Assembly (NCBI GenBank): GCA_022750115.1 | Contig: JAKIWI010000006.1 | Coordinates: 94,085 to 158,084, forward strand | DNA length: 64,000 bases | Source of the DNA: Thermoplasmata archaeon | GTDB taxonomy: Archaea; Thermoplasmatota; Thermoplasmata; Lutacidiplasmatales; UBA184 | Direction of reading: 5' to 3' | Shown: positions 1 through 64,000 of the stretch, piece by piece | How the letters are laid out: each line of letters begins with the position of its first letter | How positions within the stretch are numbered: position 1 is the stretch's first letter | Made by a program: the position numbers and the translations under genes | Notes under the pieces: generated by a model | Database searches by the model: none | What the model was told of the DNA's origin: nothing | What the model saw: only the letters and a program-made list of their open reading frames with translations

Positions 1-942
1 GGCGCTCCCCAGATCGTCGGCTACGTCGACCCGTTCCTGTTCGGAGGCGCGGCCGTCTGGCTCTCCCCGTTCCCGGTGCTGCGCGCGGAGCTCGCCATCC
101 TCCTGGTCGCCGGCCTGCTCGTTCTCATCCTGCGTCCCGGATGGTTCCGTTCCTTCCCGCTGCTCCCGGCGCTCGCAATTGCCGGGGGAGCGTCCGCGCT
201 CGCCTGGTTCGCCCTCGAAGGGCTGGCGGCGGACCACGTCCGGGCGTTCGAGTTGCTCGCCCCGCTCACCAACGGCGACGAACTCGCCGAGCTCCTGTCG
301 ACGGTCTACGCCGTCGTCGCCACCGTGCCGATCCTCGCGTTGCTCAGCTCGCCCCGTCCCGCCTCCCCCGATCCTCCCCCCGAGCCCCGACGGACACGAC
401 GGTGGTCCCCTGCTCCGTCGGTCACGGTGGCGATCGCCATCGGACTTCTGCTGCTGGTGCCAGGAGTGGCCGTCACGGCGACGCAGCTCCCCACCTCCGA
501 ACATGCGGTCTACGAGTCGTTCGGCAACGTCAGCGCCTCCGACTTCGCGCTGCTCGACTGGGCGAAGACCCATCTTCCCGCGGGCGCGCGGGTCCTGGTC
601 GCGCCGGGAAGTGCCGCGGAGTTCCTCGTCGCCTACGCGCCCTCCATTCGGGTCCTGTATCCGATGGTCGAGGGGTTCGAGTACCCCAACACCACCTACC
701 GCGACCTGCTCGACGAATTGACCCACGGGACCCTGTCGCCGAACGGGTCGGCGGACCTCGCGATCCTCGACGTCGAGTACATCGTGGTGACCGGCGCGAA
801 CACCGTCCTCGCCAACCCGCTCTCCCCGGCCCCGCTGCTCGCCGACCCGAACGGCTTTCCGATCCTGTTCCAGTCGGAGGATGCGTTCGTCTTCGCCCGC
901 ACGGCGGCGGGCGATCCGCCGTTGCTGGCCGCGGTTACGTGA
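1..942 (+). CDS. C-terminal part of a multi-pass membrane protein (5' truncated by window edge)
   Basis: Frame 1 is open from base 1 to the stop at 942; hydrophobic segments (ILLVAGLLVLIL, LLALAIAGG, VAIAIGLLLLVPGV) followed by a soluble domain. Confidence 0.6.
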   Translation, partial: GAPQIVGYVDPFLFGGAAVWLSPFPVLRAELAILLVAGLLVLILRPGWFRSFPLLPALAIAGGASALAWFALEGLAADHVRAFELLAPLTNGDELAELLSTVYAVVATVPILALLSSPRPASPDPPPEPRRTRRWSPAPSVTVAIAIGLLLLVPGVAVTATQLPTSEHAVYESFGNVSASDFALLDWAKTHLPAGARVLVAPGSAAEFLVAYAPSIRVLYPMVEGFEYPNTTYRDLLDELTHGTLSPNGSADLAILDVEYIVVTGANTVLANPLSPAPLLADPNGFPILFQSEDAFVFARTAAGDPPLLAAVT

Positions 943-1834
943 ACTCGTCGAGCACGCTCTCGTGCCCCTTCATGCCGGCCGGTTGGTGCGAGAGCGGCCC
1001 CGCCTGCAGGACCTCTTCGAGGTCCTCGTACGTCGGCTTCTCGGTCTTGTAGAACAGACCGATCGGGACCTTCTCGCCCCACTCGAGGGAGCGCTGGAAC
1101 GCCTGCGGGAGGTCCGTGGGGTCGTGCCCTGCGCTGTCGAGCTTGTAGACGCGCTGGCGGAACCAGTCGAACGTGTTGATCTTGTTGTAGGTGACGCAGG
1201 GGCTGAGGGCGTCGACGAACGCGAACCCCTTGTGCTGGATGCCGCCCGCGATCAGGTCGGCCATGTGCTTCACGTCGCCGGAGAATCCCCGCGCGACGTA
1301 GGTCGCGCCGGCCGCGAGGGCGAGCGAGATCGGGTCGAGCGGGTTCTCGATCACCCCGCCGGGGGTCGACTTCGTCTTCTGGCCCATCATCGATGTCGGG
1401 GACGCCTGGCCGGTCGTGAGCCCGTAGACCTGGTTGTCCATCGTCACATACGTCATGTCGACGTTGCGGCGCATGGTGTGGATGAAGTGGCCCGCGCCGA
1501 TCCCGAACCCGTCGCCGTCTCCGCCCGTCGCGAGGACGGTGAGGTCGTGGTTCGACCATCGGACCCCCTCGGCGATCGGGAGCGAACGGCCGTGGATGCC
1601 GTGGAATCCGTAGGCCGAGAGGAAGTGCGGCAGGTTCGACGAACAGCCGATCCCCGAGACGATCACGACATTGTGGCTCGGGATCTTGAGGCGCTTCAAC
1701 GCCATCTCGACCGCGGCGACGACTCCGAAGTCGCCGCACCCGGGGCACCAGGTCGGCTTGGTATCGGACTTCCCGACGACGGGCAGCTGCATCCCGACCG
1801 CCGGGACGACCGACGGCGCACTAGTTCCGGCCAT
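935..1834 (-). CDS. korB: 2-oxoacid:ferredoxin oxidoreductase, beta subunit
   Basis: CPGCGDFG, GIGCSS, GDGDGFGIGAGH TPP-binding signatures; start trimmed to ATG at 1834, overlapping the end of the alpha-subunit gene. Confidence 0.93.
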   Translation of the reverse strand: MAGTSAPSVVPAVGMQLPVVGKSDTKPTWCPGCGDFGVVAAVEMALKRLKIPSHNVVIVSGIGCSSNLPHFLSAYGFHGIHGRSLPIAEGVRWSNHDLTVLATGGDGDGFGIGAGHFIHTMRRNVDMTYVTMDNQVYGLTTGQASPTSMMGQKTKSTPGGVIENPLDPISLALAAGATYVARGFSGDVKHMADLIAGGIQHKGFAFVDALSPCVTYNKINTFDWFRQRVYKLDSAGHDPTDLPQAFQRSLEWGEKVPIGLFYKTEKPTYEDLEEVLQAGPLSHQPAGMKGHESVLDEFT

Positions 1835-3575
1835 ACCCCAACACCTCGACGGCTTTCGCCATGATCTCGAACGGATAGAATGGCTCCCCATCGTACTTCA
1901 GGAGCCGCTGGGGGATCGCGCGCCCCGTCTCGGCGCGGATGAGCCGGCCGAGCTGGCCCGAGTAGTTCGCTTCGACGAGCAACGTCGACTTCGCGCGGCC
2001 GAGCGCCTCATCGACCGGCTTCGCGTGGAGCGGCCAGACGGTGCGAATGTTGAGCAGGTTCGTCGCCACGTTGCGGCGCGCGAGTCCGATCATCGCATCC
2101 CGAACCGGGCCGACGGTGGAACCCCAGGCGACGAAGGTGAGCGGCGCGTCGGCAGGGCCTTCGAGCGCGGGCGGGTCGGTCGCGCCCTCGAGCCCGGTGA
2201 GCTTGCCCATCCGCTTCTGCATCATCTTCGTCCGCTCGGCCACCCAGACGGGCAGGCCGGATTTCACGTCCGAGATGAGGTGCCCCTTTTCGTCGTGTTC
2301 GTCCGAGCCGGCGATCCAGTTGAGGCCCGGCTGGCCGGGGAGCGAGCGCGGCGAGACGCCCGAGGGGGTGTACTGGTAGCGCTTGTACTCGTGGCCGTTC
2401 GAGGGCACCGAGTACAGCGAGGGGATGTCGACATTGAGGTCGATCTCGGAGCGGTCGACCGTCATGTAGTTCTCCGAGAGGTGGAGGTCGCTCGCGAGGA
2501 GGATCGGCGTCTGCCAGTCCTCGGCGAGCTGGAAGGCGCGGATCGTGGCCTTGTACGCCTCGGCCGCGTTGGCCGGGGCGAGGATCGCCCGAGGGAACTC
2601 ACCCTGCCCGGCGCCGAGCATCAGGTTGAGGTCGCCCTGCTCGGTCTTCGTCGGGAGTCCGGTCGACGGCCCCGAGCGCTGCGACTCGACGACGACCAAG
2701 GGGATCTCGGTCATGCCGGCCATGCCGAGCGCCTCGACCATGAGCGAGAATCCGCCGCCGCTCGTCGCGGTCATCGACCGGACGCCGCCGTACGACGCGC
2801 CGATCGCCATGTTGATCGCGGCGAGCTCGTCTTCGGCCTGCTTCACCACGACGCCGAGCTCGACCGAGTGCGCGGCGAGCCAGTGCATGATCGTCGAGGC
2901 GGGGGTCATCGGATACTGGGCGAGGAACTTGCAACCGGCGGCCGCGGCGCCGAGGGCGATCGCGGCGTTCCCGGTCATGAGGAGCTTCGGCTCGCCCGCC
3001 TTGGCGATCGCCCGGTCGTGCGCGCCCGTTTTGGATTGGGCGTGCGCGTAGCCGTCGGCCGCCGCCCCGAGGTTCCAGTCGGCGATGTCCCCCTTCTTCT
3101 TGCCGAACGAGTCGGCGAGGGTGCCTTGGAGGATCTCGAGGGGAATCCCCGCGAGGAAGGCGCTCGCCCCCAGGCCCGCGGCGTTCTGGAGGATCGACTG
3201 GCTGGTGTATTTTCGCGCGATCTCGAGCGTCGGTACCGGGAGCGCCTTCACTCCTGCGGGCAGCGAGTCGGCGGCGACCGGGAACTTCTCCGGGTCGAAC
3301 ACCACGACGCCTCCCTTCGAGAGGCTGGGAGCGTGGATGTCGACGGTGTCCTTGTTCAGCGCGAACAGCACGTCGCAGCCGTCACCCTGAGAGTGAACTC
3401 GCTCGGTCGAGGCGCGCGCCTGGAACCAGACGTGACCGCCGCGGATGACGGACTGGTAGGCGTTGAGCCCGAACAGGTTCAGCCCCATCCGGGAGAACGA
3501 CTTCGACAGAACCTCGCCGACGGAGGCGATCCCGTCGCCGGCCGCGCCCCCGGCGCGGACCGAAATCTCGCCCAT
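1821..3575 (-). CDS. korA: 2-oxoacid:ferredoxin oxidoreductase, gamma-alpha fused subunit
   Basis: 584 aa; gamma domain GAAGDGIASVGE followed by alpha domain (GNAAIALGAAAAGCKFLAQYPMTPAS, TATSGGGFSLM). Confidence 0.93.
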   Translation of the reverse strand: MGEISVRAGGAAGDGIASVGEVLSKSFSRMGLNLFGLNAYQSVIRGGHVWFQARASTERVHSQGDGCDVLFALNKDTVDIHAPSLSKGGVVVFDPEKFPVAADSLPAGVKALPVPTLEIARKYTSQSILQNAAGLGASAFLAGIPLEILQGTLADSFGKKKGDIADWNLGAAADGYAHAQSKTGAHDRAIAKAGEPKLLMTGNAAIALGAAAAGCKFLAQYPMTPASTIMHWLAAHSVELGVVVKQAEDELAAINMAIGASYGGVRSMTATSGGGFSLMVEALGMAGMTEIPLVVVESQRSGPSTGLPTKTEQGDLNLMLGAGQGEFPRAILAPANAAEAYKATIRAFQLAEDWQTPILLASDLHLSENYMTVDRSEIDLNVDIPSLYSVPSNGHEYKRYQYTPSGVSPRSLPGQPGLNWIAGSDEHDEKGHLISDVKSGLPVWVAERTKMMQKRMGKLTGLEGATDPPALEGPADAPLTFVAWGSTVGPVRDAMIGLARRNVATNLLNIRTVWPLHAKPVDEALGRAKSTLLVEANYSGQLGRLIRAETGRAIPQRLLKYDGEPFYPFEIMAKAVEVLGYGRN

Positions 3576-3597
3576 CGACGCGCTTCGAGCGGGAGTG

Positions 3598-3606
3598 CAT
3601 ATTAAT
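3598..3606 (-). promoter_or_regulatory. TATA-like box of korAB (leaderless spacing)
   Basis: TTAATATG on the minus strand about 25 nt upstream of the korA ATG (3575). Confidence 0.5.
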
Positions 3607-3699
3607 GGGTTGCCGGGCCCGGACCGACAGGGGACCGCCGGCGTGTCGCTGGGGCGCGGCGGCGAAAGAGGTTAGGCACGCTCAACCCTCCCACGTGTC

Positions 3700-3957
3700 G
3701 TGGTCGGCACGGTCGTGGTCCGCCTCTACGCCACGGCCCGGGAGGCCGTGGGAAACGCCCGACTCGAACGACCGGCTGGGCCGCACGGCGTCTCCGTCGG
3801 GGGTCTGCTCGATGCGTTGTCCCACGACTACCCGGCCCTCGCCCCGATCCTCCGACACGCGCGCTTCGCCCGGAACGGGAGCTACCTGCGCGGCCGCTCC
3901 GGGCGACTTCGTCCGGGCGACGAGCTCGCGATCCACCCGCCCTATAGTGGTGGATAG
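3700..3957 (+). CDS. moaD: MoaD/ThiS-family ubiquitin-like sulfur carrier
   Basis: 85 aa ending in ...PPYSGG; VVRLYATAREAVG N-terminus; directly followed by MoaE. Confidence 0.85.
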   Translation: MVGTVVVRLYATAREAVGNARLERPAGPHGVSVGGLLDALSHDYPALAPILRHARFARNGSYLRGRSGRLRPGDELAIHPPYSGG

Positions 3958-3959
3958 TC

Positions 3960-4433
3960 GTGTCCGTCCGGATCTCCCCGCGCCCGCTCGATCTGGACCA
4001 GGCGACCCGAGAGCTCGGCCGGCGCGATGCGGGCGCGGTCGTGGTGTTCGCCGGAATCGTGCGTCCCGACTCGACGCCAGCCGGGAAGGTTCGTGCGTTG
4101 TTCTACGAAGCGGACTCGGTGATGGTCCGCAAGTCCCTCGCGCGCATCGCCCGCGAGACCCTCGCTCGCCCCGGTGTGCAGCGCGTCGTCCTTTGGCACC
4201 GAACCGGCCTGCTCGCGGTCGGCGAAGTGTCGGTCGTCGTGGGAGCCGCGGCGGGCCACCGCGCCCAGGCCTTCTCCGCCGCCCGACGGCTGATCGAGGC
4301 GGTCAAGCGCGACGCGCCGATCTGGAAGACGGATCGACTTTGGTCCCCGCCTCCACGGCGGCGACCCCCATCCCCTCCGCGGGGCTCCCGGAGTACCGGT
4401 CGTGCTCGGAGAACCGGGGCAGCTCGACGCTAG
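3960..4433 (+). CDS. moaE: Molybdopterin synthase catalytic subunit MoaE
   Basis: GAVVVFAGIVR, LFYEADSVMVRKSL, HRTGLLAVGEVSVVVG, VKRDAPIWK motifs. Confidence 0.9.
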   Translation: MSVRISPRPLDLDQATRELGRRDAGAVVVFAGIVRPDSTPAGKVRALFYEADSVMVRKSLARIARETLARPGVQRVVLWHRTGLLAVGEVSVVVGAAAGHRAQAFSAARRLIEAVKRDAPIWKTDRLWSPPPRRRPPSPPRGSRSTGRARRTGAARR

Positions 4434-4496
4434 GCCGACGAAGCCGGCTCGAACACCGACCGCGTCGGTTCGCTCGTCGGCACCCTCGGTCGTCCG

Positions 4497-4503
4497 TTAT
4501 ATA
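4497..4503 (+). promoter_or_regulatory. TATA-like box for the Mrp-family gene
   Basis: TTATATA about 25 nt before ATG 4525. Confidence 0.55.
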
Positions 4504-4524
4504 CCGTGGGCCGGCTCCGTGACG

Positions 4525-5400
4525 ATGGCCGGACCGAGCACGAGCCCCCCCGGTCCGCAGCCGACCTCCCAGCCGCCCGGGGGACCCGCCACCCGCGGGC
4601 GTCCCGGCGGAGTGCTTCAGAAGATGGGCAAGGGCCAGATCGCCCATGTGGTGGCGGTCGGATCCGGCAAGGGCGGCGTGGGAAAGTCCGCCACGACGGC
4701 GTTGCTCGCCGCCGAGCTGCGTCGGCGAGGTCTATCGGTCGGCCTGCTCGACGCCGATGTGACGGGCCCGTCCGTCCCGAAGCTGTTCGGCCTGGCGGGG
4801 CCGCTCCTCGACAAGGGGGAAGGCATCGAGCCGAAGTCGACGCCGAGCGGCATCCCGGTGGTCTCCTCCCAGTTCCTGGTGGAGGACGAGCAGGCGCCGG
4901 TGATCTGGCGCGGTCCGCTGGTGACCCGCCTCATCATGCAGTTCTTCGGGGGCGTCAACTGGAACAAGCTCGACTACCTGTTGATCGACATGCCGCCCGG
5001 GACGAGCGACGTCCCGCTCACCGTGTTCCAGACCATCCCGATCGATGGGATGGTGTTCGTGTTCACGCCGCAGGAGCTCGCCGGAATGATCGTCAAAAAG
5101 GCGATGAACATGGCCCGCGACCTCCACGTCCCGCTCCTCGGCGCGGTGGAGAACATGAGCTTCCTCAACTGCCCGCACTGCGGCGAGCGGATCCTCCCGT
5201 TCGGTGAGAGCGGCGTCGACGCCATCGCCCGTGAGTATGGCGTGCCCGTACTCGGCAAGCTGCCCCTCGACCCCGCGCTCTCGGCCGCCGCCGACCACGG
5301 AACGATTGGCGACTACCAGTCGGACGCCGTCCGGGCTCTCGGCGAAGCGTTCCTCGCCGCCGTCGCCGCGCAAACGTCGAGCGCGGTCACGACCCTGTAG
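4525..5400 (+). CDS. mrp: Mrp/NBP35 (ApbC) family P-loop Fe-S cluster carrier ATPase
   Basis: GSGKGGVGKSATTALLA Walker A, DMPPGTSD, MSFLNCPHCGER (CxxC). Confidence 0.93.
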   Translation: MAGPSTSPPGPQPTSQPPGGPATRGRPGGVLQKMGKGQIAHVVAVGSGKGGVGKSATTALLAAELRRRGLSVGLLDADVTGPSVPKLFGLAGPLLDKGEGIEPKSTPSGIPVVSSQFLVEDEQAPVIWRGPLVTRLIMQFFGGVNWNKLDYLLIDMPPGTSDVPLTVFQTIPIDGMVFVFTPQELAGMIVKKAMNMARDLHVPLLGAVENMSFLNCPHCGERILPFGESGVDAIAREYGVPVLGKLPLDPALSAAADHGTIGDYQSDAVRALGEAFLAAVAAQTSSAVTTL

Positions 5401-6130
5401 GTTCGCGAAGGGCGCCGAACGCCACCGTCTCGCACGGGACCCCGCGCCCTCGGAGAGCCGCGGCGAGCCCGGCGACGTGCGCGTCCCCCACGACGGCGGC
5501 CACCCGGCCGTAGCCGTTGCGTCGGGCGTCCACAAGTCGCCCCGCCATGTGCTCGTTCCGCTCGTCCAGAAGGACGCGGGCGACCGAGGGGTACGCCTGG
5601 CGGAGCTGGTCGACGTAGTCCTGGGGCGAGTCGACGTACTTGTCGATCTCGTGCCGCACGAGTCGGGACGGGAGGAACAGGCCGACGATGCTCCCCACGA
5701 GGAGGCCGATCCGCTCCTTGGGCGACAGGGAGGCGATCAGCCGACCGACCGTCTGGCGGATCGGGTCGTCGATGAGGAGCAACGGGATTCCCCGCTCCCT
5801 CGCGACGGTGGCCGCGCTGCGCATCTCCGCACCCGCGAACCCCGCGCCGAGGTCGCCCCCGAGGCGCCGTTGGACGACGCTCCAGAGGCGCAGGAACAGC
5901 GGTGCGTCCCCCCCGCGCCCGGACACCGGCGTTTCCGCGAGCAGCGAGCGGGCCCGCTCCTCGTCGAGCTCGACCGCGATGGCGTCGAGCGGCCGGTCCT
6001 TCAGGGTCCGCCGGATCGCGGCGTCGAGGTCCACGACGTGGGCGGCGCCCACGAGCAGGACCGGCGCCTCGAGCGTGCTACTGAACACATCGAGGGGACC
6101 CCGGTCGGCCAGATGGGGGTTGCGCCCCAC
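5387..6130 (-). CDS. TraB/GumN (PrgY)-family protein
   Basis: LLVGAAHVV...AVELDEER...DAHVAGLAAAL pattern typical of the TraB family; convergent 14-nt overlap with the mrp 3' end. Confidence 0.7.
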   Translation of the reverse strand: MGRNPHLADRGPLDVFSSTLEAPVLLVGAAHVVDLDAAIRRTLKDRPLDAIAVELDEERARSLLAETPVSGRGGDAPLFLRLWSVVQRRLGGDLGAGFAGAEMRSAATVARERGIPLLLIDDPIRQTVGRLIASLSPKERIGLLVGSIVGLFLPSRLVRHEIDKYVDSPQDYVDQLRQAYPSVARVLLDERNEHMAGRLVDARRNGYGRVAAVVGDAHVAGLAAALRGRGVPCETVAFGALREPTGS

Positions 6131-6236
6131 CGCGAGGCATTTGGACTGGGACGGCTACGTCGTCGCCGTGCTGACCCCGTTTCCACCGCCGCAGGACCCG
6201 AAACCGCCCCGGGGCCGAACCCGTCACCCATTCTTC

Positions 6237-7250
6237 ATGCACGAAATGATCCGGCGCCAGCACGTCGCCGTGAAGGCGACGCTCGCGGCGGCTGGAGAGT
6301 TCCACACCCAACTCCCAGTTCGCGACCCCAAGGCTCGCCTGCTGACCCTGGGGATCGGGACATCGTATCACGCGGCCCTCGCCGTCGCCTTCGCGGCACG
6401 CGAGGCATCGCCCGGCCGAGTGGTGGAAGCCCGGCCCGCGTTCGAGTTCTTGGACACGCCGGCCGAGATGGGGTCCGACGTCGCGATGGTGTTCTCCGAA
6501 TCCGCCGAGACCCACGTGACCGTCCGGGCGATGGAGCTCCTGCGGAGCCGGAAGGTCCCGACGTTGCTCGTCACCGCGGCCCCCCAGGGGGAGGGGCGCG
6601 CCGTCGCCACCGAGGTATTCGAGACGAAGCATGCGCAAGAGTCGTCCTGGACCCACACGGTCAGCTACTCGGCGGCGATCGCTGCCGGCTGGGCGCTCGT
6701 CCAGCCGCGGCCGGACCCGGTGGCGGACGCGACGGTGGTCCAAGCGGTCGAGGACGCGCTCGCGCTCGAGCCGCGGGTGATGGAGACCGTGGAAGCGCTC
6801 GGGGACCGCGACCGGTTCCTCATCGTCGGTTCGGGCAGCGCGGCGGCCAGCGCGCGGGAAGCAGCCCTCAAGATCCGAGAAGCCACGCGCCGCTTTGCGG
6901 CGGCCGTCGGCGTCGAGGAGCTGCTCCATGGTGTGCTCCCCTCGGTCAACGAGCGCACGGCCGTGCTCGCGATCACCGGGACCTCGCTCGAACGACGGCG
7001 CGCGGACGAGGGCCTCGCGGCGGTCCGCCACCTGGACGGGTTCACCTGGCTTGTCGATACCTCCGCCGGTCCGAGCATCGAATCCGGCCTCTCGCTGCCT
7101 CCCGTCCCGCCGGGCATCGCTCCCGTCGTGCAGGCGATCCCCTTGCAGTCGCTCGCGTACTGGATGGCCGTTCAGGACGGGCTGAACCCGGACATCATGG
7201 GGCTCGACGACCCGAAGGTCCTCGCCGCGCGGCGCAGCTTCGGGATCTGA
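6237..7250 (+). CDS. SIS-domain protein (GlmS isomerase-domain-like aldose/ketose sugar isomerase)
   Basis: LTLGIGTSYHAAL, FSESAETHVTVRAMELLR, LIVGSGSAAASAREAALKIREATR; start trimmed to ATG 6237 (upstream part of ORF 5640-7250 is antisense to the TraB gene). Confidence 0.8.
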   Translation: MHEMIRRQHVAVKATLAAAGEFHTQLPVRDPKARLLTLGIGTSYHAALAVAFAAREASPGRVVEARPAFEFLDTPAEMGSDVAMVFSESAETHVTVRAMELLRSRKVPTLLVTAAPQGEGRAVATEVFETKHAQESSWTHTVSYSAAIAAGWALVQPRPDPVADATVVQAVEDALALEPRVMETVEALGDRDRFLIVGSGSAAASAREAALKIREATRRFAAAVGVEELLHGVLPSVNERTAVLAITGTSLERRRADEGLAAVRHLDGFTWLVDTSAGPSIESGLSLPPVPPGIAPVVQAIPLQSLAYWMAVQDGLNPDIMGLDDPKVLAARRSFGI

Positions 7251-7324
7251 AACCTCCCCCAGCGGCGACCGCGGCGCCCGAGGACCGCGCCAAACCCAAA
7301 TACGGGAGGTCGGTCGCGCGCGCG

Positions 7325-7624
7325 ATGGCCCTCACGATCTTTGAAGTCCCGAGCACCCGCCGCACCGAGCTCGATGCGGCGCTCCGTGACGACATCGTTT
7401 CGCGGCAGAGCCAGAAGATCCGCGACGCGCCCTCCGCGGGCGGCCCCGCGGGGCAGCTCTACGTCGTCGTGAGCGGCGCGCCCGAGGCGGTCGCGCGGGC
7501 GGATGGGCTTCTGACCCCGCTGGGTCGCAAGCTCCCTCCCGCGGAGGCCGACAGCCTGCAGAAGAAGTTCCAGGACGAGGACGACGCAGCGTCCGCGGGC
7601 ATGGGCCTCTTCTTCACCGAGTAG
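7325..7624 (+). CDS. Conserved small protein, 99 aa, function unknown
   Basis: Internal ATG 7325 of a longer spurious ORF; TATA-like AAATAC about 25 nt upstream; fits between flanking genes. Confidence 0.6.
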   Translation: MALTIFEVPSTRRTELDAALRDDIVSRQSQKIRDAPSAGGPAGQLYVVVSGAPEAVARADGLLTPLGRKLPPAEADSLQKKFQDEDDAASAGMGLFFTE

Positions 7625-7629
7625 CGGGC

Positions 7630-8424
7630 CTACTCTCGCTCTTCGGGGCTGTGCGACGGCTCGAGGTCGTCGCCGCCCGAGAAGCTCTGCTGGAACTGCC
7701 GGTACAGGTTCTCGAGGCCGACCCCGCTCCGCGCGGAAGTCGGGATCAGCGTGGCGAGCGGGGCCAGGGCCTCCATCGCGCGGAACAGCTCGGTCGAGAG
7801 CGCGAGGTCCGGCGTCGCGACGTCGCGGGTGACCGCGTCGTAGAGGCGGCCCGGCTCGTCCGACCAGCCGAGGATCTCCTCGAGCCGTTCGGGCACGACG
7901 AGGTCCGTCTTGGTGAGGACGTTCACGGTCGGGAGTCGGAACCGGAACTCGACCGTCGCGGAGAGAAGGAGGAGCGAGACGAAGCCGTTGGGAGTCTTCG
8001 CGAGCGCCGGGTCGAACAGGAACGTGATCAAGGAACGCTCGCCGCTCAGCGCATCGACGATGGCGCGCGATGCCTCTCGGAAGGCGAACAGCTCGATCTG
8101 CCCCGGGGTGTCCACGAGCAGGTAGTCGGAGCGGAACTCCGAGAGCGCTTGTTTCACGTCGAACACTTTGAGCGCGATCATGTCGGCGGCGGCGACCTGC
8201 GCGCCGTTCGGGCCGAGCTCGTGCTCCTCCATGACCTCGGACAGCCGCACCCACTCGCGGATGTCGACGTCGGGCGCGAGGTCGGGACTCTCATTCCCCG
8301 GGTCGAGGTTGAGGACCGTCGCGTCGTAGCCGGAGGTCTTCAGGTAGTTGCGGAACGCCGTGACGAGGTTCGTCTTGCCGGCACCGGCGGTCCCGGTGAA
8401 GTAGACCGTCTGGGGCTCGTCCAT
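7630..8424 (-). CDS. GPN-loop GTPase (XAB1/GPN family)
   Basis: FTGTAGAGKTNLVTAF P-loop, NLDPGNE, DTPGQIELF, NVLTKTDLV. Confidence 0.92.
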   Translation of the reverse strand: MDEPQTVYFTGTAGAGKTNLVTAFRNYLKTSGYDATVLNLDPGNESPDLAPDVDIREWVRLSEVMEEHELGPNGAQVAAADMIALKVFDVKQALSEFRSDYLLVDTPGQIELFAFREASRAIVDALSGERSLITFLFDPALAKTPNGFVSLLLLSATVEFRFRLPTVNVLTKTDLVVPERLEEILGWSDEPGRLYDAVTRDVATPDLALSTELFRAMEALAPLATLIPTSARSGVGLENLYRQFQQSFSGGDDLEPSHSPEERE

Positions 8425-8724
8425 CTAGTGCGTCGCCCCCGCCGCCCGCCTCCGCGTCAGCTCGGCGCCGAGCCGCCGCAAAAACTCGGCCTTGGAGACG
8501 CCCGGCTGCTTCACGACCTTGAGGCGGCCCGCGTAGGTCGAAACCTCGCGGGGGTACTGCTTGTCCGGCTCCGCGGTCGCGACGAAGCCGAGCTTCGTCG
8601 CCGCCTCGGCAATCTCGGAGAGGGTCGCGTCCGCGACGGCGATCCGGTTGGGGACGCGTCGACCCAAGGCGCGCGTCACGCCCTGCTTCACGTAGGTGGG
8701 GTAGACGAAGAAATGGTCGGGCAT
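8425..8724 (-). CDS. srp19: Signal recognition particle subunit SRP19
   Basis: FFVYPTYVKQGVTRALGRRVPN...GFVATAEPDKQYPRE...GRLKVVKQ; start trimmed to ATG 8724. Confidence 0.87.
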   Translation of the reverse strand: MPDHFFVYPTYVKQGVTRALGRRVPNRIAVADATLSEIAEAATKLGFVATAEPDKQYPREVSTYAGRLKVVKQPGVSKAEFLRRLGAELTRRRAAGATH

Positions 8725-8743
8725 CCCCGTCTCAGGGTGGGGT

Positions 8744-9142
8744 TCACTTCGCGCGGGCGGGCTCAGCAATCCGCACGGCGTTCACGACGCCGTCCTGGCC
8801 GGGTCGAGAACGGACGCGGACGAGTCCGAGCTCCGTCTCGAGGATGGCGCCCTTCGTGAGGATGTTGCGTTGGACGTAGTTCGGGTTCGCGGGGTTCTCC
8901 CGGACGGTCACGATCTTCACGACCTGCGACTTCTTCGTCGCGGGGTCGAATACGTTCGCCGTGTTGACCGTGAGGATTCGCATCTTCACGTTGGCGCCGC
9001 GCACGCGGTACTTCTTGACCGTGCCCGGGCCGATCGTCGCGTGCTGAAGCTCGCGCGCGATCTCAAAGCGCCGCTTCTTGCGGATCGGACGCAGGCGACC
9101 GCCCGTCCGTTTCCGTCGCGAGCGACCCTGCCAAATCCCCAT
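8744..9142 (-). CDS. rps8e: 30S ribosomal protein S8e
   Basis: MGIWQGRSRRKRTGGRLRPIRKKRRFE... ...NPANPNYVQRNILTKGAI; start trimmed to ATG 9142. Confidence 0.95.
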   Translation of the reverse strand: MGIWQGRSRRKRTGGRLRPIRKKRRFEIARELQHATIGPGTVKKYRVRGANVKMRILTVNTANVFDPATKKSQVVKIVTVRENPANPNYVQRNILTKGAILETELGLVRVRSRPGQDGVVNAVRIAEPARAK

Positions 9143-9258
9143 AGGTTCCCGTGGGAGGGCGCACCGAGCGGGGTGCGGTATTTGACGTTTCGTCCGAGGA
9201 CACGTCGGCGTTCGGCCGACGTCGACGCGCGGGAGCCCGAACCGAAGCGAGGGGCCCG

Positions 9259-10347
9259 CTACGCCGAGAATACCAACGCGGACTTCGGCGCTCCGCTCGG
9301 TCGGTCGAGCAGGAGGCGGGAGAACTCCTCCACGGGACGGCGTTCGGCGACCAGGTGGTCGATCGCATCCCCGTAGGATCGCCGGAACGCGAGCAGATCC
9401 TGGACGCCCTGCTCGAAGTAGGTCCGGTTCGCGTTCACCGAGCCGACGACCGCCTGATTTTTCAGCACGAGGTCGCGGAGCAGCGACCCGAGCGGCACGG
9501 GCACCGTTCCACCGTCGGCAGGTGGGATCCCGGTCAGGACGAGCACACCGTTCGGACCGAGCGTGGGGAGGAGCCGAACGTCGATGTCGGCCGAGCCGGT
9601 GGCTTCGAGGACGAGGTCGAACGCGCCCAGCGGAACGCCCTCCCAGCCGGCCGTGACGTTGAGGTGCGATCCTCCCAACCGCGCCACGAGCGCCGCCGCC
9701 GGCGTGGCGTCGTGGCGGTCGACGGCCGTGACGTCCCAGCCGCGAATGCGGAGGCACGCGACGGCGAGGAGACCGATCGCTCCCGTCCCGGCGACGAGCG
9801 CTTTCGGCGGACCCGCGGGCGGATAGCCGGGGGTGGGTTCGCGGCGCGAGAGGACAAGACGTCCCTCCTCGAGCGCCTTCTCGACCACGCTCAGCGGCTC
9901 GAGCAGGACGGCGACGGCGGAGAGCTCGGGCGGGACGACGACGACGTAGTCCGGACGCTCGACGTATTCGTCCGCGAAGTAGCCGTCGGCCCCGCCGATG
10001 CCGCGCTCGGTGAACCGTCCGCTCGAGCAGAAGTCCGAGCGGGCGGAGAGGCAGAACCGGCAGATCCCGCAGCCTCGTCGGACCGTGGCAACGACCAGGT
10101 CGCCCGGGTGGAACTCCGAGACCGACTCGCCGGTCCGCTCCACGACGCCGAGATTCTCGTGGCCAAGGATCAGGTCCGTCCGACCGTCGGGGGCGCGCCC
10201 GTACTTTCCGGCGACGATGTCTCGGTCGGTCCCGCAAACACCGCATTCCCGGATCCGCACCAGCATCTCTCCGGGACCGGGGACCGGCGAGGGCACATCC
10301 GCGAGGCGAACACCGGGCGTCGGCGGACGGACGAGGAGCGCGCGCAC
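9259..10347 (-). CDS. Zinc-dependent glucose/galactose 1-dehydrogenase (MDR family)
   Basis: ECGVCGTDRDIVAGKYG, LGHENLGVV, GCGICRFCLSARSDFC; GTGAIGLLAVA cofactor motif. Confidence 0.85.
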   Translation of the reverse strand: MRALLVRPPTPGVRLADVPSPVPGPGEMLVRIRECGVCGTDRDIVAGKYGRAPDGRTDLILGHENLGVVERTGESVSEFHPGDLVVATVRRGCGICRFCLSARSDFCSSGRFTERGIGGADGYFADEYVERPDYVVVVPPELSAVAVLLEPLSVVEKALEEGRLVLSRREPTPGYPPAGPPKALVAGTGAIGLLAVACLRIRGWDVTAVDRHDATPAAALVARLGGSHLNVTAGWEGVPLGAFDLVLEATGSADIDVRLLPTLGPNGVLVLTGIPPADGGTVPVPLGSLLRDLVLKNQAVVGSVNANRTYFEQGVQDLLAFRRSYGDAIDHLVAERRPVEEFSRLLLDRPSGAPKSALVFSA

Positions 10348-10354
10348 TCGGCCC

Positions 10355-11245
10355 CTACAGAAACGGACGGAGAGCCGCGAGAAGCGGGTCGAACGCGGCG
10401 AGCACCGTTCGCTCCTCCTCCGGGGTGAGTGCTTCGTACGGGGCTCGGTACCCGATGCGCGCGCCCCAGGTGCGGGTCGACAGGAACTTCCCCGTCGACG
10501 GGAACGGTCCGGTGTGGATCGCCTCGGCGAGTCGGGTCACGAGGATCTGCAGCTCGTTCGCGCGCGCAGTCTCGTGCGCGCGCGCCGCGCGGACGAGCGC
10601 CGCACCGAGCTTCGGAACGACGTTCGCGGTGCCGAGGATCGCACCGCTCGCCCCGTTCTCGATCGAGGCGGCGGCGAGCGCATCGTCGCCGGGCAAGATC
10701 GGGAACCCCTCGGGGGCGCCGTGCAGGAACGAGAGGACGCTCGCGAGGTAGCCGGCGGTGTCTTTCAGCCCATCCAGGATCCGCTCCCGTGCGAGGCGAT
10801 GCACGAGCTCCGGTGGTAACGGGTACCCGACGAGGCTCGGAATGTTGTAGGCGAGGAGCGGGATCTTCGTCGCGTCCCGGATCGCCCGATAGTAGTGCGC
10901 GATCGCCTCGGGGGTCGGGTGGAGGTAGTACGGCGGTACCGCGACCAGGGCGGCGGCGCCCAGCTCCTCGGCCATCGTGGCGTACCGAACCGCGAGCCGC
11001 GTGCTCGGGGCTCCGATCCCGATCCACGCATCGGTCTTGCCGGTGAGGCTCTCGATGTCGGTCTCGACGAGCAGCCGACGCTCGGGTTCCTCGACGGTCG
11101 GGAACTCTCCGAGCGACCCGAGAACGAACAGGTGGTCGGCGCCGGCCGTACAGAGCGCGCGAGCGTACGGCCCGTTCCGGCCCGGGTCGAGGGCGCCGGA
11201 CTCGTCGAACAGCGTCGGAACGGGTATCACGAGTCCCGAGAGCAT
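10355..11245 (-). CDS. DapA/KDG-aldolase family (2-keto-3-deoxy(6-phospho)gluconate aldolase-like)
   Basis: AYNIPSLVGYPLP and Schiff-base lysine region ILDGLKDTAG; adjacent to glucose dehydrogenase; start trimmed to ATG 11245. Confidence 0.85.
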   Translation of the reverse strand: MLSGLVIPVPTLFDESGALDPGRNGPYARALCTAGADHLFVLGSLGEFPTVEEPERRLLVETDIESLTGKTDAWIGIGAPSTRLAVRYATMAEELGAAALVAVPPYYLHPTPEAIAHYYRAIRDATKIPLLAYNIPSLVGYPLPPELVHRLARERILDGLKDTAGYLASVLSFLHGAPEGFPILPGDDALAAASIENGASGAILGTANVVPKLGAALVRAARAHETARANELQILVTRLAEAIHTGPFPSTGKFLSTRTWGARIGYRAPYEALTPEEERTVLAAFDPLLAALRPFL

Positions 11246-11300
11246 CTCGCGCGCGAGGCGGACGGTCCTTATGGGGTTCGCGCCATCGGGACGACGTCCG

Positions 11301-11996
11301 ATGGCCGGGTTCGCGGTGGCCCCGGCGCCGACCCCCTCGGGGGCGGTCCTTGGGATCGACGAGGCGGGCCGAGGGAGTCTGGTCGGTCCGTTGGTCGTTG
11401 GCGGGTTCCTCACCGATTCCGATCGGATCCCGGAGCTCCGACGCGCCGGCGTGCGCGACTCGAAGCTCCTGTCGCCCGGCCGCCGGGAGGAGATTTTTCA
11501 GGAACTTTCGGATCTCGGGTCCCGCCTGGTGGTGCATCTCCCGGCGCGCAGCGTCGATCGCGCGGTGGCCCACGGCGGGCTCAACGACCTGGAACTCTCC
11601 GCCTTTGCCGAGCTCGTCCGACGGTCGCGGCCCGCGTTCGCGTTCGCGGATGCCTGCGACCCGGTGGCCGAGCGGTTCGGCCGCCGCCTCGCCGCAGCGT
11701 CCGGAACGGGTTGCGTCGTGCACGCCCGCCACAAGGCGGACCGCGACCTCCCCATTGTCGCGGCCGCCTCGATCGTCGCCAAGGTGCACCGCGATCGTGC
11801 GCTCGCCCGTCTGCGCCACCGCCTCGGATCCGAGCTGGGCAGCGGGTACCCGTCGGACGTGCGGACCGTGGCGTTCGTCCGTTCGACGCTCGCCGACGGC
11901 AGCGCGCCACCGTCGTGGCTGCGCGCCTCCTGGTCGACGACGGAAAGACTTATGGAAGCCCGGTCGGCTCGACCGCTCGAGGCGTTCGGCCCGTGA
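11301..11996 (+). CDS. rnhB: Ribonuclease HII
   Basis: GIDEAGRGSLVGPLVVGG, DSKLLSPGRREEI, ADRDLPIVAAASIVAKVHRD; start trimmed to ATG 11301. Confidence 0.93.
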   Translation: MAGFAVAPAPTPSGAVLGIDEAGRGSLVGPLVVGGFLTDSDRIPELRRAGVRDSKLLSPGRREEIFQELSDLGSRLVVHLPARSVDRAVAHGGLNDLELSAFAELVRRSRPAFAFADACDPVAERFGRRLAAASGTGCVVHARHKADRDLPIVAAASIVAKVHRDRALARLRHRLGSELGSGYPSDVRTVAFVRSTLADGSAPPSWLRASWSTTERLMEARSARPLEAFGP

Positions 11997-12325
11997 TCGA
12001 GGAGACTCTCGCGGGGATCGTCGAGCGGTTCAACCGCCACACGGAGCAGAACCCGGCGCTCCGCACCGAGCTCGCCGGACTCGTCCGTTCCATCCGGATC
12101 AAGCTGACGGACGAGGGGACGTACGCCGTCGACCTCGCCAACGGGCGCCTCCAGAACCTGCGGAGCGACGGCACCGGCAAGGCCGACCTGACGATCACGA
12201 CCGACCGGGCGACGTTCCTCGGCCTCGTTGCAAAGGAGATCGGCCCGATGAAGGCGCTCGTGACGCGCCGCCTGGCGATCGACGGAAGCCTCGAGGACAA
12301 GCTGCTGTTCCGCAAGCTCCTCTGA
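11993..12325 (+). CDS. SCP2 sterol-binding domain protein
   Basis: GTG start overlapping the rnhB stop by 4 nt; ...LANGRLQNLRSDGTGKADLTITTDRATFLGLVAKEIGPMKALVTRRLAIDGSLEDKLLFRKLL typical of SCP2. Confidence 0.75.
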   Translation: MIEETLAGIVERFNRHTEQNPALRTELAGLVRSIRIKLTDEGTYAVDLANGRLQNLRSDGTGKADLTITTDRATFLGLVAKEIGPMKALVTRRLAIDGSLEDKLLFRKLL

Positions 12326-12340
12326 GGGAGCGCTGCGGTG

Positions 12341-12841
12341 CTACGGCAGGAAGACGCAGGCCGCGATGCAGACGCCGTAGTGATCCATCGGGATGACGAG
12401 CTCCTCGGTCCGGTAATGGATCCGTCGGAGTTCGACGCCGCGGAAGTGCGCGATCTCCTCCATCCGCCACCGGAGGAACTCCTTCAGCGATTTCTGCGTC
12501 CCGTGGACGTGGCCCTCGGCGACGTAGCCGCCCTGGCCGTCGGTTCGGAATCCGTACGAGATCCCGGAACTGATCACCTCGCCTTCCCCGCCGCCCATGC
12601 GCGCGAGGACGGTGTGCGTGATCGCGCCCCGCGCGATCGGGACTCGGTCGACCTGCCGGATCCCGATCGGGAGGACCGAGGAGACGCTGACGAGGTTCTG
12701 CTCGCCGATCCCCGCCTGCAAGAGCGCGAGGTCGAAGGCGTTGAGCTCACTCGTCTTGTTGATCCCTTTCCCGCTCGTGACGAAGAAACGGGTTGGGATC
12801 GGGACGAGCGTACCCTCGCGAGCCTCGGGTCGACGCGGCAC
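12341..12841 (-). CDS. Pyruvoyl-dependent arginine decarboxylase
   Basis: PTRFFVTSGKGINKTSELNAFDLALLQAGIGEQNLVSVSSVLP (Ser-Ser self-processing region). Confidence 0.92.
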   Translation of the reverse strand: MPRRPEAREGTLVPIPTRFFVTSGKGINKTSELNAFDLALLQAGIGEQNLVSVSSVLPIGIRQVDRVPIARGAITHTVLARMGGGEGEVISSGISYGFRTDGQGGYVAEGHVHGTQKSLKEFLRWRMEEIAHFRGVELRRIHYRTEELVIPMDHYGVCIAACVFLP

Positions 12842-12863
12842 GGCTGCGGGGAGTGGTCGCGGG

Positions 12864-12870
12864 CCTTAAG
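12864..12870 (-). promoter_or_regulatory. TATA-like box of the arginine decarboxylase gene
   Basis: CTTAAGG on the minus strand about 25 nt upstream of the start at 12841. Confidence 0.4.
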
Positions 12871-12902
12871 AGTTCGGTCGAGGGACGCCGCGAAACCGAA
12901 CT

Positions 12903-13475
12903 CTACACCATGATGGCGTGACGGGCCCGCATCGATTCCTCGGATTCGCGACGCACCCGCATCAACTCCGCGACCAGGGCATCGGTAAGGCGCAGGCTCG
13001 CCGACTCGAACAGTGTGCCCAGCGGAGCGAGCCGCCGGCGCTCATCGTCGTCGGGGAACTCGAACGAGAGAAGGAGGCTCGCGGCGTGCGCGAGCTTGGA
13101 GGTCGCGCGCCCGGTGACGACGATCAGCTCCGCGCCCTCGCGACGCACGATGTTCGCGGTTTGCGTCGAGGACTGGCTCTCGCCGGCGCCCGAGAGGATG
13201 AAGACGGCGTCGCCCTTCCGGACGATCGGCGTCACACTCTCGCCGATCACGTAGGCGGTGAGGCCGGTCTGGACGAGGCGCATCGCGAACGCGCGACCGA
13301 TGATCCCGGAGCGTCCAGCCCCGTAGACGAACGTCGCCGGCGCGCGGTCCAGGATCGCGACGGCCCGGTCGACCTTCGCCGGGTCGAGCCGGTCGATCGC
13401 TTCGCCGACGCGACGGCCGATGTACGACTGCGCTCGCGAGAAGCGCGACCCTTCAGTGCCGGCGTCGTCCGCCAC
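12903..13475 (-). CDS. 6-phospho-3-hexuloisomerase-like SIS protein
   Basis: FVYGAGRSGIIGRAFAMRLVQTGLTAYVIGESVTPIVRKGDAVFILSGAGES. Confidence 0.87.
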   Translation of the reverse strand: MADDAGTEGSRFSRAQSYIGRRVGEAIDRLDPAKVDRAVAILDRAPATFVYGAGRSGIIGRAFAMRLVQTGLTAYVIGESVTPIVRKGDAVFILSGAGESQSSTQTANIVRREGAELIVVTGRATSKLAHAASLLLSFEFPDDDERRRLAPLGTLFESASLRLTDALVAELMRVRRESEESMRARHAIMV

Positions 13476-14634
13476 GATCGGGCCTCTTTGCCGACGGCTT
13501 CGCGCGCGCGGCGATCGGCGCTACGGGGCGCCGGGGACCGGCGGGGGGTGCCCGCGCGGCGGGGCGGAGCGTCGCCACCGGCTTGGTCGGCACAACCGGC
13601 TTCTTCGCGAGAGGCGCCGCGGGGGCATGCCGCTTCGCGTAGCGCTTCGCGAGCGCACGCTCGTAGAGGAGTTTCATGTACATCGCGTCGTGCTCGAGGA
13701 GCGGCGAGCTCGAGATCACCGTCACGTCGTACTCGCGGTCGGCGAACAATTCCGCCACCGGGTCGAATCGCGCCTGACCGCGCTTGATCGGGGTGAGCCG
13801 GAACTCCCCGGGACCGTAGAACTCCACGCCGGCGAAGTTCATGTAGAGCTCTCCGCCGCTCGCTTTCACGAACTCCTCGACGATGGGACGGAGGTCGTCG
13901 GGCGTCTCGAAGATCTTGTGCTCGCGCGCGGCGAGGTGGGGGAGGTTGAGCACCGGCACGACGCCCTTCACCTGATGGGCGACCTCGAGGATCTCCTCGC
14001 GCGAACCGAACACATCGGGGTGGCCGCTCGGCTCGATGCCGAGCCGGACCGACCCGTGCGAATACTCCTTCAGCCAATCGGAAAGTTCGCGGGCGACCTC
14101 GGTCAGCTCTTGGACGCTGTCGGACCGGCTCCCCGGGCCGTAGAATCCGAGGTGCGTCACGGCCATACGAGCGCCGAGCCCCTCGGCGAGGACCGAGGCC
14201 CATTGGATCTGGTGCATCGAGCGCTCGCGGGCCTCTTGGCTTCCGAAGAAATCGACGTAGTACGGAGCGTGGAGCGTGAGGTCGACGTCGAGCGCGCGCG
14301 CGAGCGCCTTCGTCTGCGCGAGGTCCGCATAGTCCTTGGCGAGGCTCCAGGTCAGCGTCGTCAGGCCGTCCTTTTTCCCGAGGGGAGCGACCATGCGCGG
14401 CGCGCTCGGCGGGGCCGGCTTGTCGCCCGCGCCGACGCCCACGACAAGCTGGAGGAGCAGCTCGCGCGCGGCCTTCCCGATCTCCTCGTCGAGAACGACG
14501 CGCGTGAGCGGATTGACCTTGATGAATTGGACCTCCATCGCGGTGAGACCGAGATGGTGAACGTCGGAGATCCCGTCCCTCAGGGTGCGTCCCTTACACG
14601 AAAGGGGAATCCCTGCAGGGCCAAACCGAATCAC
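13453..14634 (-). CDS. AP endonuclease family 2 / endonuclease IV-like TIM-barrel protein with basic C-terminal tail
   Basis: LTLHAPYYVDFFG, RMAVTHLGFYG, LGIEPSGHPDVFGSREEIL; Ala/Pro/Arg/Lys-rich C-terminus. Confidence 0.75.
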   Translation of the reverse strand: MIRFGPAGIPLSCKGRTLRDGISDVHHLGLTAMEVQFIKVNPLTRVVLDEEIGKAARELLLQLVVGVGAGDKPAPPSAPRMVAPLGKKDGLTTLTWSLAKDYADLAQTKALARALDVDLTLHAPYYVDFFGSQEARERSMHQIQWASVLAEGLGARMAVTHLGFYGPGSRSDSVQELTEVARELSDWLKEYSHGSVRLGIEPSGHPDVFGSREEILEVAHQVKGVVPVLNLPHLAAREHKIFETPDDLRPIVEEFVKASGGELYMNFAGVEFYGPGEFRLTPIKRGQARFDPVAELFADREYDVTVISSSPLLEHDAMYMKLLYERALAKRYAKRHAPAAPLAKKPVVPTKPVATLRPAARAPPAGPRRPVAPIAARAKPSAKRPDRGGRRRH

Positions 14635-14680
14635 AACTAATCAAGCCTCAAAATTGGCGGGACGTCCGCAATCGGCGGCC

Positions 14681-15313
14681 CTATATATGGGGTCTTAAGG
14701 GGACAAATCGGCACACCGGTCCGTGCGTGATGGAGCCGGTCGCGCCATCCCTCCGGTACGTCGTGAGGATCTGCGAGTGGGCATCGCCGATGGGCGCGAC
14801 GAGCCGCCCTCCCTCCGAGAGCGCGGCGATCCAAGTCGGGAGCAGTTGCGGGCTCGCGAACGAAACGATCACGGAATCGAACACCGCGCCTTCGGGCACG
14901 CTCTCGCGACCGTCGCGGATGCGGATCGTCGCATCGACCCCGAGTCGCGCGAGGACGTGCCGGCTCTGCGCGGCGAGCGTCGGGTCGAGCTCGACCCCGA
15001 CGAGGTGGGCCGAAGGGCCGGCCAGCGGAGCGGCGACGGCGAGCAGGTAGCCGCTCCCGCTGCCGATCTCCAAGAGGTTCCGACCCGGTCGCACGCCGGC
15101 CGCCTCGAGCTGCATCGCGACCATGTGGGGCGCGGAGACCGTCGCGAACCCGCTCGCGAGAGGGACCGGCTCGTCGTCGTAGGCGCGCCGCTGATGCTCG
15201 ACGGGGACGAACCAGTGTCGCGGTACCGAGCGCATCGCCGAGGCGATTCCCGGGGGGACCCCCCCCAGGCCTTTCACCATCCGACGGGCGGACGTCTCCC
15301 AGTCGTCGCTCAC
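14681..15313 (-). CDS. pcm: Protein-L-isoaspartate O-methyltransferase
   Basis: SAPHMVAMQLEAAGVRPGRNLLEIGSGSGYLLAV; VPEGAVFDSVIVSFASPQLLPTW. Confidence 0.9.
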   Translation of the reverse strand: MSDDWETSARRMVKGLGGVPPGIASAMRSVPRHWFVPVEHQRRAYDDEPVPLASGFATVSAPHMVAMQLEAAGVRPGRNLLEIGSGSGYLLAVAAPLAGPSAHLVGVELDPTLAAQSRHVLARLGVDATIRIRDGRESVPEGAVFDSVIVSFASPQLLPTWIAALSEGGRLVAPIGDAHSQILTTYRRDGATGSITHGPVCRFVPLRPHI

Positions 15314-15918
15314 GGAGCCTTCCGGATCGCGTGGTAGCCGAGGCCGATGAGGTAGAGCTCGCTCGAACTTTCCCGCGAGGCGGGAGGCTTCGTGCGCACC
15401 CAGCGGCGGAACGACGGAGCGAGGTCGGCGTCGAGCTCCGCTTGCTCCTCTCCCGCGAACACCTTCGCGACGAACGAACCGCCGGCCGCGAGCACGTGGT
15501 CGGCCAGCTCGAACGCGGCGCGGACGAGGGCGACCGAGCGAGCATGGTCGGTCGCGTAGGCGCCGCTGATCCGCGGCGACATGTCGGACAGCACCGCGTC
15601 GAACGGGCGGTGCCCCAGGCGGTCGGGGAGCGTCTCGGATCCGACCGTCCCGCGGACCACCGTCACCCCGTCGATCGGCTCGATGGGGCGAGGGTCGACG
15701 GCGACCACCTCTCCGCGACGGCCCACCCGCTCCACGGCGACGATCGACCAGCCGCCGGGGGCCGCGCCGAGGTCGAGGACGCGGTCGCCCGCGCGCAGGA
15801 TCGGGTAGCGGTCGAGGAGGTGTTCGAGCTTGAAGGCGGCCCGCGAGCGCAGTCCTTCCGACTGGGCCGCGCGGTAGAACGGGTCGCGCCGGCGCTCGGC
15901 GACGAATCGACGTCCCAT
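15310..15918 (-). CDS. FtsJ/RlmE-type 2'-O-ribose RNA methyltransferase
   Basis: RAAFKLEHLLDRYPILRAGDRVLDLGAAPGGWSIVA, DAVLSDMSPRISG, GGSFVAKVF; start trimmed to ATG 15918. Confidence 0.92.
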   Translation of the reverse strand: MGRRFVAERRRDPFYRAAQSEGLRSRAAFKLEHLLDRYPILRAGDRVLDLGAAPGGWSIVAVERVGRRGEVVAVDPRPIEPIDGVTVVRGTVGSETLPDRLGHRPFDAVLSDMSPRISGAYATDHARSVALVRAAFELADHVLAAGGSFVAKVFAGEEQAELDADLAPSFRRWVRTKPPASRESSSELYLIGLGYHAIRKAP

Positions 15919-15977
15919 CGCGACCGGGTCACCGGCGAGCGACGGATAACCCGTCCGAATGGAACGGGGCGCCGGAG

Positions 15978-16052
15978 TGGGGCCGTCCGAATTTGAATCG
16001 GAGTCTCTTGCACCCCAAGCAAGAAGGATGGACCAAGCTACCCCACGGCCCC
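15978..16052 (-). tRNA. tRNA-Pro (anticodon GGG), no intron, CCA not encoded
   Basis: Minus strand GGGGCCG-TG-GGGTAGCTTGGTCCATCC-..-CTTGC(TTGGGGT)GCAAG-AGAC-TCCGA(TTCAAAT)TCGGA-CGGCCCC-A: 7-bp acceptor, 5-bp anticodon stem with GGG at 34-36, 5-bp T stem. Confidence 0.93.
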
Positions 16053-16084
16053 GACCCGGGCGCGAGCGGCGGACCGAGGTCCGG

Positions 16085-16092
16085 AAGATAAC
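16085..16092 (-). promoter_or_regulatory. Possible TATA box of tRNA-Pro
   Basis: GTTATCTT on the minus strand about 33 nt upstream of the tRNA 5' end. Confidence 0.35.
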
Positions 16093-16109
16093 CGTTCTGC
16101 CCCGCCGGC

Positions 16110-16295
16110 CTATCGGTGGACGAGCAGCCAGCCGGCGACGGCGACGACGGTCAGAATCCCGGTGCAGGCGACCGAGAGCCAGAAGAACGACCAGAGGTCG
16201 CTGACCCCCTCCTCGGTGGACACGGAGGGTCCGGGAGTCGAGCTTCCCGGGCTCGTGGCGTACGGGTTGACCACAACCGATTCCGAGGACGTCAT
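16110..16295 (-). CDS. Small single-TM membrane protein, 61 aa
   Basis: C-terminal hydrophobic segment DLWSFFWLSVACTGILTVVAVAGWLLVHR; TATA-like GTTAAGAAT about 33 nt upstream of ATG. Confidence 0.5.
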   Translation of the reverse strand: MTSSESVVVNPYATSPGSSTPGPSVSTEEGVSDLWSFFWLSVACTGILTVVAVAGWLLVHR

Positions 16296-16353
16296 GGGAT
16301 CGACTCACCCGGGTTCGCGGGCCGATTCTTAACGACCCGGTTCGTCCGGCGGC

Positions 16354-17067
16354 CTAGCCGGCGAACCACGGCAGGCGCGCCGCGGGCCCCGTCGGCTTGA
16401 GGACGAGTCCGTGCAGGTTCGAGGCGGCGTCGCCCGGAGCGTAGGAATCCCGCTGGGCGAGCTGGTAGAGGAGGAACAGCGCGTCCTCGTCCGTCGTGAC
16501 GCCGAGGGAGCGGCGCACGTCGATGTGGAACCGCTCTGCGAGGATCGCGAGCAGCTCGGAGAAGTCGACGGGATTCTGGCCCGCCGAGGCGAAGGCGCGG
16601 CGGAACATCCCCACGACCACGCCCGTCGAGAGTCGCAGGAGCGTCCGCCGGTCCACGACGATCGAGTGCCAGTGCGGATTCGCGTGTCCCCCGGCGCGGA
16701 GCACCAGGATCCGGACCTCGCTGTCGATCTCGGCTGCGCCCTCGGACGCGATCCGATTCCAGGTTGCCTCGGCCGCCCGGTCGGAGCCGACGACGAAGAT
16801 CGCCCGGGCCGACCGGCCCGAGTCTTTCCCGAGGGCTTCGAGGCTCCCCCAAGAGGCCTTTCCCGGCGACTCCGGGTTGGAGGGCACGAAGACGGGGAAG
16901 GTACGGCGCGGCACTCCGGCCTCCTGGACCCAGAACGCAGGGGGCACGGACCCGGCGCGGACCTTGGGTTCGACCCGGGCGTACCCGAGTCGCTTGAGGG
17001 TGGATTCGGCTTCGCGAACGCGCTCGATCTCGTCGCGCCCCACCCCGGTAGGAGCCACGTCGGTCAT
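16354..17067 (-). CDS. Conserved hypothetical protein, 237 aa
   Basis: MTDVAPTGVGRDEIERVREAESTLKRLGYARVEPKV... ...GLVLKPTGPAARLPWFAG; normal spacing between flanking genes. Confidence 0.6.
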   Translation of the reverse strand: MTDVAPTGVGRDEIERVREAESTLKRLGYARVEPKVRAGSVPPAFWVQEAGVPRRTFPVFVPSNPESPGKASWGSLEALGKDSGRSARAIFVVGSDRAAEATWNRIASEGAAEIDSEVRILVLRAGGHANPHWHSIVVDRRTLLRLSTGVVVGMFRRAFASAGQNPVDFSELLAILAERFHIDVRRSLGVTTDEDALFLLYQLAQRDSYAPGDAASNLHGLVLKPTGPAARLPWFAG

Positions 17068-17128
17068 TCCTCTCCCACCGGGTCGCCGCGCATAAGGGTA
17101 CGGTGGGTCGACGGCAATCGCACGGTGC

Positions 17129-18055
17129 TCAGAGGGAGCCCACTCCGAGCGCGTGCAGCCAGAAGTTGACGATGAGGACGCCGATGACGACGAGCAAGTA
17201 GGGACCCGACCCGATGAACGCCCGGAGCGCGACGGGCCGGTCCACTCGTTTCCAGAGCGGAAGCGCGAGGACGAGGTAGGTCGCCGCGGCGACGAGGACG
17301 AGAACGGCGGCTGGCCACGCGAACGGAGCGACCAGGACGAGGAGGGCCGAGGCGGGGAGGAGCAGAGCCGCGGAGACGACAACGACACGGCCCGAGTACT
17401 CCGGATCGTCCATCCGCGGGAGCATCGGGAGCCCGACCCGCTTGTAGTCCTCGCGCAGCAGCAACGCGAGGCTCCAGAAGTGGGGGGGCGTCCAGAGGAA
17501 GACGAGGAGCGCGAACGCGAGGACCGGCGTGTTCCACGTGCCGATCGCGGCGGCGCCGCCCGCGAGCGCCGGCGCGCTCCCGGCGAACCCACCGATGACG
17601 ATGTTCCAGGCCGTGCGGCGCTTGAGGAGCAGCGTGTAGACGAGCACGTAGGTGAGCCCGCCCAGCGCGATCGAGAGTGCGGTGAGGGGGTTCAACGTCA
17701 CGTACGCGACCCCCACCCCGATCCCCAGCAGGGCGGTGCCGGCGACCAGCACCCCACCGCTCCGCTCGATGCGGGCGTCGGGGAGCGGACGCTGGCGAGT
17801 CCGTCGCATTCCGCCGTCGACGTCGCGGTCGAGGTAGTGGTTCAACATCGCGGACCCCGCGGAGGCGATCCCGCCCGTCAGGGCGAGAAGACCGAGGCGG
17901 AGCGGGTCGATCTGGCTCGGGAGCGCGAGGAAGTAGCCGGCGACCGCGACGAGGACGATCAGTGCCGTGATTCCGGGCTTCGTGAGCGTGACGACGTCGC
18001 GCCACCGGGCGGGAGCGGAGCGCTCCGAAGTCGGGCTCGATGCCGATCCGCTCAC
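17129..18055 (-). CDS. ctaB: Protoheme IX farnesyltransferase (heme O synthase)
   Basis: LTKPGITALIVLVAVAGYFL, GSAMLNHYLDRDVDGGMRRTRQRPLP, multi-TM; probable GTG start at 18055 (ORF open to 18178). Confidence 0.9.
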   Translation of the reverse strand: MSGSASSPTSERSAPARWRDVVTLTKPGITALIVLVAVAGYFLALPSQIDPLRLGLLALTGGIASAGSAMLNHYLDRDVDGGMRRTRQRPLPDARIERSGGVLVAGTALLGIGVGVAYVTLNPLTALSIALGGLTYVLVYTLLLKRRTAWNIVIGGFAGSAPALAGGAAAIGTWNTPVLAFALLVFLWTPPHFWSLALLLREDYKRVGLPMLPRMDDPEYSGRVVVVSAALLLPASALLVLVAPFAWPAAVLVLVAAATYLVLALPLWKRVDRPVALRAFIGSGPYLLVVIGVLIVNFWLHALGVGSL

Positions 18056-18080
18056 GGGCGACCTCCCCGACGTCCCCCCC

Positions 18081-18656
18081 CTACGGGGGGTCCGCCCCGC
18101 CGACCGGCGACGGCTCGGGAGAAGGGTCGTCGCCAACGCTGCGACCGAGGCGGGCCAGTGTGACCGTCGCCGGCTCATCGTCGGCGGCGTGCTCAGCCCA
18201 GGCGGCCCATCGACGCGGGATCTCGCGGAGGTTCGCGAGGAAGGCGATGAGGAGCAGGAGGCCGAACAGGATCGTCGCGAGCAGGAAGTGGAGGAGCACG
18301 ATCCCGACGACGAGGTCGGTCTCGACGACGAGACCGCCCAGGAACGCCTGCGCGAGGACGAGGACCGCCGCGCACACGGCGAGGCCGCGGAGCGCGGGGC
18401 GGCGCCGCTCGGAGACCAGGCCGACCAGCGCGAGCCCGGCGACCAGGACTCCCGTGACGAACGCGCTGAGGCGGTGGCTCCACTCGATCGCCGTCGCGCC
18501 GGAGAATGGCGGAAGGAGCGTGCCGTGGCACGTCGGCCAGTCCGGGCAGGCGAGGCCGGAGTCGCTCGCCATCACGTTGCCCCCGAGGAGGATCGTCACG
18601 TACGTCGCGGCGAACGCCGCGATTGCGAGGAGCCGGAAAAGGGTGTGTCGCTGCAT
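18081..18656 (-). CDS. ctaA: Compact (about 190 aa) heme A synthase-like protein
   Basis: LACPDWPTCHGTLLPP, EWSHRLSAFVTGVLVAGL; about four TM segments, half the usual length. Confidence 0.8.
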   Translation of the reverse strand: MQRHTLFRLLAIAAFAATYVTILLGGNVMASDSGLACPDWPTCHGTLLPPFSGATAIEWSHRLSAFVTGVLVAGLALVGLVSERRRPALRGLAVCAAVLVLAQAFLGGLVVETDLVVGIVLLHFLLATILFGLLLLIAFLANLREIPRRWAAWAEHAADDEPATVTLARLGRSVGDDPSPEPSPVGGADPP

Positions 18657-18681
18657 CGTCGGTTCCCTCGCTGCCGAACTC

Positions 18682-20367
18682 CTACGGCGCGAGATCGGCG
18701 GGGGCCGCCGCGGCGGGGGTGCCCCGAGAGGAGCGCAGCGGCTGCGGGACGGGTCCGGTCATCTGGGTCGGCGCGGGCTCGCCCCACGGGTCGTCGGTCG
18801 TGACCTTGCGGCCGGCGAAGTAGCTGTAGACCATGTTGAACGCGAAGACCAGCTGACCGATGCCGAGGATCATCGCACCGACGCTCGCGAGGAAGTTCAG
18901 CATCTCGAAGTTCCCCGTCGGGAGGTAGGTGTAGACGCGGCGGGGCATCCCCTCCGCCCCGAGGATGAACATCGGGAACAAGAGGAGGTTGACACCGACG
19001 TACGTGAGGAGGAAGTGGATGTGGCCGAGCCGCTGGGAGTACCAGCGTTTCGTCCAGATCGGGTAGTAGAAGTAGATCCCGGCGAAGATGCCCATCAACG
19101 TCCCGCCGAGCAGGATGTAGTGGAAGTGTGCGACGACGAAGTACGTCGCGTGGTAGAGATAGTCGACAGGGATCGAGGCGAGGAGGACCCCCGACAATCC
19201 GCCGATGACGAATCCCGTGATGAACGCGACGCAGAACCACATCGGGACGGCCATCCAGATCTGACCGCCCCAGAGCGTGGCGACCCAGTTGAACGTCTTC
19301 ACGGCCGACGGCACCGCGATCGCCATCGTCGAGAGCATGAAGACGAACCGAAGGTCCGTCGAGACCCCGGTCACGAACATGTGGTGTTCCCAGACGGCGA
19401 AGGAAAGGACCGCGAAGACGCCGAGCGCGACCGCCATGGCGCCGTAGCCGAAGATGTCCTTTCTCGCGAGCTTGGGTAAAACGGTCGAGATGATCCCGAA
19501 TGCCGGGAGCACCATCACGTAGACCTCGGGATGAGCGAAGAACCAGAACATGTTCTGGTAGAGGAGGGCGCCGCCGAGCGGCGTGCCGTTCGCGGCCGCG
19601 AGGATGTGCGTCCCGAAATTGCGGTCCGACAGGACCATCGTGAGCGCGATCGAGAGCGAGGGGAGCGCGAAGATGAGGAGGACCGAGTTGATCAGCGTCG
19701 CCCAGACGAAGAGGGGCATGTTCCAGTACTTCACGCCCGGCGCGCGGTGCTTGACGATCGTGACGAGGAAGTTGATCGCGCCCAGCATCGAGGACGCGGA
19801 GAGGATGTGGAGCCCCGTGATCCAGAGGTCCACGCCGTGCGGGTTCGGACCGTACGCCTGCACCGAGAGCGGCACGTAGCCGGTCCAGCCGGCGTAGGCG
19901 TTCGAGAGAAGCAGGATCACCCCGGCGGGCGGGAGCATCCAGAACGCGATCGCGTTGATCCTCGGGAGGGCCATCTCCTTCGCCCCGATCATCGACGGGA
20001 CGAGGAAGTTGCCGAACCCGGCGAGAACGGGCATGATGAACATGAAAATCATCAGCACCCCGTGCATCGTGAACAGGGTCGAGTAGACGTCCGGCGTGAT
20101 GCCGAGCGTCGTCTGCGGGTCGAGCCCGAGCCCCTGAACGAACCCGAGGTCGGTGCGGATCAGGGTCGCGTAGATCCCACCGATGAAGAAGAACACCATT
20201 CCCGTGGTGATGTACATCAGACCGATGCGCCGATGATCGGTCGTGAACAGGTACTGGGCCGCCTTGCGGACGAACCACTCGCCGTGGTAGCGGAGGACCC
20301 ACAGCACGAACGCAGCGATGGCCACGAGCAGCGCGATCTCGACGACCGGGGTCACGAATTCGTACAT
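18682..20367 (-). CDS. Heme-copper oxidase subunit I (A-type)
   Basis: [58 protein letters not shown]; multi-TM. Confidence 0.95.
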
Positions 20368-20383
20368 CGTTCCTCCTCTCCCC

Positions 20384-20782
20384 TCACATGATCAGCTGGG
20401 CCACGACGTAGGCGATCCCGAGGGCCGTCGCGAGGACGACGACCCAGGTGAGCAGTTTCGCCGCGGCGCGGGGCGTCGCGGGAGGGGGGGTCGCCGGCCG
20501 GAACCGGCGGCCGAGCGGCCAGACCCGGTACGTCACGTCGGCCAGGTGGGCGAGCAGGGCGCCCATCAGGAACATGGCCGCCGCCGCGAAGCCGAACGAT
20601 GTCTCCGCGCCCGTGCCGACCAAGGGGCCGAGCTTGAACGCGTACAGCGCGAGCCCGGCGATCCCCAGCAGCATGAGGACCGTCACGGCCTGGTAGAGGG
20701 CGAGCACCTTGCGGGCTGCCTGCGATCGGTGCGCCTCGACGCTCGCGAGCATCTCGGGCGTGAGCTCGGTCACGTCACTCAA
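20384..20782 (-). CDS. Oxidase-cluster membrane protein, 132 aa, about 3 TM, unknown
   Basis: Sits between coxI and cyt b genes, same strand, near-overlapping neighbours. Confidence 0.6.
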
Positions 20783-21041
20783 ACAGCCTCACCTCCCGGT
20801 GGGGAACGCCGCGAAGCCGGTCGACCCGGTAGAGGATCCCCGTCAGCAGCAGCATCGCGATCGAGGCGACGACCGCCCCGCCGACGAACGCAGGGACATC
20901 GACGAGCCAGTTGCCGTTCGCAAACAGGTCCGTCAGGCCATACACGACGAAAGCGGCCGCGACCGTGCCGACCATCAGGAGGATCGCGAGGACGCCCCAG
21001 AGCCAGCCGGTGGCGTACGTGCGGGGCGCCGGCTCAGTCAT
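20775..21041 (-). CDS. Oxidase-cluster membrane protein, 88 aa, 2 TM, unknown
   Basis: GWLWGVLAILLMVGTVAAAFVVYGL and FVGGAVVASIAMLLLTGILYRV; overlaps both neighbours by 8 nt. Confidence 0.6.
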   Translation of the reverse strand: MTEPAPRTYATGWLWGVLAILLMVGTVAAAFVVYGLTDLFANGNWLVDVPAFVGGAVVASIAMLLLTGILYRVDRLRGVPHREVRLFE

Positions 21042-22389
21042 GGGGTCGGGCCTCCGCGACGGCGGGCCGGGGCGTTCCGGGGGAGCCGAGCGGGTACACC
21101 CCGCGCCGGTCGGCGGTCGCGCCGTCGCGAGAGGCGAGCCGAGCGCGGTAGCTCTTCTGGTAGCGCCAGTGGAACAACGCGACGACCACGGCGTTGACGG
21201 CGAACAGCGGCGCCAACCGCTCGGCGACGGTCATCGGGGTGATCGCGACCCCCGGGGTGAGCCCGCCCCAGACCGTCATCAGGACGAAGAACTCGAGCAT
21301 CGAGTTCGCGAGGAAGATGAACAGCGGTCGATCGCGGGGGTGGGTACGCTTCGAGCGGTCGAGGAACGGCAGGAAGAGAACGTAGAGGATGATCACGGTC
21401 GTCACGCCGACGGCGAGCACCGGCGTCACGCCCTGGAAGTCGACGAATTTGAACTCCCAGAGGAAGTACCAATCCGGTTGCGTGACGACCCCGGCCGCGG
21501 AGAGGTCACCCGCGTAGGTCGGAAGGCTCCACGGCCAGAGCGCAGCGATGCCGAGCAGGAGCCCGATGTAGAACAGCGCCCACTTGGTGATGTAGAAGAA
21601 AATGTGGGGCATGAACGGCACGTGTTTCTTGTCCTCCGTGGCGTTGAACCGCCGACGTTGGAGCGGGTCGGACGTCGCCGGCGGCGCGATGCCGTGGGAC
21701 TCGAACAGCGCGATGTGGGCGTACAGGAGTGCCGCGAGCGCGAGGGGCAGGAGGAGCACGTGCGCCGCGAACATGCGCGACAACAGCCCCTGTCCCGTGC
21801 CGTCGGACAGAATCAGCGGGCCGAGGAGCGGGCCCGCGTACGGAAGCCGGATCGCGAGGACCAGCCCGACGTTCGTCGCGTTGAGGGAAATCTGCGTGTA
21901 CGGGAGGAGGTAGCCGGTGAACCCCATCCCGAGCGTCGTCAGCATCAGGAGGCTGCCGACCATCCAGGAGAATTCGCGCGGGGCCTTGTACACCCCGAGG
22001 TAGTAGCCTCGGTAGAAGTGCACGAACGCGAGGAAGATCATCGCGTAGGCGCCGTACAAGTGGGTCGACAGGAGTAGCTGGCCCATCGGGACCGAGTGGA
22101 CGATGTAGTAGGTGCTGCACCAGGCCGCGGGCGAGGACGAGAGCGTCCCGGTCGGTTGGCCACACGCCGTGAACGTCGGGCTCGTGCTCGGCTGGTAGTA
22201 GAGGAGGAGCAGCAGCCCCGAGATCACCTGGTAGAGGAACGCGTTCACGACGAACGCGCCGGTCCAGTAGGACGGCTTGAACGAGAACTCGGGCTGCGGG
22301 CGGAGCGCCCACTTGGGCATCCCGGTCCGGTCCTCGACGAACCCCCAGACCCGGTTGAGGGTCCGATTGAACCACCGCTCGAACGCCAT
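21034..22389 (-). CDS. Cytochrome b/b6-type subunit of a bc complex
   Basis: STHLYGAYAMIFLAFVHFYRG and AAHVLLLPLALAALLYAHIAL His pairs, QPDWYFLWEFK Qo motif. Confidence 0.93.
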   Translation of the reverse strand: MAFERWFNRTLNRVWGFVEDRTGMPKWALRPQPEFSFKPSYWTGAFVVNAFLYQVISGLLLLLYYQPSTSPTFTACGQPTGTLSSSPAAWCSTYYIVHSVPMGQLLLSTHLYGAYAMIFLAFVHFYRGYYLGVYKAPREFSWMVGSLLMLTTLGMGFTGYLLPYTQISLNATNVGLVLAIRLPYAGPLLGPLILSDGTGQGLLSRMFAAHVLLLPLALAALLYAHIALFESHGIAPPATSDPLQRRRFNATEDKKHVPFMPHIFFYITKWALFYIGLLLGIAALWPWSLPTYAGDLSAAGVVTQPDWYFLWEFKFVDFQGVTPVLAVGVTTVIILYVLFLPFLDRSKRTHPRDRPLFIFLANSMLEFFVLMTVWGGLTPGVAITPMTVAERLAPLFAVNAVVVALFHWRYQKSYRARLASRDGATADRRGVYPLGSPGTPRPAVAEARPHD

Positions 22390-22401
22390 CCCGCCCTCCG
22401 A

Positions 22402-23208
22402 CTACGAGAAGTTGCACAGGCGCACGGGCTGCTGGCGCGTGAGCTGGCTCGATGTGCCGACTCCATAGTCGCCGGTCAGTGTGTCGAGGTGGCCGTTCAC
22501 CGGCGGGCCGACCATGTTGACGGCGTACAGCGTGTCGTCGCCCTGATCCCATTCGAGGATCACCTGGGGCAGCGGAAGGACGGCGGGGCCCGTGAGGTTG
22601 GCCGCGCCGTTCGTGACGTCGTAGGTCGAGCCGTGGCAGGTGCAGTGGATGTAGAACGACTTGCCGCCGGGCGATTGCGGGCAAATGCCGGCGGGGTAGT
22701 AGGAAATGGCGGGCGCGGGGCACCCGAGGTGCTGGCAGATCGCGCTGAACGCGACGATCGACTTCTGGCTCCCGACCCCGTTCACGACGTTCGTCGCTCC
22801 CGAGGAGGAGCCGGACGCGGGCGCGACGTTGAGGAGGAAGTTCGGCTCGTTGCGGAGCGGGTAGTTGAACGTCAGGACATCGCCCGTCTCGGCGTTGTAC
22901 TCCTTCTCGGCCTTCGTGACCGTGAGGGGCGTCCCATCGAGATCGAGGAGCTGCACCCGCGGGAACGACGAGAGGCCGACCGTGGGCGGCTGGGCGTACT
23001 GCAACGATCCGGCGACCAACCCTCCGCCGGCGGCGCCGACGACGCCCGCGGCGACGAGCAGCTTGAGGACGTTGCGCTTCGTCTCGTCGACCTCGCCGGG
23101 CTCCGACGACGGGGTCGCTGCGACGCGGTGGAGCTGGCCGACGGGGAAGGACAGCGCCGCGGCGGTGCAGGGCGAGGGACAGGCCGCGCCCATCCCGAAC
23201 GCCGTCAC
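22402..23208 (-). CDS. Rieske iron-sulfur protein
   Basis: CQHLGCP and CTCHGSTYD cluster-binding boxes; N-terminal KRNVLKLLVAAGVVGAAGGGLVAGS (Tat-like). Confidence 0.93.
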   Translation of the reverse strand: MTAFGMGAACPSPCTAAALSFPVGQLHRVAATPSSEPGEVDETKRNVLKLLVAAGVVGAAGGGLVAGSLQYAQPPTVGLSSFPRVQLLDLDGTPLTVTKAEKEYNAETGDVLTFNYPLRNEPNFLLNVAPASGSSSGATNVVNGVGSQKSIVAFSAICQHLGCPAPAISYYPAGICPQSPGGKSFYIHCTCHGSTYDVTNGAANLTGPAVLPLPQVILEWDQGDDTLYAVNMVGPPVNGHLDTLTGDYGVGTSSQLTRQQPVRLCNFS

Positions 23209-23390
23209 AGCGTCCTCCCGCGCGTGTCGACCTCGAGGTCGTCCGGCAGCCCCGGCTCCGGGATCGGAGCGTCGCCCGGGAGCTCCGCGCGCTCACTCCC
23301 GTAGTACACCGCCCAGGTGATGCCGATCCCCGCCAGGATCAGGAGCACTTCGAGCAGCGTGATCTGGTCGTTGATGGAGAGCGCGCTCAT
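23205..23390 (-). CDS. Small single-TM protein, 61 aa
   Basis: MSALSINDQITLLEVLLILAGIGITWAVYYGSE; overlaps Rieske start and upstream gene stop by 4 nt each. Confidence 0.55.
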   Translation of the reverse strand: MSALSINDQITLLEVLLILAGIGITWAVYYGSERAELPGDAPIPEPGLPDDLEVDTRGRTL

Positions 23391-23764
23391 CGGGTTCGGG
23401 GCGCCTCCAGCCCGGCCGACGGAATGGCGAGCGACCAGTGGTCGGGCCCGATCGACCCGAGGCTCGCCGTCGCGGCGATGGCGAACGGCATCGGCGGAGT
23501 CGTCACCGCGGCCGGGATTCCGGGCGTCTGCGACCCTTCGGGATACCCCATCAAGGCCCCGCGCAGCGAGAGCGAGCGGAGGCTCGACGGCGCGGGGAGG
23601 TCGGCCGCGCGGGTCAGTTCGCCGAGGAGTTCCTGCTTCAGCCGGACGAACCGCCCGTAGTACCGTCCGAACTGCCGGAGGAGCGCGCCGCTCTCGCGGC
23701 CGAGCAGAAGGAAGCCGGCGACGCCGAGCAGGATGGCCCAATCGATGTCGGAGAACAGCGCCAT
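23387..23764 (-). CDS. TatA/TatB-like protein (divergent)
   Basis: Short TM then amphipathic basic helix: IDWAILLGVAGFLLLGRESGALLRQFGRYYGRFVRLKQELLGEL; next to tatC. Confidence 0.6.
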   Translation of the reverse strand: MALFSDIDWAILLGVAGFLLLGRESGALLRQFGRYYGRFVRLKQELLGELTRAADLPAPSSLRSLSLRGALMGYPEGSQTPGIPAAVTTPPMPFAIAATASLGSIGPDHWSLAIPSAGLEAPRTR

Positions 23765-23770
23765 CTCACC

Positions 23771-24601
23771 TCACCCCGTCACGGCCGCGGGCCCCGACCG
23801 GCGCTTCGTCGCCCGCGACTCCCAGCGGCCGGCGAACCAGGCGCCGCCGAGGTAGAGCGCGATCATGGGCGTCGCGACGAGGAGCATCGTGATGCCCGAG
23901 TTGTCCGGCGTGACGATCATCCCGAAGACGAGCGAACCGATCACCGCGCCGCGCCAGTGCCGACGCCAGACGGCGGCTCGCACGACCCCGAGGCGGGTCA
24001 GCGAGTAGACGAACACGGGAAGCTCGAACACGAGCCCGAAGGCGAGCGGATAGAGGAGCGCGAATTGGACGAACTGCTGGACGCCGAGGACGGGGGCGAG
24101 CCCCATCGCGGCGACGTAGAGGAACAGCAAACGGAACGTGAGGGGCGTCAGCACGAACACGCCGAGCGCCGTGCCGATGGCGAACAGGATCGTCGCGGGA
24201 ATGCCGATGCGCCGGATCATCTCGCGCTCGTTGCGGCGGAGCGCCGGGACGAGGAACGCGGAGACCTCGTGGACGATCCACGGCATCCCGAGGATCAGCG
24301 TGAGGAGGGCGCCGATCTCGACCTGGACCAAGATCGAGTCGCCGACCCCGACGTTCAGGAGAACGACGTTCGACGGGAGCATGAGTTGGACGAGCGCGCG
24401 GAACACCTGGGCCGTGACGTTGTAGAACAGGTTCGGCCACGGGTAGGCGAATGGGATCGTCCGCCCGAGAACGTGCAAGGGGTAGGGCTTCAGCTCGAAC
24501 GTGACGAGGAAGCCGAAGATGGGGGCGAGGACCAGCATGGTCCGGACGAGGCGGTGGCGGACCTCGCCGAGGACGGCGAGGATCTTGTCGAGCTCCCCCA
24601 T
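23771..24601 (-). CDS. tatC: Twin-arginine translocase subunit TatC
   Basis: MGELDKILAVLGEVRHRLVRTMLVLAPIFGFLVTF..., multi-TM, EVSAFLVPALRRNEREMIRR. Confidence 0.88.
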   Translation of the reverse strand: MGELDKILAVLGEVRHRLVRTMLVLAPIFGFLVTFELKPYPLHVLGRTIPFAYPWPNLFYNVTAQVFRALVQLMLPSNVVLLNVGVGDSILVQVEIGALLTLILGMPWIVHEVSAFLVPALRRNEREMIRRIGIPATILFAIGTALGVFVLTPLTFRLLFLYVAAMGLAPVLGVQQFVQFALLYPLAFGLVFELPVFVYSLTRLGVVRAAVWRRHWRGAVIGSLVFGMIVTPDNSGITMLLVATPMIALYLGGAWFAGRWESRATKRRSGPAAVTG

Positions 24602-24707
24602 GCGTCACACCCACCCACTTCGTCGGCCCGGAGCCGCCCACGGCGCCCCCCGCCAGGGTTCGGCTTCGACCGGACCGACGGTGCCCATCTCCCCTCGGGG
24701 CCTCGGT

Positions 24708-24908
24708 CTACCGGGGGCCGGGGGTGGGGGTGGTCGCCAGGTTCGCCTGCTCGGCCTTCAGCTCGCGCTCAACCTCGAGCCGGCCGCGCTTGAACTCCCC
24801 GATCGAGCGGCCGAGCGCGTGCGCGAGCTGGGGGATCTTGCTCGAGCCGTAGAACAAGATCGCGACCACGACGCCGATGATCAGCCAGTCGTCCAATGAG
24901 TCGAACAT
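24708..24908 (-). CDS. tatA: Twin-arginine translocase subunit TatA/E
   Basis: MFDSLDDWLIIGVVVAILFYGSSKIPQLAHALGRSIGEFKRGRLEVERE (FYGSSKIPxLAxxLGxxIGEFK). Confidence 0.92.
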   Translation of the reverse strand: MFDSLDDWLIIGVVVAILFYGSSKIPQLAHALGRSIGEFKRGRLEVERELKAEQANLATTPTPGPR

Positions 24909-25002
24909 GGGTTGCTCCCGACCACCGGGGGCGGGGGTATCTGGCGTTCGTACCGGGAAGTCCGACCCGTACGAGTTGTCCGTACCGGCCCTACTTAAAC
25001 GG

Positions 25003-26043
25003 TCACGCCGGCGCGACCACGATCGTCTCGTTCCCGAGCGAGACGGCGCGGTCGACCGCGACCTCGGCGAGCGTCGAGAGGCAGGCGGCGCTCCGCTGCG
25101 TCGCGACGGTCGCGGCGTGGAGTCCGGCGCGCCGCGCCGTCACGCCCATGCGGTCCGCCGACTCGCGGGCCGAGCTACCGAGGGCCGCGACCTGGGCGTA
25201 GGCGTCGCACGCCTCGCCGAGCGAGGGACGAATCAGCGTGTCGACGACCGACTTGAGCCCATCCTTCACATCGGCGAGGCGAGCGCGCAGCGCCGCGGTG
25301 TCGCCCGCGGGCCGCTCCCGGCTCGCGTCGAGGAGGACGGCGATCTCGGAGAGGAGGTGGCCGAGCTCCTGCAGCGAGTGGACGACGACGCGCCACTCGA
25401 GCAGTTGGCGGGGGTCGGGGCAGCCGATGCGCCGCGCCAGTGACCAGTCGCGGCTCGCGAGGAACAGCTGACGGACCAGGAGGGCGAGCACCCGTTCGCT
25501 CTCCTCGTCGAGCGAGGCGATCCGCTTCGAGCGAGCGCGCCGGTCGAGCAGCATCTCCGACTCCTCGAGGAACGCGATCAGAATCATCTTCATGCGCTGG
25601 ACGAGCTGCGGCAGGCCGTACTTCGACGGGTCGATGAAGTTCTGGAGGACGATCCGCGTCGGCTCCTGGGCGACGACCGAGACGCCGATCAGGCGCCGCG
25701 CGGCCTTCAGAAGCTCCTCGATCCGCTCAGGGGGGATCGGGGTCTCGCTGCGGATCTCGATCGCATCGTGCCCGACGCGGTAGGCGCCGAGGACGAGCCG
25801 CTCGAGGACCCCCGGCGTGTCGAACGACTGGGCCTGGACCAGGTACGGGGCGCTCGCGCCGACGACCCCGGCGGCCGGGGCCGGTCGAAGGTAGAGGGCG
25901 CCATCGTCGTTCTGGTCGAAGACGATGAGGTCGCCCGGTCGAAGGTTCATCGCCTCCGCCCACGGCTTGGGGAGCGTGACCGCGATCGAGGAGTGGCCGG
26001 CCTTCAGAACCCGTCGCTCGCGGCTCGGGACTCCCCACGCCAT
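25003..26043 (-). CDS. AbrB/SpoVT DNA-binding domain fused to PhoU-like domain (phosphate uptake regulator type)
   Basis: ERRVLKAGHSSIAVTLPKPWAEAMNLRPGDLIVFDQNDDGALYLRP N-terminus; helical PhoU-like remainder. Confidence 0.87.
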   Translation of the reverse strand: MAWGVPSRERRVLKAGHSSIAVTLPKPWAEAMNLRPGDLIVFDQNDDGALYLRPAPAAGVVGASAPYLVQAQSFDTPGVLERLVLGAYRVGHDAIEIRSETPIPPERIEELLKAARRLIGVSVVAQEPTRIVLQNFIDPSKYGLPQLVQRMKMILIAFLEESEMLLDRRARSKRIASLDEESERVLALLVRQLFLASRDWSLARRIGCPDPRQLLEWRVVVHSLQELGHLLSEIAVLLDASRERPAGDTAALRARLADVKDGLKSVVDTLIRPSLGEACDAYAQVAALGSSARESADRMGVTARRAGLHAATVATQRSAACLSTLAEVAVDRAVSLGNETIVVAPA

Positions 26044-26135
26044 TGATTCGACCCCGAACCTCCTACGAGGTCCGTAGGTTGCACCGACTCATCCTTCTTA
26101 GACTTTCCGGCGCCCGGCCGACGGGAATCGGGAAC

Positions 26136-26825
26136 CTACGGAACGTGCGGAGGTTCGGCCGGAGTGGCCGCTGGCTCGCGGTAGCCGAGCCGTTCGGGGG
26201 GCATCTCGTCCGAGGAGCCGCGGCGTTTTCCCACCACGAAGCCGAGGACCAGCGCGAGGATCACGAGCCCGACGATGACGCCCGAGATGATGAACACCGG
26301 GGCCCCCGGGCCGTTCGTCGTCGAGAGCGACCCCGGCGACATCCCCGAGCCGAGGAGCCCCGCCATGTTCGGAAAGTGCCCGGGCTGGGTGCAGACGTAC
26401 TCGTAGACCCCGACCGGGGGCGCGGTGAAGTTGCCCTCGTAGTGGCCCCCGGTCGTCGCCCCGACCTGGACATTGACGAGAGGCGCGTGCGACGAGAAGT
26501 AGGAATCGAGGTCGGAGGCGCTGTCGGTGCTCGGGAACTCGTACCCCGCCGTGGGCGACAGGGTGAAGGTGTGCGTCACCGAGCCGAGCTGCGTCACCAC
26601 GACGTGCACGGAGTCGCCGGGCTGGACCTCGTCGATGCTGGTCGCGAACACGAGCGCGTCGGTGACCGTCACGTTGAGCCACCGGTCGGTCCCCGCCGAG
26701 GGACGGACCCCGGACGACGGGGTCCGGTCGCGATGGGACACCGCCAGGGCCGGAACGAGCGAGATCGTAAGGAGCCCGGCGACAAGGAGGAGCGCGAGCG
26801 CGGCACGAACCGGCGGCCGGGGCAT
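26136..26825 (-). CDS. Secreted/membrane-anchored blue-copper (cupredoxin) protein
   Basis: Signal peptide; type 1 Cu ligands SVTHTF ... YVCTQPGHFPNMAG; C-terminal TM; start trimmed to ATG 26825. Confidence 0.85.
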   Translation of the reverse strand: MPRPPVRAALALLLVAGLLTISLVPALAVSHRDRTPSSGVRPSAGTDRWLNVTVTDALVFATSIDEVQPGDSVHVVVTQLGSVTHTFTLSPTAGYEFPSTDSASDLDSYFSSHAPLVNVQVGATTGGHYEGNFTAPPVGVYEYVCTQPGHFPNMAGLLGSGMSPGSLSTTNGPGAPVFIISGVIVGLVILALVLGFVVGKRRGSSDEMPPERLGYREPAATPAEPPHVP

Positions 26826-26879
26826 CGTTGAATCTCGGCGCGCGCGGAGGCGCGCTTGGGCCGCGGGACGGGGAGAGCG

Positions 26880-26901
26880 GTTCAAAGGGGTTTGGTACGA
26901 A
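26880..26901 (-). promoter_or_regulatory. Candidate promoter of cupredoxin gene: TTCGTAC-N7-TATA-like
   Basis: Minus strand TTCGTACCAAACCCCTTTGAAC. Confidence 0.4.
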
Positions 26902-26950
26902 CCGGGCCGTCCGGGCCCGCTCGCGCGTGGACGCTGCACGCGGTTTCCCG

Positions 26951-26974
26951 TTCGTACGGCTGAAATATCAAGCG
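26951..26974 (+). promoter_or_regulatory. Candidate promoter of CoxII gene pair: TTCGTAC-N7-ATATCAAGCG
   Basis: TTCGTACGGCTGAAATATCAAGCG, TATA-like centre about 26 nt before GTG 26994. Confidence 0.55.
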
Positions 26975-26993
26975 GGCGCCCTCGTCCTCCGGC

Positions 26994-27224
26994 GTGACCC
27001 CAGGGCATCTTGCGCGCGCGCTCGGGGGGGTCGCCCCGGCGCGGTTCGCGGCACCTCTCCCCGCCCTGGTCGCCGCCGGGTCCACGGACCTTCAGCAGAC
27101 CTCCCCGCTCGTCTGGGTGATGGTCGCCGTCTCGGTGGCGGGCGCCCTGATCACCTATGCGTTCCTCGCGTACGCGATCTGGCGCTACCGCGACCCGCAT
27201 ACCCGGGGGCGGCGGTATGGATAG
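26994..27224 (+). CDS. Small single-TM oxidase-associated protein, 76 aa
   Basis: VMVAVSVAGALITYAFLAYAIWRYRDPHTRG; overlaps the CoxII start by 8 nt. Confidence 0.6.
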   Translation: MTPGHLARALGGVAPARFAAPLPALVAAGSTDLQQTSPLVWVMVAVSVAGALITYAFLAYAIWRYRDPHTRGRRYG

Positions 27225-27684
27225 CACGCGGAAGCTCGAGTACGCCTGGACGCTCGCCGTCGTGGCGCTTCTCGCCGCCGTCATGTTCTACTCGACGATC
27301 CTCCTCTACCACGTCGACGCGATTCCCTCGCACATCGACGAGTACGTCGAGGTCACCGGCCACCAGTGGTACTGGGAGTTCTGCTACCCCGCGAACGGCA
27401 CCTGCGCGAACGTGACCTACAACCCGTCGAACGGGACGACGACGGGCGGTGCCCTCTGGGTGCATCCCGGGACGACCGTCCAGATCAATGTCACGAGCCT
27501 CGACGTGATCCACTCGTTCAACGTCCCGGGCCTCGGCGTCCGGATCGATGCGATCCCCGGCCGGACGAACAACTTCGCGTTCAACGTGCCGAACGCCGCC
27601 GCCGGGACGACCTACCTGATCCAGTGCACCGAGTTCTGCGGCACGTACCACGGGATCATGCGCGCCTTCGTGGTCGTCACGTAG
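27217..27684 (+). CDS. Cytochrome c oxidase subunit II with CuA site
   Basis: GHQWYWEFCYP, DVIHSFNVPGLGVRIDAIPGR, CTEFCGTYHGIM. Confidence 0.95.
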   Translation: MDSTRKLEYAWTLAVVALLAAVMFYSTILLYHVDAIPSHIDEYVEVTGHQWYWEFCYPANGTCANVTYNPSNGTTTGGALWVHPGTTVQINVTSLDVIHSFNVPGLGVRIDAIPGRTNNFAFNVPNAAAGTTYLIQCTEFCGTYHGIMRAFVVVT

Positions 27685-30600
27685 ACGGCTCGTCGACCAT
27701 CCGGTACTCGGCATCGACCGGACCATCGCTCGCGGGCGGCGGTCCCCGACGGCGGAGGATCAGGACGGCCGCGGCCGCCATCACGACCACCGCTGCGGCG
27801 CCGCTCGCGAGGACCCAGGTCGGCGGCAGCTTCAACGACGTTGAGGCGAGGGGCACCGGCGGAACGAGCGCGATCGCGGTGCGGTTGCCCGTGGGCCCGA
27901 CGAACACGGACACGTTCGTCGGTGTGTACCCCGGCGCGGATGCGCTGACGTTGTAGGTGCCCGGGGCGACCGAGAAGCCGAAGCGACCCGACGGGTCGGT
28001 CGCCGCGCTCGCGAGCGCGCCCTTTCCCTCGGCCCAGACGGTCACCGCGGCTTGGGCGATCGCACGGCCGGTCGAGGCGTCGACGACCTCGCCCGAGAGC
28101 GGGACCGCGGTTCGCGGGAGCGTGAGGTTGTGGAACGTGGATGCGCCCGCGACGACGACCGTGAACGCGACCGAGCCGTACTGCACCGCACCGGTCGTGG
28201 CGAGGCTCGCGACGAGGTGGGTCGTGCCGTTCGGCACGAAGAAGGAGAACGCCCCGTTCGCGTCCGATCGCGCGAGCTGGCTCCCGTTGGAAGCGATCTG
28301 CACGTCCCCGAGGACGCCCTTCGTTCCTCCGTCGGTCGAGACCCCGCGGACCCGGTAGGTCATCGTCGCGAGCGAGAACGAGAGCCCCGAGACGTCCTGG
28401 TGGACGGTCACGGTGAGGTTCTGGGCCGCGTAGTTGGGCGCGCCCACGAACAGCTGTGCCACTCCCCAGGGGACGACGAGGTGGAACGAACCATTCGGGA
28501 AGCTGAGCGATTGCGCGACCCGGATCCCGCCCTCCCGGGCGACGACGAGCGCCCCGGAGATCGGGGCGGCGCTCACCGCGGACCGGACGGTCCCGGTCAC
28601 GTTCTCTCCGATGTTGGGCGGCAGCGGCACGAGCACGATCGGAGGCAAGGCGACGAACACGCCGGAGAGCGCGGTAGTTCGGGCGACGCCGTCGAGGTAG
28701 CCGGACTTCGTAACGGTGATCCCGACCGGCCCGGGCGGCGCCGCGACCTGGTAGCTTCCGTCCGCTGCGGTGCTCGTTGGCCGGCCGCAGGGCCCGCCGC
28801 CCCAGTTTCCGCAGGCGAGCACGTTCGCGTTTGGGACGGGGGCACCCGTCGAGGTCACGACCTGACCGGTGAAGAATCCGTACGCCGCGAGGAAGACGAT
28901 GCCGAGGTCGAGGTTCGCGCCCGGGTTGAGGCTGAGGAGGTAGCGGGTCGTGTTGTAGAACGGGGCCGAGGCGGAGAGGAAATACTGGCCCGGCGGTGAG
29001 GGGATCGAGAACGTCCCGTTCGCGTCCGTCGTGACCGTCTCATCGGGGAGGCAGCCGTTCGGGGGGCTGAACGGCGAGCACAGGCTCACGTTCGCCCCGA
29101 CGAGGAGCCCGCCCGACGGGAGCCCGCGCACGATCCCGTGGACGGTCGCGAACCCGAACACGGGGATGACCCCCATCTCGACGAAGGAGTCCGGCGTCAC
29201 GTTGACGATCTGCGTCAGGTTCGCGAGGTAGATGTTCGATTGGACCGTGAACTGATCGAGGCCCGCGGGGACGCCCACCCAGAAGACCCCCGTAGCGTTC
29301 GTCTCAACGACCGTCGCGCAGAGCGGCTTCGTGATCGGGCAGGCGGTGACCATCGTGTATGGCACCGTCACGTTGCCCGGCATCGCCTCGACCGTTCCTT
29401 CGACGATCCCGTCCGCGGTGAGGTTCAGCCGAGGCTGGACGTAGGTCGAACCCGGCGGCAAGTCGACCCCAGTCTGGAACGTCGTGAACCCGGTCGCCGC
29501 CACCGACACATTGGTCGCGCTATCGGGAAGGCCGCTGAGCAGGAACTGCCCGAGGTCGTTGCCGTTCGCGGGTCCCGCGTGGACGGTGCCGTTTCCCGAG
29601 TCCTCGAAGACGTAGGTTCCTTCGACCGGATGGAACGTGACGTTGTCGTAGACCCCGGGAGTCGGCGGGGTGGCGACGGTGTTGACGTCGACGGTCCGGA
29701 TGAGGACCACTCCCCCGCCCGCGACCTCCGTGAGGCGGATCTGGCCGAAAGCCGTCGCGCTGCCCGCGCTCACCGAGACCGTACTCGACCAGTTGGCGAA
29801 CGCGGTGGAACCGACCATGATCGCGTCCGTCCCGGGCGGGGCGCTGATGTTGACCGAGCCGGTGCCGTTCGACACCGAGCCACCGGAGAGTGCCTGATTC
29901 AAGGGCCCGCCGGACCCCACGACGTCGACGGTCAGCCCCACGGCGGGGAACAGCGTGGTGTTGTCGAGGACGGTCGCGTCCACGAACCCGAACCGCGTGA
30001 GCGTCAGATTCGGCCCGGGGACCACGCTCCCGGCGGTCGTCGTTCCGGCCACCCCGGTGGACTGGGCGGGCACGAGCCCCTGGGCGTTCGCGTTCACCTG
30101 CTCGCCGTACGCCCCGTCGGGCAGGAACGCCGTGTAGTTGCCCGAGGTCCCCGTCAGGGCGGTGATGCTCGGACCGGCCGACGCGCTCGCCAACGTCCCA
30201 TACGTCGCGAAGAACGCGGCTGCGGTGTTGCCCCCCGAACTCTCCCGGATCGATCCGGTGAGTCCGCCAAGGATCAGGAACAGCACGCCGCCGCCAGGCC
30301 CGCCCCCCGCGACCGTCACCTGGCTCGACGAGACGGGCAATGCGAAGCTCGAGGGCGAAAAGCCGGGGTCGCCGTTCCCGGCGTTCGCGATCCCGCCCCC
30401 CGTGAGGGTGATCGTGTCGGGAGCCCCCGCCGGGACGCTGACGTTGAAGAACCCGCCGGTGTCGCTCGCCTCGATCGGCCCGCAGACCATCCGGGGGTCG
30501 CAGCCGCTGATCCGAACCTGGTCCGCGCCCTCGCCGTAGTGCGCCCCGAGGCTCCCCCACGGCCCGACCAGGATCCGGCCGGTGATCCGGTCGAGAGGCG

Positions 30601-33352
30601 TGAGGAGGACCGAACCCAGGTCGACCGTCCCCGCCGTGGAGGCGTTCAGGTAGACCCGCAGGCCGACGTAGTGCGAACCGTTGACCCACATCTGGTACGA
30701 CCCGTGGACGGTCGTCAGGTTGAACGCCCCGTCCGCGAGGGTCTGCGAGCTGGTGAGCTGGCATCCGCCGGCGCCGCTCAGGTAGCAGAGCGAGATTCGG
30801 GCGTCCCCCACGGCGAGGCCCGAACGCGCGTCGAGCGCGCGGCCGATGACCCAGGAGCCGGTCGTCGGGGTCGAGGAGTTCGCGGAACGGGCCGCCGTCG
30901 GTTGCGGAACGGCCGCGACGCCGATGGGAGCGAGGCGAATCGTCGGGACGGTCGTGATCGTTCCCGGCGTCAGGTTCGCGAACGTCGTCTCCGTGTCGTA
31001 GCCCGTGGCGCTCGCCTCGAAGGCGACCGCGCTCGCGGGGTACGGGGTCACCCCGACGCTGCCGTTGTAGGTGCCGTTCGAGCCGTACGTCGTCCCGACG
31101 GAGGTGCAGGCGTTCGGGTTCGCGACGATGCAGGCGACGATCTGCGCCTCGAGGACGGGGTATCCCGTTGTCGCCGAGAGGACCTGCCCGCCGACGTAGG
31201 CGACCGGACCGACCTCGATCACCCCGGTCGTGTTGTTCGAGGTGACGTCGACCCACGTGCTGTTGGAGCGGTAGCCGCCGGCGGAGATGGTCACCTGGTC
31301 CCACCCCAGCTCGGCGTAGGACCAGAACGACCCATTCGTCGCGTTGTACGTGCCCTGGAAGCACGGCCCTCCGAGGGGATTCGCGGGACATGCCTCGACT
31401 CCGACCCCGGCGCCGGTGACGGAGGGGAGGGACCCGATCGGAGCTCCCTCGACTCCCACGCTCCCGTGCAGCGATGCGAGCTCCGCCGAGAACGAAAACG
31501 TCCCGATCGGCGTCGGGTTCCCTTCCTGGGCGCAGCAGCGGGTCGGCACCGTGATCCAGGTGCCCCCCGAGTCGGGGCCCCAGGAGATGCCGACATGGTC
31601 GGGGCCGGGCGGCGCGGGAACGCAGAACACCCAGGCTCCGGTCGGGCATCCGGCCGGGACGGGGGGAAGTTGGCCCGTGGCGGAGGTCATGACCGGGGGA
31701 AGGCACTCCGAGCCCCGGACCATCGAGCAGACGGTGATCGTCGCGGACGTTGCGAATTCGGTCGAGTACGAGCCCGAGACGACGACGGTTCCGGACAGGT
31801 AGGTGCCGGGGCTGACATCGACCGTCCCGACATACGTGACCAACCCCGGAGTCACGTTCGCCCACGTCTCATTGAGCAGCCGGAAATTCTTGAGCAGCCC
31901 CGGCACCGGCAACTCGGCGAGCGGGAACCCGTTCGGAACCGGGTAGTCGACGGGACCTCGAGCGACCATCACCACGTCCCGGAGCGGGGGGGCGGGGACG
32001 AGCGTGGTCACGCCGAGCTTGACATCGGTCATGTCGCAGGCGGCCGCCGCGAGCTCCGTGTCCCCCCCGCTCGCCCCGTTCTCACCGGAGAGGGGGCAGA
32101 CCACCACCGAGATCTCGCCCGAGCCGTTCGGGAGGGCGCTCGGCCAGGTCCCGATGGGCATTCCGCCGGTGAAGTTCACCGTGACCTCGACCGCGCCCAC
32201 CGGGAGGAGTCGCACCGTCCCCAATTTCACGGGGCCGGCCGTCCCGGAGGGGACGTCCGCGAGCTGGGTCACGTTCGTCATGTACCCACCGGCGACGACG
32301 TTCACGAAGCCGGCTCCGGCCAGGGCCGGGAACAGCACGGAACCGTCGGCCGACTGCGCGCCGTACAAACAACCGTTGTCGATGCGGTCGGAGCAAAACC
32401 AGGCGGAGGCTCCCGAAACGTTCTGGCCTGTCACAGAGTCGACGACCGACAGGTTCACCGAGACGTTCCCTTCGAGCGCCACCGTCCCGACGTCGAGGAC
32501 CTGCCAGGGGATCGGGTCGACGAAGCTCGCGTTCCCCAGGAAGTTCGCGAACGGCGGCCCGAAGTCCACCTCGATCGGGAGGGGATCGACCCAGATGGAA
32601 AACGATCCGTTCGGGGCGGTGAGATTGCTGTCGGGGCCGATGAGACCTCCGTCCCGGGAGGTGCTCGAGACCGAGACGTTCAGGATGGGGGGGTGGCTCG
32701 GAAGGTCGGCGACGACCACTCCATGGACGGTCGCCTCGTGCACGAGCAACAGGGTGCCGAGCGAAGTGAATGACCCGAGGACGATCGTCGGGAAGGACCG
32801 ATTGACGACGTAGTTGGTCGCGACAATGTCGATCCGGGCGGGGCCCGCGTCTCCCTCGACCACGAAGTCGCCGGTCGCGTTCGTCGTCCCCGAGTGGCAG
32901 TAGGTGCAAACCCCGGTGGTGACCGAGACGCTCGCCCCCACGACCGGCGTGAGGTAGCGGCTATCGAGGACGGTCCCGGTGAGCCAGCCGCCCCCATTCG
33001 ACGGCCGGAGCGGGGTCGGCGCGAAGGGCGAAGCCGGAATTGTCGGCGGGAGAGCCTGCCGACCCGGCCGGGAGGCGTTCGGGCCCCCGAACGTGGCCGT
33101 GTGATCGGTGCGATACAGTGCGGCCGCGTCGATGGCGCGCCCCCCTCCGCTCGCTCCGGGCAGGTGCCCGGCGGCGACTCCCGGCAGGTGCCCCGAGAGG
33201 GAGGGAGTTGCCCCGCCGGTCGCCGCGGAGGGGACTGGTGGCTCGGAGTGACTGGCGGGAGAGACCGCCGGCATCGCCATCAGGAGCGCGATGCCGAGGG
33301 CGGCCCACACGACCCGACGCGAGAACGAGCGAAATCGGGGCGTCGTCCGCAT
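27677..33352 (-). CDS. Giant (1891 aa) surface protein with many carboxypeptidase-regulatory-like (CarboxypepD_reg) repeats, signal peptide and C-terminal TM anchor
   Basis: Repeated xGxVxSxxxxxPVxNAxVxxCxxxxxxxxxxxxTxAxGxFxxxxPxG pattern; C-terminal VLASGAAAVVVMAAAAVLILRRRGPPP. Confidence 0.85.
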   Translation of the reverse strand: MRTTPRFRSFSRRVVWAALGIALLMAMPAVSPASHSEPPVPSAATGGATPSLSGHLPGVAAGHLPGASGGGRAIDAAALYRTDHTATFGGPNASRPGRQALPPTIPASPFAPTPLRPSNGGGWLTGTVLDSRYLTPVVGASVSVTTGVCTYCHSGTTNATGDFVVEGDAGPARIDIVATNYVVNRSFPTIVLGSFTSLGTLLLVHEATVHGVVVADLPSHPPILNVSVSSTSRDGGLIGPDSNLTAPNGSFSIWVDPLPIEVDFGPPFANFLGNASFVDPIPWQVLDVGTVALEGNVSVNLSVVDSVTGQNVSGASAWFCSDRIDNGCLYGAQSADGSVLFPALAGAGFVNVVAGGYMTNVTQLADVPSGTAGPVKLGTVRLLPVGAVEVTVNFTGGMPIGTWPSALPNGSGEISVVVCPLSGENGASGGDTELAAAACDMTDVKLGVTTLVPAPPLRDVVMVARGPVDYPVPNGFPLAELPVPGLLKNFRLLNETWANVTPGLVTYVGTVDVSPGTYLSGTVVVSGSYSTEFATSATITVCSMVRGSECLPPVMTSATGQLPPVPAGCPTGAWVFCVPAPPGPDHVGISWGPDSGGTWITVPTRCCAQEGNPTPIGTFSFSAELASLHGSVGVEGAPIGSLPSVTGAGVGVEACPANPLGGPCFQGTYNATNGSFWSYAELGWDQVTISAGGYRSNSTWVDVTSNNTTGVIEVGPVAYVGGQVLSATTGYPVLEAQIVACIVANPNACTSVGTTYGSNGTYNGSVGVTPYPASAVAFEASATGYDTETTFANLTPGTITTVPTIRLAPIGVAAVPQPTAARSANSSTPTTGSWVIGRALDARSGLAVGDARISLCYLSGAGGCQLTSSQTLADGAFNLTTVHGSYQMWVNGSHYVGLRVYLNASTAGTVDLGSVLLTPLDRITGRILVGPWGSLGAHYGEGADQVRISGCDPRMVCGPIEASDTGGFFNVSVPAGAPDTITLTGGGIANAGNGDPGFSPSSFALPVSSSQVTVAGGGPGGGVLFLILGGLTGSIRESSGGNTAAAFFATYGTLASASAGPSITALTGTSGNYTAFLPDGAYGEQVNANAQGLVPAQSTGVAGTTTAGSVVPGPNLTLTRFGFVDATVLDNTTLFPAVGLTVDVVGSGGPLNQALSGGSVSNGTGSVNISAPPGTDAIMVGSTAFANWSSTVSVSAGSATAFGQIRLTEVAGGGVVLIRTVDVNTVATPPTPGVYDNVTFHPVEGTYVFEDSGNGTVHAGPANGNDLGQFLLSGLPDSATNVSVAATGFTTFQTGVDLPPGSTYVQPRLNLTADGIVEGTVEAMPGNVTVPYTMVTACPITKPLCATVVETNATGVFWVGVPAGLDQFTVQSNIYLANLTQIVNVTPDSFVEMGVIPVFGFATVHGIVRGLPSGGLLVGANVSLCSPFSPPNGCLPDETVTTDANGTFSIPSPPGQYFLSASAPFYNTTRYLLSLNPGANLDLGIVFLAAYGFFTGQVVTSTGAPVPNANVLACGNWGGGPCGRPTSTAADGSYQVAAPPGPVGITVTKSGYLDGVARTTALSGVFVALPPIVLVPLPPNIGENVTGTVRSAVSAAPISGALVVAREGGIRVAQSLSFPNGSFHLVVPWGVAQLFVGAPNYAAQNLTVTVHQDVSGLSFSLATMTYRVRGVSTDGGTKGVLGDVQIASNGSQLARSDANGAFSFFVPNGTTHLVASLATTGAVQYGSVAFTVVVAGASTFHNLTLPRTAVPLSGEVVDASTGRAIAQAAVTVWAEGKGALASAATDPSGRFGFSVAPGTYNVSASAPGYTPTNVSVFVGPTGNRTAIALVPPVPLASTSLKLPPTWVLASGAAAVVVMAAAAVLILRRRGPPPASDGPVDAEYRMVDEPST

Positions 33353-33439
33353 GCGAGATCCCGGGTGCCCCGTCCTGGGTCGGAGGACGCCGGACCCGGC
33401 TTCGAATGGAGAACGGCGTATAAGCGCGCGCTTCGCGAG

Positions 33440-34489
33440 TCAGTGTTTCGGCCCGTACGCCGGCGACGGGATTCGGCCGACGAGCGATGCGGCGAGCGCG
33501 AGGACGACTCCCACGACGAGCAGGGCCCCGCCCGCCAGGAGGAGCGCGGGCTCCACGACCGCGGTGCTCGGGGGCGCGACCACGGGCGGAGGGGGAACAC
33601 CGACGTAGAGGTACCCCTCCATCCCGGCGCCGAGGTGGCCCGGGATTTCGCAGATGTACTGGTACACCCCCTTCTGGGTGATCGTGAAGTTCGCCCAGAC
33701 GACCTGGCCCGGCGTCAACGGCACGTTGACGTTCGCCGCCGGCGGGTGGGATTGGAAGTAGCTCGTGAAGTCGCCGGCCGTGACGTTCACGTCCGGCTGG
33801 GCGACGAGCGTCCAGGTGTGCGAGTTCGAGCCGAGGTTCGAGACCTCCACACTGACCGCGACAGGGAACGCCGTCGCGTTCGCCGCGAGGACCGAAGGGA
33901 CGAACGAGAGCCCGGCGTTCGCCGTCTGTTCTTGGAGCTGAACACCGGCGCCGCCGCCGGCCGCGGTGACGTTCAGGTAGCCGAACATGCCCGCCTGGAA
34001 CTGGTAGGGGACCACGCTCACGAATTCGTAGCTTCCGACCGCCGTCGACGGGATCGTGAAGTTCGCCCAGGCCGAGGCGCCCCCGTTGAGGGAGACGTTC
34101 GCCCACGAGCCATTCGAGTGGAAGAACTGGTCGACCTGGGCGGGGGACCAGCTGCGATTGAGCGTGATGTTGGTCGCCGAGACCGTGAAGGTGTGGGCGA
34201 ACGACCCGCGGTTGATCACGTGGATCGCCACCGGCGACCCCGAGGTCGCGGTCAGGGAGTTCGGAGCGAACGACGGCGTGTCGGTCATGTTCACCGTCAG
34301 GATCCCCGAGGCCGAACCGGAACCGCCGCCCCCGCTCGCGAACGAGCGAGGTCCGGCCGACGACCCGCTCCCGCCGGCCCTCAGGAGCAATCCGGTCAGG
34401 AGTAGTACCACCCCGAACGCGATCAGGCGGGAGGACCACCGGGCCGCGCGAGCCGCGCGCGGGGTACCACAGCGCCGCGAGCCCGCCAT
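33440..34489 (-). CDS. Two-domain cupredoxin-like membrane protein
   Basis: Second domain NSHTWTL...YICEIPGHLGAGMEG (complete type 1 Cu motif); first domain SFAHTFTV...VSVVPYQFQAGMFG lacks the Cys/His; N- and C-terminal TM. Confidence 0.85.
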   Translation of the reverse strand: MAGSRRCGTPRAARAARWSSRLIAFGVVLLLTGLLLRAGGSGSSAGPRSFASGGGGSGSASGILTVNMTDTPSFAPNSLTATSGSPVAIHVINRGSFAHTFTVSATNITLNRSWSPAQVDQFFHSNGSWANVSLNGGASAWANFTIPSTAVGSYEFVSVVPYQFQAGMFGYLNVTAAGGGAGVQLQEQTANAGLSFVPSVLAANATAFPVAVSVEVSNLGSNSHTWTLVAQPDVNVTAGDFTSYFQSHPPAANVNVPLTPGQVVWANFTITQKGVYQYICEIPGHLGAGMEGYLYVGVPPPPVVAPPSTAVVEPALLLAGGALLVVGVVLALAASLVGRIPSPAYGPKH

Positions 34490-34517
34490 CGATGGTGCCG
34501 GCCGCCCGACGAAGGTT

Positions 34518-34541
34518 CGCTTGATATCCCTAGTGTACGAA
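34518..34541 (-). promoter_or_regulatory. Candidate promoter of the double-cupredoxin gene: TTCGTAC-N7-ATATCAAGCG
   Basis: Minus strand TTCGTACACTAGGGATATCAAGCG, about 30-50 nt upstream of ATG 34489. Confidence 0.55.
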
Positions 34542-34558
34542 TCGTCGGCGCGCCGGTT

Positions 34559-35404
34559 TCACGTCGGTGGTGAAGGGGTGCCGGCGGCATCGTCCGGCGC
34601 GAATCGGCGGATGAGCTGGGTCGTGACCTCGAGCAGCGGATGGTGGGCCGAGCGGTCGATCTCGATGTCCGCGAGGGTGTGGAGGTTGTGGTCCCGCGCC
34701 ACCCGCTCCAACCCCGTCTCGGTTGCGGCGAACGCCTCGGGGTTGTCGCAGGTGAGGATGTACGCCTGCAGCTGGGCGAGCCCCATCTCCTGGGCGGCGA
34801 GGGCCCGGTGGTGGCCGTCGACGAGGATCCAGAGCTCGCCCTTCTGGACAACGAGCACGGGCTCCGCGAACCCGCGCTCGAGCTCGTAGCGGCGGCCCTC
34901 GAGCTCGTCCTCGAACACCTTCCACTGGGTGGGGAGCAGACGCGCGATCGGCACGAGCCCGCGCCGGGAGGAGAACGGGAGCTGGTAGCGCTCGGCGAGG
35001 AGTCGCTTCAGCGTGTCCGCCTTCGCGGGCGACGCGCGCTCGAAGTGCGAGCGGACGATGTCGAGGTTGGAGATCACGCCGACGAGACGGCCCGCCTCGT
35101 CGGTGATCGGGAGATCGCGGAGCCCGAAGCGGAAGATGATGCGCGCAACGTCGTCCAGCGCCATGTCCGGCGAGGCCGTGTACGTGCCGCCGCGGATGAT
35201 GTCCCGAAGGGGAGTCCCGCGATGCTGGGAGTTCCGCAGGAGCTCCTTCGCGCTGACGAACCCGACGAGCTTGCCGGTGCCGTCGGTCACGGGAAGCCCA
35301 TGGTGACGGCTCCGCGTGAGCCGGTCGATGGCGACGCCGACCGTCGTGCTTTCGTCCAGGTGCTCGACCTGGAGCACCATGTAGTCCCGGACGCGGACCG
35401 TCAT
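34559..35404 (-). CDS. CBS-domain pair fused to ParB/SerK-like domain
   Basis: Two CBS repeats (HHGLPVTDGTGKLVGFVSAKELL; RDLPITDEAGRLVGVISNLDIV) then KGELWILVDGHHRALAAQEMG. Confidence 0.8.
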   Translation of the reverse strand: MTVRVRDYMVLQVEHLDESTTVGVAIDRLTRSRHHGLPVTDGTGKLVGFVSAKELLRNSQHRGTPLRDIIRGGTYTASPDMALDDVARIIFRFGLRDLPITDEAGRLVGVISNLDIVRSHFERASPAKADTLKRLLAERYQLPFSSRRGLVPIARLLPTQWKVFEDELEGRRYELERGFAEPVLVVQKGELWILVDGHHRALAAQEMGLAQLQAYILTCDNPEAFAATETGLERVARDHNLHTLADIEIDRSAHHPLLEVTTQLIRRFAPDDAAGTPSPPT

Positions 35405-35991
35405 CGCGGCGGAGGCGCGGGGGCCTCGTCCCGGAGGTAGGCCGTCAGGAGGTGGCAGACGAGGAGGTGCACGTCCTCGACGTGCTGCATCGAGTTCGAG
35501 GGAACGACGACCGGGATCTCGACCGCGTCCTTCAGCTTCCCGCCGCCGATGCCGGTGAGTCCGACGGTCCGAAGGCCCATCTTCCTCGCGACGGCCATCG
35601 CCTCGAGGACGTTCGGGGAGTTCCCGCTCCCCGAGATCCCGAAGGCGACATCGCCCGGAGCGGCGAGGGTCGCGAGCTGCTCGCTGAACACCTTCGCGTA
35701 CTCGGCGTCGTTCGCCCAGGCCGTCACGGTCTCGACGTTGTCGACGAGCGCGACGCACTTGAACCGTCGGCGGTCGCCGCGGATCGTCGCCTTGCCGATG
35801 TCCACGACAAAGTGCGAGGCCGTCGAAGCGCTGCCCCCGTTCCCGAAGAAGTAGATCGTGCGGTCCGCGGCCCGGGCCGTGAGCAGGACCGCCACGATCT
35901 GCTCGATCGCGCGGGCGAGGTAGGGGTCGGCGAGCGCGGCGTGGGTCTCCTCCACGTAGCGCCGGACATACGGCCCGATCTCCATCGTCAT
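35401..35991 (-). CDS. gmhA: GmhA-like phosphoheptose isomerase (SIS)
   Basis: IYFFGNGGSASTASHFVVDIGK, GISGSGNSPNVLEAMAVARKMGLRTVGLTG; ATGA overlap with the next gene. Confidence 0.87.
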   Translation of the reverse strand: MTMEIGPYVRRYVEETHAALADPYLARAIEQIVAVLLTARAADRTIYFFGNGGSASTASHFVVDIGKATIRGDRRRFKCVALVDNVETVTAWANDAEYAKVFSEQLATLAAPGDVAFGISGSGNSPNVLEAMAVARKMGLRTVGLTGIGGGKLKDAVEIPVVVPSNSMQHVEDVHLLVCHLLTAYLRDEAPAPPPR

Positions 35992-35996
35992 TCGCG

Positions 35997-36974
35997 TCAC
36001 CGGCCCACGAACAGGATGCGCGAGCCCTCCGGGGTGATCTTCACCGGGAGCCGGCGCATCGGCGACAAGGCGCTCGATATTTGAGCGTGCTGCGCGGACG
36101 GGTGCACGACGAGGAGAAACCCTCCGCCGCCCGCTCCCGTGATCTTGCCGCCCCACGCTCCGGCGGCCTTCGCCTTCGCGTACCACCCGTCGATCTGCTC
36201 GTTCGAGATCCCGGCGGAGAGCGAGCGCTTCAGCCGCCAACCCTCGTCGAGGATCGAGCCGACGGCGGCCCAGTCGTGGCGGAGAAACGCATCGCGGGTA
36301 TTGTCCGCGAGGGCGCGCATCGCGTCGAGGGTGCCGATGTTCTGGTCGGTCCGCGCCTCCTGGCCCTTCAGGATCCCCTCGGCCTTGCGAGTGAGTCCGG
36401 TGTAGAACAGGGACAGGTGGGAGGAGAACTCCTCCCGCTCCTTCGCCGTCAGCGGGATCGGCGTCGTGCGGACGGTGTCGTCGCTGCGGAATTCGAAGTG
36501 CCGGAGGCCGCCGAAGGCGGCGATGTACTGGTCCTGCTTGCCGAGCGTCCCGTGCAGGTCGTCGATCTCGATCTGGCACGCCTCTTCGGCGAGCTCGGCC
36601 GGGTCCTTCAGGACCCCCCGGTAGGCGTAGAGCGCGTTGAGGAGCCCGACGGTGAGGCTCGAGGACGAGCCCAGCCCGGTGCCTTCCCCAGGGATGTCGG
36701 CGATCGTGTGGATCTCGAGCGAGTCGCGAACCGTCGTTCGGCGCATCGCCTCGCGGGCGAGGCCGTGCTGGAGGTCCTCGAGGCGCTCGACGTTCTCGGT
36801 GCGGGAGTACGCGATCCGGATCGACTGGTCGAACTTCTCGTTGACGAGCACATGGACGTAGCGGTCGATCGCCGCGCTCACGACCGCCCCGCCCCCGTGC
36901 GAGCGGTAGTACGAGGCGAGGTCCGTGCCCCCGCCCGCGAAGGAGACGCGGAGCGGCGTCCGAGTGATGATCAT
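35997..36974 (-). CDS. hddA: GHMP kinase, heptose-7-phosphate kinase-like (HddA type)
   Basis: MIITRTPLRVSFAGGGTDLASYY, PGEGTGLGSSSSLTVGLLNAL, HGTLGKQDQYIAAFGG. Confidence 0.85.
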   Translation of the reverse strand: MIITRTPLRVSFAGGGTDLASYYRSHGGGAVVSAAIDRYVHVLVNEKFDQSIRIAYSRTENVERLEDLQHGLAREAMRRTTVRDSLEIHTIADIPGEGTGLGSSSSLTVGLLNALYAYRGVLKDPAELAEEACQIEIDDLHGTLGKQDQYIAAFGGLRHFEFRSDDTVRTTPIPLTAKEREEFSSHLSLFYTGLTRKAEGILKGQEARTDQNIGTLDAMRALADNTRDAFLRHDWAAVGSILDEGWRLKRSLSAGISNEQIDGWYAKAKAAGAWGGKITGAGGGGFLLVVHPSAQHAQISSALSPMRRLPVKITPEGSRILFVGR

Positions 36975-37005
36975 CGTTCGCGGGGTCGGGGAGGCGCCCC
37001 GCTCC

Positions 37006-39042
37006 TTACGGCTTTGGGGCCGTTGTCGCTCGGTTCCACCGGGTGCGCCGGCCGAAGAACCCTCGCGCCGTCGCGGCGAGGTCGCCGGCGGGCTTGAGCT
37101 CGGGGATCGCCGAGGCGAACGCCGAGGCGCGGCGGTCGAGGATCACGCCGATCCCCCGGTCGTTCTCGGAGCGGATCATCCGCCCGAGGGCTTGCAGGAC
37201 GGCGCGCTGGGCGGGCGCCTCGACCGCATACTCCCAGCCGTGCCCGACCGTCGCATCGAGGTAGGTGCGCAACGCTTCCCGCTTCGCGCTCGGACGGGGA
37301 TACGGGATGCCCACGAGGACCACGGCTTCGAGTTCGTCGTCCGGGAAGTCGACCCCCTCGGCGATCCGACCGCCGGTCACCCCGAGCAGGACACCGCTCC
37401 CGGGTTCGGCCTTGAAGCCCTCGATCGACCGCCAGAGGTCGCTCATCGGGAGTCGGCGACTCTCGATCACCGCGTTCGCCGGGAGAGCTCCAGCGAGACC
37501 GGCCGCAAGGACCCGGTCCATCAGGTCGAAGCTCGGGAAGAACACGGCCGTCTTCACCGGTAGGCTCTGCAGGACCTCGGCGAGGCGGTCCGCCATCCGA
37601 CCGATCGCCGCCGGGTCGGATTGCAGCTCCTCGTACTGGGTCGTGACCAGGGTGTCGTAGAACACGAGCCGGTTCTCGGGCGGAAAGAACGAGGGGACCG
37701 CGAGGAGGCGGGTCGTCTCGTCGAGCCCGAGCGAGTCGCGATACTCGGGGAGCGGGGCGAGGGTCCCCGAGAGGTGAACGGAGAGGTGACAGCTGCGGAT
37801 CGGTTCGGCCGGTCCGCGGGCGTCGAGGGCATAGGCCTCGAGGGCGCGGCGCGGCTGGCGCGAGGCGACCTTGACGTACTCGGGGGCGGAGAGCTGCGGC
37901 CAAGAGAGGAGCGACAGCCCGACCGCGTGGACCCAGGAGCGGGGGAGCCGACGCTGGCGCCGCCGCTCGTCGCGGAGCGTCTCGCCCCAGGAGACCAGCG
38001 CGCCGAGCCAGGTGTCCAGGCGGTGCGAGGTCCCCCCGATCTCGGCGAGGAGCGTGTCCTCGAGCGCGTTCGTCGGAAGGATGACGTCGTCCTCGCTCCC
38101 GCACCGTTCGACGAGTTGGTCGATGGCGAGGCTGACGATCTCGAGAAGGCGGCTCGCGCTCGGGCCGTCGGGCAGCGCGAAGTCGCCGCGCTCGGCGACC
38201 TCGGCGCGCGCTCGACGGACCGATTCTTGCGGCAGCGAGACGGTGGACAGGTCTCGCAGGTGGTCGGGGAGGTGGTGGGCCTCGTCCACGACGAGGTCCA
38301 CGCGGTCGGCACCGACACCCATCCAGTCGAGGAGCGAGCGGCGGATGTGGGGGTGGAAGAAGAACGGGTAGGGCGCGGTGACGAGCCGTGCGCGTCCGGA
38401 GAGCTTCTTGGCGAGCTCGTACGGGCAGAAGTTCTCGTCGCGGCTGAACGCCTCGAACTCGTTCGGCGTGGGGATCTTCTGGCTGAACTTGTCGGAGAGG
38501 GATTCGATGTCCGCCTGCAGCACCCGGGCGTAGTAGGCGCACCCATCGAGGTCGGTGAGGTCGAGCGGCCCGGTCTCGGGGAGCTCGGGCGGCGGCTCCG
38601 TCCCGACCCCGTCGGCGAGCGACCGCTCTGTCGCGCGCTTTCGGTCGGCGCACAGCTTGCCGTGCTCCTCCGCGGTCGCCCCCTTCATCTCGGCGACCCG
38701 CTCGAGAAGGAAGCACCGTCGCTGCCGGCCCTGGAGCCCGACTGCGAGGATCGGTTGTTCGAGGCGGTGGGAGATCGCGCGCACCTCGGCGAGGACCTGG
38801 ACCTCCTGCGCGTGGGTCCGTACCAGGTAGAGGATCCGGTGGTCCGCCGCCACCGCGTGCTCGATCAGGGGCGCGAGGGCGGCGACGGTCTTGCCGCTCC
38901 CGGTCGGAGCGTCGACGAGGAGCGCTCCGCCCCGGCGCGTGAGCTCCTGCACAGCGCCCACGATCCGTTCTTGTCCGGGCCTCAGCCGGTACGGGAACAG
39001 AGCCGGGCTCTCCTGAAGGGTCGCGGACGGCGTCGTGGACAT
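37006..39042 (-). CDS. XPD/Rad3-like superfamily 2 DNA helicase with Fe-S cysteines
   Basis: LLVDAPTGSGKTVAALAP, DLVVDEAHHLPDHLRD, four spaced Cys (CFLL, CADRK, CAYY, CPYE), ALGRMIRSENDRGIGVILDRR. Confidence 0.9.
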   Translation of the reverse strand: MSTTPSATLQESPALFPYRLRPGQERIVGAVQELTRRGGALLVDAPTGSGKTVAALAPLIEHAVAADHRILYLVRTHAQEVQVLAEVRAISHRLEQPILAVGLQGRQRRCFLLERVAEMKGATAEEHGKLCADRKRATERSLADGVGTEPPPELPETGPLDLTDLDGCAYYARVLQADIESLSDKFSQKIPTPNEFEAFSRDENFCPYELAKKLSGRARLVTAPYPFFFHPHIRRSLLDWMGVGADRVDLVVDEAHHLPDHLRDLSTVSLPQESVRRARAEVAERGDFALPDGPSASRLLEIVSLAIDQLVERCGSEDDVILPTNALEDTLLAEIGGTSHRLDTWLGALVSWGETLRDERRRQRRLPRSWVHAVGLSLLSWPQLSAPEYVKVASRQPRRALEAYALDARGPAEPIRSCHLSVHLSGTLAPLPEYRDSLGLDETTRLLAVPSFFPPENRLVFYDTLVTTQYEELQSDPAAIGRMADRLAEVLQSLPVKTAVFFPSFDLMDRVLAAGLAGALPANAVIESRRLPMSDLWRSIEGFKAEPGSGVLLGVTGGRIAEGVDFPDDELEAVVLVGIPYPRPSAKREALRTYLDATVGHGWEYAVEAPAQRAVLQALGRMIRSENDRGIGVILDRRASAFASAIPELKPAGDLAATARGFFGRRTRWNRATTAPKP

Positions 39043-39126
39043 TCTCGAAGGGCTCGAGCGGGCCCCGGGGGTTTGAAGCTGAGCCTCTACGCGAACGTCG
39101 GTACCGGGCGAACGACCCCGCCGTTG

Positions 39127-39501
39127 CTACCCGTACGCGTAGCGGACGCCGTACGGTCCCCGGGGCATCGTCCATGTGACCGAGCCTTGGTCGCAGGCGA
39201 TGTCGCAGGCACCGCATTCCACGCAATCCTCGTAACGGAACACAAGGCGGCCCTCGATCCGCTCGTAGCACTGCGCGGGGCAGACGTTCGTGCAGAACGA
39301 GTGCGGGCAGCGCGCGCAGATCTCCGGCTTGACGGTGATGTGCGCGTGGTCGGCCGAGTCGGTCTGGTAACGGAGCGTGGCGAGGCGACGCTTGATCTCG
39401 ACCGCGGCGACGGGGGCGCCATGCGGGGGTTCCGACCCAGCTTCGGCCACGGCGATGCTAGGGGGGCCGGACCTATGAGCCGTTCGCCTCGGGGGGGCCA
39501 A
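39127..39501 (-). CDS. FixX-like ferredoxin
   Basis: KPEICARCPHSFCTNVCPAQCYERIEGRLVFRYEDCVECGACDIACDQGSVTWTMPRGPYGVRYAYG. Confidence 0.87.
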   Translation of the reverse strand: MAPPRRTAHRSGPPSIAVAEAGSEPPHGAPVAAVEIKRRLATLRYQTDSADHAHITVKPEICARCPHSFCTNVCPAQCYERIEGRLVFRYEDCVECGACDIACDQGSVTWTMPRGPYGVRYAYG

Positions 39502-39505
39502 CGGC

Positions 39506-40441
39506 CTACTTCGGCAACGTGGCGAGGTCGGCTTGCACGGCGGCGGCGCTCGCCTCGAACGCCTTCCGTTCCGAATCGGTCAGGGCGACCTCGACGACCT
39601 TCTCGACACCGGCGCGGCCGAGCCGCACCGGGACCCCGAGGCAGAGCCCCGAGAGCCCGTACTCCCCTTGGAGGTGGGCCGTGACGCCGAGCACGCGGTG
39701 CTCATCGTGGACGACCGCCCGGACCAACTCGGCCTGGGCCGCCGACGGGGCGTAGTAGGCGCTCCCCATCTTCAGAAGGTTCACGATCTCTCCCCCTCCG
39801 GCCTTGGTCCGCGCCACGATCGCGTCGAGTTTCTCCGCGGGCAGGAGACGCGTCAGGGGGACGCCGGAAACACTGGTGTGGGAGAGGACCGGGACCATCG
39901 TGTCGCCATGGGTCCCGAGGACGAAGCCGATGACGTCGCGCGGGGCGACGTGGAGCTCCTCCGCGACGAACCACCGGAAGCGCGCGGTATCGAGGGTGCC
40001 GGACTCGCCGAATACCCGGGCGGGGGGGAGTCCCGACACCTGGCGGAACCAGAACGTCATGACGTCGACCGGGTTCGTCACGACGATCACCGTTGCGTTC
40101 GGCGCCTGGCTCCGAACGGCTTCGGCGTGGCCGCGCAGGATCTCGGCGTTCTTGGTGAGCAGGTCGGAGCGGCTCATCCCGGGCTTCCGGGCGAGGCCCG
40201 CCGTTTCGACGACGACGTCCGCCCCGGCCAGGGCGTCGAGGGAGGTCGAGCCCGAAACACGGGTCGAGAACCCGAGGATCGGGGCCGACTCCTGGATGTC
40301 GAGCGCCTTCCCCTGCGGGAGGCCATCCACGATATCGATCAGGACGAGCTCGTCGCCGAGGTCCATCTCGGCCAGCCGCTGGGCGAGCGTGCCCCCGACG
40401 TTTCCGGCCCCGAGCACCGCGATCTTCCGGCCCCCCGACAT
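39506..40441 (-). CDS. mdh: Malate dehydrogenase (LDH-like family)
   Basis: IAVLGAGNVGGTLAQRLAEMDLGDELVLIDI, GLARKPGMSRSDLL, VTNPVDVMTF, GTHGDTMVP; start trimmed to ATG 40441. Confidence 0.93.
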   Translation of the reverse strand: MSGGRKIAVLGAGNVGGTLAQRLAEMDLGDELVLIDIVDGLPQGKALDIQESAPILGFSTRVSGSTSLDALAGADVVVETAGLARKPGMSRSDLLTKNAEILRGHAEAVRSQAPNATVIVVTNPVDVMTFWFRQVSGLPPARVFGESGTLDTARFRWFVAEELHVAPRDVIGFVLGTHGDTMVPVLSHTSVSGVPLTRLLPAEKLDAIVARTKAGGGEIVNLLKMGSAYYAPSAAQAELVRAVVHDEHRVLGVTAHLQGEYGLSGLCLGVPVRLGRAGVEKVVEVALTDSERKAFEASAAAVQADLATLPK

Positions 40442-40591
40442 CCCCTCCGACCCTCCGGGCGCGAGCGAGCCGCGTCGGGTCATTACGGTGCCGGCCCGGG
40501 GCAGGAGCGACCTCCCGGCAGGTCGACCGGAGGACGCCGCCCTCGCAACGAAACCTTCATTCCTGAGAGGGGCGCTCCGCCCGTCGGGCCG

Positions 40592-40846
40592 ATGGACGTC
40601 GAGACGGTCCTCCAGAGCCTCCACGAGCGGGACAAGTGGCGGGGGCGCCTCCAGCTCCTGCGCGCCTCGCTTCGCGAGGTGCGCGAGCGCGAGCGGCGCC
40701 TCCAGACGCGGCTCCGCCGGATCAAGCGCGAGCTGGCGCAGCTCGCGAAGGTCTCGGATGCGCTTCTCGACCAAACGAGCCGAAACTTTTCGGGAGGGAC
40801 GACCCGTGGGCGTTCGCCGACGGACCCCCAGTTCACTTCACGATAA
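40592..40846 (+). CDS. Short basic coiled-coil protein, 84 aa
   Basis: MDVETVLQSLHERDKWRGRLQLLRASLREVRERERRLQTRLRRIKRELAQL; internal ATG of a longer spurious ORF. Confidence 0.55.
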   Translation: MDVETVLQSLHERDKWRGRLQLLRASLREVRERERRLQTRLRRIKRELAQLAKVSDALLDQTSRNFSGGTTRGRSPTDPQFTSR

Positions 40847-41042
40847 GCTCGAGACGCTCCTCGCCGACCGCGCGGCCGTGGAGTCCGAGGCAGCCCGGCT
40901 ACGGCGCGAGGTCGAGTACCTCGCGAGCCAGGTTCGGCAGGCCGAGGAGCAGGTCCGCCACTACGAGGGCCTGCTGACCGAGCTCCGGAAGGACTGGGGC
41001 GGGGCGCCGAGACTCACCGACCTCGTTCGACGGCTCGGCTGA
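40806..41042 (+). CDS. Short coiled-coil protein, 78 aa
   Basis: GTG start overlapping the previous ORF; LHDKLETLLADRAAVESEAARLRREVEYLASQVRQAEEQVRHYEGLLTELRKDWG. Confidence 0.5.
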   Translation: MGVRRRTPSSLHDKLETLLADRAAVESEAARLRREVEYLASQVRQAEEQVRHYEGLLTELRKDWGGAPRLTDLVRRLG

Positions 41043-41056
41043 CGGACACGTCCCTC

Positions 41057-41992
41057 GTGCGCGTCATCGTCTTCGGAGCGGGCGCGGTCGGCTCGAGGTT
41101 CGGCGCGGCCCTCGCGGACGCTGGGCAGGAGGTCACCCTCGTCGGCCGCCCGGCGTATGTGGCCGCCGTCGCCGCCCATGGCCTCGTGGTCCGGTCCGAG
41201 TCGGACCGGCAGGTCGGTCTGCGCGCGTGGGAGGTGCTTCCCCCGGGAACCTCGGCCGACCTCGTCCTCCTGACCGTCAAGAGCTACGATGTTCGGGCGG
41301 CCGGCATCGCGTTGGCCACCGCCCTGCCGAGCCCGACTCCGGTCTTCGCCCTCCAGAACGGGCTCGGGATCGAACCCGACCTCATCGAAGGTTTGCGATC
41401 GGGAGGTTGGGCGGATGCCGCGCAGTGGGTGGTTCGCGGCGTCCACACGGTCCCGGCCCGGCTCGTCGCGCCGGGCGTCGTTCAACCCACGGGGACGGGC
41501 GAGGTCGTACTCGGGCGGAATCCGGCGATCCCCGAGGCGACGGAGCGGCTGCGCGATGCCCTCGCCGCGGCGGGGTTCGCCGTGCGGGTGACGGACGACA
41601 TCGCCCGGGAGGTCTGGCGGAAGGTGTTGGTCAACGCCGCGATCAACCCCGTGACGGGGGACCACGGAATCCCGAACGGCCGTCTTGTGGAAGAGCCGTG
41701 GCGCGGACAGGCGAAGGCGCTCCTCGCGGAGGCGCTCCAAGTCGCCGCCGCCGAAGGTTTCCGATTCGAGCCGGCCGAAGCCGAGCAGGCGGTGTTCGGA
41801 GTCGCCCGCGCGACGGCCTCGAACCGGTCCAGCATGCTGGAGGATGTGGAGCGGGGGCGCCGAACGGAGGTCGACTCCATCTCGGGCGCGCTCCTCGCCC
41901 TGGGACGACGGCATGGACTTCCCATGACGGCGACCGAGCGCGCGATCGTCCGGATCCGGACGCGCGAAGCGGAGCGGAACGCAGCCCGATAG
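41057..41992 (+). CDS. panE: Ketopantoate reductase (ApbA/PanE family)
   Basis: VIVFGAGAVGSRFGAALADAGQEVTLVGR, LVLLTVKSYD, ALQNGLG, VWRKVLVNAAINPVT. Confidence 0.92.
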   Translation: MRVIVFGAGAVGSRFGAALADAGQEVTLVGRPAYVAAVAAHGLVVRSESDRQVGLRAWEVLPPGTSADLVLLTVKSYDVRAAGIALATALPSPTPVFALQNGLGIEPDLIEGLRSGGWADAAQWVVRGVHTVPARLVAPGVVQPTGTGEVVLGRNPAIPEATERLRDALAAAGFAVRVTDDIAREVWRKVLVNAAINPVTGDHGIPNGRLVEEPWRGQAKALLAEALQVAAAEGFRFEPAEAEQAVFGVARATASNRSSMLEDVERGRRTEVDSISGALLALGRRHGLPMTATERAIVRIRTREAERNAAR

Positions 41993-42040
41993 CCGCGCCG
42001 CTCGCAACGCCTTTACCGTCGCCCCGCTCGACGGCCCCGC

Positions 42041-43222
42041 ATGGCCGAAAAGCGGAGCGTGACCGAGGCGGCGGTCCGGGGTCGACGCGTCCTCGTCCGC
42101 GTCGACTTCAACGTGCCGCAGCGGCCCGACGGGTCGGTCGCCGACGACCGACGGATCGTCGAGGCGCTCCCGACGCTCAAGCACCTCGAGGCCGCCGGCG
42201 CGAAAACGGTCCTCCTTTCGCACCTCGGGCGGCCGAACGGGAAGCGCGACATGGCCTACTCGCTGCGCCCGGTCGCCCACCGATTGAGCGCCCTCCTCGG
42301 CCGCCCCGTGCCGATCGCCGACGACCTCGTCGGCATCCACGCGATCGAGGGGGTCACTCGCCTGTCGAACGGTGGCTTCCTGATGCTCGAGAACCTTCGG
42401 TTCCATCCCGGGGAGGAGGCGAACGACCCCACGTTCGCGGCCGAGCTCGCGCGGCTCGGCGACCTGTTCGTCGAGGAGGCGTTCGGGACCGTCCACCGGG
42501 CCCACGCCTCCACCGTGGGGGTCCCGAAGCGACTCCCCTCTTGCGCCGGCCTCCTCGTCCAGAAGGAGATCCGAGCGCTGACGCCGCTCCTCGGGCAGAC
42601 CGAGCGGCCGTATGTCGCGCTCATGGGCGGGGCGAAGGTCTCGGACAAACTCCCGCTGTTGGCGAGCTTTCTCGGCCGCGTCGACACCCTCCTGATCGGA
42701 GGGGCCCTCGCGTTCCCGTTCCTCGCCGCCGATGGAGCGGACCTCGGGGCGACGACGGTCGAGGGCGGTCTCGCCCCGGTGGTCGCGGAGTTCCGGGAGG
42801 CCGCGAGGGCCGCGGGCACCGCCATCGGACTCCCGACCGACCTCGTCTTCGAGCGCACCGCTGGGGCGGTCGGCGAAGTAGCCCCGGCCTCGCGGATCCC
42901 GGCCGGAGCTCGAGCGTTCGACATCGGACCGGCCACGCGCCAGCGGTTCCTGGACGTCTTGCAAAGCTCCCGGACGGTGTTCTGGAATGGTCCGCTCGGT
43001 CTCGCCGAGGACCCACGGTTCTCTGAGGGGACGCGCGAGGTCCTCGCCGGACTCGCCGATGTCCCGGGGTTCCACGTGGCGGCCGGCGGAGACTCCGCCC
43101 GGGTTGTCGAGACCCTCGGCGTCCGCGGTTCGTTCCAGTACCTCAGTACCGGTGGCGGGGCCGCGCTCGAGTTTGTCCAAGGCGCGGAGCTCCCCGGGCT
43201 CGCCGTGCTACCGGACGCCTAG
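42041..43222 (+). CDS. pgk: Phosphoglycerate kinase
   Basis: VLVRVDFNVPQRPDGSVADDRRI, LLSHLGRPNGKRD, ENLRFHPGEEANDP, ALMGGAKVSDKLPLL, GGGAALEFVQGAELPGLAVL. Confidence 0.96.
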   Translation: MAEKRSVTEAAVRGRRVLVRVDFNVPQRPDGSVADDRRIVEALPTLKHLEAAGAKTVLLSHLGRPNGKRDMAYSLRPVAHRLSALLGRPVPIADDLVGIHAIEGVTRLSNGGFLMLENLRFHPGEEANDPTFAAELARLGDLFVEEAFGTVHRAHASTVGVPKRLPSCAGLLVQKEIRALTPLLGQTERPYVALMGGAKVSDKLPLLASFLGRVDTLLIGGALAFPFLAADGADLGATTVEGGLAPVVAEFREAARAAGTAIGLPTDLVFERTAGAVGEVAPASRIPAGARAFDIGPATRQRFLDVLQSSRTVFWNGPLGLAEDPRFSEGTREVLAGLADVPGFHVAAGGDSARVVETLGVRGSFQYLSTGGGAALEFVQGAELPGLAVLPDA

Positions 43223-43610
43223 CGCGCGCGGACCCACCGCCGAGCGGCGGCGGGGGCGAGTCGGCGTCGAGCGTCTCGGCGAGGTAGGCGAGGTACGGCG
43301 GGTGGACCCTCGGAACGTCGATCTCGATGAGCTCGGGGACGTCGTAGGGATGGCGCTCGCCGAGGTGGCGGAACAGCGCGCCGACCCGCTTTGGGACGGT
43401 CTTGAACACGACGACGACCTCCTCCTCGGCGCGGAGGCGACCTTTCCACCAGTAGCGCGAGTGGACCGCGGTCGACTGGGCGCACGCCGCGAGGCGCGCC
43501 CGCAGCACGCTCTCGATGGCGCGGTTCGCCGCGGCCTCCGAGGGGAACGCCGTGAGGACGAGCCGCATCGGGCCAGTGGCGTCGACCGGGTCGAGCGGGT
43601 AGGGGCTCAC
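43143..43610 (-). CDS. cutA: CutA-like divalent-cation tolerance protein with basic C-terminal extension
   Basis: LARLAACAQSTAVHSRYWWKGRLRAEEEVVVVFKT, HPYDVPELIEIDVPRVHPPYLAYL; C-terminal part antisense to the pgk 3' end. Confidence 0.85.
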   Translation of the reverse strand: MSPYPLDPVDATGPMRLVLTAFPSEAAANRAIESVLRARLAACAQSTAVHSRYWWKGRLRAEEEVVVVFKTVPKRVGALFRHLGERHPYDVPELIEIDVPRVHPPYLAYLAETLDADSPPPPLGGGSARARRPVARRARGAPRLGQTRARPRHRY

Positions 43611-45172
43611 TCGGCCTCCACCGCTCGGCCTTCGCTGAAGTCAAGCGTGGAGACGCCGAGGGTGCTGAGGTCGACGATGGCCGCGCGGGCCGGCACCGGT
43701 TCGATGTTCCGCATCCGCTGGTACTCGGTCTCGGACTGCCACGTCGAGGCGTTGAGAAGGAGCGTGCCACCCGACCGGTCGACCCCGAAGGTGTGCGAGT
43801 GCCCCGTGACGAGGATGTCGGGCGCGGGGTCGATGACGAGCCCGTCGCGGGCGAGGGGAGCGAGGGGTGTGCGGCCCCCGTACATCGGTCCGAGATGGCG
43901 CATCTGGAGCATCCGCTTCATCACGTCGGTCGGACGCGAGTAGCTCGCGCCCGGGATCGCCGGGATCAGGTCGTCGAAGCTGCGACCGTGGTAGGCCGAG
44001 ACGACGACCCCCTCGAGCGCCACGGTGGAGGGGTTGGACAAGCTCGTCACGTTCGGCGGGAGGAGCGCCACGACGTCCGGCGAGAGGCCCGGCTGCGGCT
44101 CCGCCGGACAGACCGCGTCGTGGTTCCCGGGAATGACGATGATGCGGAGGCGCTCGGGGAGTTCGCGGAGCCTCCGTCCGAGCTCCTCGTACTGTTCGAA
44201 GACGTCGTGGAGCGCGAGGTCGCGCTCCTGGTTCGGGTAGATTCCGATCCCATCGACCAGGTCGCCCGCGACGACGACGTAGCGGATCTGCTCCGCGACG
44301 TCGGGGGCCGAGCCACGCCCGTGGAGGAACTCGGTGAGCTCCGACCAGGGGCCGGTGAGGAACGAGCGGCTGCCGACGTGGAGGTCGGAGAGGAACAGCA
44401 CCCGGCTCGCCCGCGCCGATCGGTGCTCCGTTCGTCCGCGCGAACTGTCCGGGCGCTCGACCCCCGCGACTCGCGGCGCCCGTCCCTTGTCCTCCCCCAC
44501 CTGGAGCTGCAGTCCGACGACCTCGTCGGGGATGAACGTGGTTCGCCCCGCCGGCGAATCGCGCGGGACGAAGCACTCGATCGAGCCGGAGTCATCCTCC
44601 ACACGGACGATCGTGTGGTGCTTCTCGACCGTGGTCCGCACGTCCCGCACCATGGCGATCACCGAGACGGAACCCCGCGCGCGATTCGACTCGGCGACCG
44701 GCACCAGGTTCGGGAGCGTCGAGCGGCCCCGGAGCAGTCGGGCGAGCGCCGCGTAGCGGGAGGCGAACAGCGTGGTGTACGCTTCCAGCGGCTCGTCGGT
44801 GCTCGGCGGCGCGGAGAAGCCCAGCTGAACCACGGAGAATTCGGGGACCGACGCGGAGGTCGGGCCTTCCGGGCCCGGCATCGAGAGAGAGAGGAGCGAC
44901 GTCCCGAGGGAACGGCGTGCGGGTTCGCTGGTCCGGGACGCCTCGCTGACGGCCACGATCCGCGCCACCATCTCGGCGGTGACGAACGGGTGGGCGGGTC
45001 CGGCCTCGTCGATGACCTGTTGGGAGATCGCCAGGGGGACCGACTGGGCCGCGAGAATTCGGAGCGCGTCGGAGTCGACGAACTTCTGGTGGGCCTCGAA
45101 GTAGGCGACGATCTGGTCCCGCATCGCGGTCGCGTTCGCGCCCGCGCCCAGTCGAACGGACCCCCCCACCAA
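43607..45172 (-). CDS. DNA polymerase D small subunit DP1 (calcineurin-like exonuclease)
   Basis: FLSDLHVGSRSFL, VVVAGDLVDGIGIYPNQ, VIPGNHDAVCPAEPQP, LVTGHSHTFGVD phosphoesterase motifs. Confidence 0.94.
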   Translation of the reverse strand: MVGGSVRLGAGANATAMRDQIVAYFEAHQKFVDSDALRILAAQSVPLAISQQVIDEAGPAHPFVTAEMVARIVAVSEASRTSEPARRSLGTSLLSLSMPGPEGPTSASVPEFSVVQLGFSAPPSTDEPLEAYTTLFASRYAALARLLRGRSTLPNLVPVAESNRARGSVSVIAMVRDVRTTVEKHHTIVRVEDDSGSIECFVPRDSPAGRTTFIPDEVVGLQLQVGEDKGRAPRVAGVERPDSSRGRTEHRSARASRVLFLSDLHVGSRSFLTGPWSELTEFLHGRGSAPDVAEQIRYVVVAGDLVDGIGIYPNQERDLALHDVFEQYEELGRRLRELPERLRIIVIPGNHDAVCPAEPQPGLSPDVVALLPPNVTSLSNPSTVALEGVVVSAYHGRSFDDLIPAIPGASYSRPTDVMKRMLQMRHLGPMYGGRTPLAPLARDGLVIDPAPDILVTGHSHTFGVDRSGGTLLLNASTWQSETEYQRMRNIEPVPARAAIVDLSTLGVSTLDFSEGRAVEAE

Positions 45173-45264
45173 TCCTCCCGGCGGCTCGAGGGAGCGCTCG
45201 CTATTTCAACTGCCGGTCGACGGCCGCCGACCCACGCCCCTTCGAGGTCGGAATCGTCGGCGTT

Positions 45265-45939
45265 CTAGTCGCGGTACGACTCTTTCGCGTAGGTCACACC
45301 CTTCGGGAATTTCTCCTTCAGGTGCGCGATCAGCGAGTCGGGGCTGCGCTCGAGATGCGCGGTGTACCACCGCACGACGAGGTCGCGCAGCGCGGCGTGG
45401 AGGTCGCGGAGGTTGACGTCGTCCTCCCGGGTGTCGTAGAGGACCGCCTGGTTCATCATCCGCATCCAGCCGGTGTACTTGTGGTACGATTCGCCCTCGC
45501 ACCACTCGTAGATGCCGCGCAAATGAGCGACTCCCTCGGGCGTGCGATAGAACCAGAATCGGAGCGTGAAGCCGACCCAGCCGGGAGTGCGGTCGTGGAG
45601 CTCGATCGTCTTGACGGCGCCGAAGTCGAAGCTGTCGCGGAAACTCCACTTCTCCGGGTACTCGACGAACGTCGCGAACAGCGTCTGCGACGGCTCGACG
45701 GTCAGATGGACGGAGATCTGCTCGAACTGATTGTGGACCTCCCAGAGGTCCTGCAGGAGACGCTTGTTCAGTTCGCCGCGGTGCGCGAGGTCTTCGCCGC
45801 CCTTGCCTTCGGCCGTCTTTTGCGAACGGGCGAGCTCCTCCCGGAGCGTCGCGACGAAGTTGTCGTCCGCGAGCTTGGGGGGCATGGCCTCGTCGGGGGT
45901 CGCCGGTGGGGCGGGCGGGGCGGACTTGCGCTTGGCCAT
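45265..45939 (-). CDS. Conserved hypothetical protein, 224 aa
   Basis: MAKRKSAPPAPPATPDEAMPPKLADDNFVATLREELARSQKT...SYHKYTGWMRMMNQAVLYD...; start trimmed to ATG 45939. Confidence 0.65.
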   Translation of the reverse strand: MAKRKSAPPAPPATPDEAMPPKLADDNFVATLREELARSQKTAEGKGGEDLAHRGELNKRLLQDLWEVHNQFEQISVHLTVEPSQTLFATFVEYPEKWSFRDSFDFGAVKTIELHDRTPGWVGFTLRFWFYRTPEGVAHLRGIYEWCEGESYHKYTGWMRMMNQAVLYDTREDDVNLRDLHAALRDLVVRWYTAHLERSPDSLIAHLKEKFPKGVTYAKESYRD

Positions 45940-45975
45940 GAATTTTAGGCTCCGAGGGCCGCGTAGCGGAGTCGC

Positions 45976-45983
45976 GTATATAG
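45976..45983 (-). promoter_or_regulatory. TATA-like box for the 45265-45939 gene
   Basis: CTATATAC on the minus strand, 37-44 nt upstream of ATG. Confidence 0.5.
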
Positions 45984-46015
45984 TATTGATTCGCCGACAA
46001 GCGACGGCCTCGTTC

Positions 46016-46069
46016 GCCGGGTGCCGCAGTCCGTTCGTTCGCGGGCGCGGGCGGCCCAGAGCACCCGGC
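46016..46069. repeat. 9-bp perfect inverted repeat GCCGGGTGC/GCACCCGGC with 36-nt spacer
   Basis: Arms 46016-46024 and 46061-46069, in the divergent intergenic region. Confidence 0.5.
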
Positions 46070-46210
46070 GTGAGAATCCCCCCATCCGACTCTTGGGATC
46101 TGCTGACCGAATGACTTGGAGGAAAGCGTCGTCGAACGGGGCGGCAGCGGCAGAAATGATGGGGGAATCTTGCGCCGAACGTTCTTGCACTCGCGCTAGT
46201 TGCGGACGAC

Positions 46211-48982
46211 ATGGCACGGCGTCGGCTCCGACCGGTACAGCGGGACAAGTCCCTGTCACCGAATCGCTCCGTGCTGCTTCTCTGCCTATGCGCCGCCGCT
46301 CTCTTGATTCCAACCCTACCGGTACTCCCGCCCCAGAGCGGTGCCTCCGCGCAGCCTCCGAACCTCGACTCGAAGAGCGTGGCCCGCGTGGCCGCCTCTC
46401 CTGCCCCGGCGGATGGTTCGCGCGAGCGGCCCCTGACCCCAGCGGTCTCAGGAGGATTCCGGTGGGCCAACCTCACGAACGGATCCGCTCCGAGTGCGAG
46501 AACTCAGTTCGCCATGTCGTATGACGCGACCGACGAATACGTCGTTTTGTTCGGCGGACGGAGCGCCATCGACAGTCGGTTCGCCCTCAACGACACGTGG
46601 GCGTACCACGCCGGCGTGTGGCGGAACATCACGTCGACGGCCGGCCGAGCCCCTCCTGCGCGCTTCGCCGCCGAAATTGCGTACGATGAGTCCGACCACT
46701 ACGTCTTCCTGACCGGGGGTCGGGGTCAGTACCAAGATGAGAACCACACGAACCCGCTCCTGACCGACAGTTGGGCCTTTGCCGGCGGGCATTGGAGGCA
46801 ACTGGGCGCGAGCTGGCCAACCGCTCTCTTGTCTTCGTGTCAAGGCACGACGGCGGCATTCGATTCCACCGACCAGTTCGTGATCGTGCTCAGTCCCTGC
46901 TCGGGATTCAGTACGGGAGGGCAGGCGGCCGCCTACCACAATGGCAACTGGACCGACCTCAGTGTGAACACAACGACCAATGCGACCATCCCAACGCCGG
47001 GCTTCATCGATCCCCTGCTGGTCGACGAACCCGCGCTCGGCGGTGTCGTGCTTTTCGGTGGGACAGACCCCTTCCTTCACGCCGCGTACAACGAGACGGT
47101 TCTCTACACCGGCGGCCAATGGATCGACGAAACCGCGAACCTGACTGGGACTCCTCCCGGGCGAGTCTTTGCGGCGGGGGACTACGATCAGGCGGATCCG
47201 GGATTCCTCCTAAGCGGCGGGGATGTCGACGTTCCACCGCTCGCCGCCACGAACTCGACGTGGATCCTCTCGAACCGGACCTGGATTCAGGCTCCGGCAG
47301 GACCAGCGCCACCGGCGGACTCCGCCAGTCGGATGGTCTGGGACAAGGTCGACAACGCCTCGATCTGGTTCGGCGGCATCCCGAACGAAACATGGTCGTG
47401 GGGAGTGACCTCCCCCCTTGTCGGCCTCGCGATCCTTCCCGGAATCAACCCAGTCGATGTCGGTGTCGCGACCGCGTTCTCCGCGAGCTATGAAGGAGGC
47501 ACTGCCCCCTTCAACTTCACCTGGCAGTTCGGCGACGGAACCGCCAGCAATCTGGCGACGCCGAGCCACGCCTACAGCGCCATCGGATCGTATTCCGTGA
47601 GCCTCGTGGTCCGGGATTCGTTCGGGCACACGGCGGCCGCCTCCGACTTGCTCAACGCCTCGGGGGCCCTGGCGGTAAGCTTGTCGGCCGGGCCCAATCC
47701 TGTCGATGTCGGGGTCCCGGTCGCCTTCAGTTCTCACCTGAGCGGCGGCTCAGCGCCGTTGGGCTACAACTGGACGTTCGGTGACGGCACCGCTCCAATC
47801 GCGTCCCCAGTCCAAGCGATCCATGCCTACGGTGTCGCCGGCAATTACACCGCCGCGCTCGTCGTCACCGACGCGGGGGGCGGCCGATTCGTCGCCGGCG
47901 CCACGATTGATGTGATCCCCGGTCCCTCGGTCCCCGTCATCACGGCGACCCCTATTTCGCCCGACCTTGGGCAGTTGGTGAACTTCTCGGCCGTGGAGGT
48001 CGGTGGGACAGTCCCCTACCACTATTCGTGGGCGTTCGGAGACGGGGGGGTCGGTGGGAACCTCGCGGCAATCTCCCACATCTTCACGACCAACGGCCCG
48101 TTCGTGGCGACCGTCACAGTGGTCGATGCGGAGGGAGCGACTATCACCGGCTCCCTAAACATGACGATCGCGTTGAACGTTTCCGCCCTCGGGAATTGGA
48201 GCGCGGGCGCGGCACCCCTCATCCTCGGATTTCATAGCGCCGTATCGGGCGGAGTTCCCGGATACACCTACGCCTGGACGTTCGGAGATGGCGGGACCGC
48301 CGCGGGCCCAACGCCCACTCACCAGTTCGACGTCCCTGGCCTCTTCACGGCGGAGCTCCGCGTCCAAGACTCGTCGGGGCACAGCGCAGAGTCCGGCTGG
48401 ACCGTGTTCGTTGCGCCGGGGGGCGGGGGTCCGCTCACCGTCACCTTGTCGCCCGAGCCATCCCAGATCGCGGTCGGCGGTTTCTCGCTCGTCACCGCCA
48501 CTCTCTCGGGAGGGCTCGGGGGGTACACGTTCCGTTGGACCGACGGGATGGCCACCTGCTTGCTGGCTGGCCCCCTGAGCGTGCGCTGCGCCCCGGCCAC
48601 GGTGGGCACTTACCCGGTCGCGCTCACCGTCGTCGACCAAGCCGGACACTCGGCCACGGGTTCGACATCGCTGACTGTCGGCGCCGCAGGGACCGTGACA
48701 AGTCCCCCGGTGGGAGGTCTCCTATCGTGGGCGCAAATTGGCGTGACTGTCGGAGTGGCTGGGGCGATCGCGGTCGCACTGATCGTGCTCGTCGTAGTCC
48801 GAAAATCGGGGGGCCGGAATGCAGCACGCCCCCGAGAGCCGGATGCCTACGCCGAATATCGCTCGGCGGTGCGGGCCGCGCCACGCGTCATCGACTCCGG
48901 TTCTCCATCCCTCGAGTCCGGCACGCCGGCCAAGAAGCCCACCCGGCCGGGTGCCCCCGATCCGCTCTCCGACCTCGAGTGA
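46211..48982 (+). CDS. Kelch-like/PKD-repeat surface protein, 923 aa, signal peptide and C-terminal TM anchor
   Basis: N-terminal LLLCLCAAALLIPTLPVL; FGGRSAIDSRFALNDTWAY Kelch-type repeats; repeated FTWQFGDGTASN.., YNWTFGDGT.., YSWAFGDGG.., YAWTFGDGG PKD repeats; C-terminal TM AGAIAVALIVLVVV. Confidence 0.85.
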   Translation: MARRRLRPVQRDKSLSPNRSVLLLCLCAAALLIPTLPVLPPQSGASAQPPNLDSKSVARVAASPAPADGSRERPLTPAVSGGFRWANLTNGSAPSARTQFAMSYDATDEYVVLFGGRSAIDSRFALNDTWAYHAGVWRNITSTAGRAPPARFAAEIAYDESDHYVFLTGGRGQYQDENHTNPLLTDSWAFAGGHWRQLGASWPTALLSSCQGTTAAFDSTDQFVIVLSPCSGFSTGGQAAAYHNGNWTDLSVNTTTNATIPTPGFIDPLLVDEPALGGVVLFGGTDPFLHAAYNETVLYTGGQWIDETANLTGTPPGRVFAAGDYDQADPGFLLSGGDVDVPPLAATNSTWILSNRTWIQAPAGPAPPADSASRMVWDKVDNASIWFGGIPNETWSWGVTSPLVGLAILPGINPVDVGVATAFSASYEGGTAPFNFTWQFGDGTASNLATPSHAYSAIGSYSVSLVVRDSFGHTAAASDLLNASGALAVSLSAGPNPVDVGVPVAFSSHLSGGSAPLGYNWTFGDGTAPIASPVQAIHAYGVAGNYTAALVVTDAGGGRFVAGATIDVIPGPSVPVITATPISPDLGQLVNFSAVEVGGTVPYHYSWAFGDGGVGGNLAAISHIFTTNGPFVATVTVVDAEGATITGSLNMTIALNVSALGNWSAGAAPLILGFHSAVSGGVPGYTYAWTFGDGGTAAGPTPTHQFDVPGLFTAELRVQDSSGHSAESGWTVFVAPGGGGPLTVTLSPEPSQIAVGGFSLVTATLSGGLGGYTFRWTDGMATCLLAGPLSVRCAPATVGTYPVALTVVDQAGHSATGSTSLTVGAAGTVTSPPVGGLLSWAQIGVTVGVAGAIAVALIVLVVVRKSGGRNAARPREPDAYAEYRSAVRAAPRVIDSGSPSLESGTPAKKPTRPGAPDPLSDLE

Positions 48983-49074
48983 ATCCCCCCGGGCCGACGG
49001 ACCCGATTCCGCGAGGAGCCGGGGGGGGCGCCAAGACGCCTCCCGAACGAGCGCTCCGCCCACTCGCGAATGCC

Positions 49075-50124
49075 CTAGCAATCGCGCGGCCCGTCGGCGG
49101 ATTCCCTCAGTAGGTCGACGAATACATGCTGCTTGGCCGGGGTGATCGCCGCCAGCGGCAGTCGGTCGACCTGAATGTTTCGTAGGTAGGGCTCCAAGAT
49201 GGCGAGGACATTTCGTTCCGGACGCGCGGTCGCGGGACGCGGACGGACTCGCTGCCGAGACAAGGTTCCGATGAGTACCCGACCCTGCCCGAAGGCAAAC
49301 AGGAACGGCGTGATCTCCCCGGAGGTGACCAGCTCCCGGAACAGGTCCGAAGGTCGCGACTCCGGTGTAAAGTCGCCATGGACGAACGCCACGCTCTCAG
49401 GGAAACCGGCGATCCATCGGGAGACCGCGACCGGATTCAGGAAGTACCGTCGCTCGACCAAGCCGGACGCGAGCGCCCGACGTTCGCGAACCCCGCTGAG
49501 AACGCCCCCGCCGGAGCCGCTCTGCCGGTACTCAAACGGTCGATGTACCAGTCGGACGACGGTCTCTTGCTCACCAGAACTCAGTCGAACCGGACCAACG
49601 GACGGGCTTGCGCGGAGTTGCGGCGGCAGCGGATGTGGGTAGGCCAGCGGGGCGCCGAGCGCCGCGAATCGGCTCCAGGCTCCCTCGAAATCGAAGTAGA
49701 CCGGTACAGCACCCAACCGCGCATCGGCTCGGAGGACGGATAGTGCGTGCACCATCTGGGCAGGGGTCAATGCGGCATCGCGTCGAGTCGCCGCTTCGAT
49801 AGACGGCGCGAGAAACGCGCCGAACAGCCGTTCGGATGCCGCCCAGGCCGCGATGCAGAACGGACTCCCGACCCACAGCCGCGCCAGCTCCTCGGATCGC
49901 TCGGTGAACGGCTGCGCGAGCACAAACGAAACGATCGGGAGTCCCAACGCAACGGGATCCGGAACGTACCGATGGAGCACCCAGTCGCGGGCGATCGCGC
50001 GCTGTCGGGCGGTCTGCTCTGTGCGGCGCGGAAGTGCCCCCCGGTCGCCCGCTGGCACGGGTCCTCGAATCCCGGCGAGCAGGTCCCGAACGACGATGCC
50101 CTCGGCCCGGCTCAGACCTCGCAA
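49075..50124 (-). CDS. Hypothetical protein, 349 aa (TTG start in track)
   Basis: Long ORF on the minus strand without recognisable domain; amino-acid composition looks protein-like. Confidence 0.55.
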   Translation of the reverse strand: MRGLSRAEGIVVRDLLAGIRGPVPAGDRGALPRRTEQTARQRAIARDWVLHRYVPDPVALGLPIVSFVLAQPFTERSEELARLWVGSPFCIAAWAASERLFGAFLAPSIEAATRRDAALTPAQMVHALSVLRADARLGAVPVYFDFEGAWSRFAALGAPLAYPHPLPPQLRASPSVGPVRLSSGEQETVVRLVHRPFEYRQSGSGGGVLSGVRERRALASGLVERRYFLNPVAVSRWIAGFPESVAFVHGDFTPESRPSDLFRELVTSGEITPFLFAFGQGRVLIGTLSRQRVRPRPATARPERNVLAILEPYLRNIQVDRLPLAAITPAKQHVFVDLLRESADGPRDC

Positions 50125-50289
50125 TGGACCGGCAAGAACTCCCCCTGAGACTGATAGGCTCGTCGGGAGAAGTGCATCCCCTCGATGGCTAAGCGCGCGT
50201 CAGCGACGGGAGTTATCCACCGGGCCAGGACGGGCGAAGAGTCCCCCGGAATCCAGGGAGTTTCGCCGTCGCCTTCGCCGGCCCAGCCC

Positions 50290-50297
50290 TTAAATAC
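50290..50297 (+). promoter_or_regulatory. TATA-like box TTAAATAC upstream of dnaG or of a leader RNA
   Basis: TTAAATAC, about 230 nt before the dnaG ATG. Confidence 0.35.
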
Positions 50298-50526
50298 GCT
50301 TCGAAGCTCAACGACGTTGGAAGGACTCCCGGAGACGGAAGGAGGAAACTCCTGGCGTCGCCGCGCCTCACGGACTGACGACTCATGCTGACCCCACGCC
50401 TCTGTCGTACCCTCCGCGTACTCGCGACCGACCGCTAGGCCGAACCCCCGGTCCGCCTCCACCAGAGTCCCGCGCCCCGAAACGGGGGCGTGGAAATCCA
50501 CCCCACACCGGAGGAACGAACCGAAC

Positions 50527-51921
50527 ATGAGCAACGATCCCAGCGCCGCCAAGTACCAAATCAAAGCCCGCATCATGGCCGAAGGAGTCATCGACAAGCC
50601 CGACGTCGTCGGAGCTGTCTTTGGCCAGACGGAGGGCCTGCTCGGAGACGAGCTCGACCTCCGGGACCTTCAGAAGTCCGGCCGAATTGGCCGGATCGAG
50701 GTCGACATCGACTCCCGCAAGGGAAAGAGCGAGGGCGAGATCACGATCCCCTCCTCGCTCGACCAGGTCGAGACCGCGATCCTCGCCTCGGGCCTCGAGA
50801 CCGTCGACCGCATCGGACCCTGCCGGGCCCGGATCGAGGTCATCTCGGTCGAGGACATCCGCATCTCGAAGCGCCAGAAGGTCGTCGAGCGGGCGAAGGA
50901 GATCCTCGCCAAGCTCCAGGAAGGCTCGAAGGGGGTCGGCCTCGACCTCACCGAGTCCGTCCGCAAGGCGGTCCAGGTCGACGAGATCACCACGTACGGC
51001 CCCGAGCACCTCCCTGCCGGGCCGAACATCGACCAGGCCGACGCCCTCATCGTCGTCGAGGGACGGAGCGACGTGCTGAACCTGCTGCGCTGCGGCATCA
51101 AGAACTGCATCGCGGTCGAAGGCACCAGCGTCCCGCAGACGGTGAAGGACCTGTCCCGTGGCAAGACGGTCACCGTCTTCACCGACGGCGACCGCGCGGG
51201 GGAACTGATCCTGCGCGAGATGCTCCAGACGATGGACATCGATTTCGTCGCCCGCGCGCCGCGCGGGAGCGAGGTCGAGGAGCTCACCCAGAAGCAGCTC
51301 GTCAAGTGCCTGAGGAACAAGATCCCGATCAACCAGTTCCTCGAGATGAGCGGCTTCGAGTCGACGGGCGCGACGCGCCAGCCGATGGAAGAGCGCGGCG
51401 AGGGACCGGGACCCGGTCCGAACCGCGGCGATGGCCCGGGCCCGAACCGGGGCGATGGCCCCGGCCCGAACCGGGGCGACCGGCGCGACGACCGCCCGCC
51501 GCGACGCGACGAGCCGGAGCGGGGCCTCCCGCCCCCTCCGCCGCCTCGGGAGCCGGAGCGCCGTGCCCCGCCGCCCCCGCCTCCGCCCCCCGCGGCCGCG
51601 CCGATGTCGCCGGAGCTCCAGAAGTACTTCCAGATGCTCAGCGGGATCGAGAACACCTCGAAGAGCCTGTTCCTCGGGCCCGATGACGCCATCGTGGGCG
51701 AGGTCCCGGTGAAGGAGATGATCGACGCGCTCGCCGCCCTCGGCCAGCCGGCGAAGACCGTCGTCTTCGATGGGGTCGTGAGCCAACGTCTCCTCGACGT
51801 CGCCCAGGAGAAGGGGATCGCCACCGTCGTGGCGAACCGGATCGGCGCGGTCGGGAAGATCCCGGAGAACATCCGGGTCGTCACCCGGCTCGACGCCGCC
51901 CCCGCGCCGCACCCCCGCTGA
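50527..51921 (+). CDS. dnaG: Archaeal DnaG-type primase / exosome-associated DnaG
   Basis: YQIKARIMAEGVIDKPDVVGAVFGQTEGLLGDELDLRDLQKSGRIGRIEV; Toprim DALIVVEGRSDVLNLLRCGIKNCIAVEG, FTDGDRAGELI. Confidence 0.96.
   Translation: MSNDPSAAKYQIKARIMAEGVIDKPDVVGAVFGQTEGLLGDELDLRDLQKSGRIGRIEVDIDSRKGKSEGEITIPSSLDQVETAILASGLETVDRIGPCRARIEVISVEDIRISKRQKVVERAKEILAKLQEGSKGVGLDLTESVRKAVQVDEITTYGPEHLPAGPNIDQADALIVVEGRSDVLNLLRCGIKNCIAVEGTSVPQTVKDLSRGKTVTVFTDGDRAGELILREMLQTMDIDFVARAPRGSEVEELTQKQLVKCLRNKIPINQFLEMSGFESTGATRQPMEERGEGPGPGPNRGDGPGPNRGDGPGPNRGDRRDDRPPRRDEPERGLPPPPPPREPERRAPPPPPPPPAAAPMSPELQKYFQMLSGIENTSKSLFLGPDDAIVGEVPVKEMIDALAALGQPAKTVVFDGVVSQRLLDVAQEKGIATVVANRIGAVGKIPENIRVVTRLDAAPAPHPR
51408..51480 (+). 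repeat. In-frame 24-bp tandem repeat (GDGPGPNR)n in the dnaG linker
   Basis: GGCGATGGCCCGGGCCCGAACCGG-like units repeated in tandem. Confidence 0.8.
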
Positions 51922-52000
51922 ACCCCTTCGGGCGCCGGCTCCGCCGGCGCCCGCCGTCCCCGACCTTTATCTCCGCTTCCAACGTAGTTCACGTGAAACC

Positions 52001-53563
52001 GTGTCCGACGCGACCACGGCCGCTTCTTCCGACCCTGCCCGACCGGCGCGGATGAGCCTCGACGAGATCCGCACCTCGAACGACATCGCGATCCCCTCCG
52101 ACCCGCTCGCCCGCGTCATCGGCCAGGAGAAGGCGGTCGAGCTGGCCCGCATCGCGGCCTACCAGCACCGGCACCTCCTACTCGTCGGCCCGCCGGGCGT
52201 CGGGAAGTCCATGACGGCCCAGGCGCTCGCGCTCCACCTCGAGCGTCCGAGGACCGAGATCCGCATCGTCCACAACCCGGAGAACCCCGAACGACCGAGC
52301 GTCGAGGTGACGGGTCGCGAGGAGGTGTACCGGGAGCGCGAGGCGCGACGGACCATCGAGGGGGAACTGATCCTGCCCACCGAGGCTCCCGCCTCGGTCG
52401 CCGAGCGCCTTGGCTACCGGTGCCCACGCTGCAGCTTCTACTCCCTCCCCACCGAGCGGTACTGCCCGAGCTGCGGGAACGTCAAGCAGGTCGTCCCGGG
52501 CATGACCGCGGGGAGCGGCAATCCGTTCCGCGATCTCGTCGGGGGAATCCTCGAGCTCACCGTGAGCCCGGGCGGCAACCCGATGGAGTCTGTCCGCACG
52601 ACCCGGCTCCGCAACGGGGTGGAGGAGGTCGTCGCCTACGAGCGCGCCGGCGACAAGATCACGGTCCTCGACCAGCGCGCTCTGGAGCACCGCCGCTCGC
52701 TCCAGAAGGAGAGCCCCCGCAAGGTGCTCGTCAAGATCGACCGCAATCCGTTCGTGATGGCGACCGGGGCGAGCGAGACCGAGCTTCTCGGCGACGTTCG
52801 TCACGACCCGTACGGCGGCCACCCGCAGCTGGGGACGCAGCCGTACGAGCGGACGATCCCCGGCGCGATCCACGAGGCCCACGAGGGGGTGCTGTTCCTC
52901 GACGAGCTGCCCCACCTCGGCAACCTGCAGCGGCACATCCTCACGGCGATGCAGGAGAAGCGGTTCCCGATCACTGGGCGCAACCCGCAATCCGGCGGCG
53001 CGGCCGTCCGGGTCGACAACGTGCCGTGCGACTTCATCCTCGTCGCCGCCTCGAACATCCAGGACCTCCACGGTATCCTCTCCCCCCTCCGCTCGCGGAT
53101 CGCGGGCGGCGGCTACGAGGTCCTCCTCGAGACCACGATGCCGGACACGGAGTCCAACCAACTCAAGCTCGCCCAATTCGCCGCGCAGGAGATCGCGACC
53201 GACGGCCGGCTGCGGCCCGCGACGCGGGAAGCGATCCTCGAGATCATCCAAGAGGCGCGGCGGCGCGCCGAGGCGTACGACGGCAGTCGGAACGCGCTGA
53301 CGCTCCGCCTCCGCGAGCTCGGCGGCCTGATCCGGACCGCCGGCGACCTCGCTACGGTGGCGGGGAGCGAGTACCTCGAGGCGTCCCATGTGCGCCAGGC
53401 GCTCCAGCGGGCCCGTTCGATCGAAGAGCAGATCCGCTCGGCGTACGGCTCGCTCCAGGGGGCCATTCGACAAGACGCGACCGAGGCGCAGCGCCAGAGC
53501 ATGGGCTACTACCACTGGAACGAGCACCCCGACTCCGGGAGTTTCCCCGGCGGCTACGGCTGA
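52001..53563 (+). CDS. LonB-type AAA+ ATPase without S16 protease domain, with zinc-ribbon insertion
   Basis: VIGQEKAVELARIAAYQHRHLLLVGPPGVGKSMTAQAL Walker A; YRCPRCSFYSLPTERYCPSCG; GVLFLDELPHLGNLQRHILTAMQEKRFPITGR Walker B; ends at ...NEHPDSGSFPGGYG with no Lon protease motifs. Confidence 0.85.
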   Translation: MSDATTAASSDPARPARMSLDEIRTSNDIAIPSDPLARVIGQEKAVELARIAAYQHRHLLLVGPPGVGKSMTAQALALHLERPRTEIRIVHNPENPERPSVEVTGREEVYREREARRTIEGELILPTEAPASVAERLGYRCPRCSFYSLPTERYCPSCGNVKQVVPGMTAGSGNPFRDLVGGILELTVSPGGNPMESVRTTRLRNGVEEVVAYERAGDKITVLDQRALEHRRSLQKESPRKVLVKIDRNPFVMATGASETELLGDVRHDPYGGHPQLGTQPYERTIPGAIHEAHEGVLFLDELPHLGNLQRHILTAMQEKRFPITGRNPQSGGAAVRVDNVPCDFILVAASNIQDLHGILSPLRSRIAGGGYEVLLETTMPDTESNQLKLAQFAAQEIATDGRLRPATREAILEIIQEARRRAEAYDGSRNALTLRLRELGGLIRTAGDLATVAGSEYLEASHVRQALQRARSIEEQIRSAYGSLQGAIRQDATEAQRQSMGYYHWNEHPDSGSFPGGYG

Positions 53564-53723
53564 CACCGCTGGCTCCCAGGCGGGACGCTCCGGATCTCAC
53601 CCTTCGGGGGTCAGGCTCAAGCCTCCTGCCGCACCTGCTCCCGTCACGACCGATCCGGAGCCCGTCGAGCACGAATCGACCGAATCGGAGGCGATACCGT
53701 GGCATCGGCGAGTTGTCGGCTGG

Positions 53724-54941
53724 TTGCCGCCGGCTCGCCTGACCTGGATCCTCCTCGTCGCGCTCGGGGGGTACGCCGTCGCTCACTTCGGCGGCTTGGG
53801 ATTGACCACGCTGATCGGCGTGCCCATCGTCGCGGCCATCGCGGACCTCGCGTTCCAGAGCGTGCGGTTCGCGAAGCTCCGCGTCCCCGACGCGGCGATC
53901 GCCACGGGGATCTTCGTCGCGTTGCTCGTCCCGCCCACCGTTCCCCTGTTCGCCGCCGGCACCGCCGCCTTCGCCGCGATCGGCGTGAAGCATGTGCTGC
54001 GCCACCGCGGGAGGCCGATCATGAATCCGGCCGCGGTCGGGGTGCTGCTCGGGGTGTTCCTGCTCGGTCTGGCTCCGGCCTGGTGGGCCGGGGTCAACAC
54101 CGTGAGCGAGGTCGCCGTCGTGGTCTTCGGCGCGTTCCTGATCGCCCGGAATCCGGTCACGTGGCGCCTTCCGGTCACCTTCTTCCTCGTCTACGCGCCG
54201 TTCTCGGTCCTCGTGAAGGTCCTCCTCTCGGCGTCGCTCTCCCCGAAGCTCTTGATCCTCGGCGTCGTCGACCCGGCGACGCTGTTCTTCGGCCTGTGGA
54301 TGGTGGCGGAACCGAGGAGCGCCCCCCGCGATCCCCGGCTGCACCCGCTGTTCGCGGCGATCGTGGCGTTCGGCGCCGTTCTGCTCCCCACCGTCCTGCC
54401 CTCCACGGGCGTCCTCGTGTCGCTCGTCCTCGTCGGCCTCGGGAGCGCCGCGGTCGCGGCCGCCTGGCAGCTGTGGCCCAGTCGGACGGGCCCGAGCTCC
54501 ACCTCCCGACCGAGATCCCGTCCGCGCACGAGCACCTGGACCGTCGGACGGCGAACGGCGGCGGGGGTCGCGGTCCTCGTGGTGATCGGACTCTCGATCC
54601 TCATCGCGCCCCCGACGTACTCGACCCCGAGCGCCAACGTCGGACTGCCTCCTCACAGCTCCGGAGGAGGGGGGGGATCGTCGGGCGGGGGAAGCGATGG
54701 GTCCGGCATCTCCACGGCATCCTGCACGAACGACAGCACCAGCGTGCCCAGTTCGACGCTCGCCGCGCTCCACAAAGCGCTCGGCCCGTCGGTGATCCTT
54801 TCCTATAGCGCCTCGACCGGGACCACGGTCTTCTACGACCCGGTGAACCAGGTGACCGTGACCGAGACCGACCTCTACGAGGACTACGGGTTCGCGGAGT
54901 TCAACGGCGATGATTTCGCCGTGACCGGCTGCGTCCCGTGA
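53724..54941 (+). CDS. RnfD/NqrB-like multi-TM protein with extracytoplasmic C-terminal domain (TTG start proposed)
   Basis: HRGRPIMNPAAVGVLLGVFLLGLAPAWW; about 8 TM segments; Gly/Ser linker then ISTASCTNDSTS...VTGCVP. No ATG/GTG start between the previous stop and the first TM; TTG at 53724 fits. Confidence 0.7.
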   Translation: MPPARLTWILLVALGGYAVAHFGGLGLTTLIGVPIVAAIADLAFQSVRFAKLRVPDAAIATGIFVALLVPPTVPLFAAGTAAFAAIGVKHVLRHRGRPIMNPAAVGVLLGVFLLGLAPAWWAGVNTVSEVAVVVFGAFLIARNPVTWRLPVTFFLVYAPFSVLVKVLLSASLSPKLLILGVVDPATLFFGLWMVAEPRSAPRDPRLHPLFAAIVAFGAVLLPTVLPSTGVLVSLVLVGLGSAAVAAAWQLWPSRTGPSSTSRPRSRPRTSTWTVGRRTAAGVAVLVVIGLSILIAPPTYSTPSANVGLPPHSSGGGGGSSGGGSDGSGISTASCTNDSTSVPSSTLAALHKALGPSVILSYSASTGTTVFYDPVNQVTVTETDLYEDYGFAEFNGDDFAVTGCVP

Positions 54942-55037
54942 CCGGCCGCTGCGAGCCGGCCGCTCGGACCGAGAGACCGCCCCGGGCGGCAGCGTGGTGG
55001 GAACTGCTAAGAACCGGATTCCAGTGGTCGCGCGCGC

Positions 55038-55110
55038 GGGCGCGTAGTCTAGTGGTTATGACGTCACCCTGACACGGTGAAGACCGCCAGTTCGAATCTG
55101 GCCGCGCCCA
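55038..55110 (+). tRNA. tRNA-Val (anticodon GAC), no intron, CCA not encoded
   Basis: GGGCGCG-TA-GTCTAGTGGTTATGAC-G-TCACC(CTGACAC)GGTGA-AGACC-GCCAG(TTCGAAT)CTGGC-CGCGCCC-A. Confidence 0.95.
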
Positions 55111-55293
55111 TCGATGGCCCCGAGACTCGTGCGGTCCAGCCGAACGCCCCTTCCGCCCACCCAGCACTCCAACGACCGTCGAACCCTCGAGCCAGGGCTG
55201 CTCTGGCCCCCGAACCGGCCGGCGAAGCGGATCGGCGGGGATGCTTGTCCGCGTTCTCCGCGCGCGCCCCCACGGGGGTTGTGGCACGGGACG

Positions 55294-55620
55294 CTACGGG
55301 CTTGGCTCCCGAGACACCTCGAATCCTTCCAGGTTGGACAATTCGAATGCGAGCCAGGAGCCCGCGGCGCTCAGCACGACCGAAACGATCCATGAGAGGC
55401 GAATCCATGGGCGAAAGACGGCGAGCAGCCCTCCGAACGTAACGTCGAAGGCAAACAGGAACAGGAGGAGCGTTCCCCAGAGGAGGAACAGCCCACCCAG
55501 GATCGACTCGCCCGGGATGGCGAACCCTGCCCGGTCCGTTCGACCCTGGACCGCCGCCGGGTCGTGCTCGTGAAGCCACGACTCCACCGGATCGCGGGAT
55601 GGCGAGCCATGCGCGGTCAT
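55294..55620 (-). CDS. Small membrane protein, 108 aa, 2 TM
   Basis: ESILGGLFLLWGTLLLFLFAFDVTFGGLLAVF and IRLSWIVSVVLSAAGSWLAFEL. Confidence 0.5.
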   Translation of the reverse strand: MTAHGSPSRDPVESWLHEHDPAAVQGRTDRAGFAIPGESILGGLFLLWGTLLLFLFAFDVTFGGLLAVFRPWIRLSWIVSVVLSAAGSWLAFELSNLEGFEVSREPSP

Positions 55621-55764
55621 CGGAGGGGCCCCTCATTGAGGAATCGCCGGCGGCCCTCATGAACATCTCGTGCCGTCGCACGCGCCGCGGGCGGAAATCC
55701 GCGGCTGTTGGCTTAACTCGAGTTGAGGAGGGTGGGAAGTACTCGGCCCCTGCCATGAGTGACC

Positions 55765-55884
55765 ATGGCGAAGAAGACCCGCGGCGCGAGAATGGTGGCA
55801 GTGCGAAAGCGATCAGCGAAGCGCCCCGGCGGAAAAGGACCCATTGCGAAGCGCCCAGCCGGCCGTCATGTCATGAAGACCTGA
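55765..55884 (+). CDS. Tiny, strongly basic protein, 39 aa (below ORF-track cutoff)
   Basis: ATG 55765 to TGA 55882-55884: MAKKTRGARMVAVRKRSAKRPGGKGPIAKRPAGRHVMKT. Confidence 0.45.
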   Translation: MAKKTRGARMVAVRKRSAKRPGGKGPIAKRPAGRHVMKT

Positions 55885-56001
55885 CCTGACCCGACGCACC
55901 CTCGCTTGGGGGAAGGTCCGGGCGGCCCGGCCCGGGGGCCCGACGCGTTTCCTCCGCGTCGAGCCGGATTCGGTTCCCGTTCGGCCCCCGGGCACCGGCC
56001 C

Positions 56002-57072
56002 TTACGGTCGGATTTCGAAGACCCGATTGAACGGGGTCTGGGACGCGAGTCGGAACCGGGTGAACCCGCCCGCCTTCGCGACGTCCTTGAGCTGGGCAGC
56101 GCTCGCCTGGGCGCCGAGGCCGGCGCCGCCCGGCTCGAACAGCGAGGCGGGAGTACAGATCACCGACGACGCGCTGTAGTAGATCCGTCCAACGGGGTTC
56201 ATGTTCTCCTTCAGGCTCTCGCCGGCGGCCGGCTCGACGACCATCCACGTGCCGTCCGGTTTCAGGTTCGCATGGACCCGCTTGGCGGCCCCGACCGGGT
56301 CGGACATGTCGTGGAGGCAGTCGAACAGCGTCACGAGGTCGTACTTGGGGCCCGGGAATTCCTGGGCCGAGGCGACATCGAAGTGGACCCGCTCCACGGC
56401 GCGTTCCAGGGCGGCGTAGTACCGAGCGGCCTGGATCGAGCCCGCGTGGTAGTCGAAGCCGAAGAACTCCGAACGGGGGTACGCCGCGGCCATCAGAAGG
56501 GTGGACGAGCCGTACCCGCAGCCGACGTCGGCCACGCGGGCGCCGGCCTCGAGCTTCGGCACGACTCCCTCGAGGGCGGGGAGCCAGGAACCGACCAAGT
56601 TGCCGACGTAGTTGGGCCGGAAGAACTTGCTCGTCCCGATGAACAGGTTTTCGTCCCGCTGGTGCCAACCGACCCCCTTGCCGGACCGGTAGGCGTCGAT
56701 GATCCGTGCCTCGTCCCGGTAGTTCGAGGACGCGAGGATGAAGGCGCCCGGAAAGTAGGCCGGGCCCCTCTCATTGGTGAGGACGAACGCCTGCTCGGGC
56801 GTGAGCGAGTACCGCTCCGAGGCCCCGTCGTACGTCACGTACCCCGAGGTCACCTGCGCGGCGAGCCATTCCCGGATGAGACGTTCGTTGGTCTCGGTGG
56901 CCTTGGCGAGCTCGGTGGAGGTCCGACCCCCCGGCACGTCCAGCGCCACGTAGAGCCCGAGCTTCTCACCGATCACGATGGTAGAGCCGTGCATCACGGC
57001 GCCGAGGTCGTGGACGAACTGCTCCAGCAGCAGGTTCAGCTTTTCCGGGTTCGGCTGCGGTAGGTCGGTCAT
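56002..57072 (-). CDS. SAM-dependent methyltransferase with N-terminal winged-helix domain (Rv2258c-like)
   Basis: RVADVGCGYGSSTLLMAAAYPRSEFFGFDYH, DLVTLFDCLHDMSDPVGAAKRVHANLKPDGTWMVVEP. Confidence 0.88.
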   Translation of the reverse strand: MTDLPQPNPEKLNLLLEQFVHDLGAVMHGSTIVIGEKLGLYVALDVPGGRTSTELAKATETNERLIREWLAAQVTSGYVTYDGASERYSLTPEQAFVLTNERGPAYFPGAFILASSNYRDEARIIDAYRSGKGVGWHQRDENLFIGTSKFFRPNYVGNLVGSWLPALEGVVPKLEAGARVADVGCGYGSSTLLMAAAYPRSEFFGFDYHAGSIQAARYYAALERAVERVHFDVASAQEFPGPKYDLVTLFDCLHDMSDPVGAAKRVHANLKPDGTWMVVEPAAGESLKENMNPVGRIYYSASSVICTPASLFEPGGAGLGAQASAAQLKDVAKAGGFTRFRLASQTPFNRVFEIRP

Positions 57073-57146
57073 GGAATCGGTGGGTTTCTCCCGTCGGCGA
57101 GGACGGCCCCCATCTATAGGAAAGTAGCGAACCGGGCCGAAGACGG

Positions 57147-58322
57147 CTAGTTCGTCGACGACGGGGCTCGAAGGATCAGGTCCTCGTACGCCCGCGCGAC
57201 GGTCGACAGCTCGAACAGCGACTCGGCGCGCTGGCGGGAGGCGCGACCCATCCGACGGCGCAGTTCGTCATCCCCCGCCAGCCGAGCAATCGCGGCTCCC
57301 AGTCCTTCGGCGTCGCTGGGCGGCACGAGCAGGCCGTTCGTGCCGTCCTCGACCAGATCCGCGAGGCCCCCCGTCGCCGACGCGATGACGGGCAATCCAC
57401 ACGCCATCGCCTCGAGGGCGGCCATCCCGAACGGCTCCCGTCGGCTGGGCTGGACGTAGAGGTCCGCCGAGCGGTAGAGCGCGGGAAGGTCGGCCAAGGG
57501 GAACGACGAGCGATCGATGGAGAGGGCGTCACCGACGCGGAGGGAGGCGATCGTCGCCCGCAGCCTCGGTTCGTCCGGACCGCGTCCGTGGACCATCGCC
57601 TCCAGGGAGGGGAGCGACCGTCGCGCCAGGGAGATCGCCCGCGCGAGGGTGTCGAGCCCCTTCGCCGGGTGCAGCCGGGCGACCGTCAGGACACGGATCC
57701 GGCGCGCGCCCTGGCTCCAGAGCGCTTCGACCGCTGGGGGGCTCGGCCCCTCGCCCGGTCGGAACAGTTGGCTGTTCGTGCACGAGGGAATGAAATGGGT
57801 CCGTCCGGGTGGGACTCCGCGGGCCGCAAAGAATCGCATCGACGCTCGCGAGTGGAAGGTGAGGGCGGCGCTGAACCGCCACAGTCGGGGGAGGGTCGTC
57901 CGCTCGAACGCGCGCACGGCCAGCCATGGGATTCCCCGGTCGAGGTCGTCGTACCGCTCGCAGGTGAGAAGGTACGGGATACCGGAGGAATGGGCGACAT
58001 GGGCGACGAACTGCGACAGCGGCGGATAGTCCTCCTGGAGGAGGCAAACATCGGGCCGTGACCCGAGGATCTCCGAGACTCGTAGCGGCACGGACGCTTC
58101 GGCGTACGCCAGGGGCAGGGACGAGATCCGTTGCACTCGGAATGGGAAGTCGGGCGGAGTGGGCGGGCCGGCTCCCGTTGCCCAGGCCCGGTCCCGGGCC
58201 GCAGCGCGGTCCGAGGAGAATACGGTGACCTCGTGCCCGCGGCCGGCGAGGCCGTGCGCGAGCCACAATTCGGACGAGGTGACGCCGGTCGGAAAGGTCG
58301 GAACGACGATCCCGATGCGCAC
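57147..58322 (-). CDS. Glycosyltransferase family 4-type (GT-B)
   Basis: RIRVLTVARLHPAKGLDTLARAI, DLYVQPSRREPFGMAALEAMACGLPVIASATGGLADLVEDGTNGLLVPP. Confidence 0.92.
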   Translation of the reverse strand: MRIGIVVPTFPTGVTSSELWLAHGLAGRGHEVTVFSSDRAAARDRAWATGAGPPTPPDFPFRVQRISSLPLAYAEASVPLRVSEILGSRPDVCLLQEDYPPLSQFVAHVAHSSGIPYLLTCERYDDLDRGIPWLAVRAFERTTLPRLWRFSAALTFHSRASMRFFAARGVPPGRTHFIPSCTNSQLFRPGEGPSPPAVEALWSQGARRIRVLTVARLHPAKGLDTLARAISLARRSLPSLEAMVHGRGPDEPRLRATIASLRVGDALSIDRSSFPLADLPALYRSADLYVQPSRREPFGMAALEAMACGLPVIASATGGLADLVEDGTNGLLVPPSDAEGLGAAIARLAGDDELRRRMGRASRQRAESLFELSTVARAYEDLILRAPSSTN

Positions 58323-58384
58323 GCCGGTCCAAGTCCCTCGGAGTATAGCGCTTCCTCGGCGCCGGACGGAACGGTACCGGACCG

Positions 58385-59335
58385 GTGCGCGCTCGGGTCG
58401 AAGTCACCTCCGCCTCCCAGCAGGTAGGCGCGCCCGCGCAACCAGCACCGATTTGGGGTGGAAGGGTGGTTGGGGAATCGAGCCGGGTGGAGAGGGTGGG
58501 TTCTCGGCGGAGTTCGGGGACCCTTCGAACTCGACGGCCGCTTGGGGTCGACCTCGTCGTCCACGGGGACGCCCAGGAGGCGCTCCGGCGGATTCCGGCG
58601 AACTCGGTCCAACTCGCCATCACCTCGCCGCCGTACAACCTGCGAATCGAGTACGCCGGGTATGCCGACGACCGGGCGCACGATGAGTACCTCGCGTGGC
58701 TCAAGGAGGTCTGGCGAGATCTGCATCGCGTTCTCGTGGTCGGCGGCCGGTTCGCCCTGAACGTGGCCCCCACGTCGATCAAGGCGTTCCGTCCGATCCA
58801 CCACGAGTTGACGGCCGACCTGCGCGCGCTCGGCTACATCATGCGGACCGAGGTGATCTGGTACAAGCAAACCATGGGCCGGCGGACGGCCTGGGGGAGC
58901 TGGCGGAGCCCCTCCAACCCGCACATCGTCCCCTCGTGGGAGTACGTCCTCGTGTTCTCGAAGGGGCAATGGAAGCTCCCGGGCCGCAAGGAGGACAGCG
59001 ACCTCACCTCCGCGGAATTCCAGAGCTACTCGGACGGGTTCTGGGCCATCCCCCCCGAGCGGGCGCGGCGCGGCCACCCGGCGCCGTTCCCGGAGGCGCT
59101 CATCGAGCGCCTGGTCAAATTCTACAGCTATCGGGGCAACACGGTCCTCGACATGTTCGGCGGGACCGGTACGGTCGGGGCGGTCGCCCGGCGCCACGGC
59201 CGCCACTACCTCAGCGTCGACGCCTCGCTTGAGTACTGCGAGCGGGCGGCGGAGCGGATCGCGCGCGCCACGCCGGTCGAGGGGGCTCCCGCCATCCCCG
59301 CGCCCCGTCTGGTCGAGTTGGTTGGTCCGGCTTAG
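58385..59335 (+). CDS. Site-specific DNA methyltransferase (N4-cytosine/N6-adenine, beta order)
   Basis: QLAITSPPYNLRIEY (motif IV) preceding NTVLDMFGGTGTVGAVARRHGRHYLSVD (motif I). Confidence 0.88.
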   Translation: MRARVEVTSASQQVGAPAQPAPIWGGRVVGESSRVERVGSRRSSGTLRTRRPLGVDLVVHGDAQEALRRIPANSVQLAITSPPYNLRIEYAGYADDRAHDEYLAWLKEVWRDLHRVLVVGGRFALNVAPTSIKAFRPIHHELTADLRALGYIMRTEVIWYKQTMGRRTAWGSWRSPSNPHIVPSWEYVLVFSKGQWKLPGRKEDSDLTSAEFQSYSDGFWAIPPERARRGHPAPFPEALIERLVKFYSYRGNTVLDMFGGTGTVGAVARRHGRHYLSVDASLEYCERAAERIARATPVEGAPAIPAPRLVELVGPA

Positions 59336-60090
59336 CTGATTCGGCCGGGCAGCAACCGGTCGGACAGCCGCGCCACTGCGAACTCGAGGAGTGGCTCCAG
59401 GTTCACGGTGTCGGCCCGGTTGTACTTGACGAGCCGGGCGAGGGAGTTCGCGTCGCCCCGCCGATAGGCCTCCCAGAGGCGGACCGCGTCGAGGCCGTGG
59501 ATCCCCTCTACTCCGGACCGGTCCCCAAGGGCGAGCGTCTGCTCGATCCGCTTGAGACCGCCGGAATAGCCAAGCCGGTAGAGGAGGAATCGGAGGTCGA
59601 TGTGCACCGATGGGACCAGCATCCCGGGGAATCGGCTTTCGAGGAACGGCACGTCGAACAGTCTCCCGTTGAACGTCGAGAGCAGGCGGAACCTCCGCAG
59701 ATAGGCCGGCAGCTCTTCGAGGTCCTCATCGGCGACGAACGTCCGCGTGTGGCCTCCGCCGTGGATCGAGACCACCGTGACGATCCCCTCGTAGGGGGAG
59801 AGGCCGGTCGTCTCGATGTCGAGGAACGCCGTCTCCTGGCGGAACGACGGATAGAGCCGCCAGTGTTCCGAGGGGGGGAGCCGGCGGGCGAAGTAGTCGA
59901 CCCGACGTTCGGCCAGTGCGGCCTCGCTCTCCTGGACGGCGGTCCGGAGACGACCCGTCAGGGACTCGGGGAGCTCGGCGAGGCGGGCCGAGCGCTCCAC
60001 ATCCGACCAGTCGCGGACCCCGCGCCGCCAGAGCTCGGCCTCGGTGACGGGCCCGACCCCGGGGATGTGGAGGAAGGTCGAGCGGATCAT
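59332..60090 (-). CDS. YprB-like RNase H-fold exonuclease
   Basis: ETAFLDIETTGLSPYEGIVTVVSI, LLSTFNGRLFDVPFLESRF, YNRADTVNLEPLLEFA; N-terminal FLHIPGVGPVTEAELWRRGV. Confidence 0.82.
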   Translation of the reverse strand: MIRSTFLHIPGVGPVTEAELWRRGVRDWSDVERSARLAELPESLTGRLRTAVQESEAALAERRVDYFARRLPPSEHWRLYPSFRQETAFLDIETTGLSPYEGIVTVVSIHGGGHTRTFVADEDLEELPAYLRRFRLLSTFNGRLFDVPFLESRFPGMLVPSVHIDLRFLLYRLGYSGGLKRIEQTLALGDRSGVEGIHGLDAVRLWEAYRRGDANSLARLVKYNRADTVNLEPLLEFAVARLSDRLLPGRIS

Positions 60091-60157
60091 GCGGCGCGAA
60101 GCCGGGCGGTCCCACTAAACCCTTCCGGATTCCCGCGTCCAGTTCGCCGGCGTTCGC

Positions 60158-63100
60158 TCATCCGGATCTCCCTGCGTCCGCGGGCTCTTCCGAGTCTGCC
60201 AACGGAGCCGTCTCCGCCGACTCGAGGTCCGAATCCGGGCCCGTCGTGTTCTGTGATCGCCCACCACGGCGGCGGATCAGGAGAGCGACGGCCAGCAGGG
60301 CCACCACGGCGACCGCCCCACCGATGGCCGCGAACACGACGACGGGCGCCGTCCCGAACAGGGTGGACGATCCGGGGACACGGACGAAGCTGACGTTGAC
60401 GAGGAGCGGCGCTCCGTGCACCGTGACCGTGCCGGAGGGCGGAGTGACGAACCCCGGGACGCCGGACACGACGAATGCGAACGTCCCGTTGGGTGCCCCC
60501 GTCCCGTAACTCCCGCTCGTGGAGTCGTTCGTGGGGGCTGCGTCCGCGCCAGGCGGGGCCGGGGTATCCCAGGTCACGTTCCACCCTGTCCCGTCGGGGA
60601 GCCCGGTCTCGTGGAACTGGATCGACCATGCAAACGGCGTGAACAGGAGATCGAAGGTGCGACTGGCTCCCGCGACCGCGATGGAGCCGCTCCAGGTGAT
60701 TCGGTCCGCCGCAATCCCGCTGACCCACTCGTAGCCCGGAACCCCGAGAATCCGGAGCGAGTAGCTGCCGTTCGGCTCGCTCACGGATAGCGACGCGTTG
60801 CGGGTGGTCGACGTGTTGCCCGCGATCGCAACGCCCCAGACCGTCTCGGTCGGTAGCCCGCCGACTTCGAACACGAGGGCAAACTTCGGGGGCGGGGGCG
60901 CATGGGTCAGCGCGAACGACACCAGGATCGAGTTTGCCACGCTCGCACTCCCATTGATCGTGATCGGTCCTTGCGAGGGAGTTGCGGAGTATCCCGTGGC
61001 GTTCGCGAAGAACTCGTAGGTCCCGTTCGCGAGGAGGAACTGCAGCGAGGGGCCGAGGGTGGAGTTCGATTCGTTCGCGATTCGGATGGTCCACGCGTCG
61101 TTCGCGGGGAGTCCGGCGTCGCGGAACCGAAGCGCGTACTCCGTCGAGGCGTTCGCGACGAAGGCGACTGTGACATTCGCGGGGACACCTTGCACCGTCA
61201 CATTCCCCCGGCTGGAGCTGGGGTGGAACCCTGGGGCGGCCGTGGCGATGGTGTATTGGTACGACCCGTTCGTCCTGAGAAATGTCACCGACGTACGATT
61301 CGAGGACACCGGGGCGGAGCCGCCGAGGGCGACCGACCAGTTCCCGCCCATCGGGAGCCCCGACGCGACGAATGTCAACGCGTACAAGCGCGCGAACGCC
61401 ACCGTGATCGAGACCGCGGAGCCATTGACCGTGAACGGGGCGCTCGGCAACGCCAACGCATAGCCGGGGACGGAAGCGACGGCGTAGACGTACGACCCAT
61501 TCGGCTCGGCGAACACCATCGTTCGGGACGTGCCGTTGTCCGTCAAGTTCCCGACGCGAACTTGCCACGGCGTGCCGGGAGCGAGCCCGGTCTCGTTGAA
61601 TCGGACCGAGTACTGGACCGACGTGAAGGTCACGTTCACCATCGTGGCGGTGCCCGAGATGTTCGCGATCCCGGTCCACGTCGTCTCGTACCCTCGAATG
61701 GGGGTGATGGCGTACGAAAACGAGCCGTTCGGCTCCCAAAGATCGATCGATCGATTCGTCGAGGCATTCCACTGGAGTCCGATCGAGACATTCCAAGTTA
61801 CCAAGGGCCCGAGACCGGTCTCGTGGAACATGATCGGATACGCGTCGACGAACGTGATGTTCACGGTGGCGTTCCCGACGACCGTCAATGTCCCGGAGCC
61901 GTTGACGGCCACATGGTCGGGCGTGGCGCTGCGGGCCGAGTAGTTGTACGTGCCGGGAGCGGCGGGGACGTCCACGCTGGAATTGTTCGTCGAATACGTC
62001 GTCGCACCGAGCTGGATGTTCCAGGCAGCACCGGCTGGGAGACCCTGCTCATGGAAATGGACGGTCGAGGCGTTTGGGGGCGTCCCGAGCACCGAGACGC
62101 TGAATGAGTTGAAGTTCACCACGTAGACCTGCTGATTCGCTGGATCGTAGGTCGCCGAGTACGGTTCCGCCCCGACGCTCACCGATGCGACCACATGGGT
62201 CCCGTTGAGGATCGTCGCCTGCCCCGAGGTCCAGTCCGGGATCACGATGTCACCCGTCGCGGCATCGAACACGACATTCCGCGGGTAGGTGCCGGTCGAG
62301 ACGTTGGCGACGGTCGTCGTTCCATTGAGGACCGTGACCGTGTTGGACCCGGCGTCGGCGATGTAGATGTCCCCGTTCGCCGGGTCGTAGCCGCCCATGG
62401 TCGGCGCGATGCCGGCGGGCACGTTCGCGACAGTCGAGCTCCCGTTGAGGATCGTTACGTTGTTGGACCCGGAGTTGCAAATGTAAACCAATCCGTTCGC
62501 GGGGTCGAATACGGCCGCCGTCGGGCTGCTGCCGACGTTGATGTTTCCAACGACCTGACTGCCGTTCAGGATGCTGACGTTGTTGGTTCCGGCGTTCGGG
62601 ACGTAGACGACGTGTCGGTTCGCGTCGTACGCCGACACGCCCGGGTAGGCCCCCACGGCCGGGGAAGCGACCACCGACGTGCCGCTGATGATACTGATGT
62701 TGCTGCTTCCTTGGTTGGAGACATAGACATCGCCGTTCGCGGGATCGAACAGCCCGAAGTACGTGCTCGTGCCGACGGGGATGGACCCGATGGTGCGCGT
62801 CCCGTTGAACACCGTGATGTTGTCCGTCGTTCCGAAATCCAGGACGTAGTCCAGCCCATCGGCGGGGTCGTACACCGAATTCAGAGGGTCGTCGCCGACC
62901 GGGCGGGTAGCGAGCACGGTGTTGTTCGACTGGTCGACGATGCTGACGGAATTGCCCCCGGCGGCGGGCGACCCGAAGTTGATCACGTAGAGGTAGCCGT
63001 CGCGACTGTCCCAACTCGCCGTGGTGGGCGTGTCCTTCACGACGATCGTCGTGAGGAGATTGGCCCCGGTTACGGTTCCGGCCGGGAACGATGCGGGGCG

Positions 63101-63409
63101 GGAGAGTGGGCCTCCGATCGGAAGCTCGCGACTCATGACGGCCGGCGCGCCGGCTTGCGTCGGAAGACCCGCCAGAGTCCGAGATGGGACGCCCGCGTAG
63201 AGCGCGGGAAGCAGGACCAGGAATGCGACGGCCGTCACCGTGGCCGCTCTCGAGATTCGGAGCCGTTGGCGACCGAAGGGACGGCTCGGGACGGGAGCGA
63301 GCGCTCGACTATCCGGACGCATGGAGAGGCTGCCGATGGCCCGAAGGCGCATCAAACCGACGAACCCCGAAACTCGTCGAATCGCTGGCTGGGGCGACGG
63401 CCGCGACAC
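60158..63409 (-). CDS. 1083-aa surface protein: YVTN-type beta-propeller followed by FxExGLPxGxxW repeats, C-terminal TM anchor
   Basis: Repeated NGSxxVxNxxVGxxPxxxxYDPANGxVYVxNxGSNNVTILNG; then FHEQGLPAGAAW, FHETGLGPLVTW, FNETGLAPGTPW, FVASGLPMGGNW, FRDAGLPANDAW, FEVGGLPTETVW, FHETGLPDGTGW. Confidence 0.88.
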   Translation of the reverse strand: MSRPSPQPAIRRVSGFVGLMRLRAIGSLSMRPDSRALAPVPSRPFGRQRLRISRAATVTAVAFLVLLPALYAGVPSRTLAGLPTQAGAPAVMSRELPIGGPLSRPASFPAGTVTGANLLTTIVVKDTPTTASWDSRDGYLYVINFGSPAAGGNSVSIVDQSNNTVLATRPVGDDPLNSVYDPADGLDYVLDFGTTDNITVFNGTRTIGSIPVGTSTYFGLFDPANGDVYVSNQGSSNISIISGTSVVASPAVGAYPGVSAYDANRHVVYVPNAGTNNVSILNGSQVVGNINVGSSPTAAVFDPANGLVYICNSGSNNVTILNGSSTVANVPAGIAPTMGGYDPANGDIYIADAGSNTVTVLNGTTTVANVSTGTYPRNVVFDAATGDIVIPDWTSGQATILNGTHVVASVSVGAEPYSATYDPANQQVYVVNFNSFSVSVLGTPPNASTVHFHEQGLPAGAAWNIQLGATTYSTNNSSVDVPAAPGTYNYSARSATPDHVAVNGSGTLTVVGNATVNITFVDAYPIMFHETGLGPLVTWNVSIGLQWNASTNRSIDLWEPNGSFSYAITPIRGYETTWTGIANISGTATMVNVTFTSVQYSVRFNETGLAPGTPWQVRVGNLTDNGTSRTMVFAEPNGSYVYAVASVPGYALALPSAPFTVNGSAVSITVAFARLYALTFVASGLPMGGNWSVALGGSAPVSSNRTSVTFLRTNGSYQYTIATAAPGFHPSSSRGNVTVQGVPANVTVAFVANASTEYALRFRDAGLPANDAWTIRIANESNSTLGPSLQFLLANGTYEFFANATGYSATPSQGPITINGSASVANSILVSFALTHAPPPPKFALVFEVGGLPTETVWGVAIAGNTSTTRNASLSVSEPNGSYSLRILGVPGYEWVSGIAADRITWSGSIAVAGASRTFDLLFTPFAWSIQFHETGLPDGTGWNVTWDTPAPPGADAAPTNDSTSGSYGTGAPNGTFAFVVSGVPGFVTPPSGTVTVHGAPLLVNVSFVRVPGSSTLFGTAPVVVFAAIGGAVAVVALLAVALLIRRRGGRSQNTTGPDSDLESAETAPLADSEEPADAGRSG
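62120..63075 (-). repeat. Tandem beta-propeller (YVTN-type) repeat region within the 60158-63409 gene
   Basis: About 42-43 aa (about 129 nt) periodic repeats with near-identical NVTILNG/YDPANG cores. Confidence 0.75.
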
Positions 63410-63439
63410 TACTCGCGGCGAGCTCGGGTAACGCGTGGC

Positions 63440-63817
63440 TTACGGTTTCGGGTCGGCGCCGTCGACCGGGAGGGGGCCCAGTGGAGCGATCAATCGCTTC
63501 ACCTCGGCCCAGAACCCCGCCACCTGGTCCTTAGGGAGACGCCCGCCGAAGAGGGGGGCCCGCAGCTCGGCCTCGAGGACCTCGGGATCGTCCGCATCCC
63601 AGATCAATCGCACGATCCCTCGATCGGTTGGGTGTTCGACCGCGAACACCCGTTTTCGAGGGTCGGTCGCGACCGGGTTCCGTTCGAGGATCTCGAGCGG
63701 CGGGTCCGGGGGGAGCGGCGGACCCGCGAGCGTCATCGGGATCGAGGGTGGGGGGAGCCGGAGCCGGATCCAGGCGACGACCGGCCAATGCGTCGAAGGA
63801 ACGCCGAGCGAGGGCAC
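63440..63817 (-). CDS. Conserved hypothetical protein, 125 aa
   Basis: ...ERNPVATDPRKRVFAVEHPTDRGIVRLIWDADDPEVLEAELRAPLFGGRLPKDQVAGFWAEVKRLIAPLGPLP. Confidence 0.5.
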   Translation of the reverse strand: MPSLGVPSTHWPVVAWIRLRLPPPSIPMTLAGPPLPPDPPLEILERNPVATDPRKRVFAVEHPTDRGIVRLIWDADDPEVLEAELRAPLFGGRLPKDQVAGFWAEVKRLIAPLGPLPVDGADPKP

Positions 63818-63882
63818 GATCGTGGCGAACCGGCGACCGCACTAAAGCCCGGGGGACGAGCCGGTCGGCCCGTCGGTTACAA

Positions 63883-63903
63883 TTCCCTCCCAGAGGGAGG
63901 GAA
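63883..63903. repeat. Perfect 9-bp inverted repeat with 3-nt loop (TTCCCTCCC-AGA-GGGAGGGAA)
   Basis: Direct reading; located in the intergenic region at the right window edge. Confidence 0.7.
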
Positions 63904-64000
63904 AAACCACACGCGTTCTGTTTAACTGCCAAGCGCAACTAGTTGACGTAGCTGCGGACGTTAGTGGCCGCGGGCTGAACAGATCGCCCGAAGGCTTTCT

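What the first reader, a model, noticed from the sequence alone, without database searches (positions are those of the whole stretch)
52001..53563. LonB-type AAA+ protein with no protease domain and a zinc ribbon in the ATPase insert
The translation follows archaeal LonB closely from VIGQE...GxPGVGKSM through LFLDELPHLGNLQRHILTAMQEKRFPITGR, the VPCDFILVAASN region and TLRLRELGGLIRTAGDLA, but stops about 50 aa later with no Ser-Lys S16 protease module. Between Walker A and B, where archaeal LonB normally carries membrane-spanning segments, it has YRCPRCSFYSLPTERYCPSCG, a CxxC-CxxC zinc ribbon, and no hydrophobic helix. This suggests a soluble unfoldase or remodelling AAA+ derived from a membrane protease. 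It sits directly downstream of dnaG and upstream of an RnfD-like membrane protein.
Basis: partly seen in the sequence, partly recalled or inferred. Interest (0 to 1): 0.66.

Follow-up and report, generated by a model that had tools for sequence, protein, structure and literature searches.

The report
LonB-derived ATPase without its protease
Acid-loving and methane-making archaea of the Thermoplasmata carry, besides a normal membrane protease LonB, a second copy that lost both its membrane anchor and its protein-cutting part, gained a zinc-binding domain, and ends in the kind of tail that protein-unfolding motors use to plug into the proteasome, which would make it a new sort of proteasome feeder.

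Summary
The 520-aa ORF at 52001-53563 is an intact LonB-type AAA+ ATPase with no S16 protease domain and no membrane helix, and with a CxxC-CxxC zinc ribbon in the LonB membrane insert position. It is neither a frameshift nor a local oddity: the same genome has a full-length LonB elsewhere, and orthologues occur in 104 of 108 sampled genomes of its class and 12 of 187 elsewhere in the phylum. They form one deep clade (support 100/100). The ATPase residues, pore-loop aromatic and all four cysteines are conserved.

New here: (1) dnaG lies directly upstream on the same strand in 38 of 40 diverse loci. (2) The tail is disordered and variable, yet the second-last residue is Tyr or Phe in 65 of 65 members, as in PAN of the same phylum (12 of 12; LonB 5 of 51, DnaG 2 of 59). 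This resembles the HbYX/GQYL tails that dock unfoldases on the 20S proteasome.

Best mechanism (about 50%): a soluble ring unfoldase whose zinc/beta domain sits at the entry side and whose tails dock on the 20S proteasome, replacing the lost protease chamber. Weak points: Hb is met in only about a third of members, there is no biochemistry, and the dnaG link is unexplained. Main rival: a DnaG/exosome-linked remodeller. No paper found describes this family.

The parts
52001..53563 (+). protease-less LonB-type AAA+ ATPase with zinc ribbon, 520 aa (GTG start, TGA stop)
   Evidence: AlphaFold2 mean pLDDT 88 with 110 sequences; nearest solved folds LonB 3k1j/4zpx
52187..52213 (+). Walker A GPPGVGKSM (residues 63-71)
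   Evidence: G63, G66, G68, K69, S70, M71 invariant in 71 paralogues and 39 LonB
52316..52720 (+). insert (about residues 106-240) at the place of the LonB transmembrane hairpin: helix, zinc ribbon, disordered link, beta hairpin, helix
   Evidence: alignment A2: median 132 aa against 78 aa in LonB; secondary structure; no hydrophobic stretch
52421..52474 (+). zinc ribbon C141-x2-C144 ... C155-x2-C158
   Evidence: four Cys in 71/71 paralogues, absent from 39/39 LonB; Pfam zinc-ribbon models hit in 15-26 of 65 members; pLDDT about 94-96
52589..52669 (+). three-stranded beta element (residues 197-223) of the insert
   Evidence: AlphaFold2 model
52790..52837 (+). GDVRHDPYGGHPQLGT, the LonB GDVRHDPF loop with conserved aromatic (Y271) and a three-residue insertion; assigned as pore loop by family knowledge
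   Evidence: Y 69/71, F 2/71 in paralogues; F 37/39 in LonB; role inferred
52889..52906 (+). Walker B VLFLDE (residues 297-302)
   Evidence: D301 and E302 invariant in 110 sequences
53054..53056 (+). sensor 1 Asn352
   Evidence: invariant in 110 sequences
53087..53098 (+). LRSR, arginine-finger region (residues 363-366)
   Evidence: invariant in 110 sequences
53297..53317 (+). sensor 2 LTLRLRE (residues 433-439)
   Evidence: R438 invariant in 110 sequences
53480..53560 (+). C-terminal tail (residues 494-520) in place of the S16 protease domain; penultimate Tyr519 (53555-53557)
   Evidence: penultimate residue Y or F in 65/65 family members; controls; last residues pLDDT below 50
50527..51921 (+). 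dnaG (archaeal DnaG, exosome-associated Toprim protein), conserved upstream partner gene
   Evidence: adjacency in 38 of 40 diverse loci, 151 of 153 loci in all, median gap 55 bp
51929..51953 (+). GC-rich hairpin just after the dnaG stop codon
   Evidence: RNA fold -26 kcal/mol, z -3.4
51965..51972 (+). CTTTATCT, TATA-like sequence about 30 nt before the GTG: possible own promoter in this genome
   Evidence: read directly from the sequence; function inferred

Best explanation
It is a soluble, ring-forming AAA+ unfoldase that arose from a LonB-type membrane protease. Shown by sequence: the ATPase machinery is intact; the membrane hairpin is replaced by a zinc-ribbon plus beta domain; the S16 protease is gone; the protein ends in a flexible tail with an invariant aromatic second-last residue. 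Inferred: the zinc/beta domain crowns the substrate-entry side, where LonB has its membrane anchor, and selects substrates. The ring pulls polypeptides through its pore using the conserved GDVRHDP[Y/F] loop. The [Y/F]-x tails dock in the alpha-ring pockets of the 20S proteasome and open its gate, so the proteasome supplies the proteolysis that the lost S16 domain once did. Which substrates it handles is unknown; the near-obligate pairing with dnaG suggests they belong to RNA metabolism or replication (DnaG/exosome).
For: Penultimate residue aromatic in 65/65 diverse members (52 Y, 13 F) while no other of the last eight positions has one residue in more than 51%. Controls: PAN of the same phylum ends -MFA, -MFV, -MFG, -LYG, -MYH (12/12), and four of eight Cdc48-type proteins end -EGYR, -GLYL, -GLYQ, -AIYR; LonB 5/51, DnaG 2/59. 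20S proteasome genes in 26/26 tested genomes with the family; alpha subunits keep the pocket lysine in S-[IL]-E-K-I, own genome included. All ATPase residues and the pore-loop aromatic kept. There is no stand-alone S16 partner: the only PF05362 match in the genome is in full-length LonB. Rpt1 has the penultimate Tyr without the Hb residue and still takes part in gate opening (PMC12352868); the proteasome ATPase Mpa carries a variant HbYX (PMC11475706).
Against: Position -3 is Gly in 33 and Ser in 10 of 65 members, the window protein included (GGYG), so the strict hydrophobic-Tyr-X definition is met in only about a third (M, I, A or P; 22/65), and 13/65 have Phe for Tyr. HbYX ends occur by chance in 0.93% of archaeal proteins (PMC11475706). 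The conserved gene partner is dnaG, not a proteasome gene. Most of these genomes also have PAN, so the family does not replace it. No interaction data; the tail is unmodelled in AlphaFold2.
Confidence: 0.5

Rival explanations
1. A DnaG/exosome-linked remodeller: the AAA+ ring acts on RNA-protein complexes or on DnaG itself (loading, unloading or turnover of the DnaG/Csl4 cap of the RNA exosome), with the zinc ribbon as the RNA- or DnaG-binding site. The tail binds DnaG or an exosome subunit.
For: dnaG directly upstream on the same strand in 38/40 diverse loci, overlapping it in several families; no other neighbour family was in more than half of the loci. Archaeal DnaG is an RNA-binding exosome subunit (PMC4227792).
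Against: Four genomes of families f31 and f45 keep dnaG and this gene although archaeal Rrp41 (TIGR02065) is not found above cut-off, only 750-800-aa frames with two weak RNase-PH-like matches. Genomes that lack the family keep both dnaG and Rrp41. In the window genome a hairpin and a TATA-like box separate the genes.
Confidence: 0.27
2. A general chaperone-type remodeller with no peptidase partner, or a regulator that forms mixed rings with the full-length LonB of the same cell.
For: Full-length LonB is found in all 110 genomes searched, two of them with only a short match, and the ATPase core is 37-42% identical to LonB, so related rings coexist.
Against: LonB is membrane-anchored and the paralogue is not. 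The long stem (about 1.3 substitutions per site) argues against mixed rings. This reading does not explain the invariant aromatic at position -2.
Confidence: 0.14
3. A nucleic-acid translocase working with DnaG as a primase-helicase pair, in the manner of bacterial DnaB-DnaG.
For: The core belongs to the same AAA+ branch as MCM, ChlI, ComM and RuvB (weak MCM, MCM-lid and RuvB matches; Foldseek hits to MCM, RuvB and ComM). Physical pairing with dnaG.
Against: By sequence and fold it is far closer to LonB (3k1j E 2e-104 and 2.7e-35) than to any helicase. The peptide-threading loop is retained. dnaG is retained where the gene is absent.
Confidence: 0.07
4. A decaying or misassembled lonB copy.
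For: The protease half is missing.
Against: Same architecture in 104/108 genomes of the class, no S16 module in any of 65 members scanned, invariant catalytic residues and cysteines.
Confidence: 0.01

Closest known systems
Archaeal LonB protease (TIGR00764; Thermococcus onnurineus LonB, PDB 3k1j/4zpx)
   Same: AAA+ core and LID, 37-42% identical over aligned regions; best match by sequence and by fold; same place of the insert between Walker A and B.
   Different: No S16 protease domain, no membrane hairpin; zinc ribbon plus beta domain instead; longer pore-region loop; C-terminal [YF]-x tail; separate clade with 100/100 support.
Proteasomal ATPases with HbYX tails (PAN, archaeal Cdc48/VAT, M. 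jannaschii PAN-2; bacterial Mpa with a variant motif)
   Same: AAA+ ring ATPase by sequence; flexible C-terminus with aromatic penultimate residue, as in PAN and some Cdc48 of the same phylum; 20S proteasome in the same genomes.
   Different: LonB-type, not classic AAA, ATPase core; Hb position often Gly or Ser; no N-terminal coiled coil/OB domain; no binding data.
ClpX (analogy only)
   Same: Unfoldase with a zinc-binding domain and a separate peptidase partner, which is how this protein is proposed to work.
   Different: ClpX has its zinc domain at the N-terminus and docks ClpP by an internal loop (own knowledge); only weak similarity confined to the P-loop region.
LonC / TTC1975-type Lon-like proteins (PDB 4fwd, 7ev4)
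   Same: Lon-family proteins with altered AAA+ or protease modules; next best fold matches.
   Different: They keep the S16 protease module; this family lost it and keeps the intact ATPase.

Membership tests
LonB protease (TIGR00764 / MEROPS S16) | LonB-type AAA+ core with LonB LID domain | tested here: met
   TIGR00764 352 bits; PF20436 25.7 bits over its cut-off of 22.4; 3k1j E 2e-104
LonB protease (TIGR00764 / MEROPS S16) | score above the curated equivalog cut-off (516.6 bits) | tested here: not met
   352.2 bits
LonB protease (TIGR00764 / MEROPS S16) | C-terminal Ser-Lys S16 protease domain (PF05362) | tested here: not met
   no match in this protein or in 65 relatives; the only genomic match is in the separate LonB
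LonB protease (TIGR00764 / MEROPS S16) | transmembrane segments inserted between Walker A and B | tested here: not met
   maximum 19-residue hydropathy 1.16 against 2.06-3.41 in LonB
Proteasomal ATPase with HbYX-type tail | penultimate aromatic residue (Tyr/Phe) at the C-terminus | tested here: met
   65/65 members, as in PAN of the same phylum (12/12), not in LonB (5/51) or DnaG (2/59)
Proteasomal ATPase with HbYX-type tail | hydrophobic residue at position -3 | tested here: inconclusive
   M, I, A or P in 22/65; G in 33, S in 10; the window protein has G
Proteasomal ATPase with HbYX-type tail | 20S proteasome with docking pocket in the same cell | tested here: met
   PF00227 in 26/26 genomes; S-L-E-K-I pocket lysine in the own alpha subunit
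Proteasomal ATPase with HbYX-type tail | binds and activates 20S | not testable with these tools
   needs biochemistry
Proteasomal ATPase with HbYX-type tail | classic AAA (PAN/Rpt/Cdc48) ATPase core | tested here: not met
   the core is LonB-type; no PAN or Cdc48 model among the listed hits
Zinc ribbon domain | two CxxC pairs conserved and folded as a ribbon | tested here: met
   71/71 with all four Cys; pLDDT about 95; Pfam zinc-ribbon hits in 15-26 of 65
Zinc ribbon domain | binds zinc | not testable with these tools
   needs metal analysis
Archaeal exosome-associated protein | gene linkage to an exosome subunit (dnaG) | tested here: met
   38/40 diverse loci
Archaeal exosome-associated protein | present only where the exosome core is present | tested here: not met
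   kept in G076, G082, G087 and G092, where Rrp41 is not found above cut-off

The most novel reading that the evidence does not exclude
A LonB-type protease became a proteasome-feeding unfoldase in the Thermoplasmatota: it dropped its own membrane anchor and protease chamber, took on a zinc-ribbon receptor, and evolved a PAN-like C-terminal tail to borrow the 20S proteasome. It would be a further class of proteasomal ATPase beside PAN and Cdc48, drawn from outside the classic AAA clade, and tied by gene order to DnaG.
Probability: 0.45. Interest if true: 0.8.

Novelty: new variant of a known kind. Interest (0 to 1): 0.62.

Why it matters
All proteasomal ATPases known to me (PAN, Rpt, Cdc48/VAT, AMA, Mpa) are classic AAA proteins. 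A LonB-derived one would show that a self-contained protease can be converted into a cap for another protease by exchanging its chamber for a docking tail, and would add a substrate route in a large archaeal class. Even if the proteasome link fails, a class-wide, highly conserved AAA+ that travels with dnaG is a strong lead to the poorly understood biology of archaeal DnaG, and it is directly testable by purification and tail mutation.

Tried and rejected
Frameshifted or hidden S16 domain downstream: rejected, single PF05362 match elsewhere in the genome. Membrane anchoring: rejected by hydropathy. Pure exosome-core cofactor: weakened, because the gene is kept where Rrp41 is not found above cut-off. 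Simple replacement of PAN: rejected, since most genomes with the family also have PAN, although the f19 genomes tested lack it. PCNA-binding PIP box in the tail (Q...YY): considered and dropped because the hydrophobic position is not conserved. Csl4 presence by PF10447: uninformative, the model misses most archaeal Csl4. First AlphaFold2 run with 19 sequences: poor (pLDDT 63), replaced by the 110-sequence run. Search of other archaeal phyla: not possible with the handles available; a plasmid search found only ordinary lonB in Natrinema plus one weak Photobacterium match. The key paper on archaeal proteasomal AAA networks (Forouzan 2012) was not held.

Full report
WHAT IS THERE. The ORF at 52001-53563 encodes 520 aa. 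Its best curated match is archaeal LonB, TIGR00764 (E 5.6e-105, 352 bits), below that model's cut-off of 516.6. Pfam finds AAA/Mg-chelatase-type domains and the LonB LID domain but not the Lon protease domain. A search of the whole 2.1-Mb genome finds one PF05362 domain only, in a complete 694-aa LonB on contig C18, so the window gene is a second, protease-less copy and not a frameshift.

THE FAMILY. Orthologues at 57-98% identity were found in nearly all close relatives and in 80 loci from named genomes, all but one labelled Thermoplasmata or other archaea (close relatives include Candidatus Lutacidiplasma silvani). Over 295 genomes of the phylum, profile scores are bimodal: about 720-950 bits along most or all of the profile, or about 270 bits over the AAA core only, which is LonB. 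By my count of that table, 104 of 108 genomes of the window's class have the family (the missing four belong to families f21 and f24; f9 lacks it), and 12 of 187 elsewhere in the phylum. Full-length LonB is present in the same genomes: 110 of 110 matched, two of them by a short stretch only.

ANATOMY. In 71 diverse members and 39 LonB aligned together, Walker A (GxPGxGKSM), Walker B (DE), sensor 1 (N352), LRSR and sensor 2 (R438) are invariant. The four cysteines C141, C144, C155 and C158 are in 71/71 members and in no LonB. The loop GDVRHDP[Y/F], conserved in LonB, keeps its aromatic and gains three residues. The insert of about 132 aa sits where LonB has its membrane hairpin (78 aa), and no member has a membrane-like stretch. 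An AlphaFold2 model from 110 sequences has mean pLDDT 88, with zinc ribbon and beta element confident and the tail disordered. The closest solved structures are LonB 3k1j and 4zpx by sequence and by fold.

ORIGIN. In a maximum-likelihood tree of 349 core columns the family is one clade with 100/100 support on a long stem (about 1.3 substitutions per site), apart from LonB of the phylum, of Thermococcus and of Natrinema. The branching order among these outgroups is not resolved. That the membrane anchor and protease were lost here, rather than gained in LonB, is inferred from the wide spread of LonB.

GENE CONTEXT. dnaG lies directly upstream on the same strand in 38 of 40 diverse loci and in 151 of 153 loci overall (the latter not deduplicated), median gap 55 bp, with overlap in several families. 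One exception has an extra ORF between them, the other no dnaG nearby. No other neighbouring gene family was seen in more than half of 32 diverse loci. In genomes without the family, dnaG stands with unrelated genes. In the window genome a hairpin and a TATA-like box lie between the two genes, so a shared transcript is not certain here. Archaeal DnaG is an RNA-binding exosome subunit (PMC4227792). However, in four genomes of families f31 and f45 archaeal Rrp41 is not found above cut-off while dnaG and this gene persist, so an obligate exosome-core role is unlikely.

THE TAIL. The last residues vary strongly, but the second-last residue is Tyr (52) or Phe (13) in 65 of 65 members. As controls, PAN proteins of the same phylum end in -MFA, -MFV, -MFG, -LYG or -MYH (12/12) and several Cdc48-type proteins in -EGYR, -GLYQ, -GLYL or -AIYR, whereas LonB (5/51) and DnaG (2/59) rarely have an aromatic there. 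This is the place and chemistry of the HbYX motif with which PAN, Rpt and Cdc48 dock on the 20S proteasome. The strict motif is not met in many members: position -3 is Gly in 33 and Ser in 10. A penultimate Tyr without the hydrophobic neighbour is known in Rpt1 (PMC12352868), and Mpa carries a variant motif (PMC11475706). Chance HbYX ends occur in 0.93% of archaeal proteins (PMC11475706), so the argument rests on conservation, not on one sequence. The 20S proteasome is present in 26/26 tested genomes, with the pocket lysine in the own alpha subunit.

MECHANISM. Shown: intact AAA+ machinery, soluble, zinc-ribbon insert, no S16 domain, conserved aromatic tail, dnaG pairing. Inferred: ring formation, substrate selection by the zinc/beta domain at the entry side, threading by the pore loop, delivery into the 20S proteasome by tail docking. 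I give this about 50%. A DnaG/exosome-linked remodeller is the main rival (27%); it explains the gene order better but the tail less well. The two can be combined: DnaG or its partners may be substrates or adaptors.

KNOWN OR NEW. LonB, PAN, Cdc48 and AMA ATPases are known. From memory, Forouzan et al. 2012, not held here, describes PAN, Cdc48 and AMA as the archaeal proteasomal ATPases. No paper found combines LonB with HbYX or describes this family. Membership as a LonB protease fails (no S16, no membrane part, below cut-off); membership as a proteasomal ATPase is untested. I rate it a new variant of a known kind. Limits: other archaeal phyla could not be searched, all evidence is computational, and the relatives are mostly metagenome-assembled genomes.

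Noticed in passing
G076, G082, G087 (family f31) and G092 (f45): Archaeal exosome subunit Rrp41 is not found above cut-off; instead 750-800-aa frames carry two weak RNase-PH-like matches, suggesting a PNPase-like protein, although dnaG is kept.
   Followed up: partly
G000:C18:86916-87428 (L281), own genome: A third, divergent proteasome-type (PF00227) gene, alpha-like by sequence, lies about 2.5 kb from the full-length lonB.
   Followed up: partly
window 51929-51972: Perfect GC-rich hairpin (-26 kcal/mol) right after the dnaG stop codon, followed by a TATA-like CTTTATCT, so the two genes may be transcribed separately in this genome.
   Followed up: partly
window 50527-51921: This DnaG has a long Gly/Pro/Asn/Arg- and Pro-rich low-complexity linker between the Toprim region and the C-terminal domain.
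   Followed up: no
G174:C1:602101-603967: lonB appears split over two overlapping frames, a possible frameshift or sequencing error in an otherwise universal gene.
   Followed up: no
L184-L203 and L205-L234 (LonB loci): A few full-length LonB proteins also end in an aromatic-x pair (for example -IQGYE, -LASFE); whether this means anything is unknown.
   Followed up: no
window 58385-59335: ORF with a TSPPYN motif, typical of an amino-methylating DNA methyltransferase.
   Followed up: no
window 46211-48982: 923-aa ORF that reads as a surface-type protein with repeated PKD-like stretches and a C-terminal hydrophobic anchor.
   Followed up: no
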